Below are positions 1 to 48,913 of a stretch of 48,913 nucleotides of DNA, one piece after another. Below the pieces are notes generated by a model. The model saw nothing but the letters and a program-made list of their open reading frames with translations. It was not told the DNA's origin and made no database searches. Made by a program: the position numbers and the translations under genes. Each line of letters opens with the position of its first letter. Positions within the stretch are counted from its first letter, which is position 1. The stretch lies in NCBI GenBank assembly GCA_005116965.1, contig SWDG01000006.1:604984-653896 (forward strand), written 5' to 3'. Source of the DNA: Nitrospira sp. (GTDB lineage: Bacteria; Nitrospirota; Nitrospiria; Nitrospirales; Nitrospiraceae).

Positions 1-1707
1 ACATTTCACTCCGTTGCGAACATGCTCTTGCGCCGCAATGGCCGGTCGGTCGGCATTGAACCTGGGTTCACGATTCTGGATCGCGGCGATGCGGAAGACT
101 TGATCGCGTTGGTGCGATCGCAGCTGGGGCTCAACGAAAAAGATAAGCGGTTTCCCCGCAAGGGGACGATCATGGAAATGATCAGCAAGAGCGAGAACAC
201 GCTGCGCAGTCTCGACGAGATCATTCTGGAGGAGTTCAGCCATTTTTCGGATCATGCGGAAGATCTCGGCCGATTGCAGAAGGCGTATCAAGCTGCGAAG
301 CGACAGAAACAGCTGTTGGATTACGATGATCTGCTGGTGATGCTACGGCAACTGCTGTTGTTGGATGAGGCGGCACGCACACGTATTTCCAGCCAGTATC
401 GTTATATCCTTGTGGATGAGTATCAAGATACGAACCGGTTGCAGGCCGAAGTCATCCGTCAGCTGGCGACGACGCATCAGAATGTCATGGTGGTCGGCGA
501 TGATTCGCAGTCCATCTATGCGTTTCGGGGCGCGACTTTTAAGAATATCATGGATTTTCCAGTGCTGTTTCCAGGCACGACGATTTATAAACTTGAAGAA
601 AATTATCGCAGTACCCAGCCGATCTTGAACCTCGCGAACTGCATTATCGATGAAGCGGTTGAGAAGTATACGAAGCGTCTGTTTACCAGGAAGATCGATG
701 GCCCGCTGCCGGCGTTGGTCGAAGCCTCCGGGGAACATGCGCAATCGCGATTCATCGCACAGAAGATTCTTGAACTTCGTGAAGAAGGGGTGCCGCTGGA
801 TGAGGTGGCGGTCCTGTTTCGTTCGAGCTTCCATTCCTTCGATTTGGAAATCGAGCTGTCCCGCAAGGGGCTCCCCTTTATTAAGCGCGGCGGGATGAAG
901 TTTATCGAAACGGCCCATGTCAAGGATCTGCTGGCCCATGTGCGAGTCGTCGCAAACCCGCTTGATACGGTGAGCTGGCATCGCGTGCTGCTATTGGTGG
1001 AAGGGGTGGGACCGAAGAAAGCGCAGGATTTGCTCGCCGCGATTGTGAAGGCTGAGCAGCCGTATGACGCGTTACGCGGAGTGAGCGGCCGTTCCGGCCA
1101 GGGTCTCAAGAACTTGGCCAACACGCTGGAGAGTCTGGCTGGATCGGACGATCGGCAACCGGAACATCAAGTAAGCCATATCTACGAGTACTATCTCCCG
1201 ATCCTCAAGGACCAGTACGACGATTACCCTAAGCGCACGAGGGATCTCGATCATCTCCATACGATTGCCGAAGGGTACCATGGCATCGACGAATTTCTTG
1301 CCGATTTGGCGTTGGAACCGCCGGACGGGAGTGCGGTGAATGTCGAAGCGCCTGATCGCGATGATGAACGGCTGGTGCTCTCGACGATTCATTCCGCGAA
1401 GGGGTTGGAGTGGCAGTGTGTCTTTGTGATCTGGGTGGTCGATGGCCGGTTTCCTTCCGCCTATTCCTTTCTTGCCGATGATGAACTGGAGGAAGAGCGG
1501 CGGCTTTTTTATGTGGCCGTGACGCGAGCCAAACGGCATTTATTTATGACATACCCCATCAATGTGTACGACAAGACCAGCGGGATGTTGCTGTCGAAGC
1601 CCTCACGGTTTCTGGACCATGTGTCCTCGGACCTGCTTGATACGCTCGCATTGGTAGAGGAAGGCGGACGCGAGGATTGGGGAATGACACGAGACCCCTA
1701 TTATTGA
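1..1707 (+). CDS. UvrD/PcrA-type superfamily 1 DNA helicase, 5'-truncated by the window edge
   Basis: ATP-dependent 3'-5' DNA helicase of the UvrD/PcrA/Rep group, which works in repair and replication restart. The frame is open to base 1 (residues TFHSVAN lie before the first ATG at 22), so the true start and the Walker A motif are outside the window. Counting from ATG 22, motif II (DEYQDTN) is at about 132-138, followed by motif III (VVGDDSQSIYAFRGA), motif IV (ENYRST), motif V (STIHSAKGLEW) and motif VI (RRLFYVAVTRAK), all intact. It ends at a TGA at 1705-1707, just ahead of the next gene. Which paralogue it is (uvrD, pcrA or a relative) cannot be decided without the N-terminus. Confidence 0.93.
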   Translation, partial: TFHSVANMLLRRNGRSVGIEPGFTILDRGDAEDLIALVRSQLGLNEKDKRFPRKGTIMEMISKSENTLRSLDEIILEEFSHFSDHAEDLGRLQKAYQAAKRQKQLLDYDDLLVMLRQLLLLDEAARTRISSQYRYILVDEYQDTNRLQAEVIRQLATTHQNVMVVGDDSQSIYAFRGATFKNIMDFPVLFPGTTIYKLEENYRSTQPILNLANCIIDEAVEKYTKRLFTRKIDGPLPALVEASGEHAQSRFIAQKILELREEGVPLDEVAVLFRSSFHSFDLEIELSRKGLPFIKRGGMKFIETAHVKDLLAHVRVVANPLDTVSWHRVLLLVEGVGPKKAQDLLAAIVKAEQPYDALRGVSGRSGQGLKNLANTLESLAGSDDRQPEHQVSHIYEYYLPILKDQYDDYPKRTRDLDHLHTIAEGYHGIDEFLADLALEPPDGSAVNVEAPDRDDERLVLSTIHSAKGLEWQCVFVIWVVDGRFPSAYSFLADDELEEERRLFYVAVTRAKRHLFMTYPINVYDKTSGMLLSKPSRFLDHVSSDLLDTLALVEEGGREDWGMTRDPYY

Positions 1708-1751
1708 TGTGAGTGTGTTGTCGTGACGTATCACGCCTGTTTTCTATCCGC

Positions 1752-2639
1752 ATGAGCGACCGCCTAATTCGATTGCTCCTCGTAGTGTGGTGCTGCTGGT
1801 CTGGGCCAGCTTTTCTCGCCGAGGCATCCGTCACATCTCTGAACCAGCAAGGCCGTGCCGGCCAAACGTGGGTGCGTGTTCTCGCTGACGCGGAACGGCT
1901 CCGGTTGCCGACGAAGTTTCTGAAGGCGCTCCCACCGGACTTTATTCAGTTTGAGTTCGATGATCTTCGGGCCTACGCCGCCGAGTACCAGCCCAGAGAG
2001 CATCGGATGGTCCTGAACCGGTCGTTGTCCTTTAACGCTGCGGGGAGGGTCCTCAAGCCACTTGCCCAGATGACGCACAAGGAACTGGAGGTGCTCTATC
2101 ATGAGCTGTTTCATGCGTATATGGATTATCTCAGTCTCATAGAGGAGCAATCTCGTGAGGCCGGTAGCCGTTCAAAAGATCTGCTGGGCTTCGCTCGAGA
2201 GCAGCAAGTCTGTCGCTATAGTGAAGTGAAAATCGCCCCGATTGTTCAGCGACAGAATGAAATGGAGTCGCGCTACTTGACGCAGGCCGAGTCGTGGGAA
2301 GCGCTGAATGAAACATGGGCGGTCTTTATTGGCTGGACCGTGTGGAATCAGCTTGAGATACAGCACAAGACCGGGAAATCCATGTTTCAGGAGCGGGGAC
2401 AAGCTCATCGATGGATACGGCGACTCAAAACGGCATTCGAGAAGGTGGAGCTCCGAGGGTACTATGTCCCGGAAGATCCCGAAGAACGACGCCTTGCCCA
2501 GAAGCGATATTTGGCGAAACCGTCACAGCTCACACTACGGGAAGCCGTGGTTTTGATGAAGCAAGTCCTCGGTTTTCAGTATGATTTTGTTGAGGAGTTG
2601 GAAGCATCATTTGGGTCATCTCAGCCATCTTCCTGTTAG
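1752..2639 (+). CDS. Exported hypothetical protein with an HExxH putative metallopeptidase motif
   Basis: I do not recognise the family. From ATG 1752 the protein begins with a short basic stretch and a hydrophobic segment ending FLAEA, a plausible signal peptide, so it is probably periplasmic or surface-exposed. HELFH at residues 117-121 is an HExxH motif, typical of zinc metallopeptidases; a later NETWAVF segment could supply a third, acidic ligand (inference). The frame also allows a GTG start at 1713, but that puts 13 residues before the signal peptide. No strong ribosome-binding site is visible for either start. It follows the helicase gene closely and may share its transcript. A catalytically inactive HExxH coincidence cannot be excluded. 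Confidence 0.7.
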   Translation: MSDRLIRLLLVVWCCWSGPAFLAEASVTSLNQQGRAGQTWVRVLADAERLRLPTKFLKALPPDFIQFEFDDLRAYAAEYQPREHRMVLNRSLSFNAAGRVLKPLAQMTHKELEVLYHELFHAYMDYLSLIEEQSREAGSRSKDLLGFAREQQVCRYSEVKIAPIVQRQNEMESRYLTQAESWEALNETWAVFIGWTVWNQLEIQHKTGKSMFQERGQAHRWIRRLKTAFEKVELRGYYVPEDPEERRLAQKRYLAKPSQLTLREAVVLMKQVLGFQYDFVEELEASFGSSQPSSC

Positions 2640-2887
2640 GCTGCCGAGGGAACGATAAATTAAAAAAAAGTACTGGAGCCGAATTCCCCTCTTGACATGA
2701 CGAAAGTTCATCAATAGAATCCAGCATTTCGTAACCTAGCCTGTCCGAGCACTTCAGCGAATCAATCTTTGAGGATTGAGGAAGAAAGCTGTGCACGGGT
2801 AGGTCTGCTTGTCTTTGTTGAGCGGTTGGTCGGTGAGCGTGTTTTCTGTGTGCTGAATTTGATTGATCGAGAACGATGAAGTATCGC
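2640..2887. other. Intergenic region upstream of the tRNA-tuf operon
   Basis: 248 bases without a coding call. It holds an A-rich tract around 2661-2669 and the promoter at 2692-2720. The rest, about 165 bases from the promoter to tRNA-Tyr, would be a transcribed leader removed during 5' tRNA processing. No convincing terminator for the upstream hypothetical gene was seen. Confidence 0.6.
2692..2720 (+). promoter_or_regulatory. Sigma70-type promoter of the tRNA-tuf operon
   Basis: TTGACA (2692-2697) and TAGAAT (2715-2720) are separated by exactly 17 bases: a perfect -35 and a five-of-six -10. It is the only strong promoter found ahead of the tRNA-Tyr/Gly/Thr-tuf cluster, and the position fits a highly expressed stable-RNA operon. 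Confidence 0.75.
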
Positions 2888-2973
2888 GGGCAGGTACCCA
2901 AGTGGCCAAAGGGGGCAGACTGTAAATCTGCTGGCTTATGTCTTCCAAGGTTCGAATCCTTGCCTGCCCACCA
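2888..2973 (+). tRNA. tRNA-Tyr (anticodon GTA)
   Basis: The acceptor strands GGGCAGG (2888-2894) and CCTGCCC (2963-2969) pair perfectly, followed by discriminator A and an encoded CCA. The anticodon GTA is at 2922-2924 between a 5-bp stem. A long variable arm and the T-loop TTCGAAT are present, as expected of a class II tRNA-Tyr. It is first in a Tyr-Gly-Thr-tuf cluster resembling the E. coli tyrU-glyT-thrT-tufB arrangement. Confidence 0.97.
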
Positions 2974-3080
2974 AACCGCGCTTGTGTGGGTCGGCGAGCT
3001 TCTTTATGTGGAGTGAGCCGGATAAAAGCTTCAGGTGTTTGGCTTGATGAATGCGTGAAATCGAGAAAATTACGGAACAG

Positions 3081-3155
3081 GCGGGCGTAGCTCAGTGGTA
3101 GAGTTCCAGCCTTCCAAGCTGGCTGTCGTGGGTTCAAATCCCATCGCCCGCTCCA
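3081..3155 (+). tRNA. tRNA-Gly (anticodon TCC)
   Basis: The acceptor stem GCGGGCG/CGCCCGC (3081-3087 and 3145-3151) is perfect, with discriminator T and an encoded CCA. The anticodon stem CCAGC/GCTGG encloses TCC at 3113-3115. It reads GGA and GGG glycine codons. It is second in the tRNA cluster that precedes tuf. Confidence 0.97.
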
Positions 3156-3311
3156 GATCCAGCGTGCTCGACCGCGGGGGCGGACAGAGCGTGTGAGGGC
3201 GGACTAAGACTGTGAGTTCAGGGCCCCTATAGAATGCTCAATCCGGTTTTGCCGGACGGTCCGAGTTTGCGTGTCGGCTCTGGCGGGACGACAGCGACAT
3301 CTGGGCATTAC

Positions 3312-3387
3312 GCTGCTGTAGCTCAGTTGGTAGAGCACGTCCTTGGTAAGGACGAGGTCACGCGTTCGATCCGCGTCGTGGGCTCCA
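3312..3387 (+). tRNA. tRNA-Thr (anticodon GGT) with a mismatched acceptor stem
   Basis: The D arm, anticodon arm (CGTCC/GGACG around GGT at 3345-3347), T arm (ACGCG/CGCGT with TTCGATC) and encoded CCA are all standard. The acceptor strands GCTGCTG (3312-3318) and CGTGGGC (3377-3383) pair only partly: positions 4:69 (G-G) and 5:68 (C-T) are mismatched, and 3:70 and 6:67 are G-U type pairs. The G1-C72 and C2-G71 pairs and the anticodon, which threonyl-tRNA synthetase reads in E. coli, are kept. It is placed directly before tuf, as thrT is in E. coli. Confidence 0.88.
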
Positions 3388-3469
3388 TGCAGGGCTTGCT
3401 TGATCTGGGGTGCAAGTAGTAGGGCGCGACGGGTTGACATCTTCAGTGTTCTAGACAAAGGAGTGGGTT

Positions 3470-4675
<1,206 letters not shown>

Positions 4676-4756
4676 TGAGGCAAGTGGACGGGAGGTAAGT
4701 CAACGCAAGAGTGCGTGTTGGCTGCGGTCCTGTCGGTTTGTATCGAGGAGAAAGAG

Positions 4757-4906
4757 ATGCGTGAAATTATTAACATGGCTTGTACGCTCTGCAAGCAGCG
4801 GAACTACTCGACCATGAAAAACAAGAAGAACGATCCGGATCGGTTGGAGCGAAGCAAGTTTTGTAAGTTCTGCCGCAAGCACGTACCTCATAAAGAGGTG
4901 AAATAG
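4757..4906 (+). CDS. rpmG: Ribosomal protein L33, zinc-binding form
   Basis: A 49-residue component of the large ribosomal subunit near the E site. Two CxxC pairs (CTLC and CKFC) mark the zinc-binding form, and RKHVPHKE at the end is typical. The start at ATG 4757 gives the usual family length and has GAGGAG just upstream; an in-frame upstream codon at 4715 would add 14 unrelated residues and was rejected. Its position between tuf and tRNA-Trp/secE follows the order seen in many non-proteobacterial genomes. Confidence 0.95.
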
Positions 4907-4983
4907 GCCGAGGCGCGAGAGATGAACCGTTCGGGGTGGAGAGCCTCACCGATTGGCTGATGCCTCACACCTTACGTTCGAGT

Positions 4984-5058
4984 AGGGGCATAGTGTCAAT
5001 GGCAGCACATCGGTCTCCAAAACCGAGAGTCTAGGTTCAAATCCTAGTGCCCCTGCCA
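4984..5058 (+). tRNA. tRNA-Trp (anticodon CCA)
   Basis: The acceptor stem AGGGGCA/TGCCCCT (4984-4990 and 5048-5054) is perfect, with discriminator G and an encoded CCA. The anticodon stem TCGGT/ACCGA encloses CCA at 5017-5019. Placement between rpmG and secE is a common bacterial arrangement. Confidence 0.97.
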
Positions 5059-5150
5059 AGTCTCGTGTGCGCGATCCGGAGGGCTGCCGGAATTGAGATC
5101 GATGTGGGGTAGGCCTTGTAAGTTTTTTGCGGGTAAATAGTTAGGAGTGG

Positions 5151-5176
5151 ATTGCAGTATCAATTGGCCTTGCAAT
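5151..5176. promoter_or_regulatory. Inverted repeat in the tRNA-Trp to secE gap
   Basis: ATTGCAG (5151-5157) faces TTGCAAT (5170-5176), giving about seven pairs including one G-T. It lies in the 205-base gap before secE. It could be an operator or a leader hairpin; nothing else supports a function, and no convincing promoter was found in this gap. Confidence 0.2.
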
Positions 5177-5263
5177 CGGAGCTGGCAGATTGGGCGTGAT
5201 GCGGGGCGGTGATGGGTGTGAGGCAGTTATTCGGATTGACGTGATTAGGCAACGGAGTCACAG

Positions 5264-5458
5264 ATGTTTAAGCGTATGACAGAGACGATTCGGCTGTTCG
5301 TGACGGACGTGCGGGCAGAGCTGAAGAAGGTTTCCTTTCCGAGTCGCGCGGAAACCATCGGGTCAACGACGGTGGTGATCGTGTTCTGTATTCTAATGTC
5401 TCTGTACTTATCCGTCATTGACTCATTCCTTTCATGGTTGGTTGCGAAATTCATCTAA
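5264..5458 (+). CDS. secE: Preprotein translocase subunit SecE
   Basis: A small essential subunit of the SecYEG channel in the inner membrane, clamping the two halves of SecY. The 64-residue protein has the conserved cytoplasmic amphipathic segment (DVRAELKKVSFPSR, about 15-28) followed by a single membrane helix (about 35-60), the minimal one-helix form. GGAG lies seven bases before the ATG. It sits ahead of nusG as in most bacteria; its partner SecY is encoded at 28987-30306, and no SecG gene is seen here. Confidence 0.96.
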   Translation: MFKRMTETIRLFVTDVRAELKKVSFPSRAETIGSTTVVIVFCILMSLYLSVIDSFLSWLVAKFI

Positions 5459-5520
5459 ATCTGGCGAGAAGAGGAATTAAGGAAGTTGGCGGTAATTCAT
5501 CGAAGACATGAGGGTGGTGC

Positions 5521-6057
5521 ATGACAAAGAACTGGTACGTCATTCATACGTACGCGGGTTTTGAGGGGCGAGTGAAGACCAGCCTCATGGAGCGTGCAAA
5601 TCAAATGGGGCTTGTTGAAAAGCTCGGGCAGGTGCTCGTTCCGACAGAGGACGTTATTGAAATTAAGGACGGGAAGCGACGGACCTCTCGACGAAAGTTT
5701 TATCCGGGCTACGTCCTTGTGGAGTTGGAGTTTCCGTTGGGGGATGACACCGTACAGATGATCAAAGAGACGCCAAAAGTGACTGGATTCGTCGGGGGCG
5801 GCGCGGTGCCGACACCTCTGACCAGTGATGAGGTGGAGTCCTTGCTCAAGCAGGTCGATGCAGGGCAAGCCGAGCCTCGGGAGCAGGTCAAGTTCATTAA
5901 GAGCGATAACGTTCGCATTATCGATGGGCCTTTCCTTGGGTTTAATGGGGTGGTTGAGGAGGTCGATCAGGATCATAGTCGGGTGAAGGTGATGGTGAGC
6001 ATTTTTGGTCGGTCGACTCCTGTGGAATTAGGCTTTTTGCAGGTTGAACGGATTTAA
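5521..6057 (+). CDS. nusG: Transcription termination/antitermination factor NusG
   Basis: NusG binds the RNA polymerase clamp through its N-terminal domain and links transcription to Rho or, via S10, to the leading ribosome. The protein has the normal length of 178 residues. The NGN domain starts with WYVIHTYAGFE and contains RKFYPGYVLVE; the C-terminal KOW domain contains DGPFLGFNGVVEEVD. The start ATG 5521 directly precedes TKNWYVIH, as in the family. It stands between secE and the L11-L1 genes, the standard order. Note that S10, its ribosomal partner, is not encoded at its usual place in this window. Confidence 0.97.
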   Translation: MTKNWYVIHTYAGFEGRVKTSLMERANQMGLVEKLGQVLVPTEDVIEIKDGKRRTSRRKFYPGYVLVELEFPLGDDTVQMIKETPKVTGFVGGGAVPTPLTSDEVESLLKQVDAGQAEPREQVKFIKSDNVRIIDGPFLGFNGVVEEVDQDHSRVKVMVSIFGRSTPVELGFLQVERI

Positions 6058-6135
6058 GCCGATCGGTCGACGTCGGTCTTCACTCGTGTGAGGGCTGAAG
6101 GTTGAGTGTCGATCGCGAAGGAGAAAGAGAGCGAC

Positions 6136-6561
6136 ATGGCGAAAGAAGTTTCGGCACAGATCAAGTTGCAAATTCCGGCTGGCAAGGCCAATCCGGCTCC
6201 TCCTGTCGGTCCCTCGTTGGGACAACATGGGGTCAACATTATGGAGTTTTGTAAGCAGTTCAATGCCAAGACCCAGAAGGATGGGGATAGCATTATCCCT
6301 GTCATCATTACGGTCTACAAGGACCGTACCTTCAGCTTTATCATGAAGACTCCCCCGGCGTCTGACCTCCTCAAGAAAGCCGCTGGGATCATCAAGGGAT
6401 CTGGTGTGCCGCAGAAAGATAAGGTGGGGAAAATCACCAGGCAACAGTTGGACGAAATTGCTCGGAAGAAGATGGCCGATCTGAACGCGGCTGATGTGGA
6501 AGGGGCGACGAAAATCATCGAAGGTACTGCCCGTAGTATGGGTGTCGTTATTCAAGGCTAA
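6136..6561 (+). CDS. rplK: Ribosomal protein L11
   Basis: L11 binds the 23S rRNA GTPase-associated centre and is the site where translation factors and the stringent response are sensed. ATG 6136 gives 141 residues, the usual length, and begins [17 protein letters not shown]; an in-frame start at 6106 would add ten unusual residues. A purine-rich stretch containing AAGGAG precedes it. The proline-rich linker after [12 protein letters not shown] and the C-terminal RNA-binding domain ([12 protein letters not shown]) are intact. It is followed by rplA after 26 bases. Confidence 0.96.
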
Positions 6562-6587
6562 TGCCAAGATCGAAGGAGCGTCTGGTC

Positions 6588-7280
6588 ATGGGAAAGAAAA
6601 TGAATGCGGCGATCAAAAATCTTGAGCCGCGTGTCTACGGGTTGCGCGAGGCTGTTGAAGCCGTGAAACGATCGGCTTATGCGAAGTTTGACGAATCGGT
6701 TGATCTTGCGTTGAGACTTGGAATCGATCCGAAGCGCTCGGATCAGCTCGTTCGAGGGACGGCGTCGCTTCCTCACGGCACGGGGAAAAAGGTTCGCGTC
6801 TTGGTATTTGCCAAGGGTGAAAAGGAGCAAGAGGCGCGACAGGCCGGGGCTGACTATGTTGGGGCTGACGACTTGATGGAGAAAATCAAGGGTGGATGGA
6901 TGGAGTTCGATTGCGCGATTTCCACGCCGGATCTTATGGCCTCGGTCGGGAAACTCGGTAAAGCGCTCGGACCTCGTGGGTTGATGCCGAATCCTAAGAC
7001 CGGCACTGTGACCTTCGAAGTTGGGAAAGCGGTCGCTGATATTCGAAAAGGGCGTGTAGAGTTCAAGGTTGAGAAAGCCGGTATCGTGCATGTGCCGGTC
7101 GGAAAAGTATCCTTCGATCCTGCGAAGCTGTACGACAATGCCTCGGCCATCATTGAATCCGTCATCAAGGCAAAGCCTGCCTCCTGTAAGGGGCGTTATC
7201 TCAAGAGTGCCACGATTGCGAGCACGATGGGGCCTGGTGTGATATTGGATACCGTTGCGCTGACCAAACAGTGGAGTTGA
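6588..7280 (+). CDS. rplA: Ribosomal protein L1
   Basis: L1 forms the mobile stalk that helps release deacylated tRNA from the E site, and in many bacteria it represses its own L11-L1 mRNA. ATG 6588 follows GAAGGAG by nine bases and gives 230 residues, normal for the family; the in-frame ATG at 6561, overlapping the rplK stop, would add nine residues and has no better ribosome-binding site. The conserved MPNPKTGTV and TMGPGV motifs are present. It is cotranscribed with rplK and followed by an 86-base leader before rplJ. Confidence 0.96.
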
Positions 7281-7294
7281 GACACGCGTTCAAC

Positions 7295-7317
7295 GTGAAT
7301 CGTTCCTCGCGATTCGC
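7295..7317 (+). promoter_or_regulatory. Hairpin in the rplJ leader
   Basis: GTGAATCG (7295-7302) pairs with CGATTCGC (7310-7317) around a seven-base loop (eight pairs, one G-U). It lies about 50 bases before rplJ, where bacteria often carry the L10-binding autoregulatory leader. The role is inferred from position only. Confidence 0.35.
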
Positions 7318-7366
7318 TGGACGGATGATATTGAGCGGATAACGAATAGCGACCAGAGAGGGAGTG

Positions 7367-8299
7367 ATGAAGAAGGAAGAGAAAGTTACGGCAGTGGCGG
7401 AGTTGACCGAAAAATTCGGTCGCGCCCGGCTGGCTATCCTGACGGAATGCGTTGGGCTTCCGGTCAACGAGGTCACCGAGTTGCGCAAGCAGCTCCGCGG
7501 GGCCAAGGCAGAATATCGAATCGTGAAGAATACGCTCGCGGCGCGTGCCGCCGAAGGGACGGTCTTGGCCGATCTTAAAGCGTATCTCAAGGGACCGACC
7601 GGAGTCGTCATCGGGTACGATGATCCGGTGTTGCCGACCAAGGTGTTGAAGGACTTCATCGGTGCTGAAAAGCGAGAGCTGAAAATTCGCATCACGGCCG
7701 GGGTGCTGGAAGGTAAGATTCTCCAGCCTGCTGAACTGGCCGCCGTTGCGAAACTGCCGAAGAAGGAAGTGCTGATTGCGATGTTGCTGTCGGCCATGCA
7801 GGGGCCGATTCGTGGAGTCGTCTATACGTTAAGTGCAGTCTTGTCAAAGTTTGTACGAGTCATTGCAGCCATTCAGGATAAACGGAAAGGAGAAGGGGAC
7901 ATGCCAGCTACAGAGGGAAAGTTATCACAAGAGGAATTGATTAAGGCGATCGAAGGGATGAGCGTACTCGACCTGGCCGAATTAGTGAAGGGGTTAGAGA
8001 CGCGGTTTGGTGTGACGGCGGCAGCTCCGGTTGCCATGGCGGCGCCAGCTGCAGGCGGTGGCGCGGCGGCTCCTGCTGAAGAGCAGACGGCATTCGATGT
8101 CATTCTTGCGTCGGTACCGGCAGACAAGAAGATCCAAATCATCAAGGTGGTTCGCGAGTTGACGAGTCTCGGTTTGAAGGAAGCCAAGGACCTTGTGGAG
8201 GGGGCACCGAAGCCAGTCAAGACTGGGGTGGCTAAGGAAGAAGCCGACACGATGAAGAAGAAGCTCGAGGAAAGCGGTGCGAAGGTCGAAGTCAAGTAA
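7367..8299 (+). CDS. rplJ: Ribosomal protein L10 fused in frame to L7/L12
   Basis: L10 anchors the L7/L12 stalk to 23S rRNA. The L10 part (about residues 1-178) is complete: the N-terminal RNA-binding domain with RIVKNTLA, then the C-terminal helix region ([16 protein letters not shown]) where L10 normally ends. There is no stop codon here: the frame runs through GEGD straight into the L7/L12 start at 7901 and on to its TAA, giving about 310 residues. ATG 7367 was chosen, with a GAGAGGGAG purine run before it; GTG 7364 is an alternative. Either this is a true fusion made alongside free L7/L12, or the L10 stop has been lost by mutation or sequence error. Confidence 0.85.
7901..8299 (+). CDS. 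rplL: Ribosomal protein L7/L12, from an internal start in the rplJ frame
   Basis: L7/L12 is the multicopy stalk protein that recruits EF-Tu, EF-G and the other translational GTPases. The 132-residue reading starts at ATG 7901 with AAGGAG eight bases upstream, inside the end of the L10 reading frame. It has the N-terminal dimerisation region ([21 protein letters not shown]), an Ala/Gly-rich hinge (about 45-60) and the C-terminal factor-binding domain ([21 protein letters not shown], then [11 protein letters not shown]). The strong internal ribosome-binding site indicates that free L7/L12 is made in addition to any fused product. Confidence 0.95.
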
Positions 8300-8381
8300 G
8301 GAAGCGAGTTCGTCATAGTTGCGGCTGTTCTGGTGTTCGCCGAAGGCGGAGGTCTCTCGATGTTACGGGAATCTGTCGTCA

Positions 8382-8402
8382 GTGGTGACTGCTGTTCACC
8401 GC
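8382..8402 (+). promoter_or_regulatory. Hairpin in the rplL-rpoB gap
   Basis: GTGGTGA (8382-8388) pairs with TCACCGC (8396-8402) around a seven-base loop (one G-U pair). It lies in the 125-base gap between rplL and rpoB, where E. coli has an attenuator and an RNase III site. No T-run follows, so it is not a standard terminator; a role in processing or in lowering rpoBC expression is only a guess. Confidence 0.25.
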
Positions 8403-8424
8403 CAACCAGCGTGGAGGAGTAGGC

Positions 8425-11400
8425 ATGTCCGAAACGACTCTGCAGGAGTTCGTCGAGCGGAAAGATTTTTCTCGCATTCGAACCAATATCGACATTCCGG
8501 ATCTGATTGAAATACAGAAGCGCTCCTACGAAGAGTTTTTGCAGTTTGAGGTCGAATCGGAGCGCCGGAAGGATCATGGATTGCAGGCGGCGTTGGCCAG
8601 CGTGTTTCCAATTCCAGATTATAACAACACGGCCGTGCTCGAATTTTCGAGTTATACCTTAGGGACGCCAAAGTACGACGAGCGAGAATGTCTTGAGCAG
8701 GGTATGACCTACGCGGTTCCGTTGAAGCTGCGTGTCCGTCTGGTGGTGTTAGATAAAGAAGATAAGGGTCCGCGCAAGAAAGTGCTCGATGTACGCGAGC
8801 AAGAAGTCTATGTCGGGGAATTGCCGCTCATGACTGAGCGCGGGACATTTATCGTCAACGGGACCGAGCGCGTCGTCGTCAGTCAGCTGCACAGGTCGCC
8901 GGGCGCGTCGTTTACGCATGATAAGGGCCGGACCCATGCGAGCGGCAAGGTGTTGTATTCGGCCCGCATTATTCCGTATCGGGGCTCATGGCTCGATTTC
9001 GAGTTCGATGCCAGGGATATTCTTTATGTGCGAATCGATCGTCGTCGGAAAATGCCGACTACTATTCTGTTGAAGGCCTTCGGTTTTTCGAGCGACGACT
9101 TGCTGAAGATGTACTATCCTGTTGAAGAAATTCGGGTATCGCAGGGGAAGATGTTCCGCAAGCTGGATCCGGAAATCCACCATGGGCTTCGCTGTTCCGC
9201 TGAAGTGACGGATAAGAGTGGTAAAGAGATTTTGGTGCGAGAGGGGGCCAGGCTGACGAAGGGGATGATTGCCAAGCTGAAGGCTTCTGGAGTGAAAGAG
9301 ATTCCCTTGTTGCCTGCGGAGTTGGTGGGGCGTGCCACCCTTACGGAATTGGTCGACTCGAAGAAGAACGTGTTGGCGGAGAAAAATCAGCGATTGACTG
9401 CCGAGATCGTGGAGCAGATCACTGAAAGCGATGTTGAGGAATTCAAGGTCATTTATCTGGATATGGCAACGGCTACGCCGGTCATTCTTGATACCTTGTT
9501 GATGGAGAAGATCGGGTCAAAAGAAGAAGCGATGGTCGAAATATACCGTCGCCTCCGTCCCGGCGAGACACCGTCGGTGGATACAGCCAGAGCCTTATTC
9601 GACAATCTATTTCTGAATTCCAAGCGTTATGATTTGTCTCCGGTCGGTCGGCTCAAGCTCAATAAGAAACTCGGTTTGGACTTACCGCTCGAGCAGCGTA
9701 CCTTGACCGCACAGGACATCGTGGAAGTCGTCCGCTATATCGTCAATCTGAAGATGGGCAAAGGGGAAATCGACGATATTGATCACTTAGGGAATCGCCG
9801 GGTGCGATCCGTCGGTGAACTCTTGGAGAATCAATTCCGACTGGGTTTGGTGCGGATGGAGCGGAGCATCAAAGAGCGCATGAATCTTCTCGATATGGAA
9901 ACGGTGCTACCGCACGACTTGATCAATGCTAAGCCGGTCGTCGCGGCCGTCAAGGAGTTTTTCAGCAGCAGCCAGCTGTCTCAATTTATGGATCAAACGA
10001 ACCCTCTGGCTGAAATCACACATAAACGGCGTCTGTCTGCTCTTGGTCCAGGAGGACTCACGAGAGAACGGGCTGGGTTTGAAGTTCGAGACGTGCATCC
10101 CTCTCACTACAGTCGCATTTGCCCGATTGAGACGCCGGAAGGTCCTAATATCGGCTTGATTACATCGTTAGCCACGTATGCACGGATCAACCAGTTCGGA
10201 TTCATTGAGGCACCATATCGGAAGGTCGTCAAGGGACGTGTCACTGATGAGATTGAGTTTCTCTCGGCGATCGAGGGCGATAAATACATCATCGCCCAAG
10301 CCAACTCAAAATTGGATGGGTCGTCAAAGCTGGTATCAGAAACCGTCTCGTGTCGTCACGGTGGAGACTTTGTTCTGGCCGGCCCGGATAAGATTGAGTA
10401 CATGGACGTGTCGCCCAAGCAAGTGGTGAGCGTGGCGACCGCGCTCGTGCCGTTCTTGGAGCATGACGACGCCAATCGTGCACTGATGGGATCCAATATG
10501 CAGCGCCAGGCGGTTCCGTTGGTCACATCGGAGGCTCCTCTGGTGGGGACCGGGATGGAAGCGGTGGTCGCGCGAGATTCTGGGTATGTTATTCAGGCTC
10601 GTCGGGCCGGGGTCGTGGAGAGCGTCGATGCCACCCGTATCGTTGTGCGGGCCGATTCGAAGGATGGGAAGAAGGGGAAGGATTCCGGGCTGGACGTCTA
10701 TGACTTGATCAAGTTTCAGCGATCGAACCAAAACACCTGTATTACTCAGACGCCAGTGGTTCGTCTTGGCCAGCCGGTTAAGAAGGGGCAAGTGCTTGGA
10801 GATGGACCAGCCATTGATCATGGCGAACTCGCGCTGGGCAAGAATGTTCTTGTAGCGTTCATGCCATGGGGTGGGTACAACTTCGAGGACGCCATATTGC
10901 TGAGTGAAAAACTGGTCCGCGAGGACGCCTTCACGTCGATCCATATCGAAGAGTTCGAGGTGGAAGCGCGGGATACCAAGCTGGGGAAGGAAGATGTCAC
11001 GCGAGATATTCCCAATGTCGGAGAAGAGGCGCTGAGAAATTTGGATGAGAGCGGGATTATCCGGATCGGTGCCGAAGTAAAGCCTGGTGATATTTTGGTT
11101 GGAAAGGTGACGCCGAAAGGGGAAACCCAACTGACCCCTGAAGAAAAACTGCTCCGTGCGATCTTCGGTGAGAAGGCCGGCGATGTGAAGGATACATCGT
11201 TGACCGTGCCTCCTGGAGTGGAAGGTATCGTCGTCGATGTCAAGATTTTTTCTCGCAAAGGACTCGACAAAGACGAGCGGTCGAAGAGCATCGAGACTGA
11301 CGATCAGATGAAGTTGCAGCGTGATCACCATGAAGAGCTACGGATCATTGATGAGGAAAAAACGAAAAAGATTCGCAAGCTCTTGCTGGGGAAGGTCGTT

Positions 11401-12381
11401 GGACGTGATCTGATGGACCCTGAGAGTGGCGACGTTATCTTGAAGAAGAAGGGTAAGATGACGGCGGAGATTCTTAAGCGATTGCCAGACGACACGGTGC
11501 GTCACATCCTCCTGAGCGATCCCGATGAGCAAAAAGAGTTGGAAGATGTTGAGCGGCGGGCGAAAGAGCAGATTGAAATCCTCCAGACGCTGTACGATGA
11601 AAAGGTTGGGCGCTTAAAGCGAGGTGATGAACTGCCTCCTGGTGTCATCAAGCTTGTTAAAGTCTACGTCGCAATGAAGCGCAAGATTCAGGTCGGAGAC
11701 AAGATGGCCGGTCGACACGGCAATAAGGGTGTCGTATCGCGGGTGCTACCAGAAGAAGATATGCCGTATCTTCCGGATGGGACTCCGGTGGAAATCGTAT
11801 TGAATCCTCTGGGGGTGCCGTCCCGTATGAACGTCGGGCAAATTCTTGAGACCCACCTTGGATGGGCAGCTAAGGCCTTGGGCATCCAGGTGGCCAGTCC
11901 GGTCTTCGATGGCGCGTCCGAAAAGGAAATTAAGGACCTGCTGAAAAAAGCCAAATTGCCGGTGAGCGGCCAGTCGCAGCTCATCGATGGCAAGACGGGC
12001 GAGCCGTTCAGCAGTCCGGTCACGATCGGGTATATGTACGTGCTGAAGCTCCACCATCTGGTGGACGACAAGATTCACGCACGGTCGATCGGCCCCTATT
12101 CTCTCGTGACTCAGCAGCCTCTGGGCGGCAAGGCTCAATTTGGGGGCCAGCGGCTGGGAGAAATGGAAGTCTGGGCGCTACAGGCATATGGGGCGGCATC
12201 GACGCTTCAAGAATTCCTGACCGTCAAGTCAGACGATGTGCCGGGTCGGTCTCGCATGTATGAAGCGATTGTCAAAGGTGAACCGTTCCTCGAGCCCGGG
12301 TTGCCTGAGTCGTTCAATGTGTTGGTGAAGGAACTGCAAAGCTTGGGACTCGATATTGAGCTGGTTAAGACGCAAGACTAA
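8425..12381 (+). CDS. rpoB: DNA-directed RNA polymerase subunit beta
   Basis: The beta subunit of RNA polymerase, 1318 residues, near the usual length. ATG 8425 has GGAGGAG five bases upstream. The rifampicin-binding region (from about residue 514) matches the sensitive consensus: Asp523, His533 and Ser538 correspond to E. coli 516, 526 and 531. [32 protein letters not shown], the active-site region around [17 protein letters not shown], and the C-terminal [19 protein letters not shown] segment that contacts beta' are intact. It follows the ribosomal stalk genes and precedes rpoC by 46 bases, the standard order. Confidence 0.98.
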
Positions 12382-12427
12382 CCGCTTGTGTGCCGGCTGA
12401 AGACCGGTATCAGAGGAGGTCACTACC

Positions 12428-15400
12428 TTGGAAGGCGTATATACACTGTTTGAAAAGCAACGGGATTCGGTGTCGTTTGATGCGATGCGGATTCGCATCG
12501 CATCGCCCGAGAAGATCCGATCTTGGTCGTATGGTGAAGTCAAGAAACCGGAAACGATCAACTATCGGTCATTCAAGCCGGAAAAAGACGGGCTGTTTTG
12601 TGCCAAGATCTTCGGTCCTACGAAGGATTGGGAGTGCAATTGCGGAAAATACAAACGCATGAAGCACCGCGGGATCGTGTGCGACAAATGCGGCGTCGAG
12701 GTGATTCAGTCGAAGGTGCGACGTGAACGGATGGGCCATATCGAATTGGCTGCGCCTGTCGCCCATATTTGGTTTCTGAAGGGTGTTCCGAGTCGGATTG
12801 GAACCCTGCTTGATATGAGCCTCAAGCAGCTCGAGAAAATTCTCTATTTTGAGAGTTATGTCTGTGTGGACCCAGGCTCAACCGACTTAGGGGAAAAAGA
12901 GTTGGTGCCGGAAGATAAGCTGCGCACCCTTGTATCTGAGTTCGGATCAAGCGGGTTTAAGGTTGGAATCGGTGCAGAGGCTATCCGTGACTTATTGAGG
13001 AAGATCGATATTAATGCGCTGTGGGATGAATTGCAGGTGAAGTCGAAAGCGTCGACATCGGCAGCCATGAAGAAGAAGTATGCCAAGCGCTTAAAGGTGC
13101 TGGAGGCGTTTCGTAAGTCTGGGAATAAGCCGGAATGGATGATCATGGATGTCATTCCGGTCCTGCCGCCGGAGTTGCGTCCTCTGGTTCCGCTTGATGG
13201 CGGCCGATTTGCCACATCTGATCTGAACGACCTCTACCGTCGTGTGATCAATCGAAATAATCGGTTGAAACGATTGATGGAGTTGAAGGCGCCAGGCGTC
13301 ATCATCAGGAACGAGATGCGGATGCTGCAGGAAGCTGTGGATGCGCTCTTCGATAATGGTCGCCGAGGGCGCGCGATTCGTGGTCCAAACAAGCGCCCGC
13401 TGAAATCGTTGAGCGACATGCTGAAGGGAAAACAAGGACGGTTCCGGCAGAATCTACTCGGAAAGCGTGTGGATTACTCTGGTCGTACCGTCATCGTTGT
13501 CGGTCCTGAACTGCGTCTCCACCAATGTGGTTTACCGAAGAAGATGGCACTAGAGTTGTTCAAGCCGTTCATCTTCCACAAGTTGGAAGCACGAGGTGCG
13601 GCGACTACTATCAAGAGTGCCAAGCGGTTAGTTGAAAAAGAGCGGCCAGAGGTTTGGGATGTCTTGGACGAAGTGATTCGCGAGCACCCTGTGCTGCTGA
13701 ATCGAGCCCCGACGCTCCATCGATTGGGCATTCAGGCCTTCGATCCTGTGTTAGTTGAGGGCAAGGCGATCCGATTGCATCCGCTCGTCTGCGCCGCGTT
13801 CAATGCGGACTTCGATGGAGATCAGATGGCGGTGCACGTCCCGCTATCCGTTGAAGCGCAGGTTGAAGCACGGGTTCTCATGATGTCCATCAACAATATT
13901 CTTTCTCCGGCCAATGGTAAGCCGATTGCGGTGCCGTCGCAGGATATGGTGTTGGGCTGTTATTGGTTGACGAAAGAGCGGTTGGGCGCAAAGGGCGAGG
14001 GGAAGGTGTTTGGGTCCCCTGAAGAAGTTCGGATTGCCTTTGATGCGAGAGAAATGGAAGAGCATGCGCGGATTAAGGTGCGTCTTGAGGGTTCACTGGT
14101 GCAGACAACTGTTGGCCGTGTCTTGCTGTCAGAAATCCTTCCGCAAGGTTTACCGTTCGCCAATGCGAACAAGCTCATGACCAAAAAGGAAATGACGAAA
14201 CTCATTGATTCGGTCTATCGACAGAATGGTCATCGAGACACCGTCGAGTTCCTGGATAAGATCAAAGATATTGGCTTTACCTATGCGACGAGAGCCGGTT
14301 TGTCGATCTGCGTCGATAACATGCACATTCCGAGTAAGAAGGAAGAGCTGATCGGGAAAGCGCAGCGCGAAGTGATCGAGATCGAGAAGCAGTATTCGGA
14401 GGGGTTGATCACGAACGGCGAACGGTACAACAAGGTGATCGACATTTGGGCACACGTCACTGAGCAGGTTGCCAACGAGATGATGAAGGAACTCGGCGCC
14501 GGCGGTGATCCGGCCAAAGCCGAATCGTTCAACCCAATCTTCATGATGGCGGATTCTGGTGCCCGTGGTAGTTCGCAACAGATTCGGCAGTTGGGTGGTA
14601 TGCGCGGATTGATGGCCAAGCCATCCGGTGAGATCATTGAAACGCCGATCACCGCTAACTTCCGTGAAGGGTTGACGGTGTTGCAGTACTTCATCTCCAC
14701 TCACGGTGCTCGTAAGGGACTTGCCGATACGGCGTTGAAGACCGCCAATTCAGGGTATCTCACTCGGAGATTGGTCGATATTGCTCAAGACGTCATTATT
14801 AATGAGATTGATTGTGGTACGCGAGACGGCATTACCGTCAGTCCGTTGGTCGAAGGTGGTGAAATTATCCAGCCGTTGGAGGAGCGCGTGCTCGGTCGTT
14901 TGGCGGCAGAGGATATTCGGGACCCCGTCACCGGGGAAATTATTGTGTCCTGGGATGAAGAAATCAATGAAGAGCTCACGAAGTTGATCGTTGAGGCGGG
15001 AGTTGATCGTGTGAAGATTCGGTCCGTGCTGACCTGTCAATCTCCCCGTGGTGTCTGTCGTGCCTGTTACGGTCGAGATCTGGCGCGAGGGCGTCTGGTG
15101 GAAAAAGGAGAGCCGGTCGGTGTCATCGCGGCGCAATCAATCGGCGAACCTGGCACGCAGTTGACGATGCGGACCTTTCACATCGGCGGCACGGCCAGTA
15201 AGGTCGTCGAGCAGACCGTGCTTGAGGCGAAACATGCCGGGCGCATTAAGTTCATGAGTTTCGATGCCAAAAAGAACGCCGACATTCACAATGGTGGTAT
15301 TGCGGTGCGGAATAAAGATGGTGAATGGGTCGTGATGAATCGTAATACGAAGATTGCGATTGTCGACGATAGTGGACGAGAGCGTGAGAAGTATCCTGTG

Positions 15401-16606
15401 GTGTATGGGGCTAAGATCAAGATTAAGGATGGCGATCCGGTTGCCGCTGGCCAGAAATTAGTCGAGTGGGATCCGTACTCTCTGACTATTCTGACGGAAG
15501 TGGGTGGGAGAGTAGCGTACGGTGATATTGTCGAAGGCGTCACGATGAAGGACGAGTTCGATGAAGTAACCGGCTTGTCGCGTAAGGTTATCATTGAACA
15601 TACCGGCCAGACGCTTCGCCCTCGCGTGTCGATTAAGGACGACAGCGGTAAAACGGCCAAGGCGGCCGGCGGATCCAGTGCGGTGGCCAGGTACTTATTA
15701 CCAGTCGGAGCCCATATCTTTGTCGAAAAAGGGGCCACTGTGCATCCTGGTGATGTCTTGGCAAAGATCCCTCGTGAGACGACGAAGACCAAGGACATTA
15801 CGGGAGGTCTTCCGCGCGTGGTGGAGCTGTTCGAGGCGCGGAAGCCGAAAGAGCAGGCCGTCATTACTGAGATCGACGGAGAGGTCTCCTACGGCGGGTT
15901 CGTCAAGGGCCAGCGCAAGGTTCTCGTCGACAATAAGATGGGTGATGTGAAGGAATATTTTATTCCCAAGGGCAAGCACGTCAACGTCCACGAAGGCGAC
16001 TGGGTTCGGGCTGGGGAACCGTTGATGGACGGCTCAGCCAATCCTCATGACATCCTTGATGTGTTGGGTCCGAATGAATTGCAGAAGTATCTCGTGGATG
16101 AGGTGCAGGACGTATATCGATTGCAAGGCGTTTCGATTAACGACAAGCATATCGAGATCATCGTGCGGCAAATGCTGCGTAAGGTGCGAATTGAAGATCC
16201 GGGAGATACCCAGTTTTTGCCGGCCAGTCAAGTCAGCAAGAGTCTCTTCGAAAAAGAAAATGAGCGAGTGCTCGCCAATGGCGGTACGCCTGCTCTGGGT
16301 AAGCCTGTCTTGCTTGGGATTACCAAGGCGGCCCTTACGACCGACAGCTTTATTTCTGCGGCATCGTTCCAGGAAACCACGCGCGTACTCACTGAGGCCG
16401 CGATCAATGGACGCGAGGATAAGTTATTGGGCTTGAAGGAAAACGTCATTGTCGGTCGTTTGATTCCAGCAGGGTCAGGGTTTGAAGAGTACCGCGATAC
16501 GTTCGTCATCAGCGAAAAGCCAGAGGTAATACCCGTAGGTGCTACAGCTGCAGTATCATCTGGCGCGGCTGTTCCGGCGGTTTCAGGGGAAGGCGCTCGG
16601 TCTTAG
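12428..16606 (+). CDS. rpoC: DNA-directed RNA polymerase subunit beta', TTG start
   Basis: The catalytic beta' subunit of RNA polymerase, 1392 residues. It starts at an uncommon TTG (12428) with AGGAGGT ending seven bases before it; the protein then begins [10 protein letters not shown], as expected. The N-terminal zinc site uses Cys70, Cys72, Cys85 and Cys88. NADFDGD at 459-465 carries the three catalytic aspartates. The second zinc site (CQSP...CRACYG) and the trigger-loop region ([16 protein letters not shown]) are present. The last residues are Ala/Val/Ser-rich and variable. No terminator was seen after it; the next operon has its own promoter. Confidence 0.98.
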
Positions 16607-16628
16607 TACGCGATGGAATACTGCCTAC

Positions 16629-16657
16629 TTGACAGTCGGAGTTTACGTCACTATAAT
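16629..16657 (+). promoter_or_regulatory. Perfect-consensus sigma70 promoter of the rpsL-rpsG-fusA operon
   Basis: TTGACA (16629-16634), a 17-base spacer and TATAAT (16652-16657): all twelve consensus bases at ideal spacing. The start of transcription would be near 16664, leaving about a 50-base leader before rpsL. A second TTGAC at 16673 has no matching -10. Confidence 0.85.
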
Positions 16658-16714
16658 CCGGCGGCTTTGCACTTGACGGTTGGTGCTTGTTTCATTTGAA
16701 AGGGTTTGAACGCG

Positions 16715-17086
16715 ATGCCGACGATCAATCAGCTGGTTCGGAAAGGGAGGACTTTCGTGAAGGCAAAGACGAAAAGTCCTGCTCTGAAGTCCTGTCCGCA
16801 GAAAAGAGGCGTGTGCCTTCGTGTATACACAACAACGCCGAAAAAGCCGAACTCAGCATTGCGAAAAGTCGCGCGCGTGCGCCTTACGAACGGGATGGAG
16901 GTGACGACGTATATCCCGGGTGTAGGGCACAATCTTCAGGAGCATTCTATTGTGCTTGTGCGTGGAGGTCGCGTTAAGGATTTGCCCGGCGTTCGATACC
17001 ATTTGGTTCGTGGCGCCTTGGACGCGGTGGGTGTAGCTGGAAGAAAGCAGAGTCGTTCGAAGTATGGAGCAAAGCGGCCCAAGTAG
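16715..17086 (+). CDS. rpsL: Ribosomal protein S12
   Basis: S12 sits at the decoding centre of the small subunit and controls accuracy. ATG 16715 gives 123 residues beginning [11 protein letters not shown], the normal form; TTG 16706 would add three residues. [13 protein letters not shown] and [13 protein letters not shown] carry the lysines at which streptomycin resistance usually arises, here in the wild-type state. It is first in the streptomycin operon, right behind the consensus promoter, and is followed by rpsG after 45 bases. Confidence 0.97.
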
Positions 17087-17131
17087 ATTTTGTGAGTTTT
17101 GAAAATCATCACACGGATTGGATAGGTTGAT

Positions 17132-17602
17132 ATGCCACGCAGTAGGTTTTTGGGTCAACGAGAAGTGCTTCCTGACGTACGGTACCGAGATAAGCTGGTC
17201 GGGAAGTTTATTAACGCGCTCATGAGTAGCGGGAAAAAAAGTACCACGGAACGGATATGCTATGGCGCGTTTGATGTTATCCAAGAGAAAACTGGCAGCG
17301 ACCCGCTGAAAGTGTTCAAGGCAGCTGTAGATAATGTGAAGCCGATTGTTGAAGTCAAGTCTCGTCGAGTAGGGGGTGCCTCCTATCAGGTTCCGGTCGA
17401 AATTAGGCCTGCACGTCGAGTGTCGTTGGCGCTTCGTTGGTTATCGCAGTATGCCCGTACGCGCGGTGGCAAGAGTATGCGCGAAAAGCTTGCCGCTGAA
17501 CTGATGGATGCATCGAATAATACCGGGGCTGCGGTCAAAAAGCGGGAAGACGTGCATCGGATGGCAGAGGCCAATAAAGCATTCGCCCATTATCGTTGGT
17601 AG
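17132..17602 (+). CDS. rpsG: Ribosomal protein S7
   Basis: S7 nucleates assembly of the head of the 30S subunit and lies near the E site. The protein has the usual 156 residues, starting [14 protein letters not shown], with the conserved [14 protein letters not shown] and YQVPVEI motifs in the central helices and [21 protein letters not shown] at the end. It lies between rpsL and fusA as in nearly all bacteria; in E. coli, S7 represses this operon, but I see no defined site here. Confidence 0.97.
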
Positions 17603-17717
17603 TGTCATTCTGTGCTGCAGTTGAGCCGTGCTGCGATCTGCAGACTCTGGCTAGCTTGTATCGCAGCGGTATTTCTTGGCTTGACTTGCGGCATTCGTGT
17701 TTTTTGGGGGAGTTAAA

Positions 17718-19661
17718 GTGGCTCGTCAGACATCGCTAGGGCAAACGCGCAATATCGGTATCATGGCCCATATTGATGCCGGTAAGACTACGACCACGGA
17801 GCGCATCCTCTATTATACGGGCATGACTCATAAGCTTGGTGAGGTCCACGAGGGCGCGGCCACGATGGATTGGATGGAGCAAGAGCGTGAGCGAGGCATA
17901 ACCATTACGGCCGCCGCAACAACCTGTTTCTGGCGTGACCATCGCATCAATATTATTGATACCCCTGGGCACGTTGATTTTACAATTGAGGTGGAGCGCT
18001 CCTTGCGCGTGCTTGATGGGGCGGTAGCCGCGTTTGATTCTGTTCAGGGTGTTGAGCCTCAGTCTGAAACGGTCTGGCGTCAAGCTGATAAGTATCATGT
18101 CCCTCGTATCGCCTTCATGAATAAGATGGATCGTATCGGCGCGGATTTCTATGGAAGTGTCCAGTCCATTATTGATCGGCTGGGGGCTATGCCGGTTCCG
18201 ATTCAGATTCCAATCGGGCGTGAAGCGGAATTTCGCGGATCGATTGATCTGGTCAGGATGAAGGGATTCTTCTACGACGACGAGACATTGGGTGCGAAGT
18301 ATAAGGTCGATGAAATTCCAGAGGCTCTTCTCGCTCAGGCAAAAGAGTACCGAGAGAAAATGCTCGATGCGGTGGCAGAGTTTGATGACCAGGTGATGGA
18401 GAAATATTTAAGCGGCCATCCATTGACCGAAGAAGAGGTCATGCGTGCGATCCGTGCTGGCGTTATCTCGATGAAAATTACTCCGGTGCTGTGTGGGTCG
18501 GCTTTTAAGAACAAGGGTGTTCAGCAGTTACTGGATGCCGTTGTCGACTATTTGCCGTCTCCGCTTGATGTCCCTCCGGTCATGGGGTTGGATCCGAATA
18601 GCAGTAAGGAAGTTGAGCGCAAGTCAGATGACAGTGAGCCATTTTCAGCATTGGCGTTCAAGATCATGTCTGATCCATTTGCCGGACAGTTGACATTTTT
18701 CCGTGTCTATTCTGGAACGCTGAAAACTGGCACAGCGGTCTTAAATGTGACCAAGGGGACAAAGGACCGAATTGGGCGTCTCCTGAAGATGCATGCCAAT
18801 AAGCGAGAAGAAATTGATGAGGTGTACGCAGGAGACATCGCTGCAGCGGTGGGGCTTAAAGGGGCTACAACGGGAGATACGCTGGCGGATGAAAAGCAGC
18901 CAGTGCTCCTGGAGGTGATGAAGTTTCCTGAGCCGGTGATTGCGATGGCGATTGAGCCTAAGACAAAGCAAGATCAAGAGAAGATGGGTTTTGCTCTCCA
19001 GAAACTGGCTCAAGAGGATCCATCATTTCGTGTGCGGACGGACGAAGAGACCGCGCAGACGATCATTGCTGGAATGGGTGAGTTGCATCTTGAGATCATC
19101 GTCGATCGAATGTTGCGTGAGTTTAAAGTTGAAGCAAATGTAGGAAAGCCTGAGGTGGCATTCCGTGAGACAATCAGGCGCAAGGCTGAGGCTGAATCGA
19201 AATATGTTAAGCAGACCGGCGGGCGTGGGCAGTACGGTCATGTTGTTTTAACGGTTGAGCCTTCAGAGGCAGGTAAGGGGCTGGAGTTTGTGAATAAAGT
19301 TGTGGGTGGAGCCATTCCGAAGGAGTTTGTCCCTGCTATTGAGAAGGGTGTTCGGGAGCGGATGGAGACCGGTGTCGTTGCTGGGTATCCGCTTCGGGAT
19401 GTGAAGGTGACGGTGATTGATGGCTCCTACCACGATGTCGATTCAAATGAAATGGCATTTAAGATTGCAGGGTCAATGGGATTTGCTGATGCGTGTAAGA
19501 GGGCCGATCCTGTGCTGCTTGAGCCAATCATGAAGGTTGAGGTTTTGGTTCCGCAGGAGTTCATGGGTGATGTGATTGGTAACTTGAACAGCCGGAGAGG
19601 CAAAGTGCAAGGAATGAAGGTCCGGGCTGGTGCTCAAGCTATTGATGCTGCCGTGGTATAG
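17718..19661 (+). CDS. fusA: Elongation factor G, truncated in domain V
   Basis: EF-G catalyses tRNA-mRNA translocation and, with RRF, ribosome recycling. GTG 17718, with GGGGGAG five bases upstream, gives 647 residues; normal EF-G has about 690-705. The G domain ([28 protein letters not shown]), domains II and III, and domain IV (GGRGQYGHV, then [13 protein letters not shown]) are intact. Domain V begins normally ([20 protein letters not shown]) but stops after [10 protein letters not shown], so the last 45-50 residues, usually beginning near VPLSEMFGY, are missing. The break coincides with the left edge of an IS630-like remnant. Either another intact fusA exists elsewhere, or this junction is a lethal-looking artefact such as an assembly misjoin. 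Confidence 0.92.
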
Positions 19662-19693
19662 CTAAACCAATTAATTATGATTATAGTGGTGGG

Positions 19694-19804
19694 ATGGCCT
19701 ATTCACGAGATTTTCGTCGTAAAGTCTTGGCCGTTCGGAACAAGGAGGGACTGACGATTGCAGAGGCCGCAGCCCGGTTTGATGTGGGGAGTATAAAGCT
19801 ATGA
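19694..19804 (+). pseudogene. IS630-family transposase remnant (N-terminal 36 codons)
   Basis: ATG 19694 opens a 36-codon frame beginning AYSRDFRRKVLAV and continuing with LTIAEAAARFDVG, the N-terminal helix-turn-helix of IS630-family transposases. The homology ends at about 19790 and the frame closes at TGA 19802-19804; the catalytic DDE domain is gone. A purine-rich GTGGTGGG sits at the expected ribosome-binding position, and the bases from the fusA stop to this ATG (about 19660-19693) are AT-rich, like an IS end. It lies exactly where the fusA 3' end and rpsJ should be, so a deletion between an insertion site and the rplC leader is the likely history. Confidence 0.75.
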
Positions 19805-19865
19805 TGGCGCGTGAGTCTAGGCTTGGATATGATCTTGGTTGTCCTCTCAATTATGCGGTGAGTCA

Positions 19866-20486
19866 ATGACGAATGGACTGATTGGAAAAAAGTTGGGAAT
19901 GACCCAAGTCTTCGATGAAAGTCGTTTAACTCCAGTGACGATCATCGAGGCGGGTCCGTGTCGAGTGGTAGCGCTAAAGACCAAAGAGCGGGATCAATAT
20001 GAAGCGGTCCAGCTTTCTTTCGGTGAAGTCAAGGAGCGCAAGTTGTCGAAGTCAGAGTTGGGGCACCTCAAGAAGAGCCAAGCGGCGCCGAGTCGAATCC
20101 TGCGTGAGTTTAAGAAGGACGGAAATCCGGCTATTGGACAGATGGTAACGGTCGGCATGTTTCAGAAGGGTGATTGGGTTGACGTCATCGGAATATCCAA
20201 AGGTAAGGGGTTTCAGGGTGTCGTGAAGCGTCATCACTACGCGGGTGGCCCTGAGTCTCATGGGTCCATGTTTCATCGGGCGCCAGGCTCTATAGGGGCC
20301 AGTTCATTTCCTTCTCGTGTGTGGAAAGGGAAGACCTTGCCTGGTCACATGGGGGCGGAGCGTGTCACGGTTCAGAGGTTGAAGGTCGTTGAGTCGCGGT
20401 CTGATGAAAATCTCCTCTTTGTTCGAGGGGCCATTCCTGGGGCCATTAGCGGCCTCGTTGTCGTGCGAAAGTCAAAAAAGAGCTAG
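19866..20486 (+). CDS. rplC: Ribosomal protein L3
   Basis: L3 is an early-assembling 50S protein whose loop reaches the peptidyl transferase centre. ATG 19866 gives 206 residues starting TNGLIGKKLGMTQVF, the family form; an in-frame GTG-type extension to 19839 is not conserved sequence. The conserved GKGFQGVVKRHHYAGGPESHG and GHMGAERVTVQ motifs are present. It is first in the merged S10-type operon here because rpsJ is missing. Only a weak ribosome-binding site (GGTGAG) is visible, and the upstream sequence is the transposase scar, so its own promoter and translation signals may be altered. Confidence 0.97.
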   Translation: MTNGLIGKKLGMTQVFDESRLTPVTIIEAGPCRVVALKTKERDQYEAVQLSFGEVKERKLSKSELGHLKKSQAAPSRILREFKKDGNPAIGQMVTVGMFQKGDWVDVIGISKGKGFQGVVKRHHYAGGPESHGSMFHRAPGSIGASSFPSRVWKGKTLPGHMGAERVTVQRLKVVESRSDENLLFVRGAIPGAISGLVVVRKSKKS

Positions 20487-20487
20487 T

Positions 20488-21111
20488 ATGCCTACTATCG
20501 ATCTCGTTGATTTGCAAAAAAAGAAGGTGGGAACGGTCGATTTATCTCCGCAGGTATTCGGCTGTGAGCCTCGTGCTGCGTTGGTTCATGAAGCGGTCAT
20601 CATGCAGCGTGCCTGTGAGCGTAGGGGGACGGCTTCTACGTTGCGGCGAGGTGAGGTGAGCGGATCTGGTAAAAAGCCATGGAAGCAAAAGCATACGGGG
20701 CGCGCCAGGGCCGGGTCTCTTCGCTCTCCTGTCTGGCGCCATGGTGGAAGTGTTTTTGGGCCGAAGCCTAGAAGCTACGCCTATTCTATGCCCAAGAAGA
20801 AATATCGTATTGCACTGCAAAGCGCATTGTCGGCTAAGGTAGTGGAGAGTAAATTGTTTGTTGTGTCTGATCTTTCCCTTCAGCAGCCCAGAACGAAGTT
20901 GCTCGCGCAAGCGTTAAAGCAATTCACTGGGGGTGATCACGCTCTGGTGATCGTTGGGAAGGATCAATCTGACATCTTGAAGGCTGCCGGGAATCTCTCT
21001 GCTGTGAAGGTGCTTAGCGCTGATCAGCTGAACGTGTACGATGTGGTTCGTGCCCAGGTAATCATGATCGCCGAGCGAGAGCTTGGTCCTGTGAATGAGG
21101 TGTGGTCATGA
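20488..21111 (+). CDS. rplD: Ribosomal protein L4
   Basis: L4 lines the nascent-peptide exit tunnel; in E. coli it also represses the S10 operon. ATG 20488, one base after the rplC stop, gives 207 residues starting PTIDLVDLQ. The tunnel loop with the GSGKKPWKQKHTGRARAGS region and RSPVWRHGGSVFGP is intact. The preceding in-frame codons up to 20389 overlap rplC and were rejected. The spacing shows translational coupling to rplC and rplW. Confidence 0.97.
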   Translation: MPTIDLVDLQKKKVGTVDLSPQVFGCEPRAALVHEAVIMQRACERRGTASTLRRGEVSGSGKKPWKQKHTGRARAGSLRSPVWRHGGSVFGPKPRSYAYSMPKKKYRIALQSALSAKVVESKLFVVSDLSLQQPRTKLLAQALKQFTGGDHALVIVGKDQSDILKAAGNLSAVKVLSADQLNVYDVVRAQVIMIAERELGPVNEVWS

Positions 21112-21401
21112 AAGTCGATAGCCGCAGGGTCCTGATTCGGCCATTATTAACGGAGAAACTTACCGGGCTTCGGGAAGCAACGAATACGGTTGGTTTTGTG
21201 GTTCATCCTGGTGCAAATCGCATTCAGATCAGGCTGGCCGTCGAGGCGCTGTTAAAAGTCAAGGTTGACAAGGTCAACGTCATGAATGTTCGTGGGAAAG
21301 TTAAGAAACTCGGTCGATTCTCTGGTAGGCGTTCCGATTGGAAGAAGGCGCTTGTGACTCTTAAGCAAGGCGAAAAGTTAGAGATGTACGAAAGCGCCTA
21401 G
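21108..21401 (+). CDS. rplW: Ribosomal protein L23
   Basis: L23 sits at the tunnel exit and docks trigger factor and SRP. ATG 21108 overlaps the rplD stop by four bases (ATGA coupling) and gives 97 residues; GTG 21102 is an alternative two codons earlier. The start VLIRPLLTEKLTGL and the VKVDKVNVMNVRGKVKKLGRFSGRRSDWKKA-type body, seen across about residues 45-80, are typical. GAGGTG lies six to eleven bases before the ATG. Confidence 0.95.
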   Translation: MKVDSRRVLIRPLLTEKLTGLREATNTVGFVVHPGANRIQIRLAVEALLKVKVDKVNVMNVRGKVKKLGRFSGRRSDWKKALVTLKQGEKLEMYESA

Positions 21402-21453
21402 TAGGGTTTCGTCGTCGGCTTGTTCGTGAAGGGTGAAAAGTGGGAGCATTATT

Positions 21454-22296
21454 ATGGGACTGAAGTCGTATCGTCCTACGTCTCCTGGTCGTCGAGGTAT
21501 GACGGCTGTGGTGACGGAGGAGTTAACCAACAAGAAGCCAGAGAAATCGTTGACTGCGTTCCATCTCCGAAGCGGAGGGCGCAATAACGATGGTCGGACG
21601 ACTGTCAGGTTTCGTGGGGGAGGGCACAAGCGGCTCTATCGCACGATTGATTTCTTGCGCGATAAAGTTGGAGTTTCAGCTCGAGTTGAGGCTATTGAGT
21701 ACGATCCCAATCGATCAGCGAGAATTGCACTCCTGAAATATCGCGACGGAGAGAAGCGGTATATCTTGGCTCCTGTCGGATTAAGCATAAATGATGAAAT
21801 ACAATCTGGCCCTCAGGCGGAGATCAGACCTGGGAATGCGCTTCCTTTGATGAATATGCCTCTTGGTACGACCATCCACAATCTTGAGTTGAAGGTTGGC
21901 AAGGGAGGTCAGTTGATTCGAAGTGCTGGTGGGTTTGCGCAGGTCATGGGCCGTGATGGTGCGTATGTCCAGGTGCGTCTGAAGTCTGGCGAAATGCGTC
22001 GAGTCCTGGGCGCCTGCATGGCGACTGTTGGGCAAGTCGGTAACGTCGACCATGAGAATGTCAGTGTTGGAAAGGCTGGGCGGAATCGTTGGAAAGGGAA
22101 GAAGCCTCACGTGCGAGGGGTTGTGATGAACCCTGTTGACCATCCGCACGGGGGTGGTGAAGGAAAGTCTGGGCAGGGGAATCCTCACCCGGTCTCTCCA
22201 TGGGGTCTTCCAACCAAGGGGTACAAAACTCGACAGAATAAGAAAACAGACAAATTCATTATTGCTCGACGTAAGCCAGGAGTTCGCAATGCCTAG
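21454..22296 (+). CDS. rplB: Ribosomal protein L2
   Basis: L2 is a core 50S protein needed for subunit joining and peptidyl transfer. ATG 21454 with GTGGGAG upstream gives 280 residues beginning [15 protein letters not shown], close to the usual 275. The GGGHKRLYR motif and the C-terminal [13 protein letters not shown], holding the conserved histidine near the active centre, are intact. The 52-base gap before it is the largest among the first genes of this operon. Its end overlaps rpsS by eight bases. Confidence 0.97.
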
Positions 22297-22576
22297 ATCG
22301 GTAAGTAAGGGCGCGTTTATTGACGGTCACCTTCTCGAAAAAGTCGAGCGCATGAATGAGACGAAGGACCGCAAGTTAATCAAGACGTGGTCGCGGCGTT
22401 CAACGGTCATTCCGGACATGATCGGCCATACGTTCGCGGTTCATAACGGGAAGAAGTTTATTCCGGTGTTCGTGACTGAGAACATGGTTGGTCATAAGCT
22501 TGGCGAGTTCGCTCCAACAAGATTTTTTAAGGGGCATGGTCATGCTAGGTCTGAAAAAGCTGTCGCACTTAAGTAG
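22289..22576 (+). CDS. rpsS: Ribosomal protein S19
   Basis: S19 binds 16S rRNA in the 30S head and contacts the A-site finger. ATG 22289 lies inside the end of rplB, with CCAGGAG placed a few bases upstream inside the rplB coding sequence, and gives 95 residues starting [14 protein letters not shown]. The [23 protein letters not shown] region and the C-terminal [12 protein letters not shown] motif are conserved. Longer in-frame reading upstream belongs to the overlap with rplB. Confidence 0.97.
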
Positions 22577-22666
22577 AAAGGTTGATCGATTGGCTCATCA
22601 TCAATGTCTGACGTATCGCGTGATTCATTGATTGTTGGGATCCAATTGGCTAACAGGGTTTAGAAA

Positions 22667-23023
22667 ATGACTGAAGCACGTGCGGTTCTAAAGTTTGCTC
22701 GCGTTGCGCCTCGGAAGGCGAGACCAGTAATTGATTTGATTCGTGGGAAGCAAGTGCCCATGGTGTTGGCTATCTTGAAGCACACGCCACGCCATGCTGC
22801 GAAGGTCGTTGAAAAAATCGTCCGCTCCGCCGTTGCCAACGCAGAGCTAAAGGAGATGGGCGATAGCGAATCAATGGTTATCTCCAAGGCTTTCGTTGAT
22901 GGTGGTCCAACGTATAAGCGTGTACGTGCGAGGTCGATGGGGCGGGCCAACGCAATTCAAAAGCGTACGAGTCACATTACCGTCGTTGTGACGGCGCCCG
23001 AAATTCAGGGTAAGAGAAAATAG
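22667..23023 (+). CDS. rplV: Ribosomal protein L22
   Basis: L22 spans the 50S subunit and its beta hairpin narrows the exit tunnel. The protein has 118 residues, with [17 protein letters not shown] near the start and the tunnel hairpin with [16 protein letters not shown] towards the end; this hairpin appears normal, without the changes linked to macrolide resistance. A 90-base gap separates it from rpsS; I saw no clear promoter or hairpin in that gap. Confidence 0.97.
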
Positions 23024-23053
23024 CTCATTTCTCTCTATTGAGGCATATAACGC

Positions 23054-23725
23054 ATGGGTCAGAAAACACATCCAATAGGTTATCGGTTGGGCTACAACTA
23101 TACGTGGAGCTCGCGCTGGTATGCAGGTAAAGATTACGCCAAACTACTCCATCAGGATGTTAAAATCAGAAAGATGGTTAAGGCAAGGCTGTATCATGCC
23201 GGCGTATCCAAAGTTGAAATTGAGCGTTCCGGTGATCAGACTAGAGTGATTATTCATACTGCTCGCCCTGGCATCATTATCGGGCGCAAGGGGGCTGAGG
23301 TTGATAAGCTGAAGGCTGACCTTGAAAAGCAGTATGGGGGACAGGTTTATATCACGGTCAAGGAAATCAAGAAGCCAGAACTTGACGCTCAGCTGGTTAG
23401 CGAAAATGTTGCTACTCAGCTTGAGAAGCGGGTTGCGTTTCGGAGAGCGATGAAACGCAGTGTTCAGTCTGCATTGAGGCTTGGTGCTCAAGGTATCAAG
23501 ATCATGGTGGCTGGTCGGCTGGGTGGTGCTGAAATTGCTCGAACGGAATGGTATCGAGAGGGGCGTGTTCCACTGCATACGCTCCGAGCAGAAATAGATT
23601 ATGGATTCGCCGAAGCGCACACGACGATGGGGCAGATCGGGGTGAAGACCTGGATCTACAAGGGAGAGCTTCTTCCTGTACAGCCCATCAAGGCCGAATC
23701 ATCTTTAGAACGACGGTTTGGGTGA
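23054..23725 (+). CDS. rpsC: Ribosomal protein S3
   Basis: S3 helps form the mRNA entry pore and contributes to unwinding of mRNA. The protein has 223 residues: start [13 protein letters not shown], a KH domain with the GXXG-type loop ([15 protein letters not shown]) and the C-terminal domain with [21 protein letters not shown]. It lies between rplV and rplP, 12 bases before the latter, in the standard order. Confidence 0.97.
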
Positions 23726-23737
23726 GGAGATCGAGCT

Positions 23738-24163
23738 GTGTTAGCGCCTAAGAAAGTTAAATTTAGAAAGATGCAAAAGGGCCGGATGAACGGCAAGGCC
23801 TATCGTGGAGGCCAAATTACTCTGGGGGAGTTTGGTCTAAAGGCATTGGAACCAGGATGGGTGACGAGCCGACAAATTGAAGCCGCGCGTATTGCGATTA
23901 CTCGATACGTGAAGCGGGGAGGGCAGGTGTGGACACGCATTTTCCCTGATAAGCCGATCACGAAAAAGCCGGCCGAGACTCGAATGGGTAAGGGGAAGGG
24001 CAATCCTGAGTACTGGGTTGCTGTTGTCAAGCCTGGCAGGATTCTTTATGAGATGGACGGCGTCACTCCCGAGGTTGCTCGAGAAGCGTTTCGTCTTGCG
24101 TCGCACAAGTTGCCGATTGCCACGAAATTGGTTGTTCGCGGCGAGTTTGCGCAAGGTTCTTGA
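23738..24163 (+). CDS. rplP: Ribosomal protein L16, GTG start
   Basis: L16 positions the A-site tRNA in the 50S subunit. GTG 23738 with GAGGAG eight bases upstream gives 141 residues starting [16 protein letters not shown], the family form. The [19 protein letters not shown] and [18 protein letters not shown] motifs, including the arginine-rich loop near the peptidyl transferase centre, are intact. Confidence 0.96.
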
Positions 24164-24186
24164 GAGGATAAAGAGGAGCGGGGGAT

Positions 24187-24402
24187 ATGGCATTAGACGT
24201 CAAGGAGCTCCAGCAGCTAGGGGCGAGTGAGCTTGTCGATAAAGAGAAGCAACTGGTGCAGGAGCTGTTCAGTCTACGTTTTCAATTTGGCTCTGGGCGT
24301 CTCGAGAATCCTATGCAAATCCGAAAAACAAAACGGGATATCGCGCGGGTGAAAACTGTTCTCGAGCAAGTGAAGGCCCGAACAGAGGGCTCTAAAAAGT
24401 AA
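24187..24402 (+). CDS. rpmC: Ribosomal protein L29
   Basis: L29 is a small two-helix protein at the tunnel exit beside L23, part of the docking site for SRP. It has 71 residues with the conserved KEKQLVQELFSLRFQ helix and TKRDIARVKTVLEQ segment. GAGGAGCGGGGG upstream of ATG 24187 is a good ribosome-binding region. It sits between rplP and rpsQ, eight bases before the latter. Confidence 0.96.
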   Translation: MALDVKELQQLGASELVDKEKQLVQELFSLRFQFGSGRLENPMQIRKTKRDIARVKTVLEQVKARTEGSKK

Positions 24403-24410
24403 AGGATGCT

Positions 24411-24677
24411 ATGACTGAGGTGGTAAAGCGCCGTCATTGGTATGGCGACGTCGTCAGTAATAAAATGCAAAAAACGGTCGTTGTCGTAGTCTCAAGATCG
24501 GTCATTCATCCGGTCTATAAGAAAGTTCTGAGACGGGTGACGAGACTAAAAGCCCATGATGAAGGTGGAGTGTGTAAGGTGGGAGATCGGGTTAAGCTCG
24601 TACAAACGAGGCCGTTAAGTAAGGAAAAGAACTGGCGTGTCGTTCAAGTCATGGAAAAGGGTCAACCTGAAAAGTAA
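24411..24677 (+). CDS. rpsQ: Ribosomal protein S17
   Basis: S17 is a primary 16S rRNA-binding protein of the 30S body, with an OB fold. The 88-residue protein contains [16 protein letters not shown] and a [21 protein letters not shown] segment, both diagnostic. It begins eight bases after rpmC and is followed by a 53-base gap to rplN, the classical boundary between the S10 and spc operons; no promoter is evident there. Confidence 0.96.
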
Positions 24678-24730
24678 TAAGCGGTATTTCGGATGGTCTT
24701 TGGTTTATTGCCGAACGTAGGAATATAGCG

Positions 24731-25099
24731 ATGATTCAGAACTATACATATATGGATGTGGCCGATAATTCAGGAGCCAAGCAGGCCATGTGCTTTCATG
24801 TGTTCGGGGGAACGAGACGGCGTTATGCGTCGCTAGGTGATATCGTGGTGGTGGCTGTCAAGGAGGCGATCCCACAGGCGAGTGTGAAGAAGGGGGACGT
24901 GAGTCGGGCTGTCATCGTCCGAACGACAAAGGAAGTTCGTCGAGAAGATGGGTCCTATATTAAGTTTGATCGGAACGCATGCGTGTTGATCAACAAAGAT
25001 GGCGAGCCAATTGGAACGCGCATATTCGGTCCCGTTGCCCGCGAGCTCCGCTGGAAGAAATTCATGAAGATCATTTCTTTAGCGCCTGAAGTTTTATAG
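24731..25099 (+). CDS. rplN: Ribosomal protein L14
   Basis: L14 contacts 16S rRNA in an intersubunit bridge. It has 122 residues, the normal length, with the [13 protein letters not shown] start and the [15 protein letters not shown] and [13 protein letters not shown] motifs. It is the first gene of what is the spc operon in E. coli; here it continues the same array after rpsQ. Confidence 0.97.
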
Positions 25100-25118
25100 G
25101 CCAGAACGAACGAGGAGC

Positions 25119-25451
25119 ATGGTGGAAGTACTCCGAAAAAGTAGAATTCGAAAAGGGGATACGGTTGTCGTGGTCTCTGGTCGTGAGCGAGGCAAGACGG
25201 GGAAAGTTCTGTCTGTTGACCTGCAAGCGGGGAAGGTGATTGTCGAGAAGTTAAATATCATCAAGCGACACACCAAACCCAATCAGAAGGCTAAACAGGG
25301 TGGTATTCTCGAGCGAGAGGCGCCGCTACAGATTTCCAATGTGATGTTTTTCTGTCCGGTCACACAGAAGCCTACGCGGATCGGGATTCGGGTGTTGGAA
25401 GATGGGAGACGTGTGCGCTTCAGTAAGAAATCAAACGAGACTGTGGAATAG
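25119..25451 (+). CDS. rplX: Ribosomal protein L24
   Basis: L24 starts assembly of the 50S subunit and lies by the tunnel exit. The 110-residue protein carries an N-terminal KOW motif ([20 protein letters not shown]) and the [15 protein letters not shown] and [11 protein letters not shown] segments typical of the family. A GAGGAG site ends a few bases before ATG 25119. It is followed by rplE after eight bases. Confidence 0.96.
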
Positions 25452-25459
25452 GCTACGTG

Positions 25460-26104
25460 ATGACTAAGGAACCTAAAAATAAATCTAGCAAACCGTCCGA
25501 GCGTAAATCATCGAAGAAGGAATCGGTCGCGCCATTGGACCAAGGTAGTGAGGAGTCCAAGTTTCGACCACGTCTTCGTGATATGTATGAGCAGCAGGTA
25601 GTCCCTGCCCTCATGAAGGAGTTTGGATATAAAAATGTGATGCAGGTTCCACGGCTTGAGCGTGTCGTGTTGAACGTGGGAATGGGTGAGGCGATTCAGA
25701 ATGTGAAGCTTTTGGAAGGTGCGGTAGCCGAGCTGGGGATGATCACTGGTCAAAAGCCGGTCGTCACTCGAGCTAAAAAAGCCATCGCCGGATTTAAGCT
25801 TCGACAGGGGTTGCCAATCGGTACCAAGGTGACGCTTCGTAGCCGAAGGATGTATGAGTTTTTTGATCGCCTGGTTTCGTTGGCGCTTCCTCGTATACGA
25901 GACTTCCGTGGCGTTTCACCAAAGGCTTTTGATGGTCGAGGGAATTATACCCTTGGTTTAAAAGAGCAACTCATTTTCCCTGAAATCAAATACGATGAAG
26001 TCGCCTCGATTCATGGGATGGATATTACCGTGGTCACTACAGCGAGGACGAACGACGAGGGGAAGGCGCTTCTGAAGCACCTGGGTATGCCGTTCCGTGC
26101 ATGA
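25460..26104 (+). CDS. rplE: Ribosomal protein L5 with an N-terminal basic extension
   Basis: L5 binds 5S rRNA and contacts P-site tRNA. The conserved body starts near residue 37 ([20 protein letters not shown]) and includes [23 protein letters not shown] and [19 protein letters not shown]. About 35 residues rich in Lys, Ser and Glu precede it, making 214 residues against about 180 usually. No convincing internal start lies at the conserved border, and ATG 25460 (or GTG 25457) is the only nearby start after the rplX stop, so the extension looks genuine though its role is unknown. Confidence 0.94.
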
Positions 26105-26149
26105 GGACGACGTGGGTCAATGGTGTTTGTTTGAACGGAAGGAGTGCGT

Positions 26150-26335
26150 GTGTCGAGATTAGCGCTGAGAAATAAGGCAGCAACGGAGCAGAAGTTCTCC
26201 ACGCGTAACTACCATCGGTGTGGAGTGTGTGGTCGAGTTCACGGATATCTCCGTCGGTTTCGAATGTGCCGTATTTGCTTTCGACTGATGTCTCTGCGCG
26301 GAGAGATTCCTGGCGTGCGAAAATCTAGCTGGTAA
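26150..26335 (+). CDS. rpsN: Ribosomal protein S14, zinc-binding (type Z) form
   Basis: S14 is a late-binding protein of the 30S head. GTG 26150 is five bases after AAGGAG and gives 61 residues, the exact length of the zinc form; GTG 26144 overlaps that ribosome-binding site and was rejected. Four cysteines in CGVCG and CRIC with YLRRFRM between them form the zinc site; the C-terminus [10 protein letters not shown] is diagnostic. Confidence 0.95.
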
Positions 26336-26384
26336 CGGGTGTTCTCACACCGGTGACTGCCAATGGAGGATAGAAGGATATAGC

Positions 26385-26780
26385 ATGGTTACCGATCCAA
26401 TCGGCGATCTTCTGGTTCGCTTAAAGAATGGCGCTCAGCGTCGTCATGAGACAGTCACAGTTCCCACTTCAAAGTTGAAGCGTGCTATTTTGACGATTTT
26501 GATGAGGGAAGGTTATGTTGACGCCATCGAGGATGGAGCTCATGAGGGGCATCCCATTCTTACTGTACGTCTTCGATATGTCGGTGAGGGACAGCCTATG
26601 ATCACGGGGCTGGAGCGCGTCAGTAAGCCAGGACGACGGGTGTATATTGGTAGTCAGGAAATTAAGAAAGTTCGCAATGGGATCGGCGTGTCCATCCTTT
26701 CTACGTCCAAAGGAATTATGACTGACCAAGAATCCCGTAAAAATCGTCTTGGGGGTGAGCTTCTCTGTTCCGTATGGTAG
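26385..26780 (+). CDS. rpsH: Ribosomal protein S8
   Basis: S8 binds the central domain of 16S rRNA and, in E. coli, represses the spc operon. The 131-residue protein begins VTDPIGDLLVRLKNG and ends in GVSILSTSKGIMTDQE followed by GGELLCSVW, the conserved RNA-binding C-terminal domain. It lies between rpsN and rplF in the standard spc order. Confidence 0.97.
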   Translation: MVTDPIGDLLVRLKNGAQRRHETVTVPTSKLKRAILTILMREGYVDAIEDGAHEGHPILTVRLRYVGEGQPMITGLERVSKPGRRVYIGSQEIKKVRNGIGVSILSTSKGIMTDQESRKNRLGGELLCSVW

Positions 26781-26824
26781 GCCGGATGAGTTATTTCGAT
26801 ATCGAGCGAGGGGTGTAACAAACC

Positions 26825-27361
26825 ATGTCCCGCATTGGAAAAAAACCGATCGTAGTTCCGGGTGGAGTGGAAGTTAAAGTTGCTGGATCAACTGTATCCG
26901 TTAAAGGCCCACTGGGCAAACTGGATTGGTCCCTCGAGCAGGGAGTCGACGTTGCCATTAGTAATGGCCAAGTCGTTGTCGGTCGTTCGAGTGACGATCG
27001 TAAGCTGAGAGCCTTGCATGGGCTGACTCGTGCCGAATTGAGCAATATGGTTCAGGGTGTAACAAAAGGATACGAACGCTCGCTTGAGATTACCGGAGTA
27101 GGCTACAAGACTCAAGTTCAGGGGCGGACGCTCAGCTTCAACGTGGGGTATATCAACCCAGTGATCTATGAGGTGCCAGCGGGCATTGATGTGAAAGTGG
27201 ACAAGCAGACGCTCATTAACGTCAAGGGAGTTGATAAGCGGTTAGTAGGGCAGGTGGCAGCTGATCTGCGAGCTATTAAGCCACCGGATGTCTATAAACA
27301 AAAGGGTATTCGCTACGCGGGCGAGACATTGCGTAAAAAAGAAGGCAAGACGGGGAAATAG
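26825..27361 (+). CDS. rplF: Ribosomal protein L6
   Basis: L6 lies near the sarcin-ricin loop and supports factor binding. It has 178 residues: start SRIGKKPIVVPGGVEVKV, middle LEITGVGYKTQVQG, end KPPDVYKQKGIRYAGE, all diagnostic of the two-domain L6 fold. It is followed by rplR after nine bases. Confidence 0.97.
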   Translation: MSRIGKKPIVVPGGVEVKVAGSTVSVKGPLGKLDWSLEQGVDVAISNGQVVVGRSSDDRKLRALHGLTRAELSNMVQGVTKGYERSLEITGVGYKTQVQGRTLSFNVGYINPVIYEVPAGIDVKVDKQTLINVKGVDKRLVGQVAADLRAIKPPDVYKQKGIRYAGETLRKKEGKTGK

Positions 27362-27370
27362 GAATTAGCC

Positions 27371-27736
27371 ATGAATGCTGCAGATAAAGTTCGACAACTA
27401 AATCGACGGCGTCGTCGAGTCAGACGTGTGATTATGGGAACGACCGGTCGGCCACGCCTAAATGTATTTCGAAGCGCGGCCCATATATATGCCCAGATTA
27501 TTGATGATATTCAAGGTGCTACTCTGGCGTCTGCCTCATCACTCGACAAATCTCTGCGCAAGTCAATGAAATCGACTGGTGGCATTGAGGCGGCTAAGGC
27601 GGTGGGGAAATTGATCGCTGATCGGGCTAAGGCTGCCAAGGTCACTACCGTAGTTTTTGATCGAGGGGGTCGGATGTATCACGGTCGAATTAAGGCACTT
27701 GCAGATGCATCGCGTGAAGGGGGCTTGCAATTTTAG
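27371..27736 (+). CDS. rplR: Ribosomal protein L18
   Basis: L18 binds 5S rRNA together with L5. The 121-residue protein has an Arg-rich start ([14 protein letters not shown]), [20 protein letters not shown] in the core and ends in [19 protein letters not shown]. It is followed by an 84-base gap before rpsE in which I see no clear element. Confidence 0.96.
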
Positions 27737-27820
27737 GCTGAGGCGGGATGCGAGGCGAGCAAGAAAAGCGTGTGATTTCTTGGCGAACTGTTACTGAACT
27801 TAGGACTGAGGGGTAAGAGC

Positions 27821-28330
27821 GTGCGAGTCAATCCCGATGAATTAAGCCTAAAAGATAAAGTTGTATTTATCAATCGTGTGGCAAAAGTCGTGAAAGGTGG
27901 AAAGCGTTTCAACTTTTGTGCGCTCGTTGTTGTCGGCGACGGTCATGGGTGGATAGGGATCGGCAAGGGAAAAGCTGCTGAAGTCCCAGTTGCGATTTCA
28001 AAGGCTGTCGAACAGGCCAAGAAACACCTTGTTCATGTTTCACTGAAGGGCGCAACTATTCCCCATGAGGTGCATGGTTTGTTTGGTGGAGAGCATGTGC
28101 TGCTGAAGCCGGCCGTCGACGGTACTGGAATCATCGCCGGGGGAGCGGTTCGTGCTGTCGTGGAGCTGGTCGGTGCGCATAATGTCATCGCAAAAACATT
28201 GGGCCGTGGAAACCCCTTCAATACTGTTCGTGCAACACTAGACGGGCTCACTCAATTACGAAATTTGGACGATGTTCTTCGCTTCCGTCGGCAAGCGTTC
28301 CCAGACGGTCGAGAAAGGGCTGCGGTTTAA
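27821..28330 (+). CDS. rpsE: Ribosomal protein S5, GTG start
   Basis: S5 supports decoding accuracy together with S4 and S12. GTG 27821 opens a 169-residue protein with the double-stranded-RNA-binding fold ([18 protein letters not shown]) and the C-terminal [19 protein letters not shown] domain, followed by [17 protein letters not shown] purine stretch (GAGGGGTAAGAG) precedes it. Its stop overlaps the start of rpmD by one base (TAATG). Confidence 0.96.
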
Positions 28331-28548
28331 TGAGACCCTCAAAGACATCAAAACCTGCAGATCAGGCTACTCAAAGTGTGCGTGTGACATTGAGGCGCAG
28401 TCCCATTGGAACACCTGAACAGCATCGCCTTGTATTGCGCGGCCTCGGTCTTCGACATATTCGACAGACGGTTGTCCGTCCTGACACGCCTCAGGTGCGA
28501 GGACTGATTCAAAAAGTAGGCTACCTGCTTGAGGTTGGAAAGCCATGA
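28330..28548 (+). CDS. rpmD: Ribosomal protein L30 with a short N-terminal extension
   Basis: L30 is a small 50S surface protein. The core starts at VRVTLRRSPIGTPEQHR (about residue 17) and continues with LVLRGLGLRHIRQTVVRPDTPQVRG; about 15 polar residues lie before it, making 72 against the usual 60. The start is fixed by the TAATG overlap with rpsE, which suggests coupled translation. Its end overlaps rplO by four bases. Confidence 0.92.
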   Translation: MRPSKTSKPADQATQSVRVTLRRSPIGTPEQHRLVLRGLGLRHIRQTVVRPDTPQVRGLIQKVGYLLEVGKP

Positions 28549-28994
28549 AACTTCATGATTTGGCTCCTGCAAAAGGGGCAAAGAAGCGAAGGAAGCGTAT
28601 AGGACGTGGACCTGGGTCTGGTCACGGGAAGACGGCCACCAAAGGGCATAAGGGAATTCAGGCTCGGTCTGGTGGCGGTAAACGCCCAGGGTTTGAGGGC
28701 GGACAGATGCCGTTGGTGCGACGGCTGCCAAAGTTTGGATTTACCAACCCGTCCAGGACAGAATATTCCATCGTCAACATTAAGAGTTTTGAACAATGGG
28801 TTGGAAATGAGACCGTCACTCCGCAAGCCATGGTTGACGCTGGATTGGTGAAGCGAAAAAAACTGCCGATTAAAATTCTTGGCAACGGTGAGTTAAAGAA
28901 AGCACTCGTTGTTCAGGCACATAAGTTCAGTAAATCGGCTGAATCGAAAATCCAAGCAGCCGGAGGGCGAGTCGAGGTCATCGGCGGTGCTTGA
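28545..28994 (+). CDS. rplO: Ribosomal protein L15
   Basis: L15 is a late-assembly 50S protein. The 149-residue protein has the glycine-rich start (RKRIGRGPGSGHGKTATKGHKG), the GFEGGQMPLVRRLPKFGF motif and the FSKSAESKIQAAGGRVEV end. The ATGA overlap with rpmD indicates coupling. Its end overlaps secY by eight bases. Confidence 0.97.
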   Translation: MKLHDLAPAKGAKKRRKRIGRGPGSGHGKTATKGHKGIQARSGGGKRPGFEGGQMPLVRRLPKFGFTNPSRTEYSIVNIKSFEQWVGNETVTPQAMVDAGLVKRKKLPIKILGNGELKKALVVQAHKFSKSAESKIQAAGGRVEVIGGA

Positions 28995-30306
28995 ACGGCT
29001 CCTGACAAGTTTTCAGAATATCTTTAAAATCCCCGAGCTGCGTACTCGTGTTCTTTTTACGCTTGGAATGCTCGTGGTATACCGAGTCGGGTCTCATATC
29101 CCGACTCCTGGTATCAACGGTGAAGCCCTTTCTGAGTTTTTGCAGAAACAGGGAGGGGCTTTGCTTGGGTTTCTCGATATTTTTTCAGGTGGGTCCCTGT
29201 CCCGCCTGACGATCTTTGCGCTGGGTATCATGCCATACATCAGCGCATCCATCATCCTGCAATTATTGACGGTCGTCGTCCCTCATTTGACCAAATTAGC
29301 CAAAGAGGGGGAGCGTGGCCGAAAGAAAATTATTCAGTATACCCGGTTCGGGACGATCGGTATCGCTCTGATTCAGGGGTTTGGGATTGCGGTTGGGTTA
29401 GAACAAATGAATCAGGGCGCGTTCGTGCTGCACGCTGGATGGGGATTCCGTCTCATGACGGTCATTACACTGACGGCTGGCACGGGTTTCTTGATGTGGC
29501 TCGGTGAACAGATCACCGAGCGTGGAATTGGCAACGGTATCTCGCTAATCATTTTTGCTGGTATTGTAGCCAGGCTTCCTGCGGCCGTGGCGCAGACTTA
29601 TAATTTATATGAAATTGGTCAGCTTAATGCGTTTTTATTGATTGCTTTGGCGCTCTTAATGATCTGCGTTGTCGCCGCAATCGTTTTCTTAGAAAGTGGC
29701 CGGCGAAAAATTTCCGTACAGTATGCAAAACGGGTGATTGGTCGACGGGTCTACGGTGGGCAGAGCACGCACATTCCTTTGAAGATTAATACGGCTGGGG
29801 TCATTCCTCCTATATTCGCCTCATCGATCATCGCGTTTCCTGCAACCATTGCCGGATTTTTCGAAACCCCATGGGTGAAATCGATCGGTGATCAGCTGGC
29901 TCCTGGCTCGCTGCTATACACATTGATGTATGTGGGCTTAATTCTCTTTTTCTGTTTCTTCTACACGGCGGTCGTCCTGAACCCCGTTGATATGGCCGAC
30001 AACATGAAAAAGTACGGAGGGTTTATTCCTGGGATTCGGCCTGGGCAACGAACCTCAGACTATATCTACAACGTCTTAACCAAGATTACATTTGCAGGTG
30101 CCATCTATTTGGCCATCGTCTGTGTGATCCCTGAATTTTTGATTTACAAGCTGAATGTTCCATTTTATTTTGGTGGCACCTCCCTGTTGATCGTCATTGG
30201 AGTGGGGCTGGATACGGCCCAGCAAATTGAATCCCATATGTTGATGCGGAATTATGATGGGTTCTTGGGTAAGGGGATGGCTCCATTGCGCGGGAGAAGC
30301 GGTTAA
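28987..30306 (+). CDS. secY: Preprotein translocase subunit SecY, GTG start
   Basis: SecY is the ten-helix inner-membrane pore through which proteins are exported or inserted. GTG 28987, inside the end of rplO and eight bases after GAGGT, gives 439 residues starting LERLLTSFQNIFKIPELR, the normal length; earlier in-frame codons are in the rplO overlap. Conserved elements include the plug region GGSLSRLTIFALGIMPYISA, the cytoplasmic loops with ESGRRKISVQYAKR and, near the end, GYDGFL-type NYDGFLGKGMAPLRGR. SecE is at 5264-5458. Confidence 0.97.
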   Translation: MLERLLTSFQNIFKIPELRTRVLFTLGMLVVYRVGSHIPTPGINGEALSEFLQKQGGALLGFLDIFSGGSLSRLTIFALGIMPYISASIILQLLTVVVPHLTKLAKEGERGRKKIIQYTRFGTIGIALIQGFGIAVGLEQMNQGAFVLHAGWGFRLMTVITLTAGTGFLMWLGEQITERGIGNGISLIIFAGIVARLPAAVAQTYNLYEIGQLNAFLLIALALLMICVVAAIVFLESGRRKISVQYAKRVIGRRVYGGQSTHIPLKINTAGVIPPIFASSIIAFPATIAGFFETPWVKSIGDQLAPGSLLYTLMYVGLILFFCFFYTAVVLNPVDMADNMKKYGGFIPGIRPGQRTSDYIYNVLTKITFAGAIYLAIVCVIPEFLIYKLNVPFYFGGTSLLIVIGVGLDTAQQIESHMLMRNYDGFLGKGMAPLRGRSG

Positions 30307-30310
30307 AATC

Positions 30311-30967
30311 ATGCGGCTTGTATTCCTCGGTGCTCCGGGTGTTGGAAAAGGCACGCAGGCTGATAAGGCTGCTGTTCACTATCGTATACGAAAGATTTCG
30401 ACTGGGGATTTACTTCGAGAGGCAGTTCGGATTCAGTCATCTCTTGGCTGTGAAGCGAAGGAACATATGGATCAGGGAAGATTGGTTCCTGATTCGGTTG
30501 TCATAGGGCTTGTGCTGGAGAGGTTGGCAGATCCCTCATGCGAAAATGGTTTTATTCTCGATGGCTTTCCACGGACGGTTCCTCAGGCGGACGCGCTTGG
30601 GAAGGTGCTCGTTGAACGCAGCCTTCCGCTGGATAGAGTAATTAACTTTAGGGTTTCTCGAGAAGAAATCGTGAAGCGCCTGAGTGGGCGTCGGAGCTGT
30701 CCAAAATGTCAGGCGACGTATCACCTCGAGTTCGCCCCATCAAAGAACGGCGGTCTCTGTGAGCGCTGCGGAGAAGCGTTGATTCAGCGAAGTGACGATC
30801 AGCGAGAGGCGATTGAGATGCGTCTCCGTGTGTACGAAGAGCAGACAGCACCGTTAATAGACTTTTATGAGAAGCGGCATGTATTGTCGCACCTTAACGG
30901 TGCCGAGGCGGTTGACACGGTATACCACAACCTCGTGAAAGTACTCGCGACACCTCAGACGGCATGA
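30311..30967 (+). CDS. adk: Adenylate kinase, zinc-lid type
   Basis: Adenylate kinase converts ATP and AMP to two ADP in the cytoplasm. ATG 30311, four bases after secY, gives 218 residues starting RLVFLGAPG. The P-loop GAPGVGKGT is at 7-15, DGFPRT binds AMP, and the lid carries four cysteines (130, 133, 150, 153), marking the zinc-stabilised form. The secY-adk-map-infA order is widespread outside gamma-proteobacteria. Its stop overlaps map (ATGA). Confidence 0.97.
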   Translation: MRLVFLGAPGVGKGTQADKAAVHYRIRKISTGDLLREAVRIQSSLGCEAKEHMDQGRLVPDSVVIGLVLERLADPSCENGFILDGFPRTVPQADALGKVLVERSLPLDRVINFRVSREEIVKRLSGRRSCPKCQATYHLEFAPSKNGGLCERCGEALIQRSDDQREAIEMRLRVYEEQTAPLIDFYEKRHVLSHLNGAEAVDTVYHNLVKVLATPQTA

Positions 30968-31722
30968 TCATTCTGAAAACGCCCGCCGAGATCGCAGTGA
31001 TGGCAGAGGCGTCAAGGGTGGTGGCTGAGGCGCTAGCAATTGTGAGGAAAGCGGTCTGTTTCGGTATCAGTACGGAAGAGCTGGACCGAATTGCCGAGGA
31101 GGCTATACGGGCGAGGGGGGCGATTCCGGCATTCAAAGGCTACCGGAACTTTCCAAAAACCCTCTGTGCATCTGTGAACGAGCAGGTCGTTCACGGTATT
31201 CCTTCGAAGAGGAAGCTCAAGGATGGGGATATCATAGGACTTGATCTCGGTGCTATTGTGGGTGGATTCTATGGAGATTCAGCAGTCACAGTGGCGGTTG
31301 GTCGGATCTCGGAGGAGACGGCAAAGTTGGTTCAGGTGACGGAAGAGGCGCTCTATCTCGGGATCAAACAGGCGGTGGTCGGCAACCGTCTGACGGATAT
31401 CTCGAATGCTGTGCAGAAACATGTTGAGTCTGCCGGTTTTTCAGTGGTGACCGAGTTTGTGGGGCATGGAATTGGTCGGCAGCTGCATGAAGAGCCTCAA
31501 GTTCCCAACTATGGGAAGCCGGGTCAGGGGCCTCGATTGCAACCAGGTATGGTCCTGGCGATCGAACCAATGGTGAATATGGGTCGGAGTGCCGTTCGTG
31601 TTCTTGAGGATAGGTGGACCGCGGTCACGGTAGATGGGAGTCTATCTGCCCACTTTGAACATACGATTGCCATTCAACCCAGCGGGGCGCCACGCGTTTT
31701 AAGTCAATCGGAGAAGACCTAG
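30964..31722 (+). CDS. map: Methionine aminopeptidase, type I
   Basis: It removes the initiator methionine from new proteins. The 252-residue protein has the short type Ia layout with all five metal ligands visible in their motifs: two Asp in DLGAIVGGFYGDSAV, His in GHGIGRQLHEEP, Glu in AIEPMVNMG and Glu in FEHTIAI. It is coupled to adk by an ATGA overlap. Confidence 0.97.
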   Translation: MIILKTPAEIAVMAEASRVVAEALAIVRKAVCFGISTEELDRIAEEAIRARGAIPAFKGYRNFPKTLCASVNEQVVHGIPSKRKLKDGDIIGLDLGAIVGGFYGDSAVTVAVGRISEETAKLVQVTEEALYLGIKQAVVGNRLTDISNAVQKHVESAGFSVVTEFVGHGIGRQLHEEPQVPNYGKPGQGPRLQPGMVLAIEPMVNMGRSAVRVLEDRWTAVTVDGSLSAHFEHTIAIQPSGAPRVLSQSEKT

Positions 31723-31754
31723 GTTAGGTTACACAGGAAAGAATACAGAAGGAC

Positions 31755-31973
31755 GTGGCAAAAGAAGATATTATTGAAGTCCAGGGTTCGGTAGCAGAAA
31801 CGCTTCCTAACGCCATGTTTCGGGTCCGGCTGGATAATGGCCATGTCATACTGGCTCACATCTCAGGGAAAATGCGGATGCATTTTATCCGCATCCTTCC
31901 CGGCGATAAGGTCACGGTGGAAATGTCACCATACGATTTGACCAGGGGCCGAATTACCTATCGCTTTAAGTAA
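31755..31973 (+). CDS. infA: Translation initiation factor IF-1
   Basis: IF-1 occupies the 30S A site during initiation. GTG 31755 gives 72 residues, the universal length, starting [12 protein letters not shown] and containing the OB-fold segment [30 protein letters not shown] precedes the start. It lies between map and rpmJ, the common order. Confidence 0.97.
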
Positions 31974-31991
31974 CGGGAGTGGCGAATTGTT

Positions 31992-32105
31992 ATGAAGGTC
32001 AAATCATCAGTGAAGCCCATATGTGCCAAATGCAAGGTTGTGCGTCGTTGTGGGGTGGTGCGGATTTTATGTAAAAATCCACGTCATAAGCAGCGGCAGG
32101 GATAG
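31992..32105 (+). CDS. rpmJ: Ribosomal protein L36, zinc-binding form
   Basis: A 37-residue 50S protein with a zinc ribbon: [11 protein letters not shown] start, cysteines in CAKC-type spacing, a third Cys and the closing histidine in [11 protein letters not shown]. It begins 18 bases after infA and has the exact family length. Confidence 0.96.
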
Positions 32106-32134
32106 CCGCAGAAATAATGAAGTGTTTCGAACGG

Positions 32135-32177
32135 TCACTGTTAATCGCAGCGCTGCTACGGCAGGCTCAAACAGTGA
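32135..32177 (+). promoter_or_regulatory. Inverted repeat in the leader of rpsM (candidate S4-type control region)
   Basis: TCACTGTT (32135-32142) pairs perfectly with AACAGTGA (32170-32177); between them lies the palindrome GCAGCGCTGC (32147-32156). This is in the 116-base gap before rpsM, the place where S4 represses the alpha operon in E. coli. rpsD (S4) is in this operon. The function is inferred from position. Confidence 0.3.
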
Positions 32178-32221
32178 AATGGTTGATGTTCTAGTGCTCA
32201 GTACTTATATCGGGAGGGAGA

Positions 32222-32620
32222 ATGGCACGTATTGCTGGCATTGATTTGCCACGAAATAAACGAACGGATATCGGGCTGAGCTACATCTATGGAATTGGAC
32301 GTATGTCGGCTCGGAAGATTCTCAATGAAGCAGGGATCGATGGCGCGGTCAGGATTAATGACCTGAGCGAAGATAAGATCGTCAAGTTACGTGAAATCAT
32401 TGAGCGTGATTACCGAGTTGAAGGAGACCTCCGCAAAGAAGTATCGCTGAATATCAAGCGGCTGATTGACACGGGGACCTATCGAGGGTTGCGTCATCGC
32501 AAAGGCCTGCCTGTCCGCGGACAGCGAACTAAGACCAATGCTCGGACACGTAAGGGGCGGCGTGCAGGCGTCAGTAGCAAGCCGAGATCGACGATGACCA
32601 AAGGGGCCTCAAGCACCTAG
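32222..32620 (+). CDS. rpsM: Ribosomal protein S13
   Basis: S13 forms intersubunit bridges and contacts P-site tRNA. The 132-residue protein starts [13 protein letters not shown], has the [16 protein letters not shown] helix-hairpin-helix and the basic tail with [30 protein letters not shown] precedes the ATG. It opens the alpha-operon section rpsM-rpsK-rpsD-rpoA-rplQ. Confidence 0.97.
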
Positions 32621-32647
32621 TCTACTGAAACAGCCGAAGGAGTTCGC

Positions 32648-33031
32648 ATGAGCATCAAAAAAGGGAAAAAGAAAGAACGTCGGATTGTTCAGAGTGGCGT
32701 GGCCCATGTCCAGGCGTCATTCAACAATACGATTGTGACGATCACTGATATGAGTGGAAACACAGTGGTCTGGGCAAGTGCCGGTAATCAAGGGTTCAAA
32801 GGATCACGGAAAAGCACCCCCTTTGCTGCTCAGCGTGCTGGAGAGGCTGCAGCGCGAAAAGCTATGGAAAGTGGGATGCGGCAAATCGATGTCTATGTGA
32901 ATGGGCCTGGTTCTGGTCGAGAATCAGCGATCCGTTCTCTTCAAGGAGCGGGCTTGCGAATCAATCTAATTCGCGATGTCACGCCAATTCCGCATAATGG
33001 GTGTCGACCTCCCAAACGGCGGCGAGTGTAA
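32648..33031 (+). CDS. rpsK: Ribosomal protein S11
   Basis: S11 lines the 30S platform near the E-site mRNA. The 127-residue protein has a lysine-rich start, then [31 protein letters not shown] and the C-terminal [18 protein letters not shown], all diagnostic. It follows rpsM by 27 bases. Confidence 0.97.
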
Positions 33032-33117
33032 TTTTTCCATGGATGCTCAGAGTTCCTGGGCGAGATCGCAAGGCCTGTTGCTAGTGAGTCAGTAAGTTCT
33101 ATTGCGAGGAGGAAGCA

Positions 33118-33744
33118 GTGGCAAAGTATCGTGGTCCAGTCTGTCGGTTGTGTCGGCGAGAAGGGGAGAAGCTTTTTCTCAAGGGCACGCGCTGTATGAC
33201 GGAAAAGTGCGCGATCGAACGCAGGAGTTATCCGCCTGGGCAACATGGGCAGGGGCGTCAGCGAACCTCTGACTATAGTCTCCAGTTGCGGGAAAAACAG
33301 AAATTGCGTCGTATCTATGGACTTCAGGAATGTCAATTCCGTGGCGTCTTCGAACGCGCTGAACGACAGACCGGCGTCACGGGCGATGCCCTGTTGCGGT
33401 TGTTGGAGTGCCGCCTGGACAATGTTGCGTATCGCTTAGGGTTCGGTGCTTCGCGCAAGCAAGCTCGCCAGATGGTGAGCCACGGTCATTTCACAATCAA
33501 CGGGAAGAAGATCACGGTGGCTGGGGCGCTGGTGAAGCCTGGAGATGTGATCCAGATTCGTGAACGGAGTCGAGACTTGGCTGCGTTCCAAGCGGCCTTA
33601 GAATCAGTTGATAGTCGAGGTATTCCTGATTGGCTGGAGCTTGACAAAGGCGCATTTAAAGGAACGGTGCGCACATTGCCGGCCAAGGAACAGATCGCAT
33701 TGCCAGTCAATGAACAGATGGTCGTGGAATTGTATTCACGATAG
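33118..33744 (+). CDS. rpsD: Ribosomal protein S4, zinc-binding (Cys) form
   Basis: S4 nucleates assembly of the 30S body and affects accuracy. GTG 33118 with AGGAGG-type sequence upstream gives 208 residues. The N-terminal cysteines in CRLCRREG and the following RCMTEKCAIERR form the zinc site of the C+ form; the S4 RNA-binding domain has ASRKQARQMVSHGHF. It is also the likely autogenous regulator of this operon, by analogy with E. coli. Confidence 0.97.
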   Translation: MAKYRGPVCRLCRREGEKLFLKGTRCMTEKCAIERRSYPPGQHGQGRQRTSDYSLQLREKQKLRRIYGLQECQFRGVFERAERQTGVTGDALLRLLECRLDNVAYRLGFGASRKQARQMVSHGHFTINGKKITVAGALVKPGDVIQIRERSRDLAAFQAALESVDSRGIPDWLELDKGAFKGTVRTLPAKEQIALPVNEQMVVELYSR

Positions 33745-33827
33745 TCCGCCGGTCTGCGCGGTGCGGTCTTTGGACATCGGCGCTATCCGCCAGTGTCTTA
33801 GTCACTCGATGGTATGGAGGGTGGGTC

Positions 33828-34826
33828 ATGATTAAAGCGATGAAAGACTTTCAGATCCCAATGCGGGTGGAAGTCGATAAGGATGCACATTCTCCCACAT
33901 TTGGACGGTTCACTACGGAAGCATTTGAGCGGGGGTTTGGCACCACGATCGGGAATGCCCTCCGTCGCATTTTGCTGTCGTCGCTCACGGGAGCTGCGGT
34001 GACCACCGTGAAGATTGAAGGGGTCGTGCACGAGTTTTCGACGATTGCAGGTGTGACAGAAGATGTTACGGCAATTATTCTGAATATTAAAAGCTTGAGG
34101 CTGGCACTCCACACGGATAAACCAAAGACGATACGATTGAAAAAGAAGGGGCCTGGAGAAGCAAAGGGGGCAGATATTCTTCACGATGGCGACGTGACAA
34201 TTCTGACGCCGGATTTGCATATTGCCACCCTGGACAAGGATACGACTCTGGATATTGAGATGACTGTGAAACATGGCCGTGGTTATATGCCGGCCGAACG
34301 TAACAAGGAAGAGGGACTGCCGATCGGAGTGATTGCCATCGATTCCATCTTCTCTCCCATCAGGCGAGTCAATTTCCACGTCGAGAATGCGCGGGTCGGT
34401 CGTATGACCGACTATGACAAACTAACGATGGAGATTTGGACCGACGGTACCATCAGCCCGCGTGATGCGCTCTCTACAGGGGCTGGGATTTTGCGAGAGC
34501 ATCTGGATATTTTTATCAATCCGGAAGAGCGAAGCGAAGGCAAAAGCGAAGCGGGATACGAGGAATCTCATCGGGAAGTAAACAAGAATCTCTCTCGTGG
34601 CGTGAATGAGCTGGAGTTGTCCGTCCGCGCGGCCAATTGCCTGAAGAACGCGAATATCAAAACGATCGCTGATCTCGTCCAAAAATCTGAAGGGGAGATG
34701 CTCAGGACAAAGAACTTTGGGAAAAAGTCCCTCAACGAGATTAAAGAAATTCTTTCGGAGATGGGGCTTTCGTTAGGAACAAAAGTTGAGGCTTCCCCAT
34801 ACAATGGAAGTCCGAAACCTGAATGA
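33828..34826 (+). CDS. rpoA: DNA-directed RNA polymerase subunit alpha
   Basis: The alpha subunit starts polymerase assembly by dimerising and, through its C-terminal domain, contacts UP elements and activators. The 332-residue protein has the N-terminal domain ([17 protein letters not shown], then GRGYMPAER) and a complete C-terminal domain ([19 protein letters not shown], then [14 protein letters not shown]). ATG 33828 was chosen; a second ATG at 33840 would begin closer to KDFQIPM. It sits between rpsD and rplQ as usual. Confidence 0.97.
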
Positions 34827-34850
34827 TGCTTTCCAATCAAGAGGACTATC

Positions 34851-35282
34851 GTGCGACATAGAAAAAAGGGACGACAACTTGGACGACAGACGAAACATCG
34901 ATGGGCGTTGTTTCGGAACTTAGTGACCTCGCTGTTAGACCAAGAGCGTATCGAGACCACGGGAGCTAAGGCTAAGGAGATACGAGGGTTTACCGACCGC
35001 ATGATCACTCTTGGCAAGGAAGGTACGCTCCCTGCGCGGCGCCGAGCATTAGCCTTTATCCGCAGCAAGGCCGTTGTATCTAAGCTGTTTAGCGATGTGG
35101 CGACACGATTCAAAGATCGGCCAGGAGGATACACCAGGATCATCAAAACTCGTCGCCGCATTGGCGACGCCGCTGAAATGGTGGCCATCGAATTAGTTTC
35201 TCGTCAGGAATTAGCCACCAAGAAAAAATCTAAAGCTGGCACTGCCTCGCCTGTATCCACTGATGCTGCACCTTCAGCATAG
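34851..35282 (+). CDS. rplQ: Ribosomal protein L17
   Basis: L17 lies at the tunnel exit rim. GTG 34851 gives 143 residues starting [23 protein letters not shown]. The conserved [18 protein letters not shown] and [24 protein letters not shown] motifs are present; the last 25 residues are a Lys/Ala/Ser-rich tail. It is last in the ribosomal array and is followed by a strong terminator. Confidence 0.97.
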
Positions 35283-35313
35283 TTTTTAACCTGAGTATTT
35301 AGCTGTCAGTCGG

Positions 35314-35353
35314 AGACTCCCATGTGACAACACATGGGAGTCTTTTTGTTTTC
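35314..35353 (+). terminator. Strong intrinsic terminator after rplQ
   Basis: A perfect 12-bp stem, GACTCCCATGTG (35315-35326) with CACATGGGAGTC (35331-35342), a four-base loop ACAA, an extra A-T pair and then TTTTTGTTTT. It closes the ribosomal protein array. Confidence 0.95.
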
Positions 35354-35369
35354 ACTTCCCTGGAGGACG

Positions 35370-35398
35370 TTTACTTGACAGGTTATGCATGCTACGAT
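35370..35398 (+). promoter_or_regulatory. Weak promoter candidate for the lpt-rpoN cluster
   Basis: TTTACT (35370-35375) and TACGAT (35393-35398) are 17 bases apart, each matching consensus at four or five positions. An overlapping perfect TTGACA at 35375-35380 has no -10 at good spacing. A promoter is expected here because a strong terminator lies just upstream. Confidence 0.4.
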
Positions 35399-35444
35399 CG
35401 TGCCAGCTATCGGTATGAATCTATCTCGGGGAAATTCTTAGAGC

Positions 35445-36017
35445 ATGTGGGAGCTTATAGCAAGACGGGCCCTTCTCACCTTAAGTGTCTTGTTAGCGAC
35501 ATTTCTCGGTTATCTTCTCTTCAGAAATGCCGACTCAGCTCAGAATAGCCACTCCCTCACTCCAGAGTCGATTGAACAAGCAGATGCCAAGATCTTGGAG
35601 TTTACTTTTACCCAATCGAAAGGGAATGTCGTCCAGTGGCAGGTGCAGGCGAAGCAGGCTCGACTATTTGAGCAAGAGAAGCGCGCTGTGCTGCGTGACG
35701 TCGCTCTCACCTTCTACGGTACTGGAGGAGATGAGGTGACCGTGCACGGGGAAGAGGGAACGCTGGATACGGCGACCAAGAATTTCAGGTTGGCAAATCG
35801 CCAAACGCCCATTGTTGTGGAAACGAGGAGCGGGTATACGATTTATACTAACCACTTGGTCTGGACGGACGAGGCACGAGAAATTCGGACCGAGGATCCT
35901 GTCCGCATGGTGGGGCATGGATTAGAGGTGAGGGGGCAAGGGCTGCTTGGGAGAATGGAATCCGAAGAATTTGAGGTGTTGCAGGATGTGCATGTGGATC
36001 TGGCTTCTTCTTCTTAG
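35445..36017 (+). CDS. lptC: LPS export system protein LptC
   Basis: LptC is a single-span inner-membrane protein that passes lipopolysaccharide from the LptBFG transporter to the LptA bridge. The 190-residue protein has one N-terminal membrane helix (about 8-26) and a periplasmic beta-jellyroll domain with the VQWQVQAKQARLF and AREIRTEDPVRMVGHGLEVRGQGL segments typical of LptC. ATG 35445 opens the membrane anchor directly. It overlaps lptA and leads the lptC-lptA-lptB-rpoN-hpf-rapZ cluster. LptF, LptG and LptD are not in the window. Confidence 0.88.
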   Translation: MWELIARRALLTLSVLLATFLGYLLFRNADSAQNSHSLTPESIEQADAKILEFTFTQSKGNVVQWQVQAKQARLFEQEKRAVLRDVALTFYGTGGDEVTVHGEEGTLDTATKNFRLANRQTPIVVETRSGYTIYTNHLVWTDEAREIRTEDPVRMVGHGLEVRGQGLLGRMESEEFEVLQDVHVDLASSS

Positions 36018-36597
36018 TGCCTTCTGTGTCGGATCCACCTCGGCAGCTCCCTCAGCGGAATCTGTGAATCTGAAGAGGAGCGTGGAGGCGTCCAGTGTCC
36101 CAACCTCAATTACCTCAAAGAAAATGACGGTCAGAAATCAAGACAGCCAGGCGATTTTTGAAGAGACGGTTGTGCTGACCCGCGGATCGCTTATCGTTCA
36201 CTCGGACAAGATGCTTGTGCTGTTTGCTTCACGAAATCACAATTCCTCCCTGCCATCTGGAGGCGGAACTGACCACCAGAAATCCGTTGGGAATTCCTCG
36301 GCTCGCAAAGAGCACAGCGCCGTGTCGCCGATGTCGAATCGTTCCGTTCAACGTATCGAAGCGACCGGCGAAGCCCATCGTGTCAAGATTAAGTACGAGA
36401 ACGGTAACGCGACGTGTCAAAAAGCCGTGTATTTCGTTGATAGAGAGAAGATCGTCTTGACGGGCGATCCCATAGCTTGGGAACGGGGCACCCGTGTCAG
36501 CGGCAAGCAAATTACGATTTTTATGGCGGAAGAGCGGAGCGTGGTGGAAGGCGGTTCACATGTTCGCCTTGAAGATGAGGGGCCGAGTCAACCATGA
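35986..36597 (+). CDS. lptA: LPS export periplasmic protein LptA (OstA-like)
   Basis: LptA forms the periplasmic bridge for LPS between LptC and LptD. ATG 35986, seven bases after GAGGTG, opens a signal peptide ([17 protein letters not shown]). The mature part has the OstA-type repeats: [26 protein letters not shown] and, later, [12 protein letters not shown] with [22 protein letters not shown]. Between them lies a Ser/Asn/His-rich low-complexity insert (about residues 81-120) not usual for the family. It overlaps lptC at its 5' end and lptB at its 3' end (ATGA), which shows tight coupling. Total 203 residues. Confidence 0.87.
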
Positions 36598-37376
36598 CTC
36601 AGAGTATTCATGCAGAGTCTGAGGCTCTCGTCGGCCCGATTGCGGTACAGCAGGGGCATTGTCTGCGCGCCACTGGATTGGTGAAAAGCTTTCGTGGACG
36701 CAAGGTCGTCAAGGGCGTTGCAGTCGAAGTATATGCCGGTGAGGTGGTTGGGCTTCTCGGTCCGAATGGAGCAGGCAAGACCACAATCTTCGACATGATG
36801 GTTGGGTTGTGTCAACCTGATGAAGGGGAGATCACCTTCATCGGAGAATCCGTGACCAACTTGCCCATGTATAAACGCGCACGGCGGGGAATCGGTTATC
36901 TCCCTCAGGAATCATCTGTTTTCCGACGACTCTCGGTTGAACATAATGTCTTGGCGATTCTTGAAATGCTAGGGTATGCTCGAAAAGAGCGAAGTCAGCG
37001 GGTGGATGCCTTGCTCAAGGAGCTAGATCTTATCCACATACGAAAGAGTATGGCCTATGCCCTCTCAGGGGGAGAGCGTCGGCGCTTAGAAATCACGCGT
37101 GCGCTGGCGGCTACACCGTCCTTCATGCTGTTGGATGAACCGTTTGCTGGGATCGATCCAATCGCTGTCGCGGATATTCAGCAGATCATCACGCGCTTGA
37201 AAGAAAAAGGGATCGGCATATTGATTACCGATCACAATGTACAGGAAACGCTTTCAATCGTCGATCGTGCCTACATCATCAATGAAGGATTGATCTTAGA
37301 GGCGGGGTCTCCTGAAGCTATTGTGCAGAGTCCAACGGCTCGGGCCGTTTATCTTGGGGAACAGTTCAAGTTGTAG
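36594..37376 (+). CDS. lptB: LPS export ABC transporter ATP-binding protein LptB
   Basis: LptB is the cytoplasmic ATPase that drives LPS extraction by LptFG. The 260-residue protein has Walker [10 protein letters not shown] at 56-64, the Q-loop in [13 protein letters not shown], the signature LSGGERRR, Walker [13 protein letters not shown] and the switch histidine in TDHNVQ. About 20 residues at the start are extra compared with short LptBs. It is coupled to lptA by an ATGA overlap, and rpoN follows after 19 bases, an arrangement found in many Gram-negatives. Confidence 0.95.
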
Positions 37377-37395
37377 AAGAGTAGTAAGGGTATTG

Positions 37396-38904
37396 ATGAA
37401 ACTTCGTCTAGTCCCACAACTCTCACAAAAGCTCATCATGACGCCTCAGTTGCAGCAAGCGATTAAGCTGCTGCAGCTGTCTCGACTGGAACTGCAGCAG
37501 AGCCTCACGCAACATCTCCTGGAAAACCCTTTACTCGATGAGATGCAGTCCGATATCGAGGAAGGCGAGTCCTCGGTCAATGAGGAAAAGGTCGAAAATC
37601 CCGCTGCATTGGAAGGGCAGGATCGGTCTGACCCAGCAGTTGAGACACGCGCAGAACAAGGGTCACCGGAGGAGTTTTCCGCTTCCGGGTGGGAAGAGTA
37701 TTTCGGCAGAGATCAGCGGAGCGGCGCGTCCGAATATTCCTCGGCACAGGATGAGTTTCCCTCGTACGAGCAAACGCTGGCAAAAGCGACGTCTCTCGAG
37801 GAGCATCTCCTCTGGCAATTGTCCTTGTCCGGGCTCCGTGATCGAGACAAAGAACTTGCTCGTTTGATCATCGGCAATTTGGATGACGATGGCTATCTTC
37901 GCATTCCTTTGGCTGAGGTTGTGGCCGGGACTGATTTTGCCGAGTCCGAAGTCGAATCTGTGCTCAAAGACATTCAAACGTTCGATCCGACTGGGGTTGG
38001 GGCAAGGAATCTTCCCGAATGTCTTCTACTCCAACTCGGGCATCTAGGTCGGAATCTGTTTGGATCACTTGGGTCGCCTCCCGGTGCATTGAAAGGATCT
38101 GTTATTGAGAACATCGTGTTGCACCATTTGAAAGACTTAGAAAAAAAACAATATGGCAAGGTCGCGAAGGCCTTGAACGTTACGGTTGAAGAGGTCTTTC
38201 AAGCGACGAAAGTCATTGGAGAACTTGAGCCAAAGCCAGGGAGGCCATTTTCCAATTCCCAGAACTACGTTATCGTGCCTGATGTGTTTGTGGTTAAGAA
38301 TGAGGGGGAGTGGGTTGTCCTGTTGAACGACGATGGGCTTCCACGCATGAGGATCAGTCCGTATTACAAGCAGCTTATTTCTTCTGGACAGAGCGGTACA
38401 TCTGAAACCAAAGCATATATGGATGAAAAGTTGCGGGCCGCTCAGTGGATTATTCGAAGCATTGAGCAGCGCAATCGGACCATCGTGAAAGTGGTTTCCA
38501 GTATCGTCAAGTTCCAGGAGCAATTTTTTGACCATGGCGTCCAATATCTCAAGCCCTTGGTTCTCAAACAGGTGGCCGAGGATATTGGGATGCATGAATC
38601 TACGATTAGCCGCGTGACGGCCAATAAATATATGTATTGTCCCCAGGGCATGCTGGAACTCAAGTTTTTCTTCAATGCAGGGCTTCAACATGTTGATGAG
38701 CCATCAGGGATGCATTCCTCCGTTTCCGTCAGGGATATGATCAAGACCATGGTGGCTGAAGAGGATGCAAAACGTCCTTTGAAAGATGAGGAAATTGCAG
38801 CCCGACTTCGCAAACAGGGAGTGATTATTGCGCGGAGGACTGTGGCGAAATATCGGGCCGAGTTGAATATCTCGTCCGCCAGTCAACGTAAGCGATTTTT
38901 TTGA
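37396..38904 (+). CDS. rpoN: RNA polymerase sigma-54 factor
   Basis: Sigma54 directs transcription from -24/-12 promoters and needs AAA+ activators. ATG 37396 gives 502 residues. Region I is the Gln/Leu-rich start (LSQKLIMTPQLQQAIKLLQL), followed by an acidic linker (about 50-130), the core-binding region and the helix-turn-helix. The RpoN box ARRTVAKYRAEL is intact near the C-terminus. In-frame codons upstream to 37321 lie within lptB and were rejected. Its activators and nitrogen-type targets are not in the window. Confidence 0.97.
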   Translation: MKLRLVPQLSQKLIMTPQLQQAIKLLQLSRLELQQSLTQHLLENPLLDEMQSDIEEGESSVNEEKVENPAALEGQDRSDPAVETRAEQGSPEEFSASGWEEYFGRDQRSGASEYSSAQDEFPSYEQTLAKATSLEEHLLWQLSLSGLRDRDKELARLIIGNLDDDGYLRIPLAEVVAGTDFAESEVESVLKDIQTFDPTGVGARNLPECLLLQLGHLGRNLFGSLGSPPGALKGSVIENIVLHHLKDLEKKQYGKVAKALNVTVEEVFQATKVIGELEPKPGRPFSNSQNYVIVPDVFVVKNEGEWVVLLNDDGLPRMRISPYYKQLISSGQSGTSETKAYMDEKLRAAQWIIRSIEQRNRTIVKVVSSIVKFQEQFFDHGVQYLKPLVLKQVAEDIGMHESTISRVTANKYMYCPQGMLELKFFFNAGLQHVDEPSGMHSSVSVRDMIKTMVAEEDAKRPLKDEEIAARLRKQGVIIARRTVAKYRAELNISSASQRKRFF

Positions 38905-38948
38905 TATCCGTTGCTTCGCATCCAGCTGGATCACAATTGGAGGTGGGC

Positions 38949-39260
38949 ATGAAGCTGAGAATTACCGGGCGTCACATGGACATTACGCCAGCGCTTCGAA
39001 GCTATGTGGAAACTCGATTCGGTCGCCTTGATCGATACGGGCTGAAGGTCGGATCGCTGCAAGTGGTATTGGGAGTCGAGAAGCTTCAGCATAAGGCTGA
39101 AGTGACTGGTGCGGTCAGTGGCAAACGAGTGCAAGCTAAGACAGCAACGCCTGAGATGTATGCCACCATTGATGCCCTAGTTGACCGTGTAGATGCGCAG
39201 TTTCGAAAATGGAAAGACCGCCTTGTCAATCATAAGCCGGCTCAACCGAAGAGGGCGTGA
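38949..39260 (+). CDS. hpf: Ribosome hibernation promoting factor, short form
   Basis: HPF/YfiA-type proteins bind the 30S decoding site and silence ribosomes in stationary phase. ATG 38949 with GGAGGTG just upstream gives 103 residues, starting KLRITGRHMDITPALRSYVETRF; the in-frame reading from 38901 overlaps rpoN and was rejected. There is no C-terminal dimerisation domain, so it is the short form. A position after rpoN is the classical one (yhbH). Confidence 0.93.
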   Translation: MKLRITGRHMDITPALRSYVETRFGRLDRYGLKVGSLQVVLGVEKLQHKAEVTGAVSGKRVQAKTATPEMYATIDALVDRVDAQFRKWKDRLVNHKPAQPKRA

Positions 39261-39431
39261 TCGCATTTTCTACGCGAGTCTTTTATAAGATTATGCGGCC
39301 TCGTTCCTTGGCGCACGCCATGCGTCTGAGCGGCTCAGAGTGGCCCGCATCACTGAATCACGCGTGAAGCTGGCAGCCGAATCCCAAATGGGAATATCTC
39401 AGCTAGATCAACCGAGACAATATGCGATCCC
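39261..39431. other. Intergenic region between hpf and rapZ
   Basis: 171 bases. Many relatives carry ptsN or hprK between hpf and rapZ; no coding sequence for either fits here. I see no clear promoter or terminator; a 24-codon open frame from ATG at about 39293 has no support. Confidence 0.4.
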
Positions 39432-40298
39432 ATGGCCCGACTGAATCTTGTCATTATTAGTGGGTTATCGGGCTCTGGGAAAACCTATGCCCTCAAAGCC
39501 TTTGAGGATGCCGGATATTTCTGCATCGATAACCTTCCTCCGGCCTTGCTTCCAACTTTTGTCGATCTCTGCAACCAGCAGCAGAGCGAAATTGCCAACG
39601 TTGCCCTTGGGATTGATATTAGAGAGCGTGCGTTCTTTTCGGATTTCGTTGGTATCCTGGAGAGAGTAAAAGCGCTCGGCCATGCTGTTCAGGTGCTTTT
39701 TCTTGAGGCTCGTGAAGAAGTGTTGACCAGGCGCTTTTCAGAGTCCAGGCGCCCGCATCCACTTTTGCCACATCTTCCCGTCTTGGATGGAATCCGATTT
39801 GAAAAGGAGCGTGTAGCCGAACTCCGAGGCCAGGCTGATCGAATCATCGATACGTCCGATCTGACGGTCCATGAGCTCGGTGAGTTGCTTGCGAAGCAGT
39901 TTCAACGGGAGTCATCGGATCGACGACTGACAATCTCACTCATAACCTTTGGATATAAATTCGGGGTGCCGTACGATATCGATTTGTTGTTTGATGTGCG
40001 ATTTCTCAGGAACCCATTTTTCGTGCCCGAACTCAAACCTCTTTCTGGAGACAATCCACTGGTCCAGACCTTCGTGCTCACAGATCCTGATGCCATAGCA
40101 CTTTTGCAGCATGTCGAGGGTTTTCTGAAGTTTCTCTTGCCGCTATTCCAGCGAGAGCGGCGTAGTTATCTGACTATCGGTATTGGGTGTACCGGCGGGC
40201 GTCATCGCTCGGTTGCGGTTGCCGGGCGTCTTCGAGAAAGCCTTGCCGCCCTAGGGTACGAGGTTGGCCTCAAGCACCGAGATATCGACAAATCGTAG
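39432..40298 (+). CDS. rapZ: RapZ-type nucleotide-binding RNA regulator
   Basis: RapZ (YvcJ/YhbJ family) is a P-loop protein; in E. coli it delivers the small RNA GlmZ to RNase E to control amino-sugar synthesis. The 288-residue protein has the P-loop GLSGSGKT at 11-18, FCIDNLPPALLP after it, and the C-terminal domain with GCTGGRHRSVAVAG, which binds ligand and RNA in E. coli. No strong ribosome-binding site is seen. Its RNA target in this organism is unknown; UDP-GlcNAc metabolism is a reasonable link through the nearby LPS genes (inference). Confidence 0.93.
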   Translation: MARLNLVIISGLSGSGKTYALKAFEDAGYFCIDNLPPALLPTFVDLCNQQQSEIANVALGIDIRERAFFSDFVGILERVKALGHAVQVLFLEAREEVLTRRFSESRRPHPLLPHLPVLDGIRFEKERVAELRGQADRIIDTSDLTVHELGELLAKQFQRESSDRRLTISLITFGYKFGVPYDIDLLFDVRFLRNPFFVPELKPLSGDNPLVQTFVLTDPDAIALLQHVEGFLKFLLPLFQRERRSYLTIGIGCTGGRHRSVAVAGRLRESLAALGYEVGLKHRDIDKS

Positions 40299-40300
40299 CC

Positions 40301-40328
40301 GGTTGTTGGAATAACAGCCACCGTTTTC
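40301..40328 (+). terminator. Weak intrinsic terminator candidate after rapZ
   Basis: GGTTGTT (40301-40307) pairs with AACAGCC (40313-40319), seven pairs with one G-U and a five-base loop, followed by ACCGTTTTCC. The T-run is short, so termination would be partial. Confidence 0.4.
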
Positions 40329-40359
40329 CTGCCGTTACTCTCGCTTTCCTAACGCTTCC

Positions 40360-40387
40360 TTGACAGGTGGAGCATATTGACTATACT
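40360..40387 (+). promoter_or_regulatory. Sigma70-type promoter of the pil operon
   Basis: TTGACA (40360-40365) and TATACT (40382-40387) with a 16-base spacer: perfect -35 and five of six in the -10. It is about 48 bases before the HTH gene that leads the pilus operon. A second TTGACT overlaps the spacer. Confidence 0.72.
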
Positions 40388-40434
40388 TAGCCTTGTGAAT
40401 AAGGCAAGGTATCAAAACTAGTATAAATACTGAC

Positions 40435-40647
40435 GTGAAGAAGCCTAAAGATACATCAAGTGCAGCGGGGTTTAAGGCTTATCAAGTGTGTGGCTTATTT
40501 GATATTTCCAAGGCGACCCTCTTTCGCTGGGAGCGAGAGGGTGTCATTACCGAACCCGCTCGAGATTGGAGAAACTGGCGACTGTATACGAGAAAGAATG
40601 TGGATGAAATCGAGAAAATTATTCGCGCTAGAAAGGCTGTGGTGTAA
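40435..40647 (+). CDS. Small MerR-like helix-turn-helix protein
   Basis: A 70-residue protein that is little more than a MerR-type winged helix-turn-helix: YQVCGLFDISKATLFRWEREG is the HTH and NWRLYTRKNVDEIEKII the wing and following helix. It has no effector-binding domain or cysteine motif. The start is GTG 40435, with no good ribosome-binding site. It lies between the promoter and pilM, 15 bases before the latter, so it is probably cotranscribed with pilMNOPQ and could regulate that operon or its own promoter (inference). The exact family is not recognised. Confidence 0.75.
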   Translation: MKKPKDTSSAAGFKAYQVCGLFDISKATLFRWEREGVITEPARDWRNWRLYTRKNVDEIEKIIRARKAVV

Positions 40648-40662
40648 GGTGGCAGGTATCGC

Positions 40663-41769
40663 ATGTTGACTTCATTCAAAAAGCTCTTCGAAACCGACAT
40701 TGTTGGGATGCTGACCCCTCGCCGACAGTTAGTGGGGCTTGATATTGGATCTAGTGCGATCAAAATTGCTCAGCTCAAGGAAAGTAAGGGACGGTACATT
40801 CTCCAAAAGTTCGGCGTGAAACCCCTTGAACCGGAAGTGATTGTCGATGGGACGGTCATGGATGAAGGACGTGTCGTCTCGGCGATTCAAGAATTGTTTG
40901 CGGAAGTCAACGTCAAGAATAAGCATGTCGCCATCTCGATTTCCGGGCACGCCGTGATTGTGAAGAAGATCAGCCTGCCTCCGATGCCGGACGAAGAGCT
41001 GGAGGGGCAGGTGAAATTGGCAGCGGAGCAGTACATTCCGTTCGATATCAACGAAGTAAATATCGACTTTCATGTCCTGTCTTTGGATGCGTCAGAAGAT
41101 CAGCAAGGGGATATGTCCGTGATTCTTGTTGCCGCGAAGAAAGACAAGATTAATGAGCTGACCGAGTTAGTCAAGGCTGCCGGACTTATCCCAATGGTCA
41201 TGGATGTCGATGCGTTTGCGGTTGAGAATATGCATGCGATTAATTATCCGATGGCACAGGAAGAAACGACGGCGTTGGTGAATCTCGGCGCGAGCGTGAT
41301 GAACGTGAACATCATCCGTGCCGGGTCGTCGTTATTTACGCGTGATATTCCGCTAGGAGGGAATCGGTATACTGAGGCGATTCAACGTGAGATAGGGCTC
41401 TCATTTGAAGAGGCTGAAGAGGGTAAGAAAAATGATCATGCGGGCGACTCTAGCGGAGGGTCGTTCACCAGTGTCATGGACAGCGTGAATGCGGAAGTAG
41501 CGTCCGAGATCGCTCGGACGGTGGACTACTTCAAGACATCGACCACCAACGCTGATCTCAGTCGTGTGCTCGTCTGTGGTGGCGTGGCTAGGGCGAAAGG
41601 GCTTATTCAGCAGCTTGGGGATAGGATGCAACTCCCTGTCGAAATGGCTGATCCATTCGCTGAAATCGATGTGACTGGCTGTGATATGGACCCTAACCTA
41701 CTCGCAGATTTGGCTCCATCGGCTGCCGTGAGTGTCGGACTGGCCTTAAGAGCGGTGGGGGATCGATGA
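40663..41769 (+). CDS. pilM: Type IV pilus inner-membrane platform protein PilM
   Basis: PilM is an actin-like cytoplasmic ATP-binding protein that recruits PilN and links to the pilus motor. The 368-residue protein has the phosphate-1 motif LDIGSSAIKIAQL near 26-38, LPPMPDEELEGQVKLAAEQYIPF, and the second phosphate motif ALVNLGASVMNVN, with the VCGGVARAKGL adenosine motif late. It is first of five coupled pil genes; its stop overlaps pilN (ATGA). Confidence 0.95.
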   Translation: MLTSFKKLFETDIVGMLTPRRQLVGLDIGSSAIKIAQLKESKGRYILQKFGVKPLEPEVIVDGTVMDEGRVVSAIQELFAEVNVKNKHVAISISGHAVIVKKISLPPMPDEELEGQVKLAAEQYIPFDINEVNIDFHVLSLDASEDQQGDMSVILVAAKKDKINELTELVKAAGLIPMVMDVDAFAVENMHAINYPMAQEETTALVNLGASVMNVNIIRAGSSLFTRDIPLGGNRYTEAIQREIGLSFEEAEEGKKNDHAGDSSGGSFTSVMDSVNAEVASEIARTVDYFKTSTTNADLSRVLVCGGVARAKGLIQQLGDRMQLPVEMADPFAEIDVTGCDMDPNLLADLAPSAAVSVGLALRAVGDR

Positions 41770-42323
41770 TTCGGATTAACCTCCTTCCGGGTGGGCCCAA
41801 AGGAAGGCCGGCCAAACCTCAGTATGATACGCGCGCACAGGCGCTGCTCGGGGTTGGACTGATCCTGGTCACACTGGCTGGGTGTTGGTGGTATTCGGCT
41901 TCGTTGGACAGCGAGCTTGAAGCTCGGCAGGAGGAAAAGCAAGCTAAAGAGAAGCAAGTTACTCAGTTGAAGGAACAGGTCAAGCAAGTACAGGATTTTG
42001 AACAACGGAAAAAGCTTCTTGAGGACAAGAACCGGATCATCGATCAACTTGAGCAATCCAGAATGGGTCCGGTCAAGGTTCTCGATCATGTGAGTCAGAG
42101 TTTAGAGCCGCTCAAAGTATGGCTCACAAGGCTGGGTGTCGCATCCGATACCGTGGAGTTAGAAGGAAAGGCCTTAACAAACGACGACGTGGTGGAATTC
42201 GTAAATAACTTGCGACGGACGGATTATTTCACTGGCATCAATCTGCAGGAGAGCAAGGCTGCGGTTGAAAACAAGATTAATGTGTACCAATTTCGTTTGG
42301 CATTTCGTCTGAAGGGATCATGA
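41766..42323 (+). CDS. pilN: Type IV pilus assembly protein PilN
   Basis: PilN is a bitopic inner-membrane protein; its cytoplasmic tail binds PilM and its periplasmic domain pairs with PilO. The 185-residue protein begins IRINLLPGGPKGR, the INLLP motif that inserts into PilM. A membrane helix (about 27-43) is followed by a Lys/Glu/Gln-rich coiled coil (about 50-95) and a ferredoxin-like periplasmic domain. Overlaps on both sides indicate coupled translation. Confidence 0.94.
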   Translation: MIRINLLPGGPKGRPAKPQYDTRAQALLGVGLILVTLAGCWWYSASLDSELEARQEEKQAKEKQVTQLKEQVKQVQDFEQRKKLLEDKNRIIDQLEQSRMGPVKVLDHVSQSLEPLKVWLTRLGVASDTVELEGKALTNDDVVEFVNNLRRTDYFTGINLQESKAAVENKINVYQFRLAFRLKGS

Positions 42324-42967
42324 TGGCTTTGCCACAGCTCAATCTTGATGCGCTTCGCAATGTGCCAGCCTCGCAAAAGGCCGCGCTCTTATTCCTGCTC
42401 GTGGGTGGCATGATTGCGGGCTTCTATTTCTACATTGCAGAACCGAAGTCTGCAATGATTACGGCGCTCGATGCTGAAAACAGCAAGCTGGAGAGTGAAA
42501 TTCAAACACTTACGATTAAAGTGAAACATCTCGATGAGTTAGTTGCCGCCAATAAGCAGCTCGAGATTGAATTAGCAAAGAAAAAGGAACGTCTCCCTCC
42601 GGAAGAAGAAGCGATCATGCTGCTGAAGCAGGTGTCTGACCTCGGCGTACGATTGGGACTCGATATCAGACTATGGAAGCCAGGCGCCCAGACTGAAGAT
42701 GCGTCGAAGCTTTTCATCAAGATGCCGGTCAGTGTGGAAGTAGCCGGGGCCTATCACACGGCCGCCATGTTTTTTGATCGGATCAATCGACTTCCTCGGA
42801 TTGTAACCGTATCGGGTCTTAAGATTGGATCGCCGAAGATTGAACAAGGACGAATTGTCTCGCAAACAACATTTGACCTGGTGGCATACGCTGCACCTCA
42901 AGAAAAGCCAGTTTCCGGAGGATCTTCTTCGGTGAATGCTCCCAAAGTGGCTCAAGTTGGTAAATAA
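42320..42967 (+). CDS. pilO: Type IV pilus assembly protein PilO
   Basis: PilO forms a complex with PilN and PilP in the inner-membrane alignment subcomplex. The 215-residue protein has a membrane helix (about 19-37), a coiled coil (about 50-95) and a periplasmic ferredoxin-like domain (FIKMPVSVEVAGAYHTAAMFFDRINRLPRIV is typical across about 130-160). ATG 42320 overlaps pilN; ATG 42323 is equally possible. pilP follows after three bases. Confidence 0.94.
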   Translation: MMALPQLNLDALRNVPASQKAALLFLLVGGMIAGFYFYIAEPKSAMITALDAENSKLESEIQTLTIKVKHLDELVAANKQLEIELAKKKERLPPEEEAIMLLKQVSDLGVRLGLDIRLWKPGAQTEDASKLFIKMPVSVEVAGAYHTAAMFFDRINRLPRIVTVSGLKIGSPKIEQGRIVSQTTFDLVAYAAPQEKPVSGGSSSVNAPKVAQVGK

Positions 42968-42970
42968 GTT

Positions 42971-43579
42971 ATGAGGAAGAAGCCTAGACAATATACTCTT
43001 TCCATTGGAGCCAGCGTGGTGTGCGTGTGTGTCATCCTTTTAGGAAGCACCGGTGCACAGGCCGAGTCTTCCTTCGTTCCTGGGATGATCGCTCCGATGA
43101 GGCAAGATGCGCTCAGGGTGCCTGCTGTGCCGGAAATTCCAAGAACTGCCCCGCAAGCTATAGAAGCGCCATCGTCTGGGGTGAACACCTCAGTGCCTTC
43201 TCAGCTATCCGTACCAGAGGGTGTGGTTGGGAGTGGGTATGACCCTTCCGGTCGTCGAGACCCATTTGCGCCGATCATCCAGGAGCTTCAGCCGGGGAAG
43301 ACGGATTCAACCCTTCCACCTTTGCAACGCGTGACCCTGACAGAGCTCAATCTCATTGCCATTGTGTGGGGAGCCTACGGCTATACCGCAATGGTTCAGA
43401 CCCCGGACGGATATGGGTACACCGTTCGACGGGGAACGAGGGTCGGGCAAAATAACGGAGTGGTCAGCGCCGTGACCGAGCGCGGCATCATTGTCCAGGA
43501 ACGGTTTACTGATGTGTATGGCAAGAAGCAGGAGCGAGAACATGTCAAGCTTCTACATCCCAAAGAGGGCTCAGAATGA
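42971..43579 (+). CDS. pilP: Type IV pilus lipoprotein-like assembly protein PilP
   Basis: PilP links the PilNO complex to the PilQ secretin in the periplasm. The 202-residue protein has an N-terminal hydrophobic segment (about 10-27) ending near GSTGAQA; a clear lipobox cysteine is not evident, so it may be anchored or secreted by a plain signal peptide. A proline-rich linker leads to the conserved SGRRDPFAPI motif and the beta-barrel homology domain (LTELNLIAIVWG, then GYTVRRGTRVGQNNGVV). Its stop overlaps pilQ (ATGA). Confidence 0.92.
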   Translation: MRKKPRQYTLSIGASVVCVCVILLGSTGAQAESSFVPGMIAPMRQDALRVPAVPEIPRTAPQAIEAPSSGVNTSVPSQLSVPEGVVGSGYDPSGRRDPFAPIIQELQPGKTDSTLPPLQRVTLTELNLIAIVWGAYGYTAMVQTPDGYGYTVRRGTRVGQNNGVVSAVTERGIIVQERFTDVYGKKQEREHVKLLHPKEGSE

Positions 43580-45552
43580 AACCACTATTTCGCGCAGATA
43601 ATGTCTTGACTGCTGGATGTTTCATTGGAGCCTTGGGGGTATCGCTCATTGCTCTGACCATATCTACCCCGAGATCCGCAGTTGCCGAAGAGATCGGCAG
43701 GATACAGCCGAGCGATGTCACGCGGGCCGAAATGGCCACGACGCGATTGCTGGCACAGGCCGTGACCGCCATTGAGGTGCGTCCAGAAACGGATGTGGTG
43801 ACCGTCGTAGTTGCCGGAGATGGCCAATTATTTCCCGAGGCCAATTTTTTGGATGAGTCCCGGCTCATCGTCGATATTCCTGCCGTATCGTCCACCCTGA
43901 GGCGATCAGTGGTACGGGCTGACCACTACTTGCTCAAGAAAATTAGAGTAGGCCACCATGCTGATAAGGTCAGGCTGGTGTTCGATGTGTCCGAGCGCCC
44001 GGTGTTTTCTCTGACTCGAGAGGATAATAAGGTATTGATCACTCTGAAGCCGAGCGAACGGAAAACGCCGGCTGTTGTTGCTGCGCACATTGATGGTGGA
44101 GAGATCGGCTCATCTCATCCCCAGGCCCGTAGGGCGCTGTTCGAGCCAGGGAATCGTGTGGGCAAACGGGCGACGCGAATCATCGGCCCCGCGCAGGCTC
44201 AGTTCAAGGTGCAGCGCGTCCAGATGGCTGTAGAAAGTGCTCCCGCTGAAAAGGACGACCGATCCGATGATATCGTGGCAGGGCAAACGCGATTTGTCGG
44301 TCGGCGGATCTCGCTCGACTTTCAGCAGGCCGACATCACCAACATCCTTCGACTGATTGCCGAGGTCTCTGGCTTCAACATGGTCGTTGGGGAAGGGGTC
44401 AAATCAAAAGTGACCATGAAGCTGGTCAGTGTGCCGTGGGACCAGGCGCTGGATATGCTATTGAAGATGAATGGGCTCGGTATGATCCGTCAAGGGAGTA
44501 TTGTGTGGATCGATTCGCTGGCAAATATTGCCAAGCAGCAGGATGAAGAAGCCCGGGCCAAAGAATCGAAGACGAAGGCTGAAGAACTCGTCGACCGCGT
44601 TTTTTATATCAGGCACATCGTGGCTCAGGAGCTCATGATGACACTGCGGCCGACCTTGAGCCCACGCGGCGTCATGCAATTTAATGCGGGGAGTAATGCG
44701 TTGGTCGTGCGAGATACCGAATCCAAACTGGCTGTCATGAAGCAGCTGGTTGAAGGACTTGATCTAGAGGTTCCTCAGGTTCAGATTGAGGCGCGCATCG
44801 TCCAAGCCGATACCGTGTATGCGAGAGGCTTGGGGATTCAGTGGGGCTTCCAGGCGGGCAATCGCACACCCACGGATTTCTTTGCCCTCTCGAATATTAC
44901 CGGCCCATTTGGGCAGATAGCTGGGACGGGGGGGAGTACGATCGATCGAAGCTTTCTGGTGAATTTGCCGGCTCAGGTCGGTGGCTTGCCTGCAGTCCCG
45001 TCGATCGGCTGGACCTTTGGAAAGCTCGGCGGCGACTTTGCCTTGGATATGCGGCTCTCAGCCGGAGAGTTGCTCGGGTTAAGTAAGGTGATCGCAGCCC
45101 CGAAGATCACCACATTGGATAAGCGCGAAGCGAAAATCTCTCAGGGCGAATCGATTCCCTTTCAGACAACATCCTTACAGGGAACGCAAACGACGTTTGT
45201 CGATGCAAACTTGGAGTTGAATGTCACACCCCAGATCACATCTCGCGATCCAAAGGAGGATGGAAAGAGAATTATGCTTCGTGTGCGAGCAACACGAAAT
45301 GCTGTCGGGGCACGAAGCAATCCGGCCGGTCCGAGTATCGATCGACGGGAGGCAAACACCCAGGTGGTCGTTCGAGATGGCGAAACCATGGTGATCGGTG
45401 GAGTCTTTGTCGATAGCCAAAACAACAATGTTCAAGGCGTTCCCTATCTATCCCGTATGCCGGTTCTTGGGTGGTTGTTCAAGAACAAGTCCGAATCAGT
45501 CTCGAAACAAGAATTGCTCATTTTCCTCACACCAAGCATTATCAAGACTTAA
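43576..45552 (+). CDS. pilQ: Type IV pilus secretin PilQ
   Basis: PilQ forms the outer-membrane pore through which the pilus passes. The 658-residue protein has an N-terminal hydrophobic segment, one AMIN domain (about 55-155) that would bind peptidoglycan, an STN domain (ISLDFQQADITNILRLIAEVS, about 235-300), a secretin N1 domain (VFYIRHIVAQELM onward) and the secretin barrel with SAGELLGLSKVIAAPKITT and VIGGVFVDSQNNNVQGVPYLS-type motifs and the LIFLTPSII end. Many PilQs have two or more AMIN domains, so this one is on the compact side. A terminator follows. Confidence 0.96.
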   Translation: MKPLFRADNVLTAGCFIGALGVSLIALTISTPRSAVAEEIGRIQPSDVTRAEMATTRLLAQAVTAIEVRPETDVVTVVVAGDGQLFPEANFLDESRLIVDIPAVSSTLRRSVVRADHYLLKKIRVGHHADKVRLVFDVSERPVFSLTREDNKVLITLKPSERKTPAVVAAHIDGGEIGSSHPQARRALFEPGNRVGKRATRIIGPAQAQFKVQRVQMAVESAPAEKDDRSDDIVAGQTRFVGRRISLDFQQADITNILRLIAEVSGFNMVVGEGVKSKVTMKLVSVPWDQALDMLLKMNGLGMIRQGSIVWIDSLANIAKQQDEEARAKESKTKAEELVDRVFYIRHIVAQELMMTLRPTLSPRGVMQFNAGSNALVVRDTESKLAVMKQLVEGLDLEVPQVQIEARIVQADTVYARGLGIQWGFQAGNRTPTDFFALSNITGPFGQIAGTGGSTIDRSFLVNLPAQVGGLPAVPSIGWTFGKLGGDFALDMRLSAGELLGLSKVIAAPKITTLDKREAKISQGESIPFQTTSLQGTQTTFVDANLELNVTPQITSRDPKEDGKRIMLRVRATRNAVGARSNPAGPSIDRREANTQVVVRDGETMVIGGVFVDSQNNNVQGVPYLSRMPVLGWLFKNKSESVSKQELLIFLTPSIIKT

Positions 45553-45797
45553 GAACTGTTTCATTTCCGTGATCACCAAGAGCCTGGTGGTGCGATTCAG
45601 CATCATCAGGCTCTTGCTTTTGTTCTAGAGAGATGGCGACAAGACCACCCATGGTTTTGGCGCTCTACGCGGAACGTGGCCATCTTTTTAGTCTTGTCAG
45701 GCTGTGGTACGATGGCCATCCGGTGAATGGTTCACGTACGATCACGGTACAAATCTGAGATGCCGTCCTACTCCGTCCGATTCTCCAGGACTACGAA
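45553..45797. other. Intergenic region between pilQ and aroB
   Basis: 245 bases. It holds the terminator at 45578-45624, a perfect 10-base palindrome GATGGCCATC at 45711-45720 whose half TGGCCATC also occurs at 45677-45684, and no confident promoter for aroB (TACGAT at 45708 lacks a -35 at good spacing). Confidence 0.5.
45578..45624 (+). terminator. Intrinsic terminator after pilQ
   Basis: AAGAGCCTGGTGGTGC (45578-45593) pairs with GCATCATCAGGCTCTT (45600-45615), 16 pairs including two G-U, with a six-base loop, followed by GCTTTTGTT. It closes the pil operon. Confidence 0.85.
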
Positions 45798-46907
45798 ATG
45801 ACTGCAATCTTCACGGTTCCCGTTTCCCTATCTGAAAGAAGTTATGAGATCGAGATTCAGGCCGGACTGTTAGCGAGGCTCGGTAAGAGATTGAAGGAGC
45901 ACGGTGTAGGGGAGAAAGTTGCCATTGTGACAGATCGGCACGTCGCTCGGCACTACCTCAAGAGTAGTCTGGAGGCGATCAAGCGGTGCGGGATTGAACC
46001 CATTCCGATCATTCTGACTCCCGGAGAGCGGTCAAAAACGCTGAAGACGGTGGAGCAGATCCTCGACGTGTTGGCGCGTCATCGGTTTGAGCGGTCGTCG
46101 ATGGTTGTGGCGCTCGGCGGAGGTGTCGTGGGTGATATGGCCGGGTTTGCCGCTTCGATCTATCAGCGTGGTATTCCCTATATTCAGGTGCCGACGACGC
46201 TTGTGGCGCAGGTTGATTCCAGCGTCGGAGGAAAGACGGGTGTCGACCATCGACTCGGGAAGAACCTGATCGGCTCGTTTTATCAACCGTGCGCCGTCTG
46301 GATCGATCCATTGACGCTGCATACGTTGCCCGTTCGGGAAGTCGTCGCCGGACTGGCTGAGGTCATTAAATACGGAATCATTGCGGACGAGTCCTTCTTC
46401 GCCTATCTACAGCGGCACATGCCTGCGTTACGGAGGCAAGCGCCCGGTATCGTCGCGACCGTGGTGAGGCGAGCCTGTGAGATCAAGGCCGAGGTGGTGG
46501 CCGCAGATGAGCGAGAGTCAGATCGTAGGAGAATCCTCAACTATGGGCATACCATCGGGCATGCGCTTGAATCGTTGGGAGGGTATCAGTCGCTTGTCCA
46601 TGGAGAAGCGGTGGGGATTGGATTGGTACAGGAAGCCGAACTTGCCTGCTTTCAGGAGATCTGTTCTCGTGCTGTGGTGGAAACGATTCGCCGCCTTGTA
46701 AGGGAGGCGGGGTTGAGTGACCGTATGCCGCCGTGGACCTCGACGAGAATATGGAAGGCCATGCTGCATGATAAGAAGGTGTCAGGAGGGCGAGTCATTG
46801 GGGTGTGGCCCGAACGTATTGGACAGGTGCGGATAGGGCCGATTGACAAACAGATGTTTGAACAGTGGTATGCCGTTTCACGAGCGTCTCCGCAGCGTCA
46901 TGCCTAA
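45798..46907 (+). CDS. aroB: 3-dehydroquinate synthase
   Basis: AroB converts DAHP to 3-dehydroquinate, the second step of the shikimate pathway, using NAD and a metal. The 369-residue protein has the NAD-binding VALGGGVVGDMAGFAAS motif, PTTLVAQVDSSVGGKTGVD, the metal-binding GLAEVIKYGII (Glu) and NYGHTIGHALE (His), plus a second His in VHGEAVGIG. ATG 45798 gives the normal length. It has no obvious partner gene beside it; nadE follows after 98 bases. Confidence 0.96.
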   Translation: MTAIFTVPVSLSERSYEIEIQAGLLARLGKRLKEHGVGEKVAIVTDRHVARHYLKSSLEAIKRCGIEPIPIILTPGERSKTLKTVEQILDVLARHRFERSSMVVALGGGVVGDMAGFAASIYQRGIPYIQVPTTLVAQVDSSVGGKTGVDHRLGKNLIGSFYQPCAVWIDPLTLHTLPVREVVAGLAEVIKYGIIADESFFAYLQRHMPALRRQAPGIVATVVRRACEIKAEVVAADERESDRRRILNYGHTIGHALESLGGYQSLVHGEAVGIGLVQEAELACFQEICSRAVVETIRRLVREAGLSDRMPPWTSTRIWKAMLHDKKVSGGRVIGVWPERIGQVRIGPIDKQMFEQWYAVSRASPQRHA

Positions 46908-47005
46908 GTACGGATCTCTTGCCAACCGAGCTGAGTCGAGATGAACCTCTCTCCTGTGTCGCGCGCGATCGGACAGCGGAGATAGGCCGGTTTTAACGGG
47001 GTTCT

Positions 47006-48793
47006 ATGCGGACGTTGCGCATCGCGATAGCACAGATGAACCCGACCGTTGGGGATCTGACGGGGAACCTTCACCGTATCACGACCTGGATCCGAGACGC
47101 GAAGAAGGTCAACGCTGATCTCGTTGTATTCCCTGAACTGGCCATTACTGGCTCTCCTCCCGAAGACCTCCTGCTCAAGGCACAGTTCGTCGAAGAGAAC
47201 GTACGGGTTCTGAACGAGATCGCCCAGGCCTGTCGCGGGGTAGTTGCGGTGGTTGGGTACGTGAGACAAGGAGACCAACGCGATCCACCTTCCTTCCGGC
47301 CATCGATGCGCTCAGCCGGTCGGCGTGCGCTCTACAATGCGGCAGCAGTAATTGCCGATCGCAAGGTAGTCGGGAGTTACAGTAAATGGTATTTGCCCAA
47401 CTATGGGGTATGCGATGAAAGCCGTTATTTTTTCCCTGGACGAAGGCTCCCGATGCTTCTCGTCAACGGAACGACCATTGGGGTGACCATCTGCGAAGAT
47501 ATGTGGTCGCCGGAAGGGCCCACCCCTGTATACGCAGCGGCCGGCGCCGAGGTGATCGTCACGATTGATGCCTCTCCCTTTCATATCGGTAACAGTGGCT
47601 CGAGGGAGCAGATGTTGGCGACGAACGCGCGGGAAAACGGAGTCATAGTCGCGTATACGAACATGGTCGGCGGTCAAGATGAGCTGGTCTTCGACGGGAG
47701 CAGTGTGATTCTGGATCAATCCGGCACGGTGGTTGCCCGTGGCCATGTGTTTCGTGAAGAGTTGCTGGTGGCTGATGTGAACGTGGAAGCCGTGTCACGT
47801 GGGCGTATGACGCATGGACGAAAAACGGCATGGACTCGAAAAGCTGTTTCGGCCGTCGATCGTCTCGTGGTGAAGAGCGCGGTGATCCAAAAGAAGAAGC
47901 GGACTCGAATCGTGGCAGAGATAGCAGAACCATTAGAGGAGATCGAAGCGGTGTACCAGGCCCTGGTACTGGGCGTGAAAGATTATGTCTACAAGAACGG
48001 ATTTACCCGCGTGGTGATTGGGGTGAGCGGCGGCCTCGATTCGGCAGTGACCGCGGCCATCGCGGTGGATGCGCTTGGCGCCGAACATGTGCTCGGTGTC
48101 TTCATGCCGTCTCCGTACACCTCACGGGAAAGCGAAGAGGATGTCGTGGAATTGGCACGGTGTCTCCGCATCGATGTGCAGACCATCCCGATTGCACCGA
48201 CATGTGAGGCCTATCGACAATCGCTGGCACCCGCATTTGCCGACCGCCCCACAGATACGACCGAAGAAAACCTCCAGGCGCGCATTCGCGGCAATCTGCT
48301 CATGGCGGTATCCAATAAGTTCAGGCATCTGGTATTGACCACGGGGAACAAAAGCGAGATGAGCGTGGGGTACTCGACGCTGTACGGCGATATGGCCGGC
48401 GGGTTCGCCGTCATTAAGGATGTGCCGAAGACAATGGTTTACGGCCTGGCGAGGTTCCGCAATGCCCTCGGTTCGTCGCCGGTGATTCCTGCGCGCATCC
48501 TGGATCGACCTCCGACCGCCGAGTTGAGGCCGAATCAAAAAGATGAAGATTCACTTCCCCCGTACGCTGTGCTCGATCCCATTCTTCGGGCGTATGTTGA
48601 AGAAGACCGCTCGTTCGCCGATATCGTCGAGGCCGGGTTCGATCGCGCAACGGTCTCGCGCGTGATCAGAATGGTGGATGCCAGCGAGTTCAAGCGACGT
48701 CAGGCACCCCTGGGTGTTAAGATCACGCACCGCGCTTTGGGCAAGGATCGACGGATGCCGATTACGAACGGCTATCGGATCAAGCCGGAGTAG
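47006..48793 (+). CDS. nadE: Glutamine-dependent NAD+ synthetase
   Basis: It makes NAD+ from deamido-NAD+, ATP and ammonia taken from glutamine. The 595-residue protein has an N-terminal nitrilase-type glutaminase domain with the catalytic triad Glu44 (PELAITG), Lys127 (SKWYLPNYG) and Cys163 (TICEDMW), and a C-terminal synthetase domain with the ATP-binding SGGLDSA at 341-347, followed by TGNKSEMSVGYSTLYGDMAGGF. The two-domain layout means it does not depend on free ammonia. The stop is close to the end of a possible convergent gene. Confidence 0.96.
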   Translation: MRTLRIAIAQMNPTVGDLTGNLHRITTWIRDAKKVNADLVVFPELAITGSPPEDLLLKAQFVEENVRVLNEIAQACRGVVAVVGYVRQGDQRDPPSFRPSMRSAGRRALYNAAAVIADRKVVGSYSKWYLPNYGVCDESRYFFPGRRLPMLLVNGTTIGVTICEDMWSPEGPTPVYAAAGAEVIVTIDASPFHIGNSGSREQMLATNARENGVIVAYTNMVGGQDELVFDGSSVILDQSGTVVARGHVFREELLVADVNVEAVSRGRMTHGRKTAWTRKAVSAVDRLVVKSAVIQKKKRTRIVAEIAEPLEEIEAVYQALVLGVKDYVYKNGFTRVVIGVSGGLDSAVTAAIAVDALGAEHVLGVFMPSPYTSRESEEDVVELARCLRIDVQTIPIAPTCEAYRQSLAPAFADRPTDTTEENLQARIRGNLLMAVSNKFRHLVLTTGNKSEMSVGYSTLYGDMAGGFAVIKDVPKTMVYGLARFRNALGSSPVIPARILDRPPTAELRPNQKDEDSLPPYAVLDPILRAYVEEDRSFADIVEAGFDRATVSRVIRMVDASEFKRRQAPLGVKITHRALGKDRRMPITNGYRIKPE

Positions 48794-48796
48794 ACC

Positions 48797-48913
48797 TCAC
48801 TGGTTCCCTTTCCTGATCATCTGATACCACGCAAGCCTGTATCCAATCATTGCGGATAGGCGCGAAGCGCCTGGATGCTTGCTCTTGGGGCGTTTTGCCG
48901 TATCCATTTGATG
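48797..48913 (-). CDS. 3' end of a possible minus-strand gene, convergent with nadE
   Basis: On the minus strand the frame is open from the window edge to a TGA at 48797-48799, giving at least 38 residues with a basic, mixed composition (MDTAKRPKSKHPGASRLSA, then MIGYRLAWYQMIRKGNQ). It could be the C-terminus of a larger gene or a chance open frame; the family is not recognised. The hairpin at 48858-48872 lies inside it. Confidence 0.3.
   Translation of the reverse strand, partial: HQMDTAKRPKSKHPGASRLSAMIGYRLAWYQMIRKGNQ
48858..48872. repeat. Short GC-rich inverted repeat near the window end
   Basis: AGGCGC (48858-48863) and GCGCCT (48867-48872) flank GAA. There is no T-run on either side, so it is unlikely to be a terminator; it could be part of a dispersed repeat or of the coding sequence on the minus strand. 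Confidence 0.3.

Follow-up and report, generated by a model that had tools for sequence, protein, structure and literature searches.

A single open reading frame joins ribosomal proteins L10 and L7/L12 across the order Nitrospirales and retains a conserved internal L12 start

The L10–L12 stalk of the ribosome recruits translation GTPases. In a stretch of Nitrospira sp. DNA, the genes for its two proteins, rplJ and rplL, appear to be one. Is this fusion genuine, and which proteins would such a gene supply to the stalk? In the window (i.e., the whole 48,913-nt stretch that was analyzed), rplJ-rplL forms a single open frame on the forward strand, 310 codons followed by TAA, with no internal stop in either the sequence or its translation (Table 1). 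Its L10 part matched NCBIfam model NF000955 with 162.3 bits (cut-off, 85) over model positions 1–167 of 168, indicating a full-length L10; its L12 part matched TIGR00855 with 152.5 bits (cut-off, 84.4), and the Pfam domains for L10, L12 dimerization (PF16320) and the L12 C-terminus (PF00542) all scored above their cut-offs in the one frame. The sequence, NCBIfam and Pfam thereby bear out what a sequence-only reading of this DNA had noticed, namely an uninterrupted L10-L7/L12 frame from 7367 to 8299 with ATG 7901 in frame; the AAGGAG it had placed eight bases ahead of that ATG is likewise present (7887–7892), and the fused protein of roughly 32 kDa that it anticipated has a calculated mass of 32.9 kDa (13.6 kDa for free L12). 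The fused gene gave one match within its own genome. The frames around it resemble rplK, rplA, rpoB and rpoC and follow their customary order. An Rfam search of window positions 5000–13000 returned no L10 leader match ahead of the fused gene at E-values up to 5.

Table 1 Features of the fused rplJ-rplL gene (window coordinates)
Feature	Position	Strand	Basis or remark
Fused rplJ-rplL (L10-L7/L12)	7367..8299	+	310 aa + stop
Shine-Dalgarno-like AGAGGGAG ahead of L10 start ATG 7367	7357..7364	+	aSD duplex energy −7.0 kcal/mol
L10 (uL10) part, residues 1-178 with linker	7367..7900	+	NF000955 residues 4-173; PF00466 residues 1-97
L10 C-terminal L12-binding helix region, residues 144-173	7796..7885	+	three-dimer type by weak alignment
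Linker K-G-E-G-D, residues 174-178, also serving as SD region	7886..7900	+	sequence
Internal Shine-Dalgarno AAGGAG of L12, translated within linker	7887..7892	+	8 nt upstream of ATG 7901
L7/L12 (bL12) part, residues 179-310, 132 aa, from conserved internal ATG 7901	7901..8299	+	TIGR00855 185-310
L12 N-terminal dimerization domain, residues 188-234	7928..8068	+	PF16320
L12 C-terminal domain, residues 243-310	8093..8296	+	PF00542

The window was drawn from a 27-contig assembly, and a sequencing or assembly error might conceal a stop or an indel at the junction. This explanation is refuted, its probability being negligible, by the same fused junction in all 213 genomes of the order Nitrospirales, single-contig ones included, whose assembly contains it. 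These genomes represent four families; a stop codon or one-base indel near 7885–7901, which the sequence-only reading had named as evidence against the fusion, occurs in none of them. Matches were obtained in 214 of 235 genomes and 36 of 37 genera in the order survey, and in 156 of 175 genomes in the survey of the family. By subtraction, the match spans residues 1–310 without a stop in 150 family genomes; in the other six it is incomplete, yet the junction is present and in frame. Contig ends or Ns cut the match in five of these six (G037, G109, G146, G165 and G168), and the sixth, the poor assembly G021, is broken by a frameshift within L10, distant from the intact junction. Among the 58 order matches beyond the family, the junction is present in 57 and unbroken in every one; the contig of G461, which lies outside the count of 213, stops just short of it. 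The fusion is unbroken, too, in N. moscoviensis (NZ_CP011801; assigned to the order Nitrospirales in NCBI taxonomy) and N. defluvii (FP929003), whose genomes are complete. In one genome, L10 residues 1–23 match once more beside the fused gene (G024:C46:336772-336840), which may reflect a small duplication or an artefact of assembly.

There remained 21 of the 235 order genomes without a match, 19 of which were examined for L10, L12 and rpoB. All 19 lack an L10 domain and a full-length L12 domain, with partial L12 matches above the cut-off in G050 and below it in G040 and G080; rpoB is absent from 15 and partial in four. Since L10, full-length L12 and complete rpoB are absent together, these genomes are missing the region, wholly or in part, rather than carrying separate genes. 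A repeat search of G460 also gave no match. Three near-complete assemblies of genus g14, i.e., G110 (a single contig, 99% complete), G112 and G099, are without L10, L12 and rpoB; the region seems to have fallen out of these assemblies or to have been withheld. In many relatives (L048, L051, L054, L063, L122 and others), the fused gene sits on a contig of ~15 kb that breaks ~2.7 kb before and ~11.5 kb after it. Such recurrent breaks probably arise from repeats on either side, for which duplicate tuf genes would be suitable candidates.

Beyond the order, the picture is a different one. In all 27 class- and phylum-level junctions that were read as DNA (23 of the 33 same-class genomes matching a junction-region query, plus four from the wider phylum), L10 ends in a stop and L12 follows as a separate gene. 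In the search rows of the other ten same-class genomes, the match is either split in two or interrupted by a stop, and among the matches listed, the 16 single long ones outside the order all contain stops. Class-level frames of ~330–360 aa looked like candidates for further fusions; the search column reads through stops, however, and the DNA of 20 class loci, these frames included, has a stop after L10. In G271, for example, L10 ends in KKRAAEAG-stop, and the 30 nt between this stop and the L12 ATG contain an AAGGAG. The earlier suspicion that an L10-L12 fusion is not a normal bacterial arrangement agrees with the separate genes at these 27 junctions elsewhere in the phylum Nitrospirota. With every order junction fused and every outside junction that was read interrupted, the fusion looks like an order-wide trait of single origin. 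In the simplest history, a deletion would have taken the L10 stop and most of the spacer, leaving the Shine-Dalgarno (SD) sequence and the ATG of rplL in place.

We found no separate rplL elsewhere: each of 17 genomes tested, 15 of them single-contig, yielded one full-length match to the L12 C-terminal domain. G000 and G001 gave extra weak partial L12 matches of 24.3 bits (below the 25.9 cut-off) and 26.4 bits (just above it). The protein hit, of 102–113 aa (L210 299..640, on contig C6 of the window's own genome, and L211 365..673) contains a short L12 C-terminal-like stretch, IKVVRQERNIGLKEAKEAVE, and, by eye, a hydrophobic, possibly membrane-spanning segment at its C-terminus. Pfam detected nothing in it beyond this stretch, and the lack of an L12 dimerization domain rules it out as a stalk L12.

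From 179 loci, removal of four without a hit, seven outgroups and five fragments left 163, corresponding to 142 distinct fused coding sequences (CDS); the one farthest away in nucleotide terms is 54% identical to the window at the amino-acid level. All 142 have an ATG at the junction, located one codon earlier in the alignment in three CDS of family f3. The SD energy upstream of this ATG averages −9.65 kcal/mol (weakest, −7.0), as compared to −3.40 kcal/mol for 801 other in-frame ATGs, only 1.1% of which reach the internal-start median. It exceeds the strength of the L10 SD in 116 of 139 cases, equals it in four and falls below it in 19. In the 48 of 142 CDS sampled for structure, the 45-nt stretch at the internal start shows less structure than do a median 98% of the other windows of that gene. 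Codon choice follows the same pattern: codon −5 is AAA in 138/142, while AAG makes up 75% of the Lys codons in the rest of these CDS, and codon −4 encodes Gly in 135/142, there always as GGA or GGG, while GGC and GGT account for 52% of Gly codons elsewhere. This SD-forming bias persists when the set is thinned to 80, 56 or 38 representatives. The linker itself differs among families (KGEGD, KGMGE, PKEES, KGDSD). Given that SD pairing and the SD-forming Lys and Gly codons are kept at the junction, the linker is largely an SD read as protein. Thus, the universal ATG, the SD energy, the low mRNA structure and the SD-forming codons strongly support the internal L12 start that had been suggested at 7901, and with it the view that bL12 has retained its own start codon and ribosome-binding site inside the fused gene.

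How many L12 copies such a stalk would hold depends on the L10 tail. L12 binds this tail in dimers, and tail length sets whether there are two of them, as in E. coli, or three, as in T. thermophilus (PMC4592705; PMC6021402); one of these papers gives stoichiometries of L10(L12)4 in E. coli and B. subtilis and L10(L12)6 in T. maritima and T. thermophilus (PMC6021402). Window L10 residues 3–173 align to residues 5–178 of T. maritima L10 (1zav_A) as a full-length match (E = 1.3e-26), the alignment extending to residue 178 of 180 of the T. maritima protein. The 30-residue tail aligns without gaps, albeit weakly (E = 0.058), to 1zav_A 149–178. Based on this comparison, the "two or three dimers" considered in the sequence-only reading may tentatively be narrowed to an L10 tail of the three-dimer type. 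An AlphaFold prediction of the fusion with 29 close relatives had a mean pLDDT of 38.3, too low for testing geometry.

Taken together, we consider it likely that one frame supplies both an L10-L12 chain, whose tether stays uncleaved, and free L12, yielding a stalk of composition [L10-L12](L12)5. Initiation at ATG 7367 would produce the 32.9-kDa L10-L12 fusion as the sole form of L10 and, as L10 has no stop of its own, every L10 would bear a single L12 joined to it covalently. At ATG 7901, the former rplL start, ribosomes initiating independently would deliver the free 13.6-kDa L12 for the remaining sites, with the SD of that start now being translated as the KGEGD linker. The expected composition follows from L12 binding as dimers and from the resemblance of the L10 tail to the three-dimer type: on the L10 tail, the tethered L12 would pair with a free one, and the C-terminal domain of the tethered copy, which recruits factors, would be permanently attached to the ribosome. 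While the fused frame, its conservation through the order and the conserved internal start are direct observations, we infer that both products are made and that the fusion escapes cleavage, as well as the stoichiometry and any functional benefit of the tether.

Whether the tether itself is under selection can be judged from stop codons that failed to appear. On the tree, parsimony over 70 columns gives ~30 changes per fourfold site, an approximate neutral rate, and of the single changes possible at codons −6 to −1, a mean of 2.15 per sequence would introduce a stop while leaving the SD core intact. At the fourfold-site rate, ~22 junction stops would be expected outside the SD core, or 39 with the SD-core positions included; we saw none. 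The ATG follows a conserved L10-tail position (Pro in 141/142) at a distance of 31, 32, 34 or 35 codons, always in frame, and the junction thus varies in length by whole codons only. The nucleotides near the SD are A-rich and under constraint, and selection on these surroundings alone could suppress some stop mutations. Given this constraint and the approximate neutral rate, the deficit of junction stops provides strong but not clean evidence of selection for the fusion itself.

The same evidence weighs on the alternatives. The one that fares best would have the fusion as a frozen accident, having occurred once in the ancestor of the order: both products are made, just as in the two-product gene that we favor, but the tether has no benefit, and a stop is absent for reasons of expression, as ribosomes terminating directly ahead of 7901 would upset the balance of L10 to L12. 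With all order junctions fused and none of those read outside, the distribution fits such a single event, and the nucleotides at the internal start are evidently under strong selection of their own; the missing stop mutations, however, speak against pure neutrality. In prokaryotes, stop and start codons commonly overlap (PMC6728339); that such overlaps are strictly avoided throughout the order therefore suggests a tether that is of importance or has come to be required. Overall, we hold a benefit-free tether to be possible, though clearly the less probable account.

As the chief rival still standing, the fusion could be a mere precursor that a protease cuts near the linker, freeing L10 and L12 for a conventional mature stalk to which the internal start adds further L12. 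Short and charged, the linker probably lies exposed, the sequence is compatible with cutting, and the internal start could serve L12 alone. Yet no cutting motif is evident by eye, the linker varies among families and owes its conserved bases to the SD, and a plain stop codon would serve equally well, though none has arisen despite the ~22 expected. Cleavage thus seems unlikely to us. Programmed frameshifting, by which some ribosomes would end L10 separately at the purine-rich junction, is very improbable: an SD-like sequence ahead of a purine run can stimulate frameshifts, but the 142 sequences share no conserved out-of-frame stop. In the +1 frame the first stop lies 1 to 85 nt past the ATG (37 nt in 83/142), and in the +2 frame anywhere from −19 to 404 nt relative to it.

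We return to the proposed two-product gene. Among the papers listed by searches of one open-access library on such a fusion, on these genes in Nitrospira, and on the stalk, internal starts and P0, none reports an L10-L12 fusion, and the arrangement is provisionally new in print. For Nitrospina, PMC3578206 lists the two genes apart. The need for several L12 dimers is called a mystery in PMC4592705, and the Nitrospirales would offer a natural experiment on L12 copy number, exchange and tethering. Moreover, the locus is a clean example of two genes fusing while a ribosome-binding site was retained by being translated into a linker. In practical terms, labeling the gene as plain L10 or plain L12 would mis-size both proteins, and proteomic studies of Nitrospira should look out for the fused species. 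The order includes nitrite-oxidizing and comammox Nitrospira.

Going one step further, the evidence leans, if by a modest degree, toward a structurally asymmetric Nitrospirales stalk, with a single L12 copy out of six covalently joined to L10 through an SD-derived linker, a tether held by selection order-wide and an independent counterpart of the P0 tail. Compared to the well-studied bacterial L7/L12 stalk, the Nitrospira gene encodes the same two proteins with the same domains, in the usual place before rpoB and with a T. maritima-like L10 tail; yet the known L10 and L12 are separate chains, whereas Nitrospira L10 continues into L12. Among 50 matched PDB sequences, none had its best stretch across both the L10 and the L12 part. 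In eukaryotes, P0 shares a C-terminal motif with P1 and P2 (PMC3794596), and so there, too, the anchoring protein itself bears a factor-recruiting tail. The Nitrospira tail, in contrast, is a complete bacterial L12 including its dimerization domain, the fused gene appears to supply free L12 copies as well, and the two arrangements are not the same by descent. Archaeal P0 likewise belongs in this comparison. PRK04019-derived models, which are of the archaeal type, scored the window L10 at 39 bits (cut-off, 381) and 24 bits (cut-off, 341); by these models the protein would not be a P0, being P0-like solely in that it carries a recruiting domain. Finally, infB and cheA are bacterial genes in which an in-frame internal start gives rise to two products. 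As in the fused rplJ-rplL gene, one frame with two starts specifies a long and a short protein that have their C-terminal part in common; what would set the Nitrospira gene apart is that its short product is a complete, multi-copy ribosomal protein and its long product the binding partner of that protein, fused to it.
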